A DNA stretch of 45,499 nucleotides from an uncultured Anaeroplasma sp. Lineage in GTDB: Bacteria; Bacillota_I; Bacilli_A; Acholeplasmatales; Anaeroplasmataceae. Position 1 is the stretch's first letter, and each line of letters begins with the position of its first letter. A program made the position numbers and the translations under genes. The stretch lies in assembly GCA_945920825.1 (NCBI GenBank), contig CAMEKD010000002.1, positions 1 through 45,499 on the forward strand. The letters are read 5' to 3'. This document shows, piece by piece, positions 1 through 45,499 of the stretch. Under the pieces are notes generated by a model. It saw nothing but the letters and a program-made list of their open reading frames with translations. It was not told where the DNA came from and ran no database searches.

Positions 1-632
1 GCTGAGGTGGCTGGTTCTACAGCTACAATTTGAATATTAGGATTCTTCTCCTTTAAATATTTACCAACACCAGAGATTGTACCACCAGTACCTACTCCAG
101 CAACGAATATATCCACATTTCCATCCGTGTCCTCCCAAATTTCTGGGCCGGTTGTATCATAGTGCGCCTTTGGGTTTGCAGGATTGACGAATTGACCAGC
201 GATAATCGAATTAGGAATTTCCTCATTCAATTCCTTTGCGCGTTCAATAGCTCCTTTCATGCCCTTTGCACCTTCAGTTAGTACTAATTCTGCACCATAG
301 GCTTTAATTAGATTTCTTCTTTCTACGGACATAGTTTCTGGTAATGTAATAATTAAACGATAGCCCTTTGCTGCAGCAATGGCTGCAAGACCAATACCGG
401 TATTACCACTGGTTGGTTCAATAATGGTTGCACCCTTCTTTAATATACCCTTAGCTTCATAATCCTCAATAATAGCCTTCGCAATTCTATCCTTTACAGA
501 ACCTGCAGGATTAAAGCCTTCTATTTTTGCAATTATTGTTGCAGATAACTTATTTTGTTCATTATAATTTACTAATTCGACAAGTGGCGTTTTACCAACT
601 AAGTCGGTGATTGTTTTATATATTTTGCTCAT
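1..632 (-). CDS. cysK: Cysteine synthase A (O-acetylserine sulfhydrylase), 3' end cut by window edge
   Basis: Reverse translation begins [51 protein letters not shown] and contains [11 protein letters not shown] and [15 protein letters not shown], the classic CysK PLP-lysine and loop motifs. Not in the ORF track because it is truncated. Confidence 0.95.
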
Positions 633-645
633 ACTATACCTCTTT

Positions 646-1926
646 TTAAATCTTGCTTAATGCATTTTTTAAATCATCAAGTATATCATCGATATGCTCA
701 GTACCAATAGATAATCTTATAGTACTATCATAAATGCCTACACGAGCTAATTCCTCTTTTGTCATTTCTGAATGTGTTGTTGAGGATGGATGGATGACCA
801 AAGATTTTACATCTGCAACATTAGCTAAAAGCGAGAAAATCTTTAAATTATCAATGAAGGTCTTTGCTTCCTTTTCTCCGCCTACAACATCAAATGTAAA
901 TATAGATCCTCCACCATTTGGGAAATACTTTTTATATAATTCTTGTTGCTTTAAATCCTTAGTAATGGATGGATGATTTACATTCTTTACCTTTGGATGA
1001 TTTGCAAGGAATTTAACAACCTTAAGTGCATTTTCTACATGTCGCTCTACTCTTAGAGATAATGTTTCAAGACCCTGAAGAGCAATGAATGCGTTAATTG
1101 GAGAAATTGTAGCACCGGTATCACGAAGTAATATTGCACAAATATAGGTAACAAAGGCCTGTGGGCCTAAAGCTTCATAAAAGGATATTTCATGGTAAGA
1201 AACGTTTGGTTCAACTAAATGCTTAAATTTACCACTCTTTTTCCAATCGAATTTGCCACCTTCAATGATTACACCACCGAGTGCTGTACCATGACCTACA
1301 ATGAATTTTGTTGCAGAATGTACGACAATATCCGCACCATATTCAAGTGGTCTTACTAGATAAGGTGTTGCAAATGTTGAATCGACAACAAGTGGGATAT
1401 TATGCTTATGTGCTACCTTTGCAATCTCTTCAATATCTACAACATCAGAATTTGGATTTCCTAATGTTTCGATGAATACAGCCTTAGTATTTTCCTTTAT
1501 AGCCTTATCAATTTCTTCAGGGATTGGCTTAACAAAGGTTGTTGTAATACCATAATTCGGTAATGTATGCTGTAATAAATTAATTGATCCACCATAAATA
1601 TTGTTTGCTGCAACAATATGATCGCCAGCAAAGGCTAATCCTTGGATAGTATAAGTAATTGCTGCTGCGCCTGATGCAACCGCAAGTGCACCACTACCAT
1701 TTTCTAGTGCACGAATTCTTTCTTCAAATACCCCCTGTGTTGGGTTTGTTAATCTACCATAAATATTTCCTGCATCGCGAAGAGAAAAGCGATCAGCTGC
1801 ATGGTCACTATTATTAAATACGTATGATGATGTTAAATAGATAGGAACAGCTCTTGCTCCTGTTGCGGAATCTGGATTTTCCTGTCCTGCATGTAATTGT
1901 AATGTTTCAAATTTGTAGTTACTCAT
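646..1926 (-). CDS. metY: O-acetylhomoserine aminocarboxypropyltransferase / sulfhydrylase (Cys/Met metabolism PLP enzyme)
   Basis: [42 protein letters not shown]-lysine region, 426 aa; RBS AGGAG upstream; 13 bp from cysK, so probably co-transcribed. Confidence 0.93.
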
Positions 1927-1947
1927 TTTATCTCTCCTGTAGTTATT

Positions 1948-2049
1948 CTAAATATTTTTTTCTTCTAACTTAGAGCCACACATGAAATTATGACTCCTTT
2001 TCTTATTCATTTTTCCTAAGTACATACATCGAATGTCTTTTCTAATCAT
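1948..2049 (-). CDS. Putative 33-aa leader ORF upstream of metY: MIRKDIRCMYLGKMNKKRSHNFMCGSKLEEKNI
   Basis: Strong SD (GAAAAGGAGTGAAATT-ATG), lies between a promoter-like element and metY and ends 21 nt before the metY start. Too short for the ORF track. Confidence 0.45.
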   Translation of the reverse strand: MIRKDIRCMYLGKMNKKRSHNFMCGSKLEEKNI

Positions 2050-2067
2050 AATTTCACTCCTTTTCTA

Positions 2068-2125
2068 CTATTCCTATATATTTACTAGGATAACTATATT
2101 GTACACCTTTTTTATAAATTGTAAA
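2068..2125 (-). promoter_or_regulatory. Predicted metY leader promoter (TTTACA-N16-TACAAT) and downstream candidate Rrf2 operator CCTAGTAAATATATAGGAATAG
   Basis: -35 at 2120-2125, -10 at 2098-2103 (minus strand), operator-like element at 2068-2089 resembling the one at 2614-2636. Confidence 0.5.
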
Positions 2126-2136
2126 TAACGAATTTG

Positions 2137-2166
2137 GAAAAAATAAAAAGCCTAGAAATCTAGGCT
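2137..2166 (-). terminator. Rho-independent terminator of rrf2 gene
   Basis: Inverted repeat gcctagaaatctaggc (2150-2165) with a U-tract on the minus strand. Confidence 0.8.
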
Positions 2167-2169
2167 CAC

Positions 2170-2604
2170 TCAAATACTATATTCATTTCCCATTTTATTT
2201 TTTTCTTTATCCACTAAATCCTCTAAAGAAATACCTTCCGTATATTTTTTAATCACTTCATAGTATCCCTTCCAATAATCAATGGTCGTGCAGCATTCAA
2301 CCCTAGGACAAATATTGATATCCGTTTGTAAGCATGAAACTGGTGCTAAAGTTCCTTCTGCAGCAGATAATATTTCAAAGGTGTTATAGTTTTTAATATC
2401 CTTAGTTAAAATATATCCACCTGTATTACCTCTTACACTAATCAATAGTCTACTCTTTACTAATAAGGATACAACCTGTTCTAAATATTTTATAGAAATA
2501 TCCTGTCTTTTTGATACATCCTTTAGTGAAACAGGCTTACCGTTTGAATATGTTGCAATATCAATCATTAATCTTAAAGCATATCTTCCCTTTGTTGAAA
2601 TCAT
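2170..2604 (-). CDS. Rrf2-family transcriptional regulator, IscR-like with Cys cluster (C-x7-C-x4-CC)
   Basis: MISTKGRYALRLMIDIATYS...VSLKDVSKRQDISIKYLEQVVSLL...VRGNTGGYIL; CLQTDINICPRVECCTTIDYW resembles the cluster-binding region of IscR-type proteins. Confidence 0.9.
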   Translation of the reverse strand: MISTKGRYALRLMIDIATYSNGKPVSLKDVSKRQDISIKYLEQVVSLLVKSRLLISVRGNTGGYILTKDIKNYNTFEILSAAEGTLAPVSCLQTDINICPRVECCTTIDYWKGYYEVIKKYTEGISLEDLVDKEKNKMGNEYSI

Positions 2605-2613
2605 GTTATCCCT

Positions 2614-2643
2614 CTTTTCCTATCAATTTACTATAGTATTATA
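2614..2643 (-). promoter_or_regulatory. rrf2 promoter -10 (TATAAT) overlapping candidate autoregulatory operator CTATAGTAAATTGATAGGAAAAG
   Basis: -10 at 2638-2643; element at 2614-2636 closely matches the element upstream of metY. Confidence 0.5.
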
Positions 2644-2661
2644 ACATTTTTTTAAAAAAAG

Positions 2662-2693
2662 TAGAAAAAAAGAAAAGCCGAAAGGCCTTTCTC
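2662..2693 (-). terminator. Terminator of hydrogenase operon
   Basis: AAAGGCCTTTCGGCTTTTCTTTTTTT read on the minus strand. Confidence 0.7.
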
Positions 2694-2761
2694 CTAAAAT
2701 TTTGAAATATTATAAATAGATAATGAATCGGCTCTTTCTCAAACTTCAGTTCTTTACCATA

Positions 2762-4189
2762 TTATTTCAATATTGAAACAGCATCACTAATGGTTTTTTC
2801 TAAGGCTTCTTTTCCGTATTTATCTACCACAGCCTTATTCTTTTCCCCATGGGTTAGACATCCAGCCCCACCAATACATCCACCAACGCAAGCCATTCCC
2901 TCAATGAAGTTTGCATCCAGTACGTTTTTCCTCTTCTTTAGAAGTGCAATATGACATGCCTCAATGCCATCACAAGCACAGGCCTTTAAGTCAAAATCAA
3001 TATTTTGCTCCTTCAAGCCTTCCAAAACAGCATCGGATAATCCACCGGATCGTGCAAAGATTCTACCAAAGTAGGATGCATTGTCAAGTACATCCTCCTC
3101 AAGTGTAGTTATATTTATATCCTTACTATCAAATAGTGCCTGAAGCTCCTCAAACGTAATTACCTCATCGACATATGGCTTTACTGTATCGAGTCTAGCT
3201 TCAGCTTTCTTTGCTGTACAAGGGCCAATAAACACAACCTTTGCTTTTTCATCCGTTGTCTTTAAATATTTTGCAAGGGTTGCCATAGGAGATAAATTAT
3301 GAGAAACAAAAGGAAGTAAATCCGGAAATGAATTTTTAATATACCGCACAAAGGCAGGACAGCAAGAGCTTGTTAAAAATCCCTTCTCTGAAAGCTCTTT
3401 AGACTCCGCTTGTGCTACCATATCTGCACCTAGGGCAGCCTCAACCACTGTAAAGAAGCCTAATTCCTTAAGTCCCTTTATTACCTGGCCAAGCTTACCA
3501 TAGGTAAACTGACTGGATATAGATGGAGCTACAATAGCATAAACCTTATATTCTGTATTTTGCTTACTCTTTTTTATAAGATCGATAACATTTAAAATAT
3601 AGGATTTATCTGAAATTGCACCAAATGGGCATTGATATACACAAGCACCACATTGTATACATTTACTATTATCTATTGCAGCAGCATTATCCTCATTTAT
3701 AGAAATTGCTTTAACCTTACAAGCAATTTGACAAGGACGCTTACGATTTACAATAGCAAAATAAGGGCATACCTTTGCACATTGTCCACACTCTACACAC
3801 TTTGTTTTATCTATATGTGCTACATGGTTATGGTCAAAGGATATGGCACCCCTTTTACAAGCCTCCTCACAACGATGAGCCAAGCATCCACGGCAAGAAT
3901 CTGTAACCTCATAGCCTGCAGCTGGGCATTCATCACAGGCAATATCAATAACCTCAATTACATTAGGGTTATTCTTATCCCCACCCATTGCAATTTTAAC
4001 TCTTTCTCCAAGAATAGCTCTTTCCTTATATACGCAACAGCGCATAGTAGGAGTTTTTCCTGGTACAATCGTTTGTGGAATACTCATAACATTCTCTAAA
4101 AGAGTATCCTTCCACGCCTCTTTTGCAACCTCACGAAGTACCTTATATTTTAAATATTGAACCTTTGTATCAAATTTTCTAAACTCCAT
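2762..4189 (-). CDS. Monomeric [FeFe] hydrogenase, group B-like
   Basis: Ferredoxin Cys motifs (CVECGQCAKVCP, CIQCGACVYQCP) and H-cluster motifs TSSCCPAF, FIGPCTAKKAEA, EGMACVGGCIGGAG. Confidence 0.88.
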   Translation of the reverse strand: MEFRKFDTKVQYLKYKVLREVAKEAWKDTLLENVMSIPQTIVPGKTPTMRCCVYKERAILGERVKIAMGGDKNNPNVIEVIDIACDECPAAGYEVTDSCRGCLAHRCEEACKRGAISFDHNHVAHIDKTKCVECGQCAKVCPYFAIVNRKRPCQIACKVKAISINEDNAAAIDNSKCIQCGACVYQCPFGAISDKSYILNVIDLIKKSKQNTEYKVYAIVAPSISSQFTYGKLGQVIKGLKELGFFTVVEAALGADMVAQAESKELSEKGFLTSSCCPAFVRYIKNSFPDLLPFVSHNLSPMATLAKYLKTTDEKAKVVFIGPCTAKKAEARLDTVKPYVDEVITFEELQALFDSKDINITTLEEDVLDNASYFGRIFARSGGLSDAVLEGLKEQNIDFDLKACACDGIEACHIALLKKRKNVLDANFIEGMACVGGCIGGAGCLTHGEKNKAVVDKYGKEALEKTISDAVSILK

Positions 4190-4200
4190 AGTACATCTCC

Positions 4201-5379
4201 TTAGAAATAACTTACCTTTATCCTTTTACCCATCTTTTTAAGACATTCGGATAATTCCTCAACGAGATTCATTTTAATATTAAAAGTGATCGGTAAATCC
4301 GGATTTTGATGTGCTGGATTTACCGCTCTTCCAACATAAAAGTTTATATCTGTTGCTTCTTCAAATAAAAGCCTACAAATGAGTGATGCTCCATCACGCT
4401 GAAAGCCCCATTTTTCATAAAGCTTATTTTGACCTAAAGCATCCTTTGCATATTCAATTACCTTACTGATGGTAATAACACCCTCAGTTACTAAATCAAC
4501 CCCTTCAATTTCAGCAATTGGAGGAACATCTCCTCTTTCAAAGGAAAGACTTACCTTTATCTCTTTGCCAAGGTATCTTGCGGCAATCGATGAGGTTGTA
4601 CCACCACAAATAATATGCTTTCCTTCCTTAGAAAAGAATAAAGACATCATACGATTATTGTCATCACGATTACGTGGAGGTCCAAATAAAATATTCACTG
4701 GTTCTCTTTTTCTTACCTTGATGACACAGGCCGTTGCATCATCCCCTGGGTGGTGTCCATATTCCTTATCACACTGGTCGACTAGCATAGTAGCTAAAGT
4801 TTTTGCATTATATCCTGCTTGAGCTAAAGAAAGCATAAAATCAGCAATATCCTCAAGCTTCCATCCAAAATTATACGCAAGACCAATTCCAGCGTGAGGA
4901 CATCCATCACTCATTGCGATTAAGCAATCATCCTCTTGTAGATTAATAATGGATTTTAAAACCTTTTTCCCTTCAATATTAAGTTCCTTTGTAGGATAAT
5001 TATAAACATTAAAATTTCTTAAAAATATGACCTTAGGATTATCATATTGAATAATTTCAACGGTTCTATTTTCTATAATATGAATAATTGTAAATGTAGA
5101 ATATGCAACACCTCTTACAGAGCATATAGGTAATGTTGCTGCAATCGTTGAAACACAATCCTCAAGCTTTAATCCCTCTGCCATCATTGTAGAAATAATC
5201 TTTGATGTAAGTGTAGATAAAATACTCGCCTTAACTCCACTTCCTAGGCCATCGGCTAAAACAATAACCTGGGAATTATCCCCTTGGTTTACTATATCTA
5301 CATGATCTCCACAAAGCTCTTCTCCCTCATGATTTATACTTTTCCAGCCAATATCTGCACATAAATTATTCATCAACAA
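4201..5379 (-). CDS. SpoIIE-family (PP2C-type) serine phosphatase
   Basis: QVIVLADGLGSGVKASILSTLTSKI, DDCLIAMSDGCPHAG, HPGDDATACVIKVRKR; 14 bp overlap with the upstream sensory hydrogenase gene. Confidence 0.85.
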   Translation of the reverse strand: MLMNNLCADIGWKSINHEGEELCGDHVDIVNQGDNSQVIVLADGLGSGVKASILSTLTSKIISTMMAEGLKLEDCVSTIAATLPICSVRGVAYSTFTIIHIIENRTVEIIQYDNPKVIFLRNFNVYNYPTKELNIEGKKVLKSIINLQEDDCLIAMSDGCPHAGIGLAYNFGWKLEDIADFMLSLAQAGYNAKTLATMLVDQCDKEYGHHPGDDATACVIKVRKREPVNILFGPPRNRDDNNRMMSLFFSKEGKHIICGGTTSSIAARYLGKEIKVSLSFERGDVPPIAEIEGVDLVTEGVITISKVIEYAKDALGQNKLYEKWGFQRDGASLICRLLFEEATDINFYVGRAVNPAHQNPDLPITFNIKMNLVEELSECLKKMGKRIKVSYF

Positions 5380-7039
5380 TCGACTCCTTCAGCTTTGTAA
5401 GAGCAATTTTTGTCTCTGCTGCAGTCTCACCAAGAAGGGATGCTATTTCTTGAACAATTCGCATTTGTTTTTCTACAACATTATCTGCAATTTCTACGGT
5501 TTGACGACTAATTTCTTCTTTACGCTCACGCTGAGATTCTTCTTCCGTCACATCACGTAAAATTCCTAACAGTAAATGATATTCCTTATCGTAAACAATC
5601 GTCTTATCTACATATTTGCCATATTCCGCAAGATATTCTCTCTTATCATGAATTGGTCTTCCCATATTTAATACCTTAATAAAGTCATTTGGATCTAATA
5701 TACGTATGACCTGGTCTCCTAAAATATCCCCTGGATTACGTAAATTAAGCATTTTAAGTGCAGCTTGATTTACCTGCTGAACCTCTAGAGCTTCATTAAG
5801 TACAATTAATCCATTTGGTGTATTTCTAGAAATTGTGTCTGAAAAATTCTCAGCCTTTTCCTTTAGATATGGAAGGCACATTGAAATTTCTGCCTTGCCC
5901 TGTAAAATCGCAATAGCCTTAGCTCTACAAGTATCATATCCACAAGAACCACAATTCAGCTCATCCTCTTTTTTCATTTTACCCATCTGACGAAGTGTTT
6001 CTTGGATTTCAGCATCACTAGGAAGTGTTGTGCCACGATTAATAGTTAAGAAATTCTTCACAACCTCGTTTGGTGTAGGCTGTGCTACCTCAAAATCCTC
6101 TTTTCCTGCATAATCGGATACAGATAAATAATCCTTAACTGGAGACCTATGGAATTTTTCCATTACAGGTCCTCCAACACAGCTACCTACACATGCAGAC
6201 ATTTCGATGAAGCAGTTATGTACATTTCCTGCCTCAATATCCTTAAGTGCAGCCATACAGTTTTCAACACCATCCATAGCCATATAGCTATAGTTTGGAT
6301 TTGCCATAGCCATAGTCTTTAAAATTCCACCTGTCGTTGGGAAGAATCTTGCAAGACTCTTTTCATTTTTATCCTTTTTCTTTTCTAGAGAAATCCTTTC
6401 ATTATTTAACCATGCCGTAAGCTCATCAAAGGTTAAAACAGCATCGACAATGTTCTCATACTTCTGAGCCTCATCCTTCTTTGCAACGCAAGGTCCAATA
6501 AATACAGTTTTCGCATTTGGAATTCTCTTTTTAATATCTATACAATGCGCCTGCATTGGAGATAAAACATCAGCAAGATAAGGAAGTAAATTTGGATAAT
6601 ACTTCTGAATAAGTAAATTAATGGAATGGCAGCAAGAGCTAATAATAATATCTCTTTTCCCTTCATTAATCAGTCTATCATATTCCTTTTTAACAATCGT
6701 TGCACCAATTGCCGTTTCCTCTACATCATAGAATCCTAGCTTTTTTAATGCATCACGCATAGAATCTATACCTACACCCTCGTAATTTGCAACAAAGGAA
6801 GGTGCTAAGCTAACAACCACAGGGTCTCCACTTTGAAGTAAGACTCTAACCTTTTCCGTTTCATCGACAATTTGCTTTGCATCCTGTGGACAAACGACAA
6901 AGCACTGACCACATAAAATACATTCATCACTGATAATATATGCCTGATTTCCTGAAAAACGAATCGATTTTACAGGACAATGACGAATACACTTATAACA
7001 GTTTTTACAATTTGATTTTTTAAGAGTTAGACATTCCAT
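5366..7039 (-). CDS. Sensory [FeFe] hydrogenase-like protein (group C): 2x[4Fe-4S], H-cluster domain, Fe-S domain, PAS
   Basis: CKNCYKCIRHCP, CILCGQCFVVCP, SSCCHS, FIGPCVAKKDEA, SACVGSCVGG, CGSCGYDTCRAKA, then a PAS-like region (NGLIVLNEALEVQQVNQAALKMLN) and a coiled-coil tail. Confidence 0.87.
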   Translation of the reverse strand: MECLTLKKSNCKNCYKCIRHCPVKSIRFSGNQAYIISDECILCGQCFVVCPQDAKQIVDETEKVRVLLQSGDPVVVSLAPSFVANYEGVGIDSMRDALKKLGFYDVEETAIGATIVKKEYDRLINEGKRDIIISSCCHSINLLIQKYYPNLLPYLADVLSPMQAHCIDIKKRIPNAKTVFIGPCVAKKDEAQKYENIVDAVLTFDELTAWLNNERISLEKKKDKNEKSLARFFPTTGGILKTMAMANPNYSYMAMDGVENCMAALKDIEAGNVHNCFIEMSACVGSCVGGPVMEKFHRSPVKDYLSVSDYAGKEDFEVAQPTPNEVVKNFLTINRGTTLPSDAEIQETLRQMGKMKKEDELNCGSCGYDTCRAKAIAILQGKAEISMCLPYLKEKAENFSDTISRNTPNGLIVLNEALEVQQVNQAALKMLNLRNPGDILGDQVIRILDPNDFIKVLNMGRPIHDKREYLAEYGKYVDKTIVYDKEYHLLLGILRDVTEEESQRERKEEISRQTVEIADNVVEKQMRIVQEIASLLGETAAETKIALTKLKESIVDE

Positions 7040-7304
7040 TATATATCGCCCTTTCCTTTTCTAAAGCCACCATTACCTTTTCTTTGAAAAATGCATCAAA
7101 GGTTTCTGGTGTAATGCCAGTGAAAATATCATCATCTATTGTTATTGTAACGCCTAAACGATTACACTTATTTGAACAAAATCTTCCTGTTAAGATAATC
7201 TCATTATCTAGTTTATTTTCTTGAATTGTCTTTTGAAAAAGCTCAACTAATTTTTCAGATCCCTTAAGATAGCAACTTGATCCTACACAAATTTGAACAA
7301 TCAT
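7020..7304 (-). CDS. Thioredoxin-like [2Fe-2S] ferredoxin (NuoE/HydC-type fold)
   Basis: CVGSSCYLKGSEKLVELFQ...GRFCSNKCNRLGV four-Cys pattern. Confidence 0.82.
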   Translation of the reverse strand: MIVQICVGSSCYLKGSEKLVELFQKTIQENKLDNEIILTGRFCSNKCNRLGVTITIDDDIFTGITPETFDAFFKEKVMVALEKERAIYNGMSNS

Positions 7305-7305
7305 T

Positions 7306-7548
7306 TTACATCACTCTCGCTAGTACTTCAGTATTAAAGAATTCCATTACTGTATCTGGCTTAACGGAATAAAATTGATCCTCTACCATAACCGATACAC
7401 CTTGCTGGCATTTCCCTAAGCAAAATATACCAACAAGCTCCACCTTATCCTCAAGCATATTTTCCTTAATTAATTTTTGGAGCTCTTCAACCACTCTTCT
7501 TGAGCCCTTAATGTGACATGAGGAACCAATACATACTGTAATTTTCAT
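7306..7548 (-). CDS. Thioredoxin-like [2Fe-2S] ferredoxin, tandem paralogue
   Basis: CIGSSCHIKGSRRVVEELQ...GIFCLGKCQQGV four-Cys pattern. Confidence 0.82.
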   Translation of the reverse strand: MKITVCIGSSCHIKGSRRVVEELQKLIKENMLEDKVELVGIFCLGKCQQGVSVMVEDQFYSVKPDTVMEFFNTEVLARVM

Positions 7549-7995
7549 AATACCTACTCCTTTATCCTAATTTATATACATACTATAACAGAAAGATATA
7601 CCGTTATTGAAATATCCATAATAAAAAGGAAGTAATCCTATATTCGATGCTTAAGATTTCTAAATATAGTTACACCCTGCTATAGAAAACTGTATTTCAG
7701 TTTCACGCCTTTATCTTTTCGTATGCAATTCATATTTAAAGCTTATTCCATAATTAAGTGTACGAAATAAGCTCTAAATCCTTCTATATAGTCTTTCATA
7801 CGACTTTTTGGCAACTAAATTATAACAAATGTTACGTATTAATTCAATGATTCAATGCTCTTTTAGAACTACATATAGCTTAAGAAAAAACATTAAAACG
7901 TTATCATCTTAAAAACTAAAAAACATGAGGATTCTAAATGTATGCTATTTTATTTTTCATACTATAGACCCCAAATAAACTCTAAACATTATAAT

Positions 7996-8024
7996 TAAAA
8001 AAAGGACATTTTTTCATGCCCTTG
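7996..8024 (-). terminator. Terminator of metal ABC transporter operon
   Basis: AAGGGCATGAAAAAATGTCCTTTTTTT on the minus strand. Confidence 0.75.
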
Positions 8025-8028
8025 TATT

Positions 8029-8850
8029 TTATATAATTCTCTTTCTAATTTTACCTATTAGAATACATAAAATTAATACAACTAAATTAATAATTACAAT
8101 AATACTTCCTGCAGGAGTATCAATATAGTAATTTAAGATTAAACCTAAAAAACAGCAAAGAATGGAAATGATGACGCTTGAAATTATGACACTCTTATAG
8201 GTTTTAAAGATTTGTCTTGCAGAAACTGTTGGAAAAATAATTAAGGAAGATATTAATAATGCTCCCATAACCTTCATGCCTATAACTACAGTTAAGGCAC
8301 ATAAAATGGAAATAATGATAGAATAGAATTCACTATGCTTACTTGTCGATTTAAAGAAGGTTTCATCAAAGGTTAATGCAAATATCTTATTATATAATAC
8401 TATAAATGTACCAATGACAATAATACTTAATACGACACTTAGGATTAATTCTTCTTCAGTAATTCCTAAAATACTACCATATAGGTATCCTTCAATATCG
8501 ACATTCGTACCCTGTGTATGAATTACGGTATATCCTATCGCAAGCGATGATGCAGCAATAATACCAATGGCGGCATCTCCATGTATTTTATTCTTTTCTG
8601 TAAGCTTTAATATCAATACAGCAGCAAGGATTACAAGAGGCATAGCTAGGGCCAGTGGCGCCCAATTTAATGCGCTTGCAATAGCGGCAGCACCAAAGCC
8701 AACATGAGATAGGCCATCTCCGATCATAGAATTTTTCTTAAGTACCATAGATACACCTAAAAGTGCAGCACATATAGATATCGCACCCCCGACAACAAAG
8801 GCATAAACCATAAATTTATAGGAGAACATCTCGAAAATATTGAATATCAT
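8029..8850 (-). CDS. znuB: Metal (zinc/manganese-type) ABC transporter permease
   Basis: Polytopic; NSMIGDGLSHVGFGAAAIA and ALLISSLIIFPTVSARQI are typical of the ZnuB/MntB family. Confidence 0.88.
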   Translation of the reverse strand: MIFNIFEMFSYKFMVYAFVVGGAISICAALLGVSMVLKKNSMIGDGLSHVGFGAAAIASALNWAPLALAMPLVILAAVLILKLTEKNKIHGDAAIGIIAASSLAIGYTVIHTQGTNVDIEGYLYGSILGITEEELILSVVLSIIVIGTFIVLYNKIFALTFDETFFKSTSKHSEFYSIIISILCALTVVIGMKVMGALLISSLIIFPTVSARQIFKTYKSVIISSVIISILCCFLGLILNYYIDTPAGSIIVIINLVVLILCILIGKIRKRII

Positions 8851-9509
8851 AGATTGGCCTCCAAATAATCATCGGTTTTACCAAAATAATAACCATCCTG
8901 GGATAGAGCTAACACCTTATTTCCGATTAAGGAATCATTATCTATATCATGTGTAATCATAAGAATTGTTATATTATGACCTTCATTTAAATGCTTTAGG
9001 GTTGTATAGAATTCACTTTTTGATTTTTGATCTAGATTGTTACTAGGCTCATCTAAAATTAATAGATTTTCTGTTGCACATAGACTTCTTGCAAGCAATA
9101 CCTTTTGTCTTTGTCCTCCAGAAAGCTTGGAAAAGATCTTTTTCTTTAAATCTGTAATCTTTAGAATTTCCATAATTTCTAAAGCCTTTTTCTTTTCATT
9201 TTTATTATAAAAAGGACGAATGCCAACCTTATTGATAAAGCCAGACATGATAACTTCTAAAACCGAGGCAGGGAAATTCGGATCCACTCTAGTTTCTTGT
9301 GGCATATATCCTATGTTATCTATATGATATGTAATCTTACCTTCTATAGGCTTAATCAGCCCAAGCATTCCCTTAACCAATGTAGATTTACCAACGCCAT
9401 TAGACCCTAAGACGATGATAAAATCATTCTCCTCTATCTGAAATGAAATATCATGAAGAACTGCTTGTCTTTCATATCCAAGTGATAAATGCTCTACCTC
9501 AACTAGCAT
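8847..9509 (-). CDS. znuC: Metal ABC transporter ATP-binding protein
   Basis: GSNGVGKSTL Walker A, LSGGQRQKVLLARSL signature, LLILDEPSNNLD Walker B. Confidence 0.9.
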   Translation of the reverse strand: MLVEVEHLSLGYERQAVLHDISFQIEENDFIIVLGSNGVGKSTLVKGMLGLIKPIEGKITYHIDNIGYMPQETRVDPNFPASVLEVIMSGFINKVGIRPFYNKNEKKKALEIMEILKITDLKKKIFSKLSGGQRQKVLLARSLCATENLLILDEPSNNLDQKSKSEFYTTLKHLNEGHNITILMITHDIDNDSLIGNKVLALSQDGYYFGKTDDYLEANL

Positions 9510-9525
9510 GGTAAATCCTCCTTTT

Positions 9526-10512
9526 TTAATTTAGAGCTAATCTTAATGCCTCTACATTCTTTTTCATAAAATCTAAATATGTATAGCCCTTTTTATAATC
9601 ATCCTTTGTAATATTTTGCATAGAATAGAAGGTTAAAATTTCAATACTTGGTCCATCATAACCATTCTTTTTTTCTTTTTCAATTTCCTCTTTAATTGTT
9701 CTTGCAACCGTTGAAGATGACATTTCAACGACAAAAACATAAGAAAGATGCTTTTCCTTCACCTGATTTGTTAAAGATACAATTACCTTACTTGATGCAT
9801 CCTTATTCGATGAGCATCCCATAAATGCTGCATCATAATTTATTCCATACTCTTTTACAAAATATAGAAATGGGAATCTATCCCCAAAGCATAAAAAGTT
9901 CGTTTTTGCATTTGAAACAATATCCTTAATTTCTTCGTCCATCATATTTAGGGATGCAATATATGCATTCGTGTTTCTGATATACTTATCCTTATTACTA
10001 GAATCAATTTCACATAAGGCATCACAAATAGCCTTTATTATAATACTCGCATTCGTAATCGATGTCCATACGTGAGAATCGTATTCTACCTTATCTAATG
10101 CATCCTCTTCTTCTAGTTCATCTGCAGAGGTAGGCTTTTCTTCACCAAGTAAGGAAACGCCAGCATTTCTTAAGCAATCAAACATATTTATAATCTTTAA
10201 TTCCTTTGGAGCACTAGATAGAATTTCCTCTTCAACCCACTTGCTATCATCTTCTCCACCTACATATATAAATACTTTTGCTTTTAATACATTCTTTATA
10301 TCTACTGCAGATGGACTATAGTTATGAATATCTACACCAGGCTTAACTAACATGTCTGCTTCCATAGTAGAATCTTTAAGAACTGCCTTTGCAAAATCAG
10401 CCCCTGGATATATTGTAGATATAACATCCAAGCTTTTTCCTCCACAGGATGTTAAGGCTAAAACAAATAAAAACATAAAACTTAAAAATACAAAGCTAAA
10501 TTTCTTCATCAT
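9526..10512 (-). CDS. znuA: Metal ABC transporter substrate-binding lipoprotein (ZnuA/AdcA-like); start probably 10512 or 10509, not 10545
   Basis: MMKKFSFVFLSFMFLFVLALTSCGGK lipobox; VDIHNYSPS, DSHVWTS. The track N-terminus (MQEMWGEVYIF) lies inside the upstream fur gene. Confidence 0.85.
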   Translation of the reverse strand: MMKKFSFVFLSFMFLFVLALTSCGGKSLDVISTIYPGADFAKAVLKDSTMEADMLVKPGVDIHNYSPSAVDIKNVLKAKVFIYVGGEDDSKWVEEEILSSAPKELKIINMFDCLRNAGVSLLGEEKPTSADELEEEDALDKVEYDSHVWTSITNASIIIKAICDALCEIDSSNKDKYIRNTNAYIASLNMMDEEIKDIVSNAKTNFLCFGDRFPFLYFVKEYGINYDAAFMGCSSNKDASSKVIVSLTNQVKEKHLSYVFVVEMSSSTVARTIKEEIEKEKKNGYDGPSIEILTFYSMQNITKDDYKKGYTYLDFMKKNVEALRLALN

Positions 10513-10925
10513 AAATATATAAACCTCTCCCCACATTTCTTGCAAACACCGCTGATATATGTATTTTGTGGTTCTATCATAAAGCCAAGATTCTCCTTCA
10601 CCATAGAAACAAAATCCTCACTTTCCTTATTGCCTAAAGCAATTACCATACCACATTTCTTACATTCAAAATGAAAATGAGTTAAGCATTTTTTTGATTC
10701 TACATATTGATATGTAGCATATTTTTGATTCGATGCCTGATGCTTTAATAGCATTCCCTTATCTACCATTTTTAGAATATTTCTATAAACCGTAGCTAAA
10801 TTAATGTCATAACCAGACTCTTTTATATCGTCATAAACCTCTTGCACACTAAAGCTTGTATTCTTATGTTTTTTTAGGAATTCTATTATATATTCCTTTG
10901 GCTTTGTTTTATAATCCTTTTCCAT
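10509..10925 (-). CDS. Fur-family regulator (Zur/PerR-like)
   Basis: VQEVYDDIKESGYDINLATVYRNILKMVDKGML HTH, HFHFECKKCG, CKKCGE zinc motifs. Confidence 0.92.
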   Translation of the reverse strand: MEKDYKTKPKEYIIEFLKKHKNTSFSVQEVYDDIKESGYDINLATVYRNILKMVDKGMLLKHQASNQKYATYQYVESKKCLTHFHFECKKCGMVIALGNKESEDFVSMVKENLGFMIEPQNTYISGVCKKCGERFIYL

Positions 10926-10937
10926 ACTATCACCTTT

Positions 10938-10952
10938 TGCAAATCATTTGCA
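10938..10952. promoter_or_regulatory. Perfect 7-1-7 inverted repeat TGCAAAT-C-ATTTGCA, candidate Fur/Zur operator
   Basis: Sits just downstream of a minus-strand promoter TTGACT-N16-TATAAT, before the fur-family ATG. Confidence 0.7.
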
Positions 10953-10987
10953 GATTTATTATACGCTTCTTTTTTTCCAAGTCAAGA

Positions 10988-11011
10988 AAAAATACCGCAA
11001 ACGCGGTATTA
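10988..11011 (-). terminator. Terminator of FtsX/MacB-type operon
   Basis: AATACCGCGTTTGCGGTATTTTTT on the minus strand, overlapping the stop codon. Confidence 0.8.
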
Positions 11012-13489
11012 TTCCACACTCTTTAAAGACTCTACCATTTTTACTCCTCTAATCCTTAAGGACAGTAGCATATTTATAGCTATTGCGACACCAAAGGTTA
11101 ATAGAAATGCAAGAATATAGGTCTTAAAATATATATGGTATAAATAGGAAACTAAGGATACTATATTATTCTCTAACACGAGTAGCATAAATGGATATCC
11201 TAAAATTAATCCTATAACTACACCTAGGAACGTCAAGGATAAGGATTCAATAAGTAGAGATCTTACGATTTCCATTTGATTAAAGCCTAAAACCTTTAAG
11301 GTTGCAATATCCCTACTTCTTTCTTTAAAATTCATTAAGGATAAATTATAAATGACAACAATACCTAAAAGTATAGCAAATATTTTAACCGCATTCGTCA
11401 TTACAGAAATACCACTCATTAGGCTTTCGGTCATTTCAACCCAATGCGATGGGGTTCTTGCCTCATTGACATAGGATAAGCCTTCGAAATATTCTAAATA
11501 TTCCTTCTCCTTTGTCTTATCACTTAATCCTATTTCTAATAATGTATATCTAAAGGTAGAACAATCCTTAAATATTTCATTGCCCTCATGTAAGATAATT
11601 CCATTGTAATAAAATGCTGGATAAATACTATCTACCTTAGCCTGATAATCGATAGAATTATAAGTAAAATGAACCATATCTCCAACATCAAGTCCTAAGG
11701 TTTCTGCAACATTTTTAGATACCATACAGGAATTGATGGGGAAATCCACCTTAACGGCTTCTCCCTCATTTGGGATGATATAAATCGTAGATGCCATTTT
11801 GCAACTACTATCCTTATAGGCCTCACTCGCTTGATGAATGGAATATTCATAATATTCCAATCCATCTAATTTAGCCACATCGGAATCTAATTCTTCCTTT
11901 GTTTTATAACTATTGAATACAATCGTTAAATCCGAGCTATAGAACAACCCTAAATCATTATCTATACCATAATTTAGAGTATCCTCAATACCAAAGCCAG
12001 AAACTAATAATGCAGTACAGCCAAGCACTCCTGCGATAACCATAATCGATTTACCTATATTCAAAGAAATATTACGGAATGCCATCTTAAGTGAAAAGAA
12101 TTTTGTTTTCTTAAATTCTATTTTTTTCTTATGATTTTTAAAGTGAACTACCCTTGGTCTCATAGATTCTGATGGCTTTAGCATAATTTCTTTTCTTGCA
12201 ATAATATAGGTAACAAGAATGCCAACACCGACAAATACAACTAACGTTAAAATCCCATATAGCCATGGGAATTTATATGGTGCAGCTGGCAATTGATAAA
12301 TAATACCATATTTTTTACCTAAGATCTTAGGTAATATCATTGGACCTAAGACCTCACCGATTATTGTACCGATTAAGACTAACGTCACGGTTAGACTCAT
12401 ATAATGCAGCATAATCATTCTTTTCGGTACACCTATAGCCTTAAGAGTACCGATTTGCGTTCTATCCTTTAATATCATTTGGGTTAGTGTAGTTAAAATA
12501 ACTAATACACCAACTAAGAAAAAGAATAGGGGGAATACATAAGTAAAGTTTCTAGCCTGCTTGACATCATTGTCGATGACCATATAAAAGGGCATACCAC
12601 TTCTTTGGCTTGTCATAAGTAAATTATTATTGCTACCTTTTGCTAGAAAATATGCATCAATCTTATTTTTTAATTCTAGTGCATCACTATTTTTTACTTT
12701 AATCACATATTGATTTGGATTTAGCATAGTCAATAAATAATTATAAATTAGATTGACTGCATTATCCTTATAATTCTCTTCTAAAAGCTCTCTTGCAATT
12801 CTTTTTATTCTAGTCTCACTTATTAAAACAACACTATGATTATAGGATGCCTTCGTTATATTCTCAGGATAATCCATAGCGCCATCTATGGTTGTTGTAA
12901 GTGTTATGGAATCCTTAGCGAAAATATTCTCTTTGCCCTCTTTAACAAACTTGTTTAATAAAGCTGCATAAGCGCCTAAATTATAGCTTGATATATCAAA
13001 GGTAAATGAAAATTCATCACCTAAATTATATAAGATAGAATAGGAATCCGATAAGCTTATTAAATCATTATCTATATAAATAAAATCATCTATAGTGTTC
13101 TTTTCTGTATTTATTATTTTTCCGTAAGGCTTAGAAATCGTAGGGATTTCATCTACAACGGTAATAAAAAGAGAATGTGCACTAGATTCTGATGGAATAT
13201 AGATTCTAGATTCCATAGAATCTCCATCACTTAAAAGAGCTTTTATATTATCATAGTCCTTTTCATCATAGCTTTTGGTCGTAACCCATAAATCCGCTAA
13301 ATTGCCTTCCTCATACACTGTATTTACTTGAGATTCAAAAACATCCGCATTTGCATGTAAACCTACAAATAAGGTAACTGCAATAGCACCAATGACAATA
13401 ATCGCAATAAATTGCATAAGGTTTTGTTTTATTGTTCTCACCATCATTTTATTTAATAATGAGAATGCCTTCTTTTTATTCATTACCAA
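11009..13489 (-). CDS. ABC transporter permease, FtsX/MacB-like, 826 aa
   Basis: Two FtsX-like modules (ILKDRTQIGTLKAIGVPKRMI; NFKERSRDIATLKVLGFNQMEI). Confidence 0.9.
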   Translation of the reverse strand: MVMNKKKAFSLLNKMMVRTIKQNLMQFIAIIVIGAIAVTLFVGLHANADVFESQVNTVYEEGNLADLWVTTKSYDEKDYDNIKALLSDGDSMESRIYIPSESSAHSLFITVVDEIPTISKPYGKIINTEKNTIDDFIYIDNDLISLSDSYSILYNLGDEFSFTFDISSYNLGAYAALLNKFVKEGKENIFAKDSITLTTTIDGAMDYPENITKASYNHSVVLISETRIKRIARELLEENYKDNAVNLIYNYLLTMLNPNQYVIKVKNSDALELKNKIDAYFLAKGSNNNLLMTSQRSGMPFYMVIDNDVKQARNFTYVFPLFFFLVGVLVILTTLTQMILKDRTQIGTLKAIGVPKRMIMLHYMSLTVTLVLIGTIIGEVLGPMILPKILGKKYGIIYQLPAAPYKFPWLYGILTLVVFVGVGILVTYIIARKEIMLKPSESMRPRVVHFKNHKKKIEFKKTKFFSLKMAFRNISLNIGKSIMVIAGVLGCTALLVSGFGIEDTLNYGIDNDLGLFYSSDLTIVFNSYKTKEELDSDVAKLDGLEYYEYSIHQASEAYKDSSCKMASTIYIIPNEGEAVKVDFPINSCMVSKNVAETLGLDVGDMVHFTYNSIDYQAKVDSIYPAFYYNGIILHEGNEIFKDCSTFRYTLLEIGLSDKTKEKEYLEYFEGLSYVNEARTPSHWVEMTESLMSGISVMTNAVKIFAILLGIVVIYNLSLMNFKERSRDIATLKVLGFNQMEIVRSLLIESLSLTFLGVVIGLILGYPFMLLVLENNIVSLVSYLYHIYFKTYILAFLLTFGVAIAINMLLSLRIRGVKMVESLKSVE

Positions 13490-14196
13490 TCAACCTCCTC
13501 CGGCTTTATCGGATTTGGATTGATTTCATCTGAAATAATATTACCATCAGATATTTTAAATACCCTTTCTGCGCACATAGCAATTTTTTGATTATGCGTA
13601 ACAATGATAATGGTTTTATTATATTCCTTACCAATATCGTATAAAAGCTTTAAAATCGTCGCACCCGTCTTCTTATCTAAGGCTCCGGTAGGCTCATCAC
13701 AAAGTAATAGCTCAGGGTTTTTCACTACCGCTCTTGCGATAGATACTCTTTGCTGCTCACCACCAGAAAGCTGGCTTGGGAAATTGTTCGCGCGTTTTTC
13801 TAATCCTACTCTTTTTATAACATCTAAAGGATCTAGAGGATCCTTTGCAACGCTTGCCGCAAGCTCTACATTTTCTAAAGCAGTTAAATTCGGCATAAGG
13901 TTATAGAATTGAAAAACAAAGCCAATCGTTTGGCGTCGGAATAAGGATAACTCCTTATTATTAAATTTAGCAATATCGAATTCTCCTACCTTATAGGAGC
14001 CTCTTGTTGCATCATCCATACCACCTAATATATTTAATAATGTGGATTTACCTGCACCAGATGGGCCAAGAACTACCGCAAATGTACCCTCCTCTAGACT
14101 GAAGGAGATACCATTTAATGCCCTTACCTCATTTTCTTCTCCCTCATTATATATTTTTTCTAAATTTGAAACCTCAATACTCTTCATTTTTTTCAC
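13483..14196 (-). CDS. ABC transporter ATP-binding protein (MacB/LolD-like)
   Basis: GPSGAGKSTLLNILGGMD, LSGGEQQRVSIARAVVKNPELLLCDEPTGALD. Confidence 0.93.
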   Translation of the reverse strand: MKKMKSIEVSNLEKIYNEGEENEVRALNGISFSLEEGTFAVVLGPSGAGKSTLLNILGGMDDATRGSYKVGEFDIAKFNNKELSLFRRQTIGFVFQFYNLMPNLTALENVELAASVAKDPLDPLDVIKRVGLEKRANNFPSQLSGGEQQRVSIARAVVKNPELLLCDEPTGALDKKTGATILKLLYDIGKEYNKTIIIVTHNQKIAMCAERVFKISDGNIISDEINPNPIKPEEVDW

Positions 14197-14243
14197 CTTT
14201 TCTATCTTTATTATTATACAATATAGGGCTCCTTTATAACAAT

Positions 14244-14269
14244 AAAAATCTCAGATTTCTGAGATTTTT
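14244..14269. terminator. Bidirectional-looking terminator
   Basis: AAAAATCTCAGATTTCTGAGATTTTT. Confidence 0.75.
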
Positions 14270-14283
14270 ACGAAACTATTTTG

Positions 14284-15270
14284 CTAAAAGAAACCCCCTA
14301 TAATAAAAGATGTGATTTCTAAAACCATAACACAAGCAAATATAATCCAAGTCTTTTTATCTAGCTTAAAGCTTCTCTTATATAATACATAAGCTAGATA
14401 TGTACATAATAAAATAATAATTGCGATAATAATATTTTGACAAGAGAATATCGTTGAAATTAAAAATACAGGAAGCATGATCTTATAACAAAACCAAGAT
14501 TCACTTCTTTGTCCTGCATCTTCACTTTTAAATCTCATGGACATAAAATATTGTCCTATGAATGCAGCAACACCCAAAATAGAGAAGAAAATTAAAGGCT
14601 CATAATTCATGTTTATCTTACTATGAAATAAAATCATCGTTGTAAAATTCGCTGAATAACTATAATAATTAAATAGAACAAAGGAATCACTATAATTTAT
14701 ATAATCATTTGGGTGAATCATTTTCTCTAGCATTAGTAATACTGGCCATAAAATAATCGTTGCCATTAAGGTACAAAGTATACCATCGATTACATTATTT
14801 GCCTTTGTAAAGAAGAATACTAAAATGGAATATACAACAAATCCTGAAACAAGTAGCATTCCATAATACGCAAAGAATCCAAGAAAATTACAATAAGCAT
14901 TTGCCCAAGGGAAAATGACAAGCAAAGATATAAAATAGCTTAGAGTAAATGGTACAACGATTTCCAAAAATCCTATAATATATCTCGTTAAATAAAGCTT
15001 CTCTCGTTTTATAGGCAAGGAATACGCTTGATCCATTGTTATTTTTTTCATTTTAAATGAGAATTCAACAATAGGGGTTATAGCTAAGCCTATGCCTAGG
15101 GAAATTACATAAACAGAAACGATTCCTTCGTGTAAATATTTGACATTTTGTACCTCCCATATCATATTATCCTCTCTATTTACAACTAAAAATAGTAATA
15201 AGAAAATAATAAATGCTGTTAAATAAATTGGAAATCTTTTCTTAATTAAATATAGGAAATACTTTCTCAT
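14284..15270 (-). CDS. ABC-2-like membrane permease (hypothetical), YtrC/D-like context
   Basis: Polytopic 328 aa, overlaps an ABC ATPase gene; MTMDQAYSLPIKREKLYLTRYIIGFLEI. Confidence 0.7.
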   Translation of the reverse strand: MRKYFLYLIKKRFPIYLTAFIIFLLLFLVVNREDNMIWEVQNVKYLHEGIVSVYVISLGIGLAITPIVEFSFKMKKITMDQAYSLPIKREKLYLTRYIIGFLEIVVPFTLSYFISLLVIFPWANAYCNFLGFFAYYGMLLVSGFVVYSILVFFFTKANNVIDGILCTLMATIILWPVLLMLEKMIHPNDYINYSDSFVLFNYYSYSANFTTMILFHSKINMNYEPLIFFSILGVAAFIGQYFMSMRFKSEDAGQRSESWFCYKIMLPVFLISTIFSCQNIIIAIIILLCTYLAYVLYKRSFKLDKKTWIIFACVMVLEITSFIIGGFF

Positions 15271-16142
15271 TTTAAATACCCCCTAGATTCAACCTCAATA
15301 ATAAATAGCTCTTCAAAGTCAATATTGATTTCATCGATGACAAGAGGATGATATTCCTCCATAAGTTTTGTCATTTCTTCTAAATTATTTTTTACAACTA
15401 CAGTAATAAATCTCTTATCCTGCTTGAATGTTATAAATTTTATATTGAAGTCTTCTTCCTTCATTTCACTACCAAAGGCAATCATATATTTATGATATTC
15501 CTCTAAATGCTCACTAATATTACCACTAGATGAAATCTTTTTGGAATCTAATAATCCATAGGAATCACAAATGTCCTCAAGCTCTCTTAAGGAATGACTC
15601 GATATAACAACCGTCATGTTGTTTTCTTCTTGAACCTTAAGTAAAGCCTTTTTCAAGGTTAATCTTGCTAAAGGGTCTAAGCCATCAAATGCTTCATCTA
15701 AAAATAAGTATTTGGGCTTTATTGCAAGCGCAAGTGCGACAAACACCTGTCTTCTCATACCCTTAGAAAAATTATACATACTCTTCTTAAGTGGTATTTG
15801 GAATCCATTTAAGTATTCAAAATAAGCAATCTTATCTAAATTATAGAAGGCTTCATATAATTTAATAAGATTTTCTGGTGTTGTATTTCTTGAATAAAAT
15901 GGATCATCTGGAAGCAAGAAGACATCCTTCTTTACCTCAATATTTTCATAAATAGGCTTATCATCATAATAAACTAGACCTTCTTCTGGCTTTATGATTC
16001 CTGCCATAATTTTTAGAAGTGTTGATTTACCTGCACCATTAATACCTACAAGTCCAAATATAGTTCCATCCTCTATATCTAAATTTAAGTCATCTAATAC
16101 AAGCTTATCAAAGGACTTCTTAATTCCTTTAATACGAATCAT
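15267..16142 (-). CDS. ABC transporter ATP-binding protein
   Basis: GINGAGKSTLLKIMAG, FSKGMRRQVFVALALAIKPKYLFLDEAFDGLD. Confidence 0.92.
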   Translation of the reverse strand: MIRIKGIKKSFDKLVLDDLNLDIEDGTIFGLVGINGAGKSTLLKIMAGIIKPEEGLVYYDDKPIYENIEVKKDVFLLPDDPFYSRNTTPENLIKLYEAFYNLDKIAYFEYLNGFQIPLKKSMYNFSKGMRRQVFVALALAIKPKYLFLDEAFDGLDPLARLTLKKALLKVQEENNMTVVISSHSLRELEDICDSYGLLDSKKISSSGNISEHLEEYHKYMIAFGSEMKEEDFNIKFITFKQDKRFITVVVKNNLEEMTKLMEEYHPLVIDEINIDFEELFIIEVESRGYLK

Positions 16143-16477
16143 TTTAAATCCTCCCTTAATATCGCATCTAATTCCTCAAGGATTTCTTCTTTTGTCACTC
16201 CTTGATCGAATAGATTTTTTAAAACATCCTTAATCATAGGATTTTTCTTTTTCTCGCCTGAAACAAAATATCCCTTCTTTGGAATAGATTCAATTAATCC
16301 TTCCTTCATCAGTTCTTGATAGGCTCTTTCAACAGTCTTGTGATTCACACCAATTTCAATCGCAAGCTCCCTGACAGAAGGCATTTTCTCAAGAGGCTTT
16401 AAGATGCCTAAGGATATATATTTTCTATAATGATTTATAATTTGCTCATATACGCTTTCTTTTCCGCTAATCTGCAC
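16139..16477 (-). CDS. GntR-family regulator (YtrA-like); start proposed at GTG 16477 rather than 16579
   Basis: YEQIINHYRKYISLGILKPLEKMPSVRELAIEIGVNHKTVERAYQELMKEGLIESIPKKGYFV; AAAGGGGG RBS before GTG CAG ATT AGC. The track's 5' extension covers promoter and operator sequence. Confidence 0.85.
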   Translation of the reverse strand: MQISGKESVYEQIINHYRKYISLGILKPLEKMPSVRELAIEIGVNHKTVERAYQELMKEGLIESIPKKGYFVSGEKKKNPMIKDVLKNLFDQGVTKEEILEELDAILREDLK

Positions 16478-16492
16478 AAAATCTGCCCCCTT

Positions 16493-16548
16493 TGTACCAA
16501 CTGTCCCAACTGTACCCCTATTATAATACCAAAGAAAAGAATTGGCAA
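16493..16548 (-). promoter_or_regulatory. gntR promoter (TTGCCA-N17-TATAAT) and downstream candidate operator GGTACAGTTGGGACAGTTGGTACA
   Basis: -35 at 16543-16548, -10 at 16520-16525, operator-like element at 16493-16516. Confidence 0.6.
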
Positions 16549-16562
16549 GACTATTTTTGGCA

Positions 16563-16588
16563 AATAAAAAGGAAGGCAATGCCTTCCT
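16563..16588 (-). terminator. Terminator of C69 peptidase gene
   Basis: GGAAGGCATTGCCTTCC followed by TTTTTATTTG on the minus strand. Confidence 0.7.
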
Positions 16589-16590
16589 GA

Positions 16591-18054
16591 TTAATTATCA
16601 CTTCTAGAATATCCACATTTCATGGATAAAGATGCTTGATATAAAACCTTATTTAATGTATTTTGAGCTTCCTTTTTCGCCATTTCACATAGCTTATTGT
16701 TTGCTTCTTCTAATACCAAAACATCCCTAGATTCATTAAATTTCTTATCGTATTCGTTGATGATTTCATGTCCCTTTGCAGATACTGAAAGCTGATAACG
16801 CTCAATATGCTGAATACAAGCACCATAATTTGCATCTGCTAAAACGCCAATTAAACGATTTACCCAGAAGAAATTATCTGTAGAAACATCTAGGGTAACA
16901 TTCGATACATACTCTGGGAATTTTAATACATTCGTATAAAGCGGCAAGGAGGAATTGAATGGGTTTGAACCGAAGGATAACCATTCAATTGCTTTTATCT
17001 CATCTTTAACATATGGACGAATTTGTGTAATTGCCATAATACCTGTACGAGAAATACCGATAGGACGATATATGCCCTTTCTTGGGTCATTTGCTTTTTG
17101 ATATGGATTATAAGGTGTACCCTGATAATAGCTAGATAATATATATTTTATATCCTCAGGTGTAATCTTTCTTTCTGGTACTAAGCTCCATGGAATATCA
17201 TCAGATTCTGGAGTAAAATCCGCATTATCTCCATCCCATTTATAAGTTTTTGGATTGAAATATCTTCCCATAAACCAAGCTCTTGGGGTGTTATATACAT
17301 GATCAGAATCCGTATGGGATCCAAAGATGTTTCTAGGGTTAAATACTCCATTATTGTTAAAATCCAAATGATTTTTTTCTATAAATTCTAATAAATCACT
17401 AGAGCACATATTTTCCTTTTTGTCCCCAAAAGCATCCTCTATATCAAAGCGATCTAGACCAAATTGGTTTGGCATAATGACATATTCGTCATCCTTAACT
17501 CTTCTTGCAATCCAGTGGTGTCCACCAATAGATTCTAACCACCACACCTCATTTTCGTCATGAAAGGCAATACCATTCATTTCATAGGTACCATATTTTT
17601 CAAGTAAGCCACCTAAACGTATAACGCCTTCTCTTGCAGTTTTTATGTAAGGTAAAACTAAAGTTACTAAATCCTCTTCGCCAATACCACCTGGAATATC
17701 CTCTTCCCCTTCATTCTCCTTTTTCTTTGGGAAGACTAATGGATCAGCACCTAACACTCTCGCATTTGATGTGATGGTTTCTGTTGCAGTCATCGCAACA
17801 TTTGCCTTATTAATACCCATTGCAGGCCAAATACCATGTGTTTTATCTACACTTGGTGCAGAGGTATATCCAATTGGATTATCTGGAAGCTCTATTTCAA
17901 GCATACCAATGACACTTTTATATTTTCTTGGCTGATCTTCTGGGTTTACTACAATAACCTTCTTTGTATCAAAATGACCATCGTCATTTCTAGCTACCAT
18001 AGTAGAGCCATCATAGGATGCCTTTTTTCCAACTAAAATTGTTGTACAAGCCAT
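16591..18054 (-). CDS. pepD: C69-family dipeptidase
   Basis: MACTTILVGKKASYDGSTMVARNDDGHFD N-terminus with candidate nucleophile Cys; VWWLESIGGHHWIARRVKDDEYVIMPNQ. Confidence 0.9.
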   Translation of the reverse strand: MACTTILVGKKASYDGSTMVARNDDGHFDTKKVIVVNPEDQPRKYKSVIGMLEIELPDNPIGYTSAPSVDKTHGIWPAMGINKANVAMTATETITSNARVLGADPLVFPKKKENEGEEDIPGGIGEEDLVTLVLPYIKTAREGVIRLGGLLEKYGTYEMNGIAFHDENEVWWLESIGGHHWIARRVKDDEYVIMPNQFGLDRFDIEDAFGDKKENMCSSDLLEFIEKNHLDFNNNGVFNPRNIFGSHTDSDHVYNTPRAWFMGRYFNPKTYKWDGDNADFTPESDDIPWSLVPERKITPEDIKYILSSYYQGTPYNPYQKANDPRKGIYRPIGISRTGIMAITQIRPYVKDEIKAIEWLSFGSNPFNSSLPLYTNVLKFPEYVSNVTLDVSTDNFFWVNRLIGVLADANYGACIQHIERYQLSVSAKGHEIINEYDKKFNESRDVLVLEEANNKLCEMAKKEAQNTLNKVLYQASLSMKCGYSRSDN

Positions 18055-18065
18055 AATCTCAACTC

Positions 18066-19877
18066 CTATTTAAAATATGTATTATATATTTGTTCATATC
18101 TACCATCAATGGTATAGTATCTAAGCTCATTCATTAAATTCGAATGATTTCTTATAAATTCAACAATAAATGGATTATATTTTGTGCCCTTGCCATCGAC
18201 AAGTTCTTGCAAAAGCATATCAAAATTCTTACCAAAGGAATAATTTCTTCCATAGCAATCCGTACCTGCATCTATTGCATCTGCAATTCGAATTAAATCA
18301 ATAACAATCTTATATTTTGATTTCGTGTTATCAAAGTATACAGGATATCCATTTTTACCATCATAATCCTTATGATGTCCAAGCATAACATCAAAATATG
18401 GTGCAAAATACTTATCATTACCGATTAGTGCTAAGCCCTTTTCTGGATGCTTCTTCACATATTTATATTCTAAATCGGTTAAGCTTCTATATTGCTGTGT
18501 AATTAATCCTGTAGATAAGGATTTACCTAAATCATGAATTCTTGCAGCTCTTGCAACATAGGATTTTAATTCATCATAATTCGAAAAACCAATCTTATAG
18601 AATTCATTTAATAATAAATCCTTCGAATGATTTATATAATCTAAAATGCCCAAGGATAACCTTTCAACCATCAAAGAATGCATGTAATTACCTGGTTGAT
18701 TCTTCACTAAAATATCCCTTAATAATCTTTCCTTATCCTCAATAGAGGAAATAAAAGGTAGCGCCTTACGAATTAGAGTAGATGCTGCCTCATCAAAGGC
18801 AATCGTATATTTTTCCTGAGGAATTCTATTTAAAAAGCTAGCAATAGCCTTTATTATATTTAAGGATTCCTTTTGTCTTTCGTTTATACTCAAATAGGAG
18901 CAATTTAGGAAATCAAAGAACATAAATGCCGTATTAAATAGGTTTTCTGCACGAATAAAGATTTCATCACTTGATTCATTGAAGGTCAATTCATTTGTAT
19001 CATTTAAATAGAATCCTAAATAATTCTTTAAATAATAAACAAATTCCTCATCATTCATTTGATCATGAAAATAATTCAATACTGCATTACATAAATCTGT
19101 ATCCATTTCGTCCTCAAATGTATCCTTGATTTCATCAATTAAATCAATATATTCCATTTGCTGAGATAATCCATCATCTAAATAATACATAAAGCTATGT
19201 AGTAGCATTATATTTAATAAATTACCTTCATGATGTGCAATTTCTTGGTCCATCATATCCTTTATATCACTCGACTGATAAAATGCTTTAGCCTCTTTAA
19301 ATGCATCTATAATATCCTGATTGTATTTGTTACTATATTCAGGTAATGTTTTTAAAATATTATAGTAAGCTACATAAATTAATCTTCTTTCATTAATACT
19401 AGTTAAGTCCTTATAATGCACTCTTAAATCTTTAATCTTATGTAAATCGCTCTTTAATTGCTCTAAGGCAGAATCATCTAATCTTAAAAAGCAACCATAT
19501 TCGTAGCATCTATCCTGATATAAATGAATTAACTTATTATAATCCTTTATATTCTCATAATAAGGGATGAGCTTATCAATGATACGAATAATAAAATAAG
19601 AATCATGTAAATCTCTATCCTCTAGAGTTCTATAGCCCATATATAGGGCATCGTACTCTTTAGAGTCTAAATCCTTATCCAAATAAGAATTAATTACATT
19701 TACCATTTCTGTATTCTTTTTATAAATCGCTCTTACCGCAACACTTCTTTTTTTATAAGCAGCTAACCAATCCTTATAATCTCTAAAAGAAAATAAATCC
19801 TTATCTATCTCGTTACAGGTTATTATATTGTGTTTAATTGCATGAAAGCAATTGCTAATTTCTTCAAGCTTATCCAT
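18066..19877 (-). CDS. HD-GYP-like domain protein with long alpha-helical N-terminus, 603 aa
   Basis: ARIHDLGKSLSTGLITQQYRSLTDLEYKYVKKHPEKG, GHHKDYDGKNGYP, IRIADAIDAGTD. Confidence 0.78.
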   Translation of the reverse strand: MDKLEEISNCFHAIKHNIITCNEIDKDLFSFRDYKDWLAAYKKRSVAVRAIYKKNTEMVNVINSYLDKDLDSKEYDALYMGYRTLEDRDLHDSYFIIRIIDKLIPYYENIKDYNKLIHLYQDRCYEYGCFLRLDDSALEQLKSDLHKIKDLRVHYKDLTSINERRLIYVAYYNILKTLPEYSNKYNQDIIDAFKEAKAFYQSSDIKDMMDQEIAHHEGNLLNIMLLHSFMYYLDDGLSQQMEYIDLIDEIKDTFEDEMDTDLCNAVLNYFHDQMNDEEFVYYLKNYLGFYLNDTNELTFNESSDEIFIRAENLFNTAFMFFDFLNCSYLSINERQKESLNIIKAIASFLNRIPQEKYTIAFDEAASTLIRKALPFISSIEDKERLLRDILVKNQPGNYMHSLMVERLSLGILDYINHSKDLLLNEFYKIGFSNYDELKSYVARAARIHDLGKSLSTGLITQQYRSLTDLEYKYVKKHPEKGLALIGNDKYFAPYFDVMLGHHKDYDGKNGYPVYFDNTKSKYKIVIDLIRIADAIDAGTDCYGRNYSFGKNFDMLLQELVDGKGTKYNPFIVEFIRNHSNLMNELRYYTIDGRYEQIYNTYFK

Positions 19878-19920
19878 ATAAATCTCCTCACATTTTATGA
19901 TTATATCATAAAAAAATTAA

Positions 19921-19943
19921 AAATCAGCCGAATGGGCTGATTT
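19921..19943. terminator. Terminator hairpin downstream of CDF gene
   Basis: AAATCAGCC-gaatg-GGCTGATTT. Confidence 0.7.
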
Positions 19944-19966
19944 CGTTGTTATTGAAGTATTTTCAT

Positions 19967-20890
19967 TTATTTTTCATTTTCTTCTATTGAAATAGAGTAT
20001 GGGTCTACATGGACAATACAATGTTTAATATTATCATATTTTCCCTCTAGCATATCGTGCACTCCCTTTGCAATATCATGGCCCTCCTTTACGCTTAGAG
20101 TATCTAATACTGCAATTTCAAGCTCAATATAAATTTTGCTTCCAAACATTCTACTTTTCAAATCATTAATAGCTAATACTCCAGGATAATTTAGAATATC
20201 TTCATGAATGTTTTTTAAGAAATCGTCTGGAGCTGCCTTATCGATTAATTCATTTATGCCATCCTTAAAAATATCAATAGAAACCTTTAGAATAAATAAA
20301 GAAATGACGATCGTCATAATAGGATCTAATATTAAAATATTACCACCTAAAATTAAACCTATAATACCTATAACAGATGCAATACTTGAAATGGAATCCG
20401 TCAAGTGATGAATAGCATCCGCTCTTAACGTTTCTGATTTTAATTTTTTTGCCTTAGCATTCGTATAAAAATACATCCAACCCTTAACGATAATCGAGGT
20501 AATCGCAAATCCTAAAGCAATATATAGGAATACTCCAGTTTGATTCTCATATTCCCCCTTAAAGAAGGAAATAATGGAGGTTACGCCATTATACATAAGT
20601 CCTCCTGCAGTAATAAATAGCATTACGGCTAATATTACCAGCGCAACAGATTCCATTCTCTCATGTCCAAAGGGATGCTCCTTATCCGCCTTTTTCGATG
20701 CCATTTTGGCGCCTACAATAACGACAATCGTCGATAAAACATCGGATGCACTGTGAATACCATCCGAAATAAGAGATGTTGATTTTGCCAAAATACCTGC
20801 AACAACCTTAGAAATGGTCAATATTAAATTGAAAAGAATCGTAATAATTCCAACCTTGGCAATCTCTTTCGTATATTTGTTTTCTTCCAT
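19967..20890 (-). CDS. Cation diffusion facilitator (CDF) exporter; start proposed at 20890
   Basis: LISDGIHSASDVLSTIVVIVGA, HPFGHERMESVA, DAIHHLTDSISS CDF motifs. The track N-terminal MGRNRSLQGLPAGKGRYFF translates riboswitch/terminator sequence. Confidence 0.92.
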   Translation of the reverse strand: MEENKYTKEIAKVGIITILFNLILTISKVVAGILAKSTSLISDGIHSASDVLSTIVVIVGAKMASKKADKEHPFGHERMESVALVILAVMLFITAGGLMYNGVTSIISFFKGEYENQTGVFLYIALGFAITSIIVKGWMYFYTNAKAKKLKSETLRADAIHHLTDSISSIASVIGIIGLILGGNILILDPIMTIVISLFILKVSIDIFKDGINELIDKAAPDDFLKNIHEDILNYPGVLAINDLKSRMFGSKIYIELEIAVLDTLSVKEGHDIAKGVHDMLEGKYDNIKHCIVHVDPYSISIEENEK

Positions 20891-20897
20891 AAAAAAA

Positions 20898-21000
20898 TAC
20901 CTGCCCTTCCCTGCAGGTAAACCCTGCAGACTTCTATTTCGTCCCACAGGTAATCCTGTTGCCTAAGCCCGGCTGCCATACATCATGCGCCTGATCAACC
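20898..21000 (-). promoter_or_regulatory. NiCo (czcD-type) riboswitch with expression platform
   Basis: CAGGCGCATGATGTATGGCAGCCGGGCTTAGGCAACAGGATTACCTGTGGGAC shows the conserved CAGGC / GCAGCCGGGC / GGCAACAG / CUGUGGGAC blocks of the class and sits directly upstream of a CDF exporter. The promoter TTGACT-N18-TAAAAT lies at 21004-21033. Confidence 0.9.
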
Positions 21001-21041
21001 ATCATTTTAGCAAAGTCAATTTATGTTAGTCAAGAATAATC

Positions 21042-21386
21042 CTATAACAAAAATGGGCTTTTTAAAAACTTATTCGATATTAAATTCTTTAATTCATCTA
21101 AATCCCTATTTATATTCTTATATATTTTCTCTTCTAGCATGAAATATTCCTTAACATATTCCTTAGAATATAAATTTGCTTTAGCCATGGAAAACTCCTT
21201 TTGTTTTTGATTCAAATCAAAGATTTCTGGCCTTTCCTTAGCCTCTATATATTCTGCTTCCTTCATCTTAAAGGAAATGATTAAGGGGGCATATTCCTTA
21301 TGAATCATGTCCTTTAATTTTAGAAGCCTGTTAAAATCATCGCTATTTATTATTTCATCAATATATTCCTTAACTAAATCTTCCAT
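21042..21386 (-). CDS. YlbF/YmcA-like family protein
   Basis: Alpha-helical MEDLVKEYIDEIINSDDFNRLLKLKDMIHKEYAPLIISFKMKEAEYIEAK. Start re-assigned from 21431. Confidence 0.5.
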   Translation of the reverse strand: MEDLVKEYIDEIINSDDFNRLLKLKDMIHKEYAPLIISFKMKEAEYIEAKERPEIFDLNQKQKEFSMAKANLYSKEYVKEYFMLEEKIYKNINRDLDELKNLISNKFLKSPFLL

Positions 21387-21478
21387 ATTGTACCTCACAA
21401 CCATTTTAATAAATATTTGGCCCATTTTCAATAATTGTAATTTCCTAATAATATGCTATAATACCTTTGGTGATAAAA

Positions 21479-22093
21479 ATGTATTTAGAAAAAGATATTG
21501 TAAAAGAAGGAAATGCTTTATTAAATCAAAAATGTAAAAAGGTATCTCTACCACTATCTAGTGATGATGAGGCTTGTATTCGTGGATTATACGAATATAT
21601 GGTTGTATCTGCTGTAGATGAGCTTGTAGAAAAATATAAAATCAGACCTGGCGTTGGTATTGCAGCACCACAGGTTGGTGTTGAAAAAAGAATGTTCGCA
21701 ATGAACTGTGTGGATTTCCTAGATGAGGAACAAAAACAATATTGCTACGCTTGGATTAATCCACAAATTGTAGCCTCATCAAAGAAAATGACATATCTTC
21801 CTTGTGGTGAAGGATGTCTTTCTGTTGATAGAACTACAGAGGGTTTAGTTACACCAAGACATATGTCTATTAAGGTTAAGGGTACAATATATGATTTTAA
21901 TACAAGAAAGCTAAAAAATATATCTATGCTTCTTTCAGGATATCCTGCCATTGTTTTCCAGCATGAATATGACCATTTAGATGGAATATTATATACCTCT
22001 AAAATGTATAAACCCGAAGAATTAGATGAGGATATCGTACCTTTATATACAATTAATGAAAAAGGCGAAGCTTTAGTTGAAGAAAATGAATAG
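21479..22093 (+). CDS. def: Peptide deformylase
   Basis: GVGIAAPQVG, EGCLSV, QHEYDHLDGILY. Confidence 0.95.
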   Translation: MYLEKDIVKEGNALLNQKCKKVSLPLSSDDEACIRGLYEYMVVSAVDELVEKYKIRPGVGIAAPQVGVEKRMFAMNCVDFLDEEQKQYCYAWINPQIVASSKKMTYLPCGEGCLSVDRTTEGLVTPRHMSIKVKGTIYDFNTRKLKNISMLLSGYPAIVFQHEYDHLDGILYTSKMYKPEELDEDIVPLYTINEKGEALVEENE

Positions 22094-22094
22094 G

Positions 22095-22135
22095 TGCTGT
22101 TAAGAAACCAAAAAGTTTCTAGCAGCTTTTCTTTT
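22095..22135 (+). terminator. Terminator of def
   Basis: GCTGTTAAGAAAC-caaaaa-GTTTCTAGCAGCTTTTCTTTT. Confidence 0.8.
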
Positions 22136-22141
22136 GCATAA

Positions 22142-22465
22142 AATCATTGTTATGAAAAACTTGTTAGACACATTCCTAATAAAGGATTCCATAATATTCG
22201 ATATTGCGGTTTTTATGCTAAACATACAAATCAAGATTTATCTAAGCTTAAAAAGCTTTATACTACTATGGAATTAAACAAAATGAAATCAAACATCAAT
22301 TGGAATAAAAAAATGAAACTGACTTATAATTATGAACCTCTTCTTTGTACTTGTGGTCACTATATGAAATTTTGCCCTGAAATGTCATTCTTCCCTAACA
22401 AAAAAGGTGTTCCAAAACAATTATCATTTTATGATTATGATGAGGATGGTGAATTATATGCCTAA
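22142..22465 (+). pseudogene. 3' remnant of IS91-type (Y2) transposase
   Basis: The open frame extends upstream of the track ORF: NHCYEKLVRHIPNKGFHNIRYCGFYAKHTNQDLSKLKKLYTTMELNK..., like the C-terminal part of Y2 transposases (HVLPKGFHRIRYYGFLA), with a CTCGHYMKFCP-type tail. The catalytic N-terminus is missing. Confidence 0.65.
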
Positions 22466-22973
22466 AAGCTTTAATACAATTAAACGCTATCTTTCTGATG
22501 AGGAAAAATTTGAGGATGCTTTATTTGAATATAATTTTGATAAAGCTACACAAATAAAACCAATATATATTTATCCTGAAGGATATCACGAAATGACGGA
22601 TGAAGAAATTGAACATGATGAAGTAATATCTCAAAAAATATTTGAAGCTGAGATGAATGATGATAAGGAGGAAGCTGATAGACTTAGAGAGCTTCTTACT
22701 CCTATTGGGCCAATGCCAATAATTAATATTGAAAAAACATTAGAATTAATTCCAATTGAAGATAGACAATTTTTTATAGATGAACTTGATAAAGATTCTT
22801 ACGAAGAAACTGTCATTATGAAATGTCTTAAATGTGACTTTGAAGAGGAAGCACCATATGACATTATTGAAGAATGTTGGGATAGCGGTCCTTATCCTAT
22901 AAGCTACTGTCCTCATTGTGACAAACCCAAATTTGTACCAGTCGATATTTACAATAAAAAGAAAAAGAAATAA
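22458..22973 (+). CDS. Uncharacterised acidic protein with C-terminal zinc-ribbon-like CxxC pairs, coupled to the transposase remnant
   Basis: ATG overlaps the end of the transposase frame (tATGCCTAA). MPKSFNTIKRYLSDEEKFEDALFEYNFD...MKCLKCDFEEE...YCPHCDKPKF. Confidence 0.6.
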   Translation: MPKSFNTIKRYLSDEEKFEDALFEYNFDKATQIKPIYIYPEGYHEMTDEEIEHDEVISQKIFEAEMNDDKEEADRLRELLTPIGPMPIINIEKTLELIPIEDRQFFIDELDKDSYEETVIMKCLKCDFEEEAPYDIIEECWDSGPYPISYCPHCDKPKFVPVDIYNKKKKK

Positions 22974-22993
22974 TACTTCTAACTAAATATATT

Positions 22994-23017
22994 ATCCTAG
23001 GCAGCCCTAGGATTTTT
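22994..23017 (+). terminator. Terminator (or IS-end hairpin) after the accessory ORF
   Basis: ATCCTAGG-cagc-CCTAGGATTTTT. Confidence 0.65.
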
Positions 23018-23060
23018 GTAGTTATAGTACTATTCCCATCATGATTTTAAATTTACTAAT

Positions 23061-23102
23061 AAATAAAAAAACTGTAAAAAAGTTATAAAACTAATTTACA
23101 GT
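23061..23102 (-). terminator. Terminator of SpoU methyltransferase gene
   Basis: ACTGTAAA...TTTACAGT with TTTTTTT on the minus strand. Confidence 0.65.
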
Positions 23103-23109
23103 ATATAGA

Positions 23110-23808
23110 TCATCTTAAATAATACATCAATATTCCTCCGGCAACAGAAACATTTAAGGATTCTGTATCTTCCATTGGTATATAAACGTTCTTTTCAATT
23201 ACACTTGAAGTCTCTTTGGAGATTCCATTTCCCTCATTGCCAAGTACAATACCAAGATGCCCTTCTTTCATTACATCTTCCATTGGAATTCCATTAACTA
23301 CATTCGTTCCATAAATCTTATATTCCTTATGAGATAATATGAAATCCTTTATATTTGATGTAACAAAATTTAGTTTAAATATTGCACCCTGACTAGATCT
23401 TATAACCTTATCGTTATAAATATCTACACAGCCTTCGCCTAAAATAATAGTATCAAATCCGAATGCTTTAGCACTTCGCATAAGCGCACCCATATTTCCT
23501 GGGTCCTGTACTCCATCTAAAAGTAATAGTTTGTTGGATAATTCCTTTTTATCAAGCATTGTACATAATCCTATTTCAGAAACAAGTGTATTTGTATTGG
23601 TGATTTTTTTCATTACGGATGGGGTCACTTGAATATAGCCTTCCTTTTCTTCAATAGAATAGGCTTCAATTAAAACATTTTGTTTTTTTGCTTCATCTAC
23701 TAAATGCTTACCCTCAACGATAAATTTTTGTTCTTGCTTTCTTTCCTTAGCCTTATTAAGGCTGGATAAATATTTAATTTTTGGGTTATCTAAGGATGTA
23801 ATGATCAT
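23110..23808 (-). CDS. TrmH/SpoU-family RNA 2'-O-methyltransferase
   Basis: VQDPGNMGALMRSAKAFGFDTIIL, LGNEGNGIS, PMEDTESLNVSVAGGILMY. Confidence 0.92.
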   Translation of the reverse strand: MIITSLDNPKIKYLSSLNKAKERKQEQKFIVEGKHLVDEAKKQNVLIEAYSIEEKEGYIQVTPSVMKKITNTNTLVSEIGLCTMLDKKELSNKLLLLDGVQDPGNMGALMRSAKAFGFDTIILGEGCVDIYNDKVIRSSQGAIFKLNFVTSNIKDFILSHKEYKIYGTNVVNGIPMEDVMKEGHLGIVLGNEGNGISKETSSVIEKNVYIPMEDTESLNVSVAGGILMYYLR

Positions 23809-23825
23809 ATTCCCTCCATGGACTT

Positions 23826-23850
23826 AAAAAATCGGGTTTCCCCGATTTTT
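23826..23850 (-). terminator. Terminator of suf operon
   Basis: AAAATCGGGtttcCCCGATTTTTA. Confidence 0.8.
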
Positions 23851-23853
23851 ATT

Positions 23854-25263
23854 TTAACCTTGTGCGTCTGTCATTTCAAGTTTAATTAATCTATTAAGCT
23901 CAACAGCATATTCCATTGGTAATTCCTTACTGAATGGTTCAATAAAACCCATGACAATCATTTCTGTTGCTTCTGCTTCCGTTAAGCCTCTACTCATTAG
24001 ATAGAATAATTGCTCCTCATTTACCTTAGAAACGGTTGCCTCATGCTCAATATACATATCCCCATTCTTACCACTATTCGTTGGAATAGTATCGGATGTA
24101 GATAGGTCATCTAGAATTAAGGTATCGCATTCAACGTGAGATCTTGCACCTAGTGCCTTAGGTCCACAAGAAACCATACCACGGTAATTTACCTTTCCTC
24201 CGCCTCTACAAATGGATTTAGAGATAATCGTAGATGTTGAATTCTCCCCTAAATGAATCATCTTAGCGCCAGTATCCTGTAGCTGTCCTTTTGCAGCGAA
24301 GGCAATAGATACCGTAGTACCCTTTGCGCCCTTCCCCTTAAGCACACAGGCAGGATATTTCATATTTAATCCTGAACCAACATTACCATCAATCCATTCC
24401 ATATGACCATAATAATCAACTAAGGTTCTCTTTGTAACTAAATTAACAATATTGTTTGACCAGTTTTGTACGGTAGAATATCTACAGTGTGCTCTTTTTT
24501 TAACATATATTTCTACAACTGCAGCATGTAAGGAATCCTTAGAATATAGAGGTGCTGTACAGCCCTCTACATAATGAATGTCACTATCATCCTCAACGAT
24601 AATTAGGGTTCTTTCAAATTGTCCCATTCTTTCAGAATTAATTCTAAAATAGGATTGTACTGGCTTTTGAAGCTTTACTCCCTTAGGGACATAAATAAAG
24701 GATCCACCACTCCATACAGCACTATTTAATGCTGCATATTTATTATCCGTATACGGAACGATTTTACCAAAATATTCTTTAACTAAATCCGGATATAGTC
24801 TTACTGCAGTATCTGTATCACAGAAGATTACACCTAAATCCTCTAATTCCTTTAAATTATTATGGTATACAACCTCTGATTCAAATTGAGTAGATGAACC
24901 AGCTAAATAATTTCTTTCTGCCTCAGGAATACCAAGCTTGTCAAAGGTATCTCTAATTTCCTTAGGAACATCTTCCCATTTTGTACCCTGCTCACGAACA
25001 GATTTAATATAGTAGGTATACTCTTGGAAATCAATATCAGATAAATCTGGTCCCCAGCTTGGGTTATCAAGCTTTAGAAAAGCATCATATGCAGCCAAAC
25101 GGAATTCCTTCATCCATTTTGGTTCATGCTTAGCATCCGAAATAAATTCAACAACCTCACGGTTTAAGCCCTTACCACTGGTTAAAACTGGAGTTGTTTC
25201 TGTTGTAAAGCCGTATTTGTAATCTCCAACAATTTCTAAAGCTTCTTCTTTATTTGTTGCCAT
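23854..25263 (-). CDS. sufB: Fe-S cluster assembly scaffold SufB
   Basis: [51 protein letters not shown]. Confidence 0.95.
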
Positions 25264-25693
25264 TATTTGTCACCTCATTTATTGCCTGTTCAACAGCCTT
25301 CCAAGATAGGGTGGCACACTTAATTCTTGCAGGGAAATCTCTAACGCCCATATAGGCTATAGCCTCACCTAATTCCTCTTCATATTTAGGGTCTTCACCC
25401 TTAACCATATCGAAGAAATCTTGGCATAGTGCTAATGCCTCATCAACCTTTCTTCCTGTAATTACCTCGCTCATGACAGAAGCACTTGAGCAGCAAATGC
25501 TACATCCATGTCCATCATGATGAACCTCTTTTACTATACCATCCTCTACCTTTATTTCTACATTCATATCATCCCCACAGGATGGGTTATTTAAATGTAC
25601 GAAATGATAGTCGTCTGTTCTCTTTAAACCTTTGTTCTTGGGATTTTTATAATTATCCATAATAACGGTTCTATACAAAGTGTTTAAATCCAT
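25250..25693 (-). CDS. sufU: SufU-type Fe-S assembly / sulfur relay protein
   Basis: [11 protein letters not shown]...NPSCGDDM...[20 protein letters not shown]...[11 protein letters not shown]. Confidence 0.93.
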
Positions 25694-25704
25694 AATACAT
25701 CCTC

Positions 25705-26910
25705 CTAAAACTGTCCAAAGAAATCCTTTGCATCCTTGACAGCTTTAACAAATTCCTTAACATCCTCTTCTGTATTATACAAATAGAAGGACGCTCTTAG
25801 GGTACCAATAGTACCTAAATGACGTGTGATGAGCTGTGCACAGTGATGACCAGCACGTATACATACCTTATCATTATCAAATACAGATGCAGCATCATGT
25901 GGATGAACTCCATCAATATTAAAAGAAATTATTCCTGTCTCACAATCCGGATTATATACTGTAATTCCTGGAATCTTCTTTAATTCCTCTACGGCTAAAT
26001 TCTTTAAATAATATTCATGCTTACCTATATTATCTAAGCCTATAGAATTTAAGTATTCACATGCCCTCGCAAGGCCAATGGCCGATGAAATCATTGGAGT
26101 TCCTGTTTCAAACTTATAAGGTGAATTCTTAAAAGTCATTTCCTGTTCATAAACCGTATCTGCCATATCTCCACCAAATTCCACAGGAGGCATTTTTTCT
26201 AATAATTCCTTTTTACCATATAAAATACCAATTCCTGTAGGACCACATAGCTTATGTCCTGAAAAGGATAGAAAATCACAATCTAAATCCTTAACATCAA
26301 CAACCATATGAGGTACAGATTGTGCACCATCCAAAGAAACAATAGCCCCTACCTCATGGGCAAGCTGAATAATTTCTTTAATTGGGGTGATATAACCCAT
26401 AACATTCGATACATGAGTAATAGCTACAACCTTTGTTTTTTTTGTTAAAACACTTTTGAATGCGTCAACAGTAATTCTTCCATCCTTATCTAATGGAACA
26501 TATTTTAATGTAGCCTTCTTCATCTTACATACATTCATCCAAGGCATATGGCTAGAATGATGCTCTAAAGGAGTTGTAATTACCTCATCTCCTTCTTCAA
26601 TGAAGGACATACCATAGCTTTGTGCTACTAAATTTAAGGATGCACTTGCACCTCTTGTAAATACGATTTCATCAAAGCTTGCATGAATGAATTTTGCAAT
26701 GACCTCTCTTGCTTCTTCGTATAAGTCTGTAGCCTGATAGGATAGTCCATATACACCTCTATGTACATTTACACCTAATCTTCTATAATAATCATCTACT
26801 GCATCAATTACACAATCTGGCTTTAATGCCATTGCAGCAGAATCTAAGTATGCAAGATTTGAATTGCTTCTTAAAACTGGGAAATCATTTCTAATTTTTA
26901 AAATATCCAT
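25705..26910 (-). CDS. sufS: SufS-type cysteine desulfurase
   Basis: YLDSAAMALKPDCVIDAV, FSGHKLCGPTGIGILYGKKELLE, RAGHHCAQ. Confidence 0.95.
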   Translation of the reverse strand: MDILKIRNDFPVLRSNSNLAYLDSAAMALKPDCVIDAVDDYYRRLGVNVHRGVYGLSYQATDLYEEAREVIAKFIHASFDEIVFTRGASASLNLVAQSYGMSFIEEGDEVITTPLEHHSSHMPWMNVCKMKKATLKYVPLDKDGRITVDAFKSVLTKKTKVVAITHVSNVMGYITPIKEIIQLAHEVGAIVSLDGAQSVPHMVVDVKDLDCDFLSFSGHKLCGPTGIGILYGKKELLEKMPPVEFGGDMADTVYEQEMTFKNSPYKFETGTPMISSAIGLARACEYLNSIGLDNIGKHEYYLKNLAVEELKKIPGITVYNPDCETGIISFNIDGVHPHDAASVFDNDKVCIRAGHHCAQLITRHLGTIGTLRASFYLYNTEEDVKEFVKAVKDAKDFFGQF

Positions 26911-26912
26911 AG

Positions 26913-27704
26913 TTATTCCCCTATTCTTGCCATAATCTCTTTTTCCATGGATTCCTTTAATTCCTCGTTTGGAATGGAATCAATAAATGGACGTACAATA
27001 CCCTCTAAAATAAGCAAGAAAGCTTGCTTCTTGGTTAATCCTCTACTCATTAAATAGAATAAATCCTCATCACTCATTTTACCAATGGATGCACCATGAT
27101 TTGCGAAGCAATCATATTCATCAATTAATAAAATAGGCTTTGCTGTAATAGAGGATATATTATCCATTACAACACCACGAGATAGCTGAGCACATTTTGA
27201 TTTGGACATACCCTTATCAATTTTACCTGTAGTATCAAACACTAGATTTGACCCATTCATCGCAACACCAACATTCTTGATGTTCGAATATGTAGATGGA
27301 TACTTATGATCAATTCTTTGTGTATATATAGAGGATACCTCTGTTAAAATACTTAGGTTTTCTACATTTGCTTGTGCATTCTCGTTTAATAAATGAATAA
27401 GCAAAGATTCTTCTGTAGCAGAAATAGAAATTTCTACTACATTTAATTCTCCATGAATGTCAAAGCATCTTTTTGATGATTGACTATTTAAAACATAATA
27501 TGTAATGGATGAATCCTTTAAGCCCTCCATATGAATCGTACAATTCTTTGTTTTATCTAGGAATTTTGCATTTATTCCATCTAAAACAACGATATCCATA
27601 TCCTGGTCAATAATATAGATTTCATCCTTTGTATCTTTAATATAATATTTCTTATCCTCTGCTTGACCCAACGCAGAGATTAGAACTAATTCTTGATTTG
27701 CCAT
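26913..27704 (-). CDS. sufD: SufD-like Fe-S assembly protein
   Basis: Between sufS and suf[31 protein letters not shown]. Confidence 0.88.
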   Translation of the reverse strand: MANQELVLISALGQAEDKKYYIKDTKDEIYIIDQDMDIVVLDGINAKFLDKTKNCTIHMEGLKDSSITYYVLNSQSSKRCFDIHGELNVVEISISATEESLLIHLLNENAQANVENLSILTEVSSIYTQRIDHKYPSTYSNIKNVGVAMNGSNLVFDTTGKIDKGMSKSKCAQLSRGVVMDNISSITAKPILLIDEYDCFANHGASIGKMSDEDLFYLMSRGLTKKQAFLLILEGIVRPFIDSIPNEELKESMEKEIMARIGE

Positions 27705-28531
27705 TATGCTTTTTTGCTGGTATTTCTAGCGCAGGAGCCAAGAAGTACATGGGTCTTTTTCTCTTCTTCCTCTCCAAAATCCTCAATACCAAGCTCTTCT
27801 TTTACCCAGTCATAGCCTTCTGCATCAATCTTAGAAATTAGCTCTGGTCCACCAGTTTTTACAATTCTACCATGAATCATAATATGAACGTAATCTGGCT
27901 TAATATAGTCTAATAATCTTTCATAATGTGTAATAAGTAAGCATCCAAAGGATTCGTTTACCATGCTATAAACATTCTCACCTACAATACGTAGGGCATC
28001 AACGTCAAGTCCTGAGTCTATTTCATCTAAAATTGCAAATTTTGGCTTTAGCATTTTCATTTGAAGAATTTCATTTCTCTTCTTTTCTCCACCGCTGAAG
28101 CCTTCATTTAAATATCTATGAGCTAAATCGGATGGCATCTTAAGCTCCATACATGCCTTATCATATTCCTTAATGAACTTGAATAAGGATGGATTTACAC
28201 CTGTAGTTGCCTTCATCGCAGCACGAATAAAATCAGAATTTGTAACTCCAGATACCTCTGCTGGATATTGATATGCTAAAAATAATCCCTTTCTAGCACG
28301 CTCATCTACCTGTAGCGGTAATAAATTTTCTCCATTTAATAGGATTTCTCCTCCAGTAATTTGATATTTTGGAGAACCCATTATACATGAGGAAAGTGTA
28401 GATTTACCTGTACCATTTGGTCCCATGATTGCATGAACCTCTCCTGTACGAATGGTTAAATCCACTCCCTTTAAGATTTCTTTTTCCTCAACTCTGGCAC
28501 ATAAGCCCTTAATTTCTAATACGTCACTCAT
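27704..28531 (-). CDS. sufC: Fe-S assembly ATPase SufC
   Basis: GPNGTGKSTLSSCIMG, FSGGEKKRNEILQM, AILDEIDSGLDVDALRIV. Confidence 0.95.
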   Translation of the reverse strand: MSDVLEIKGLCARVEEKEILKGVDLTIRTGEVHAIMGPNGTGKSTLSSCIMGSPKYQITGGEILLNGENLLPLQVDERARKGLFLAYQYPAEVSGVTNSDFIRAAMKATTGVNPSLFKFIKEYDKACMELKMPSDLAHRYLNEGFSGGEKKRNEILQMKMLKPKFAILDEIDSGLDVDALRIVGENVYSMVNESFGCLLITHYERLLDYIKPDYVHIMIHGRIVKTGGPELISKIDAEGYDWVKEELGIEDFGEEEEKKTHVLLGSCARNTSKKA

Positions 28532-28607
28532 TGCTATACCTGACTTTCTTCAATAAATTTACATAGATAGATTCCTCTACCAAACAAAATATATACATTT
28601 CTAAACG

Positions 28608-28649
28608 TTACAAAATGGAAAAACAAAATCCTGCTTTTCCATTTTGTAA
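28608..28649. repeat. 15-bp perfect inverted repeat TTACAAAATGGAAAA-N12-TTTTCCATTTTGTAA between leuS and suf (possible leuS terminator)
   Basis: Direct reading of both arms. Confidence 0.75.
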
Positions 28650-28662
28650 TCTTACTTATTCT

Positions 28663-31092
28663 TTACTTTATAACAAAATTGATAATCTTCTTAGGAACAA
28701 TAATCTTTTTAACAATCGTATGTCCCTCAAGATATTTTTGAACCTTTTCGCTCTTTAAAGCTAAAGCCTCAAGCTCCTCACTTGTCGCATCAACAGAGGC
28801 TAAAATAGTATCTCTTAGCTTACCATTAACACTTACAGGGTAATTCATAGTTGTATCCACCATTAATGATTCATCATATGTAGGCCAAGCCTCATATGCA
28901 ATCGTATCCTTGTGTCCTAGGGCAGCCCATAATTCCTCACCTAAATGTGGACATACAGGGCTAATTAGCTTTACTAAGCCTTCAAGATATGGAATATATA
29001 GCTTATCTGCCTTATATGCATCATTTACGAATACCATCATTGCAGAAATAGCTGTATTAAAGCCTAATGCTTCGAAATCATCCGTTACCTTTTTTACCAT
29101 CTTATTATAGGATTTCTCTAAGGATTTATCATATTCCTTTGTTTGCTTTGCTACATATTCATCACTACAAATTAAGCGGTAGACTCTTTCTATGAACTTT
29201 CTTGCGCCCTCAACACCATTAGGGTTCCAAGGCTTTGATGCCTCAAGTGGTCCCATGAACATTTCATATAAACGAAGTGTATCTGCACCATAATCTCTAA
29301 CGATATCCGATGGATTGATAACATATTTAGGGAATCTCTTACCCATCTTAATACCATTTTCACCTAAGATCATACCTTGGTGAACGAGCTTTTGGAATGG
29401 TTCCTTTGTAGGAGCAATCCCCTTTTCATAAAGGTATCTATTCCAAATTCTAGAATAAATTAAGTGTCCAACCGCATGTTCTGGTCCACCAATATATAAA
29501 TCCACTGGCATCCAATGCTTTAATAATTCCTTATTGGCAAGCTCTTTATCGTTTTTTGGATCAATGTATCTTAAATAATACCAAGAAGATCCTGCAGAAC
29601 CAGGCATCGTAGATGTTTCTCTTAAGCCCTTAATTCCGTTTTTATCATAATGCTTCCATTCACTAGCATTTTCAAGTGGTGCCTTACCATTTCTACCCTT
29701 GTAATCATCAAGCTCTGGTAATACAAGAGGTAATTCCTCATCCGGTAATACATATACACCATTTTCTGTATGTACTACTGGTACTGGCTCACCCCAATAT
29801 CTTTGACGAGCGAAAATCCATTCGCGGAAGCGGTAATTTGCAACTCTTCTTGCTCTACCCATTTCCTCAAGCTTCTTTGTAATACCCTCTTTGGCATCCA
29901 TAACCGTATAGCCATCAAATTCACAAGAATTGATTAATCTTGCCTCAGGGTTTTCTAAATAATCCTGCTTTTCATAAGCAGATAAACTTACATCCCTACC
30001 AGTAATTACCTGAATCATAGGAATATTATGTGCTACTGCATATTCAAAATCTCTTTGGTCATGGCTTGGTACGGCCATTACAGCACCAGTACCATAGGAT
30101 GCTAATACGAAATCGCCAATGAAAATAGGAACTTCCTTGCCATTTACTGGGTTAATACATGTAACACCCTTTAAAAGGCATCCGGTCTTACCCTTATTTA
30201 ATTCTGTACGGTCAAGCTCACTTTTGCTTGCGGTTTCCTTAATATAGGCATTAACCTCATCCTTGTTTTGGATTCTATCCATTAAATCTTGAACAATTTG
30301 TCCTTCTGGGGCAAGTACCATAAATGTAATACCATAGATCGTTTCAATACATGTTGTAAAGATAGAGAACTTTCCACCACCAACAATATCGAAATCAACC
30401 TCAACACCCATGGACTTACCAATCCAGTTTCTTTGCATTTCCTTTGTGGATTCTGGCCAATCGATTGTATCTAAGCCCTCAAGAAGCTTTTCGGCGAAGG
30501 CAGGCTGATCAATTACCCATTGCTTCATATTCTTACGAACAACAGGGAAGCCTCCTCTTTCACTCTTACCATCGATAACCTCATCATTCGATAATACTGT
30601 GCCTAATTCTTCACACCAGTTCACTGGCATATCGATATATTTTGCATAGCCATCTAAATATAAATTTTTAAAAATCCATTGTGTCCAATGATAGAAGGAT
30701 GGATCCGATGTCGAAATACATTTATCCCAATCATAATCAAAGCCTAATTCCTTAAGCTGCTTAGTAAATGTTTCAATATTCTTTACTGTAAATCCCTCAG
30801 GATGATTACCTGTTTGAATAGCATATTGCTCTGCAGGAAGGCCAAAGGAATCATATCCCATTGGGTGTAATACATTATAGCCCTGCATTCTTTTCATTCT
30901 AGAGATTATATCTGTTGCTGTATATCCCTCAGGATGTCCTGCATGAAGACCAACTCCAGATGGATATGGGAACATATCAAGAGCATAAAATTTTGGCTTA
31001 GAAAAATCCCATACATCTGTTTTGAATGTATGATTCTCCTCCCAATACTTTTGCCACTTCTTTTCAATTTCCAAATGATTGTATTCTTTCAT
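28663..31092 (-). CDS. leuS: Leucyl-tRNA synthetase
   Basis: MFPYPSGVGLHAGHPEGYTATDI, KMGKRFPKYVINPSDIV (KMSKS-like). Confidence 0.97.
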   Translation of the reverse strand: MKEYNHLEIEKKWQKYWEENHTFKTDVWDFSKPKFYALDMFPYPSGVGLHAGHPEGYTATDIISRMKRMQGYNVLHPMGYDSFGLPAEQYAIQTGNHPEGFTVKNIETFTKQLKELGFDYDWDKCISTSDPSFYHWTQWIFKNLYLDGYAKYIDMPVNWCEELGTVLSNDEVIDGKSERGGFPVVRKNMKQWVIDQPAFAEKLLEGLDTIDWPESTKEMQRNWIGKSMGVEVDFDIVGGGKFSIFTTCIETIYGITFMVLAPEGQIVQDLMDRIQNKDEVNAYIKETASKSELDRTELNKGKTGCLLKGVTCINPVNGKEVPIFIGDFVLASYGTGAVMAVPSHDQRDFEYAVAHNIPMIQVITGRDVSLSAYEKQDYLENPEARLINSCEFDGYTVMDAKEGITKKLEEMGRARRVANYRFREWIFARQRYWGEPVPVVHTENGVYVLPDEELPLVLPELDDYKGRNGKAPLENASEWKHYDKNGIKGLRETSTMPGSAGSSWYYLRYIDPKNDKELANKELLKHWMPVDLYIGGPEHAVGHLIYSRIWNRYLYEKGIAPTKEPFQKLVHQGMILGENGIKMGKRFPKYVINPSDIVRDYGADTLRLYEMFMGPLEASKPWNPNGVEGARKFIERVYRLICSDEYVAKQTKEYDKSLEKSYNKMVKKVTDDFEALGFNTAISAMMVFVNDAYKADKLYIPYLEGLVKLISPVCPHLGEELWAALGHKDTIAYEAWPTYDESLMVDTTMNYPVSVNGKLRDTILASVDATSEELEALALKSEKVQKYLEGHTIVKKIIVPKKIINFVIK

Positions 31093-31202
31093 ATTAATAC
31101 CTCTCTTCCAAAGGTGCGCATAAACGCTTTTAATATTTTATCACAAACAATTCTATTTTTATAGTAAAATCTGAAAAAACATAGTTACAATTTCAAAATA
31201 AA

Positions 31203-31222
31203 AGAGGGAATTATATTCCCTC
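31203..31222 (-). terminator. Terminator
   Basis: GAGGGAATtatATTCCCTC followed by a minus-strand U-rich tract. Confidence 0.7.
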
Positions 31223-31621
31223 CTACTTCTTTTGGCCTATCATCACTGGTTTTTGAGGGCTTACTTTATGGTTAATAACCGTAAGGACTGTAACACTTAC
31301 TACCAAAAGTAGTCCATATACTATCCAGTATATGACTCTTCCCTCTTGATATTTATCCACATATTTTAAAACATAATATCCTAAAACACCAATGGCAACT
31401 ATAGTTGCATAAATCGCTCCAGTGAATCTTTTAATCTCATAACGATTTAATACCTTAACAAGAAGCAAAATTATATTTAAAAAGCCAAAGGACATCGTCG
31501 CAATTAATGCACCCATAAAAGACCAATATTCCATTTTAAAAAATACCATAAAAAAGATAATGGATGCTAAAAATAATCCCATTAAGGAAAACCATATAAT
31601 ATCTATTATTCTTTTACTCAT
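31223..31621 (-). CDS. Small integral membrane protein, unknown
   Basis: 132 aa, about four hydrophobic segments; 4 bp overlap with the cinA-like gene. Confidence 0.6.
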   Translation of the reverse strand: MSKRIIDIIWFSLMGLFLASIIFFMVFFKMEYWSFMGALIATMSFGFLNIILLLVKVLNRYEIKRFTGAIYATIVAIGVLGYYVLKYVDKYQEGRVIYWIVYGLLLVVSVTVLTVINHKVSPQKPVMIGQKK

Positions 31622-32091
31622 AAAAGCTCATTTAACCTCTTAAACACATAATCTGTTGCAGCTTCTCTTACATTATTTCTACCAATATTTCCAAACTGAA
31701 TTTTTTCGCCAAAAAGTGCTCCATTAATATAAAATCCAAAGCACACTGTGCCCAAAGGAATCAAATCAGATCCCCCAGTAGGCCCTGCAACTCCAGTGAC
31801 GCCAACGCCTATAGAGGCTTCCGTATTTAACGCAACACCATAAGCCATTTCTTTAGCTACCTCTATAGATACCACATCATATTTTTCAATTGTATCAAAG
31901 GATACTCCAAGATATTTATTTTTAGCCTCGTTTGAATAAGTAACAAAGGAGGCATTTAATACCTTAGATGCGTTTGAAACATTGATTATTCTTGCTGCAC
32001 ATAATCCTCCTGTACAGGATTCTGCAAAGGCAATATGATACTTCTTTTCGATTAATTTTAAAACGACCTCTTCTTCCATAATTACCCCCAA
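31618..32091 (-). CDS. CinA C-terminal domain / nicotinamide-nucleotide amidohydrolase (PncC-like)
   Basis: IAFAESCTGGLCAARI, GVGVTGVAGPTGGSDLIPLGTVCFGF. Start may be the internal Met at 32079. Confidence 0.9.
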   Translation of the reverse strand: MGVIMEEEVVLKLIEKKYHIAFAESCTGGLCAARIINVSNASKVLNASFVTYSNEAKNKYLGVSFDTIEKYDVVSIEVAKEMAYGVALNTEASIGVGVTGVAGPTGGSDLIPLGTVCFGFYINGALFGEKIQFGNIGRNNVREAATDYVFKRLNELL

Positions 32092-32107
32092 GGTAATAGC
32101 ATAGCTA

Positions 32108-32587
32108 TTATTTATGATATGTTTCGTTATTATTTATCTTAAACGCTCTATAAATTTGTTCTAATAAAATGACCTGCATGAGCTGATGCGGAAAAGTCAT
32201 TTTAGAAAAGCAAAGCTTATAATCTACTTTATCTAAAACATCCTTAGAAATTCCTAAGGATCCACCAATAATAAAGGATATATTTGCGTTATGATAGGAG
32301 AATATATCAAGCATCTTTTTTGCTAAGTCTATACTCGATAGCATTTCACCCTTTAAATCTAGGGCAATCTTATAGGAATTCGAAGGTAAAACCTTTAAAA
32401 TTCTTTCTCCTTCCTTATTCTTAATTGCCTCAATTTCCTTATCACTTGGAGAATCATTAATTGCCTCATCAGAAACCTTTAAGAATTCAACCTTTGTGTA
32501 TTTGCCTAATCTTTTTGTATATTCCTTAATCGCATCAATCAAATACTTTTCTTTGATATTTCCAACACTTACAATATATATTTTCAT
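32108..32587 (-). CDS. rlmH: 23S rRNA pseudouridine-1915 N3-methyltransferase
   Basis: MKIYIVSVGNIKEKYLIDAIKEYTKRL, SFIIGGSLGIS, KMTFPHQLMQVILLEQIYRAFKI. Confidence 0.95.
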   Translation of the reverse strand: MKIYIVSVGNIKEKYLIDAIKEYTKRLGKYTKVEFLKVSDEAINDSPSDKEIEAIKNKEGERILKVLPSNSYKIALDLKGEMLSSIDLAKKMLDIFSYHNANISFIIGGSLGISKDVLDKVDYKLCFSKMTFPHQLMQVILLEQIYRAFKINNNETYHK

Positions 32588-33423
32588 ATTTCATAATCCC
32601 CGCTAAAGAATGGCTTTAAAATACCAAATTTTACATTCGATGTATCAATACCAAAATCATTAAATACCTTTTCTCTTGTAAGCTCAATAATCTCCGTTAA
32701 ATTACATTCCTTTGATACATGAGCATGTAAAATAAGCTTAGTCTTATTTCCAATAACATTACATAGGGTAATCATAGAATCCTCATTCGACATATGGCCA
32801 TGGTCCCCTAAAACTCGAATTTTTAAGGAATATGGTCTTTCCGAATGCATTAATATTTCAGGATCGTGATTCGATTCTAATATATATGCCTCAGCATTTG
32901 CTATTTCTTGATAAATTGCCTGATGAACATAGCCAGTATCTGTAATATAAACAAGCTTTTTCTCATCGTTATAGAAGGAAAAGCCAATACATTCCTTTGC
33001 ATCGTGAAATAAAGGTAAAACCTGAATCTTTAAATCTTTTTCAATATAGAAAGGATATAGCATAGAATTTGCTAATCTTTCGATTAATATTAATGAGCCA
33101 TTCTTCTTTTTCTCCTCAAGTAAGGCTAAGATTTTTTCCTTACCTGGTCTATTAAACATTTCAATAACTCCATAGTAGGTACCTAAGGACATATAGATTT
33201 TTAAATGGCATTCCTTAAGCATTTGAGGTAATGCTCTTATATGATCTAAATGCTCATGAGTTATAAATAAACAGGCTATATCGCCTAAGGTTAGGCCATA
33301 TCTAGAAAGATTATCTAGAATTTGCTTCCTAGTAATTCCTGCATCAATCAATATATTTATACCCTTTGTTCTAAGTAAAGTACAGTTCCCATCAGAACCA
33401 CTAGAAAACACGCTAAATTCCAT
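32584..33423 (-). CDS. MBL-fold metallohydrolase, YycJ/WalJ-like
   Basis: FSSGSDGNCTLL, LFITHEHLDHIRALP, GDHGHMSNEDS; adjacent to rlmH. Confidence 0.88.
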   Translation of the reverse strand: MEFSVFSSGSDGNCTLLRTKGINILIDAGITRKQILDNLSRYGLTLGDIACLFITHEHLDHIRALPQMLKECHLKIYMSLGTYYGVIEMFNRPGKEKILALLEEKKKNGSLILIERLANSMLYPFYIEKDLKIQVLPLFHDAKECIGFSFYNDEKKLVYITDTGYVHQAIYQEIANAEAYILESNHDPEILMHSERPYSLKIRVLGDHGHMSNEDSMITLCNVIGNKTKLILHAHVSKECNLTEIIELTREKVFNDFGIDTSNVKFGILKPFFSGDYEI

Positions 33424-33528
33424 ATTCTACCTCCACCGGAGGACATTATAACATAACTATTCTTTTCTTAAAAGAAAAAGAAATGAAAATGTCTATTATT
33501 TTTATCCATTTTCAATTTTATAATTTCG

Positions 33529-33557
33529 TTGCATTTTAAATCCATAAATGATATGAT
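33529..33557 (+). promoter_or_regulatory. Promoter of giant lipoprotein operon
   Basis: TTGCAT-N17-TATGAT, followed by RBS AAAGGAG at about 33587. Confidence 0.65.
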
Positions 33558-33598
33558 ATTATTTGCATTAGTTTAATTTTTTAGATAAAGGAGTATGA

Positions 33599-36500
33599 AT
33601 GACAATGACAAAGAAAACATTGCGCAGAGCGGTTACTGCTTCCCTTGCTAGCGCATTCGCAATATCTTTAGCATCTTGTTCAGCTGCATCGGACAATCAT
33701 GGTAAAATCGATTTAGATGCCATCTATGCTTCTAGTGGAGATTATTCCGTATCCTACGGAGATATCTGGAACGAGCTTAAATGGAAATCGAATGAGGTTT
33801 TAGATACTCAAATTACCAATGTAGTTTTAAATAAGTATATCAGTCGTATTAGCATTGTTCTATCTAAGGATTCTAACTCTCTTACAGGAGAGGATAAAGA
33901 AGCTTTAGGCTTTGATAGCGAGAATAATGTTTATAGCGATGATGCTTATAACAAGATGAAAGAAAATTATGAAGAAAGAATTGTAGATTACGTAGTACAA
34001 GACATCTATAATTTCACTTATCAAACCGATAACTATTGGGACAATTTCGAATCCCTAAAGCGTGTCGATATTGATACCCTAGAGGCTAAATATGTAGATG
34101 AGATTTATTCTGAATATTTAGTTGACACTATTGATGGTGTGGAATTAATTAAGTTAATTCAAAAAGCAGATTACAAGAATTATAAGGATAATTTTGCAAA
34201 CTATTTAAAGCTTGCAAAGGGCTTATCTCAAATCTATTATCCTCTTTATGCAAAGGAATTATTAGCCTATAGTGGACTTGAGGAGGATATTAAAGAGGCG
34301 GATGAGGAAGATACAGATGCTGATGATGATCAGTGGGGTTATTATGCTGTATCAAAATATGTATCTAAATTCAAGGAAGAGTACACAAATAATTATGATA
34401 TGAGTGCTATCATTATCAACTTTGCAAACTCAAGTGAAATGGAAGATACATTAAGAGCCTTTGGATTAAAGTTCAATGGTAAGAACCTATATTATATTTA
34501 TGATTCAAAGGATACGAATAAATATACCTTAAATGCAGATGGCTATATGACTTATGAGGATTACATCAAATATTATGATGATTTCTCTACAAGTAATCTA
34601 AATAATGGTCGTGATGATGAAGGTAACCAGATGGCAACGGTTGTATCTAGCCAAGCCATACTAGAAATTTATATCCAAATATATAATTATGTATATGGCG
34701 GATATAGAAAAAAGCTATCCTCTACTTATACTGGTACAGCTTATACACAGCTAAACCAATTAAGAAGATTAACGGATGAAATCTTAGAGGCTTATGCATC
34801 TCCTGCTCCAGGAACTACCGTTGAGGAAATGCTAAAGAAGGCAAAGAATACGCTTAAGGCAGATAACGCTGAAGAGACTTACTATACTGCAAAAAATTTA
34901 AAGAAGCTTTATGGTGATACATTCAAAACCTATATGTATGATACATTAAAGCTAAAGCAAGGCTCTACTTGCTATTCTTATAGCGGTCAAACATCAAATC
35001 TAGGTACATCCTTAGCTTATAAATTTGATGAATATACACATCATGTAGATAAAGAGGAAATTACAGATTCTTCCTTAATTCATTTTAAGGAATGGTATAA
35101 CGAAGAGGAAAGAAACTCTACAGATATCACTGCATTATTGTTAGATACTGAAGCCTATCCATCCTTATCCTCAGATATATTAGAATTATTAAAGAAGGAT
35201 GATATTACTTCTTCTGCAATTACAAATTATTTAAGTGAAGAATTAGATGATGTTTCTGTAAAGATTTATAATGAAGCTTGTGAAATCAAGTATTCTGCAG
35301 ATAATGCAGATTATTCAAATGCATTATCTAAGGTGGGAAATGATAACATTTTAGCTACGATTTCTTATGATAATGTAACTTGGAATTTAAATATTGTTGG
35401 AGATAGTGAGGATAAGGATTCTGTTTTAATTCCTGGTACTTCTACTCCATTTGGTGTATTTGATTATTTAGAGGCCAAGAGTGGTACAACTACTGCGGTT
35501 GATTTAATATCTTCAAAGATTGTTAAGACTACAAAAGAATACGAGAATACAAATAAGGATAGAGATTTATATAAGAGATATATTGAGAATATGCTATTAA
35601 GCTTCTCTAATGATTATTATTCTCAAAGTGGATATCCTGCATCTATTGGTAAATATAATTTCTTAATGCTATATTTCCATACTGCCGATGTAGAAAAGAT
35701 CATTGATGATTATTATAGAGTAAATGCTGCATCCTCTAAGCTATTAACAGATTATTCTTCAGATAAGCTAGTAAACTTCTTTGAAAAATATGTTGATATC
35801 CAAGAGGCAAATTATTTCTCCTTAGGTGGTACTCGTCTTTATGTATATTTAGATAGAGATGATGACGGCAAGGAGGATGAGGTTTCTGATTGGTGCGATT
35901 TGCTTGTATCTGATTATGATGCAACAAGCGTATTTGCAGGTAAGACCTTCGGTGAGGTTGCAAAACAATTCGTTTGGGAAATCTACAATAAGATTAGTGC
36001 ATCAACATCCTCTCATACAGAGACTGCAACCCAGCTAGTAAGCGAGATTTCATCTTCTGCAAAGGCCGCTTATGATGAGAACCCTATTTCCGCTGAAAAC
36101 ACTTGGGCAGTTTATAGACATTTAGGTTTAAATGTAAAGACTGCAGAATTCACTGCTACAAACGCAACAACAGATATTGATTTTGATTTAAAGCAGCGTC
36201 TATATGATTATTCAAGAGGCTATAGCTTAGATACAAATGGAAATATCACAAAGACTTATGAATATTTCTTAAATAATACATATCCAACATGCTATATCGA
36301 GCCAATGGGTGATAAGGATACGGTAATTAAGGCTGACGATGACACTATCATTCAAACGAATGATGGATATAACCTAATCATGGTTACATCTGGTACTACT
36401 TCTGCATCCGCAAAATGGACTAAGACAGATAATAGCGAGGGTATTTTAGAGAATATCGTATTCATGTATAACGAGAACCCTATCACAATTACAGATATCT

Positions 36501-36898
36501 ATAATGATACTGAGGAATTAAATTTCAACCAGATTAAGTTCTATATTCTAGATTATGCAATCCATGGTTCATCCACTTTAGCTCCTCAATCATTATCCGA
36601 TGCATATTCAAGATATCTATCTCCAGTAGTAACTCGTTTTACTTCTTCTGAGACACAAAGAATTATTTTAATTAATTATATTGAAAATTCTACAAATGCA
36701 AGCATTAGCTTCACAAAGAGCGGCAACAATGATGCATTTGCTAAGATTGTAGCTATCGCACAAACTTCTGCTGATAATTATAGCTATTTATATAATGATA
36801 CAACAGGTACATCGAACCTATATGATTACAAGGATGAAAATGGTAATCTAGTTACTTGGTGGGATAGCATTAAAACTATTTTAAAGGAGGAGGCTTAA
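33599..36898 (+). CDS. Giant lipoprotein (1099 aa), PrsA/SurA-foldase-like organisation
   Basis: Signal and lipobox AFAISLASC; N-terminal DIWNELKWKSNEVLDTQITNVVLNKYIS (SurA-N-like); LYVYLDRDDDGKEDE; late GYNLIMV. Confidence 0.65.
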   Translation: MTMTKKTLRRAVTASLASAFAISLASCSAASDNHGKIDLDAIYASSGDYSVSYGDIWNELKWKSNEVLDTQITNVVLNKYISRISIVLSKDSNSLTGEDKEALGFDSENNVYSDDAYNKMKENYEERIVDYVVQDIYNFTYQTDNYWDNFESLKRVDIDTLEAKYVDEIYSEYLVDTIDGVELIKLIQKADYKNYKDNFANYLKLAKGLSQIYYPLYAKELLAYSGLEEDIKEADEEDTDADDDQWGYYAVSKYVSKFKEEYTNNYDMSAIIINFANSSEMEDTLRAFGLKFNGKNLYYIYDSKDTNKYTLNADGYMTYEDYIKYYDDFSTSNLNNGRDDEGNQMATVVSSQAILEIYIQIYNYVYGGYRKKLSSTYTGTAYTQLNQLRRLTDEILEAYASPAPGTTVEEMLKKAKNTLKADNAEETYYTAKNLKKLYGDTFKTYMYDTLKLKQGSTCYSYSGQTSNLGTSLAYKFDEYTHHVDKEEITDSSLIHFKEWYNEEERNSTDITALLLDTEAYPSLSSDILELLKKDDITSSAITNYLSEELDDVSVKIYNEACEIKYSADNADYSNALSKVGNDNILATISYDNVTWNLNIVGDSEDKDSVLIPGTSTPFGVFDYLEAKSGTTTAVDLISSKIVKTTKEYENTNKDRDLYKRYIENMLLSFSNDYYSQSGYPASIGKYNFLMLYFHTADVEKIIDDYYRVNAASSKLLTDYSSDKLVNFFEKYVDIQEANYFSLGGTRLYVYLDRDDDGKEDEVSDWCDLLVSDYDATSVFAGKTFGEVAKQFVWEIYNKISASTSSHTETATQLVSEISSSAKAAYDENPISAENTWAVYRHLGLNVKTAEFTATNATTDIDFDLKQRLYDYSRGYSLDTNGNITKTYEYFLNNTYPTCYIEPMGDKDTVIKADDDTIIQTNDGYNLIMVTSGTTSASAKWTKTDNSEGILENIVFMYNENPITITDIYNDTEELNFNQIKFYILDYAIHGSSTLAPQSLSDAYSRYLSPVVTRFTSSETQRIILINYIENSTNASISFTKSGNNDAFAKIVAIAQTSADNYSYLYNDTTGTSNLYDYKDENGNLVTWWDSIKTILKEEA

Positions 36899-36899
36899 G

Positions 36900-39800
36900 A
36901 TGAAAAAGGCATTCAAGAGCTTACTTCTTGCAAGTACTACAGGATTAATGGCATTAACTCTTGCTTCCTGTGGTGGAGAGACAAGAAATTCTAGCGTACC
37001 TTACGGTGAAGGCAACAAATACAATTCGGATACTGTAATTGCCACTGCATCGAATGACATTACAAATGAAACCATGAAGATGACTTTGGCACAGTTCTAT
37101 TCTAGATTAAGATATTCTGGAAACACTTTTGTTACAAATAATATTAAAAAGGCTGTTTACAGCAAGGAATATGATGCTGTAGTTGATGTTTTAACTCATG
37201 AGAACCTAGCTGATGTTAAGGATTCTACAAAGGCTTTAATTACATTAACTAAGAATGATACTCCCCTTTATAGCCTAAGTGCTACAACACTTGATGCAAC
37301 AGGTGCATTAAATAATTATCAATATATTCGTCGTTATATGGTAAACGCAATTCAATCCTTATTATCTAGTGGAATATTCTCTGCTACTTCTGCAAAGAAG
37401 GTTGCTGATATCGAGGATAAGGTTATCGAGAAATATTACACAAAATATATTGAGACTCAAGCAAGACGTGGAATTACCATTACTAAGGCTGAATTAGCTT
37501 TCCAACAGCCAACAGATAATAGTGATGTAATCCAATTTACAAATTTCAAATCTATCGTTCTAAACTATAGAGGATTAGTGGATTCCTTCATTATTACACA
37601 ATCGGAAAAGCTTGCAAGTAAGAATGCATTATATCAAATTGCAGATGAGGAATACATCTATGAATATGATGCAGACCCATCTACAGATGAAAAAACTAAG
37701 AATAGCTCAAACTATCTATTTGATGAAAAGAAGATGGAATCCTTATATAATACTACATATAAAACATATGGTGAATATAAGGCTGTAATCATTCAGTTCA
37801 ATTCAAGACGTGAGGCATTAAAAATTACCGATGATGCTACAAATGAATTAGGCTATAGCTTAGATGAGGCGGATACGGAAGAAAAGGTTAAGAATTATTA
37901 TTTAAAATTATATAATTTAACCTATGCGTATGACCCTGCAACAGCGTTAGATGATGACAGATTCACTTATACAGTTTCTAAGGATGAAAATAGCTTAAGT
38001 GAATTAAATGATACAGTTAAAACAGCTATTACAGATACTTTAAAGAATGGTGAATATTTTAAATCGCCAAGAAACCTATCCGATAAGTATTATATGATTT
38101 ATCATATAAGTACTAAGTATGATGTTTCTTCAAACGATAAGGAAACGGAATTTGCTGATTTAACTAAAGAGCAAAAGGAAAAGTATACTACTTATTTAAA
38201 GTGGGATACAATAGAATCGAATGCTTCTAATTATGCATCAACAAATTATAAGGCTTTAATCTATAAGAATTTAAATGATGAGAACAAGGATAATGATTTG
38301 AGAATTTATGATCCAGTAGCTGAATATAGATTCTATAATTCTTATTCTGATGTTTATACATTAATGGATAAGTCTTATTTCAAGGATAATTTAATCTTCT
38401 CTTATGATGGCATTGAATATAGCTGTGAGGATTTCTATAAGGATGCAAGCCTATATTATGCATCTGAGACAATTACAAATTATTTCCAATTAGAATATGC
38501 AAATTCCTTCATCGACAAATATATCGATGAGGATACAAAGACTAAAAATAGCGATACTATAAAGGATGCTATTTCAACATTCAATTCTAATGGTAATTCT
38601 CAATATCCTTCTTCTATGGGACTTGAAAATTATTTATTAATTGCATATGGCTATGAAAACGAAGAGGATGTATTAAAATATTACTTTAATGCAGCTAAGT
38701 GCTTAACAAGCTACAAGGCTGAAAAGGTATTTGAGGATTGGGCTGTATTAAACCAGGAAAAGACCGATGCTGAGGGTAAGAAGATTTATAACATTAATGA
38801 AGCTTATAAGACTCAAGGTATTCTATATAACCTATTAACAAGTGGTAATAAGGATTATTCTACACTATTCAATATTAACCTAGATCATTTCTTAATTAAT
38901 ATTGATGCGAATGGTGATGGTACTCCTGATGATCCAGATGTATTCTTAAAGGATTTATCTGATGAAACTAAGGAAGCGTTCGAAAATGCTGTAGTTGAAT
39001 TAGCTCAGGCATTATATGTTGAGGCTACAAGTGGCCTATATGGTGATAATTCCTACTATACAATCCTAAATTATCTAAAGCAGGCTTACGAAGAGGGTAA
39101 GGCATTAAAGACTGACCCTACGAAGACTTGGGATGATTTTAAGTCCTTCGAATTCCTATTAACTGTTGAAGAGCTAGCTTCTAATGGTGATATCACTCAG
39201 GATTCTGTTTCTAATTTCGTAGAACCATTCAAAAATTATGTTAAGAATGTTTACAAGACATTAGATGAGGCTGATACAAAAATTGCAGAGGATGGTAATT
39301 TCTATATCTATGATTCTGCTGAAGAGAAAGGTCATGTACTTGATAAGGATACCGATGCATCAAAGATTACAATCGATACCCTATGTAAGACGGTATATGG
39401 CTACCACCTATTAATCGTTAATAGCTATAGCGGACCAGATTCTACAGATTACAAGAAGCCAAGTGATTATGAATCACAATATGCAAACAATCTTCCTATT
39501 ACATTAATTGCAGATGATAAATCTACAGATGAGGATGAATCTATCGTTGTATATACAGATTCTTGGAATGAGAATACCTCTGAAATTTCATTCAACCAAT
39601 TCTTCATCTATTATGTTCAAAAGGCAAATAGTGCTACATCTTCTCTAGAATCAAATATTGCATCCTTATGCTCTACACTATTTGATAACTCTATTTCTAA
39701 ATATGTAAGCTCTAATTTCCAAACCTTCTTATTATTATCTAAGCTAAATATCCAAATCGACGCTACAAATGGTCCAAAGGTATTCACTTATGATACAACA

Positions 39801-39914
39801 GCTGGATTAGATGTTGAATATTACAAGAATGCAGTTATCGATTGGGGAGATGAGAATCAATATCTTCCTTGGGTAGATGGTACTTATAATTGGGATAGAC
39901 CAAAATCGAAATAA
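36900..39914 (+). CDS. Giant lipoprotein (1004 aa), paralogue of preceding gene; degenerate parvulin-like foldase?
   Basis: LMALTLASCGGE lipobox; LDHFLINIDANGDGTPDD and VYGYHLLIVNSY resemble parvulin domain boundaries. YPSSMGLENYLLIAYGYENEEDVLKYY aligns with YPASIGKYNFLMLYFHTADVEKIIDDYY in the neighbour. Confidence 0.65.
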   Translation: MKKAFKSLLLASTTGLMALTLASCGGETRNSSVPYGEGNKYNSDTVIATASNDITNETMKMTLAQFYSRLRYSGNTFVTNNIKKAVYSKEYDAVVDVLTHENLADVKDSTKALITLTKNDTPLYSLSATTLDATGALNNYQYIRRYMVNAIQSLLSSGIFSATSAKKVADIEDKVIEKYYTKYIETQARRGITITKAELAFQQPTDNSDVIQFTNFKSIVLNYRGLVDSFIITQSEKLASKNALYQIADEEYIYEYDADPSTDEKTKNSSNYLFDEKKMESLYNTTYKTYGEYKAVIIQFNSRREALKITDDATNELGYSLDEADTEEKVKNYYLKLYNLTYAYDPATALDDDRFTYTVSKDENSLSELNDTVKTAITDTLKNGEYFKSPRNLSDKYYMIYHISTKYDVSSNDKETEFADLTKEQKEKYTTYLKWDTIESNASNYASTNYKALIYKNLNDENKDNDLRIYDPVAEYRFYNSYSDVYTLMDKSYFKDNLIFSYDGIEYSCEDFYKDASLYYASETITNYFQLEYANSFIDKYIDEDTKTKNSDTIKDAISTFNSNGNSQYPSSMGLENYLLIAYGYENEEDVLKYYFNAAKCLTSYKAEKVFEDWAVLNQEKTDAEGKKIYNINEAYKTQGILYNLLTSGNKDYSTLFNINLDHFLINIDANGDGTPDDPDVFLKDLSDETKEAFENAVVELAQALYVEATSGLYGDNSYYTILNYLKQAYEEGKALKTDPTKTWDDFKSFEFLLTVEELASNGDITQDSVSNFVEPFKNYVKNVYKTLDEADTKIAEDGNFYIYDSAEEKGHVLDKDTDASKITIDTLCKTVYGYHLLIVNSYSGPDSTDYKKPSDYESQYANNLPITLIADDKSTDEDESIVVYTDSWNENTSEISFNQFFIYYVQKANSATSSLESNIASLCSTLFDNSISKYVSSNFQTFLLLSKLNIQIDATNGPKVFTYDTTAGLDVEYYKNAVIDWGDENQYLPWVDGTYNWDRPKSK

Positions 39915-39920
39915 GAATTT

Positions 39921-39948
39921 AGGCAAACCTCGGTTTGCCTTTTCTTTT
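39921..39948 (+). terminator. Terminator of lipoprotein operon
   Basis: AGGCAAACCtcGGTTTGCCTTTTCTTTT. Confidence 0.85.
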
Positions 39949-39951
39949 GCA

Positions 39952-39980
39952 CAAAAAAATCCTAGCATATTTGCTAGGAT
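39952..39980 (-). terminator. Terminator of tex
   Basis: ATCCTAGCAaatATGCTAGGATTTTTTT-like hairpin on the minus strand. Confidence 0.8.
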
Positions 39981-40001
39981 AGTTTTATTATTGTTGTTTA
40001 A

Positions 40002-42170
40002 TTAAGGATAGCGCCATCTTATGCTTCTGATAATCAATATTACATAAACATGTACCTGATCCCCAACACTTAAGATATCCGATGGGTGGGCTACCTTTTG
40101 TGTACTCATCTTCGATACATGTACTAATCCATCATATTTAACGCCACAATCGATGAATGCACCAAAGTCAACTACGTTTCTTACTGTACCATCAAGCTCA
40201 TCTCCAACCTTGATATCTTCAAAGTGCATAATATCGCTTCTAAGCTTTAATCCAGGGTAGGAATCACGAATGTCACGAAGTGGCTTTTCAAATGCATCGA
40301 AAATATCATTTAATGTGAACATATCAATGGATAAATCCTTTGAAATTTGGCTTTTATCAAGCTTTTTAATTTCCTCCCTAATCTTTTCCGTGCCTAAATC
40401 ATTTGCGCTTAAATTCATTAATTTTAATATAGCTTTAGCCTTATCATAGGATTCTGGATGAATTGGAGTTTGATCTAAGGGATCGATCGCATTTAATATT
40501 CTTAAAAAGCCGACACATTGCTCATAGGTTTTAGGGCCAAGCTTTGCAACCTTCTTTAATTCCTCTCTAGACTTAAATCCACCATTTTCATCTCTATAAG
40601 CAATAATATTTTTAGATACTGTCTTTGTTAAGCCAGATACATAGGAAAGTAAGGATATCGACGCAGTATTTAAATTAACTCCAACCTTGTTTACAGCATC
40701 CGATACCACATCATCTAACGCTTTATTTAATTTTGATTGTGTAACATCATGCTGATACTGTCCAACACCAATGGATTTAGGGTCAATTTTAACAAGCTCT
40801 GCAAGTGGATCTTGAATTCTTCTTGCGATGGATATTGCGCTTCTCTTTTCAACGGTTAAATCTGGGAATTCCTCAATGGCAATATCGGATGCAGAATATA
40901 CGGATGCACCAGCCTCACTTACCATTACATATTTACAATCAAAGCCGTTTTCCTTAATGACATCTGCAATGAAGCTTTCGGTTTCTCTTCCTGCAGTTCC
41001 ATTACCTATGGCAATAATAGATACATTATATTTCTTAATTAATCTTGCAATCGTAATTTTAGATTCCATAACTAATTTAGGGTCAACCTTTGAATCCTTA
41101 GATTTTTCATTTGGATAAATAACTCCAATTTCCTTTACACCACTATTTTCATCAATTACAGCAAGCTTACAGCCTGTTCTATAGGCAGGGTCAACACCAA
41201 GTACAACCTGGCCCTTCATTGGAGCCTGTAATAATAGATTCTTTACATTCATTGCGAAAATATGAATCGCCTGTTCTTCTGCATTTTCAGATAAAATGCT
41301 TCTGATTTCTCTTCCAATAGATGGTGCAATTAATCTTTTATAGGAATCCTCTATTGCCTCCTCTAGCTCTTGCTTAAATAAGGAATCTCTATTTCTTGTA
41401 ATATGTCTTCTTAAGAAATCAATATCTCTTTCGGGCTGAAGCTCAAGTGTAACATTGATTACATCCTCATCCTCAGCTCTATTAATTGCTAAAACTCTAT
41501 GAGGCTTAATCCAACCTGTCTTTTCGGAAGAATCATAATAATTCTTATATTTTTCCTCAGGATCCTTATCATTTTTCTTCTTCTTACAAATAATCGTTCC
41601 ATATTTTAATGCAGCATCTCTGATATATTTTCTAAAATCTGCATTATCACTAATCTTTTCTGCGACAATATATTTCGCATTTGTGATAGCATCATCTATA
41701 GTTTTAACTTTATCCGTTAAGAATTTCGATACGATCTCACATTTATCTCCTTGATTATAAAGCTTTAGCATAATATCTGCTAAAGGCTCAAGACCTAAGG
41801 CAATAGCCTCTGTTGCTTTTGTCTTTTTCTTTTCCTTATATGGACGATATAAATCCTCAACATCGATAAGCTTTGAAGCATTTAAAATATCTTCTCTTAA
41901 GGAATCTGTCATCATACCCTTTTCTTCAATTAAACGAATGACATCAGCTTTTCTCTTTTCTAGGGCAACTCCATAATTATATTCATCGGAAATCGCACGA
42001 ATTGCCTCTTCATCAAGACCTCCTGTAGCCTCTTTTCTATATCTTGCAATAAAAGCTACAGTTTTATCGTCAGCAAGCATTTCTAAAACGGCACCAATTT
42101 GGTCTCTTTTAACCTTAAATTTGTCCTCTATTGTCTTTAATACATTGTCATTTAAAACTACATCTGCCAT
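40002..42170 (-). CDS. tex: Tex-family transcription accessory / S1 RNA-binding protein; C-terminus altered by apparent frameshift near 40040
   Basis: FIARYRKEATGGLDEEAIR, GVDPAYRTGCKLAVID, SIGVGQYQHDV, S1 domain GTVRNVVDFGAFIDCGVKYDGLVHVSKMS. Confidence 0.93.
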   Translation of the reverse strand: MADVVLNDNVLKTIEDKFKVKRDQIGAVLEMLADDKTVAFIARYRKEATGGLDEEAIRAISDEYNYGVALEKRKADVIRLIEEKGMMTDSLREDILNASKLIDVEDLYRPYKEKKKTKATEAIALGLEPLADIMLKLYNQGDKCEIVSKFLTDKVKTIDDAITNAKYIVAEKISDNADFRKYIRDAALKYGTIICKKKKNDKDPEEKYKNYYDSSEKTGWIKPHRVLAINRAEDEDVINVTLELQPERDIDFLRRHITRNRDSLFKQELEEAIEDSYKRLIAPSIGREIRSILSENAEEQAIHIFAMNVKNLLLQAPMKGQVVLGVDPAYRTGCKLAVIDENSGVKEIGVIYPNEKSKDSKVDPKLVMESKITIARLIKKYNVSIIAIGNGTAGRETESFIADVIKENGFDCKYVMVSEAGASVYSASDIAIEEFPDLTVEKRSAISIARRIQDPLAELVKIDPKSIGVGQYQHDVTQSKLNKALDDVVSDAVNKVGVNLNTASISLLSYVSGLTKTVSKNIIAYRDENGGFKSREELKKVAKLGPKTYEQCVGFLRILNAIDPLDQTPIHPESYDKAKAILKLMNLSANDLGTEKIREEIKKLDKSQISKDLSIDMFTLNDIFDAFEKPLRDIRDSYPGLKLRSDIMHFEDIKVGDELDGTVRNVVDFGAFIDCGVKYDGLVHVSKMSTQKVAHPSDILSVGDQVHVYVILIIRSIRWRYP

Positions 42171-42190
42171 ATAAATTCTCCTTTTATTTT

Positions 42191-42218
42191 TAAAAAAATA
42201 AGGCCATTAGGCCTTATC
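42191..42218 (-). terminator. Terminator
   Basis: ATAAGGCCTAATGGCCTTATTTTTTTA on the minus strand. Confidence 0.8.
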
Positions 42219-43028
42219 TTATGCTAATTCTAATTGGAAACTTGAACGCTTGTCCGTACCTGTAATGAATTCAGTAACGTGACGAGAGTCACTTCTGATA
42301 GTCGCAAAATCTGTGAAGAAAATTCCCCAAGATTTTGGATCATTTGTTTTAGAATCGTAATCATATTCATATGAACTCTTAAAGCCATCTTCACCAGCAA
42401 TATAACCAAAAGCGAATTCGTTTGTTGATGCACTGCTGCCACCAAATTTTCCGCTTGTAATCACATTTTTATTCTTACCAACAGATAAATCAATCATGTA
42501 TAATACTGCAACCAAAGAATCATTCGATGCATCATCATCAGCTAAAATCTTTTCATTATATTGATTAATCGTGTATTGAATTTCAATTAAAGCCTGAAGT
42601 GCTAAATCATGCTGCTCATTATAATAAAAGGTTACAGATTCATCATCCTTATTCTTGCCCTCATCAATTGCCTTATCTGGATAGAATGTTGTGAAATCAA
42701 ATGCAGCAAAGAAAATATGCTTATAATATGTACCATCACCATAATCATCGGAATTCGCATGCATTAGCACACCCTCATAACTCATCTTTTTGAAGGTAAC
42801 TTCTTTTTCATTATATGTATAAGTCTTTCCAACATAATCAATCTTTTCCTCAGTTGTATCTTGATTTGCAAGTACAAGTGGAATGGTAATTGCAGCTGCT
42901 AAAACGAGTACAAGTCCTACTCCTGAGATTATCCAAAATAATTTATTATGTAAGATATTCTTCTTTTTTTGACCCTGTGTGGCTTTACCGGATACTTTTT
43001 TTCTTTTAATTGTTGCCAAGTCAATCAT
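42219..43028 (-). CDS. Single-TM (bitopic) extracytoplasmic protein of unknown function, 269 aa
   Basis: Basic cytoplasmic N-terminus KKKNILHNK, TM LFWIISGVGLVLVLAAAITIPLVLA, acidic Tyr-rich outer domain. Confidence 0.65.
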   Translation of the reverse strand: MIDLATIKRKKVSGKATQGQKKKNILHNKLFWIISGVGLVLVLAAAITIPLVLANQDTTEEKIDYVGKTYTYNEKEVTFKKMSYEGVLMHANSDDYGDGTYYKHIFFAAFDFTTFYPDKAIDEGKNKDDESVTFYYNEQHDLALQALIEIQYTINQYNEKILADDDASNDSLVAVLYMIDLSVGKNKNVITSGKFGGSSASTNEFAFGYIAGEDGFKSSYEYDYDSKTNDPKSWGIFFTDFATIRSDSRHVTEFITGTDKRSSFQLELA

Positions 43029-43098
43029 CTCCTTTAAAAATACTACACGTTAAAGTTCAAATTATTTTATCATAATTTTGGCATCTATACAAGAAAAA

Positions 43099-43122
43099 TA
43101 AGAGAAATCATAAGATTTCTCC
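43099..43122 (-). terminator. Terminator overlapping the stop codon of the S-component fusion gene
   Basis: GAGAAATCttatGATTTCTCTTATTTTT on the minus strand. Confidence 0.65.
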
Positions 43123-44250
43123 ATTATCTTCTATATATACTTCATTATCTTTATTCCATAACTCGCCAAGCTTACGACTTAATGGTTTATATAAATAAAT
43201 CATTGTGAATGCGATTGTAGAAATTAACATAATTTCAAATGGAATATCTGCAATCCAATAAAGATATACATTTATCTTTAGGAATACTATGTTTGTCACT
43301 AAGAATAGCATAGAGTAAATGTATGCACCTAAAATAGCGCCAAGGGTTAAAAGAAATATATTCTTATTCTTAAGTAGCCATATAATTCCAATATAGATCA
43401 TATAGCCTAACCACATAGGTATCATAACAATAGGTGTTAGGCTTCCCATATAAATATTATCTAATAATACATGAGCAAATACGATAAGACTCGTCTTTTT
43501 AAAGCCAAATTGCGATACATATACCGCAAGAAGTAAGAATGTAAATTGGAAATTTGGTATAAATACTAAGAGTTCCTCTTGAACAAAGAGTAATACACTC
43601 ATGAAGGCTAATATGCATAATTCTCTTACGGTTATTTTATGATTGCTTTTTCTACTTACAATTAAGAATACAACTACCGCAATTAAAAATAAACCTGCAA
43701 GAACATAAACGATAATACGGAAGGCCTTTATAGAATTGTAATAGCTATTAAAGGATATGGAATCATTGAACATAGAGGTATTATGTAAATTATCTCTTTC
43801 GTTAATGGCAAATATCATATTATCCTTTAATTCTATTCCATCGATTCCAGTCGATACGGTTTGTTTTACATAATCATTAAAATCAATCGTATCCTTATAG
43901 CTTACACCATCCTTTATATAGCATAGTTCAAACCAAAGCCAAGTAGATGTACCATTCGTTTTTATATTGAAGGAATCTCCTTGAATACCAATTAAATAAT
44001 GGCCATAGCCAGTTTCTTTATATTCAATTGTATATAAGCTGTTTAATACCTCAAATAAGGTGTCATCCTTTTTATATTCAATACGCTTCTTTTCTACTAT
44101 CTGATTATCCATATTATTGACAATAAATGTTATTGTCCCTGCACGATTTGCAGATTTTTGATTATTATGAAGAATCACATAAACCATACTGAGTATCATT
44201 AATGAAATAAGGAGGACACCAAGAAGTATTCTCCCTATTTTTTTAAGCAA
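43108..44250 (-). CDS. DUF4430-like extracellular domain fused to ECF-transporter S-component-like membrane domain
   Basis: N-terminal TM, beta domain (DTLFEVLNSLYTIEYKETGYGHYLIGIQG...TWLWFELCYIKDG...STGIDGIELKDNMIF), then a polytopic region ITVRELCILAFMSVLLFVQEELLVFIPNFQFTFLLLAVY. Confidence 0.7.
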   Translation of the reverse strand: MLKKIGRILLGVLLISLMILSMVYVILHNNQKSANRAGTITFIVNNMDNQIVEKKRIEYKKDDTLFEVLNSLYTIEYKETGYGHYLIGIQGDSFNIKTNGTSTWLWFELCYIKDGVSYKDTIDFNDYVKQTVSTGIDGIELKDNMIFAINERDNLHNTSMFNDSISFNSYYNSIKAFRIIVYVLAGLFLIAVVVFLIVSRKSNHKITVRELCILAFMSVLLFVQEELLVFIPNFQFTFLLLAVYVSQFGFKKTSLIVFAHVLLDNIYMGSLTPIVMIPMWLGYMIYIGIIWLLKNKNIFLLTLGAILGAYIYSMLFLVTNIVFLKINVYLYWIADIPFEIMLISTIAFTMIYLYKPLSRKLGELWNKDNEVYIEDNGEIL

Positions 44251-45499
44251 AAATATTCACAGCCTTCTTTTTGTCTCTTTGAATCTTATATGCCATTAAT
44301 GAAGCATAAATTTGATTTGATGAATAATCACCAGTACCTAATTTTTCTGTTTTGAATACCATTTCTTCTTTGTCATAGCAGTTATCAAATAAGTATTTAA
44401 TAAGATCTGTATTGGATTCATCTAAAGCAAACTCTCTTGGGTTTTTGTTGGTAGCAACCAAAGGGAATAAAATATTTGCGATAGATGTAGACAAATCCGC
44501 ACCAAAATCATTGACAGCCTGATGGATGGCATCTAGTGTAAATACATTCATTTCACTATCCTCTAAAGTATTATATAAAGCCATTCCAGTAATCTGCCAA
44601 GCTAAAGCATCTGTGCCATATTGTAAGGAGGCTCTAAAGGTTGGATTCTTAACCTCATCTTTAATTTTATTATCTAATCCTAATTCCTTTGCGATAGATA
44701 ATGCAAATGGCATCACATATTCAGAACCATATGTAGTTAAATTATCTAAATATGTGCCATATACTTCTTTGAATTTCGTTAAATCCGTATCAAATAATCT
44801 TGCGGCATAATACCATTTCGCATAATTGGCCTCACTTGCCCATGAGGTTGCGTTAGGTAAATCATCTAAATTCGCATTGGTGATAGATTCCTTATAAGCA
44901 TCACTATAAGAATTTAGGTTAAATAGATTCGAATCATAATTATTCTTCATCATATAATACAAGCTTATAGACTGCCAATATATACTATCAAAACAGCTTG
45001 TAGATTGGGCAATAGATGTCTTCATTTTTGTTTTAGCATAATGATATATTGCCTGATCAAGTAATACCTCATAAGAATCCATAGTGCCAAAGCCAGATTC
45101 TATTGTATTCCAGCATTCATTTTTGAATGTGAATTTATCTCCATTATCTACAACTATACCATCTACACCTGTTGACGCAAGAGAGTCATTTTCATAAATC
45201 ATTAAGCTAAAGTTTTTATCTATAACTGTTTGATTGATAGAAGTTAGATAGTGGCTACCATCACTATCCTTTGCCTTAACATCAAATTTGGCATTTAAGC
45301 CATCCCAAAGGCTTGGGTATTCTTGGATAGATAATGTCTCATTACCTACCAATTCACCATCAAGATCATAAACCTCAATGGTATAGCTACCCAAATTGGT
45401 CTTTGTTTCTGTAGTGGTTTTGTCTAAATCCGTTGTAGTTTTAACCTCACCACTCGTGGTTTTATTATCACCACCACAGCTTGAAAGCACTATGGCTAG
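44243..45499 (-). CDS. DUF4430-like lipoprotein with alpha-helical toroid-like C-terminus; 5' end beyond window
   Basis: The frame stays open to the window edge (LAIVLSSCGGD lipobox), so 45490 is not the true start. DUF4430-like TIEVYDLDGELVGNETLSI...STGVDGIVVDNGDKFTF, then helical repeats. Confidence 0.68.
   Translation of the reverse strand, partial: LAIVLSSCGGDNKTTSGEVKTTTDLDKTTTETKTNLGSYTIEVYDLDGELVGNETLSIQEYPSLWDGLNAKFDVKAKDSDGSHYLTSINQTVIDKNFSLMIYENDSLASTGVDGIVVDNGDKFTFKNECWNTIESGFGTMDSYEVLLDQAIYHYAKTKMKTSIAQSTSCFDSIYWQSISLYYMMKNNYDSNLFNLNSYSDAYKESITNANLDDLPNATSWASEANYAKWYYAARLFDTDLTKFKEVYGTYLDNLTTYGSEYVMPFALSIAKELGLDNKIKDEVKNPTFRASLQYGTDALAWQITGMALYNTLEDSEMNVFTLDAIHQAVNDFGADLSTSIANILFPLVATNKNPREFALDESNTDLIKYLFDNCYDKEEMVFKTEKLGTGDYSSNQIYASLMAYKIQRDKKKAVNIFA

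Follow-up and report, generated by a model that had tools for sequence, protein, structure and literature searches.

The window analysed here, 45,499 nucleotides in length, is an entire contig (C2) of a draft genome of 1.64 Mb with a completeness of about 92%. Its host appears to be a cell-wall-less bacterium close to Anaeroplasma, from the rumen or gut. The right edge of the window, at 45499, is the end of the contig and not the end of a gene. Two genes on the minus strand together fill 43108-45499, and they overlap by 8 bases in the ORF list. Gene 1 (44243..45499, 418 aa, truncated on its 5' side by the contig boundary) encodes a lipoprotein in which a DUF4430, transcobalamin-beta-like domain precedes a helical one. 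In the product of gene 2 (43108..44250, 380 aa, TTG start), a first transmembrane helix leads into a DUF4430-like domain, and a second one leads on to an S-component-like domain. A first-pass annotation had placed two overlapping minus-strand reading frames here and quoted a segment of each; both frames were found at these positions and both segments (LASTGVDGIVVDNGDKFTF and VSTGIDGIELKDNMIF) in the translations. Anaeroplasma bactoclasticum ATCC 27112 is the closest named relative, with 66% identity in gene 2.

Within the window, gene 1 starts close to a lipobox (LSSC, 45476..45487, minus strand, read from the translation) with a lipid-anchored cysteine, which corresponds to alignment column C8 and is kept in at least 90% of relatives. 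The first-pass annotation had described this protein as lipid-anchored. A lipobox, LAIVLSSC, is indeed present at the contig end, while the start of the signal peptide, MKKRLFASTMVFGLA, falls outside the window, on contig C65 of the same genome. The lipobox is followed by the beta domain (45110..45391, minus strand, residues about 37-130), which was delimited with Pfam, DSSP and hhalign. Pfam DUF4430 matched residues 64-128 (E 6e-6, 27.0 bits against a cut-off of 23.8), and in the AlphaFold model, which is confident (pLDDT 88.4, pTM 0.86), DSSP assigned beta strands across residues 38-129. When the model was searched against the PDB with Foldseek, the best match was 5np4, the beta domain of human transcobalamin with cyanocobalamin (E 3.7e-4, TM 0.69 on the target); next came its apo form 5no0, a Ruminococcus gnavus protein (3u7z) and whole transcobalamins. 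A comparison of the gene 1 beta profile with the human transcobalamin beta domain in hhalign aligned 78 columns (P 0.0033 for this single comparison). The alignment includes a YLTS segment, which reads GPYLTS in human transcobalamin and SHYLTS in gene 1; Ser359, Tyr362 and Leu363 of the human protein are presumably ligand contacts. At the end of the beta domain, C129 (EC[WF]N motif, window about 45113-45115) is kept in at least 90% of 15 gene 1 relatives. Speculatively, this cysteine could have a structural role or could be a cobalt ligand as in BtuM.

The remainder of gene 1 (44258..45082, minus strand, residues about 140-414) is all-helical by DSSP on the same confident model, and a toroid is possible there, if unproven. 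Foldseek aligned this half to intrinsic factor (3kq4) over 308 columns, a weak match (E 0.26, TM 0.33), and it also matched complement proteins weakly. One distant relative matched a prenyltransferase toroid at E 0.014. When the helical half was compared with the human transcobalamin toroid in hhalign, the score was no better than that of a shuffled sequence, and PF01122, the animal cobalamin-binding family, was absent from the genome, the helical half of gene 1 included. We hold with moderate confidence that this half is an alpha/alpha toroid.

Gene 2 was divided into four parts, all on the minus strand. An N-terminal transmembrane helix (44167..44247, residues 2-28; DSSP and hydrophobic sequence) is followed by a tethered DUF4430-like beta domain (43792..44139, residues 38-153; DSSP and Foldseek), a linking transmembrane helix (43651..43743, residues 170-200; DSSP) and an S-component-like domain of six helices (43153..43629, residues 208-366; DSSP, Foldseek and a PDB profile match). 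The AlphaFold model is good domain by domain (pLDDT 86.4, pTM 0.62), and Foldseek E-values for this protein were modest overall (0.002-0.26). The beta domain matched transcobalamin (7qbe/5no0, TM 0.71 on the target). Its Pfam DUF4430 match (E 0.019, 15.8 bits) was under the cut-off, which the counterpart of gene 2 in Floccifex porci clears with 33.8 bits. A beta-type segment common to both proteins, as had been proposed, was above chance by Pfam DUF4430 and Foldseek, and for the DUF4430 or transcobalamin-beta fold in the two proteins Pfam, Foldseek and hhalign agree.

The membrane domain of gene 2 was matched by Foldseek to RibU, ThiT and other S-components (4huq_S, TM 0.77 on the target; E 0.017-0.26). 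NCBIfam searches and single-protein sequence searches of the PDB gave nothing useful for gene 1 or gene 2, and against the PDB alignment profiles of relatives outperformed single-sequence queries. A 171-position profile built from 16 membrane-domain relatives was run against all PDB sequences, and the only S-component that it matched was 6FNP chain A, CbrT (E 0.0028, positions 3-158); in this search the folate S-component FolT was not matched. The homology to CbrT is distant, and from it we infer that gene 2 may share the same substrate specificity. The resemblance of the polytopic domain to ECF S-components, claimed in the first-pass annotation, was thus borne out by fold for RibU and ThiT and by sequence profile for CbrT. 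The Pfam comparison was divided: ECF_trnsprt had no match in gene 2 itself, while one of the 16 relatives matched PF12822 (E 9e-8). S-components are a group defined by fold rather than by one Pfam profile.

An Rfam scan of the window itself found no element; the riboswitch sits on another contig. A genome-wide riboswitch search and cmscan located a cobalamin riboswitch (RF00174, 91.4 bits) at C65:9146-9318. The order on C65 is metF, a gene for a 207-aa protein, metH (which encodes both B12-binding domains), the riboswitch and, running up to the contig end, the beginning of a lipoprotein gene. The 8 bases that close C65 recur as the opening 8 bases of the window, read on the minus strand, with a continuous frame across them, so that the joined reading gives a normal lipobox and a complete lipoprotein signal (MKKRLFASTMVFGLAIVLSSC). 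By chance, one of the other contig ends would show a comparable overlap with a probability of about 0.5%, and the junction pattern was, as expected, absent elsewhere in the genome. In A. bactoclasticum ATCC 27112 (G001/L024/L072) the same genes, the riboswitch and the downstream genes are unbroken on one contig. On the basis of the 8-base in-frame overlap and of this gene order, we placed C65 beside the window, which is very likely correct, though not proven. A B12 riboswitch beyond the right edge, for which the first-pass annotation had suggested looking, is present across the inferred junction.

The 207-aa protein (L061:6192-6815) lies between metF and metH in this genome and in relatives with a metF-metH operon, and it has no Pfam or NCBIfam match. 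MetH of this genome is short, 781 aa against a model of 1182 positions, and the 207-aa protein may be a reactivation domain split off from it. We did not retain the name MetH activation domain for this gene, as it was guessed from position and is unsupported by Pfam or NCBIfam.

Several other genes of the window were also recorded. Downstream of the pair is a membrane protein gene (42219-43028, minus strand) with a weak match to mycoplasma P80 (NF045833), and such a gene occupies the same place in A. bactoclasticum. Beside the locus, on the opposite strand, are two adjacent genes for very large lipoprotein-like proteins (33599-36898 and 36900-39914, plus strand; 1099 and 1004 aa), neither of which has a Pfam match at 1e-3. 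Near the other end, 646-1926 (minus strand) encodes an O-acetylhomoserine sulfhydrylase of the homocysteine synthase type (TIGR01326), the product of which is the substrate of MetH; a similar gene (1502-2788) lies no more than about 2 kb from the S gene at locus L030. The window also contains two [FeFe]-hydrogenase-like genes (2762-7039, minus strand), the second of which carries an Fe-S cluster domain as well as a PAS domain.

We then considered the distribution of the locus. A scan of contigs recovered 67 loci in Acholeplasmatales, Izemoplasma, Erysipelotrichaceae (including the isolate Floccifex porci) and Lachnospiraceae. The recurring cassette consists of a riboswitch, an optional lipoprotein of the gene 1 type, a DUF4430 domain with a transmembrane anchor (DUF4430-TM) and an S-component, and metF and metH are often adjacent to it. 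Many relatives have the riboswitch, DUF4430-TM and S gene only, with no gene 1 beside the pair, suggesting that the core system can do without gene 1. DUF4430-TM is fused to the S gene in 7 of 63 tree rows, and on the tree the fusion requires two changes (two gains, or one gain and one loss). At one locus (L109:1650-7528) the cassette is duplicated in tandem, each copy preceded by a separate cobalamin riboswitch (1650-1817 and 5064-5233), and in Floccifex porci a fluoride riboswitch (L116:12264-12334) is found downstream of the B12 cassette. Of 346 genomes sampled from the class, 87 have the S family, and its cultured carriers include A. bactoclasticum and Floccifex porci.

A cobalamin riboswitch was detected in 41 of 47 further genomes searched, and in 38 of the 47 it was on the same strand as the S gene, 0.4-2.0 kb upstream; 11 of these 38 loci were confirmed directly by cmscan and the others were paired by coordinates, since the two collections number their contigs differently. 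Among 55 genomes of the family, all ten that bear the riboswitch carry the S gene, while about half of the S-bearing genomes had no detected cobalamin riboswitch under the stricter filters used here and with broken contigs. The S gene and MetH occur together in 18 of the 55 genomes; four have the S gene only, two MetH only and 31 neither (Fisher p 8e-9, uncorrected for kinship). The four S-bearing genomes in which MetH was not detected (G002, G011, G022 and G034) suggest that the imported corrinoid may serve other uses as well.

The first-pass annotation had suggested looking for EcfAT genes beyond the right edge; EcfA, EcfA' and EcfT are all present in the genome, located elsewhere, on contig C81. 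At one locus (L084) EcfA and EcfT genes are followed by an adjacent B12 cassette. A FecCD permease of the BtuC type was not found in this genome (about 92% complete), and the gene 1/gene 2 pair may therefore be the only B12 route of the host. We weighed transport of cobalt ions but did not adopt it, since CbrT is matched by the membrane profile and none of the matches was an S family for cobalt transport.

We consider it highly probable that the locus encodes a riboswitch-controlled system for the capture and import of a corrinoid (vitamin B12). That the ligand is a corrinoid, initially a guess, is a strong inference, well supported by the riboswitch, the MetH operon, the match to CbrT and the transcobalamin-like folds. 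In the proposed mechanism the gene 1 lipoprotein would capture cobalamin or another corrinoid outside the cell, with the ligand most likely bound where the transcobalamin-like beta domain faces the helical half. The tethered beta domain of gene 2, above the substrate mouth, would receive, guide or cap the ligand from gene 1, and the S-component would carry it across the membrane with energy supplied by the genome's shared EcfA-EcfA'-EcfT module. Once imported, the corrinoid would be used by MetH, the B12-dependent methionine synthase whose gene lies just upstream. Cobalamin riboswitches lower expression, and the one between metH and gene 1 would do so for the pair when B12 is plentiful. These Mollicute-like cells probably have neither an outer membrane nor a wall.

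The individual steps of this scheme differ in strength. That the ligand is passed between the two beta domains can be proposed with moderate to weak confidence. A more specific version, which we put forward tentatively and think somewhat more apt to be wrong than right, is that the tethered beta domain serves as a built-in lid: it would form a transcobalamin-like cage with the mouth of the S-component, the S-component standing in the place of the toroid, and B12 would move from the lipoprotein to the importer by a swap of beta partners. If true, the S-component would bring a receiving domain of its own, which no paper that we found describes.

The same parts could work alike if the substrate were not whole cobalamin but a precursor or fragment of a corrinoid, either cobinamide or the lower-ligand alpha-ribazole. 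CbrT accepts cobinamide besides cobalamin (PMC5997447), and corrinoid riboswitches are reported to answer to several cobamides (PMC9600662); MetH, however, requires a complete cobamide, and we judge import of a precursor to be unlikely. There is also a small chance that gene 1 and the tethered beta domain are B12 sensors or adhesins, with transport carried out by the S domain alone. Bacterial transcobalamin-like domains are described in many surface architectures in the accessible portion of one analysis (PMC1796856), and the S-component fold is also used by receptors (PMC11109136). Yet no kinase or output domain is present, and in most relatives DUF4430-TM lies directly before the S gene, to which it is fused in the tree rows mentioned above; this arrangement fits a working part of an importer. 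Finally, the metF-metH neighbourhood could be the real clue, pointing by its context of methionine synthesis to another methionine- or folate-related ligand, but this is very improbable given the cobalamin riboswitch between metH and gene 1 (here and in G001), its retention directly before the DUF4430-TM-S pair in many relatives with no metH nearby, and a membrane profile that matches CbrT and not FolT.

Returning to corrinoid capture and import, the closest known importer is the ECF-type B12 importer of Lactobacillus delbrueckii, with CbrT as its S-component. Its structure, 6FNP, is that of ECF-CbrT, for which transport of cobalamin and cobinamide was shown (PMC5997447). The membrane profile of gene 2 aligns with CbrT nearly over the full length, and a shared ECF module and a cobalamin context are common to both. 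The CbrT chain, in contrast, has 182 aa and no soluble domain, whereas gene 2 adds a transmembrane-anchored transcobalamin-like beta domain in front, and unlike CbrT the S-component is here accompanied by a putative capture lipoprotein. A survey of gut genomes found known B12 importers in no more than about half of the auxotrophs for B12 and described the others as an open problem (PMC6593275), and the present S family is a candidate for part of this gap.

A surface lipoprotein that captures B12 and passes it to a transporter is known from Bacteroides, in BtuG, according to the parts of the two reports drawn on here (PMC6143338, PMC10404256). As described there, capture followed by hand-over is a working likeness to the role proposed for gene 1, although the proteins are of different kinds and the Bacteroides recipient is BtuB, a TonB-dependent protein of the outer membrane.

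The animal B12 carriers transcobalamin, intrinsic factor and haptocorrin resemble gene 1 in beta fold, in part of the sequence (YLTS) and in the layout of a beta and a helical domain. They differ from it in that gene 1 has the reversed domain order, a lipid anchor and a helical half unmatched by sequence, and in that the animal proteins are soluble and work with endocytic receptors. In the accessible sections of Burroughs et al. 2007 (PMC1796856), transcobalamin was put in the SLBB superfamily, and bacterial surface SLBB proteins with a toroid on either side were described, so that the swapped order was already on record. Second SLBB proteins were noted in the same operons, together with CbiO/CbiQ, and scavenging of B12 was predicted. 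Like the present pair, those are surface proteins of low-GC Gram-positive bacteria. The same sections contain no S-component, fusion to one, cobalamin riboswitch or MetH operon. A full-text literature search, the scope of which left out most subscription journals and all bioRxiv preprints, returned no paper on such a system. Features that appear to be new are the link to the riboswitch and MetH, a partner resembling CbrT, and a beta domain fused directly to an S-component. The 2007 prediction of bacterial transcobalamin-like B12 scavengers gains evidence from sequence, fold, operon and riboswitch, together with a named importer. Those sections also trace animal transcobalamin to low-GC Gram-positive bacteria (PMC1796856), and the finding bears on the source from which the animal protein came.
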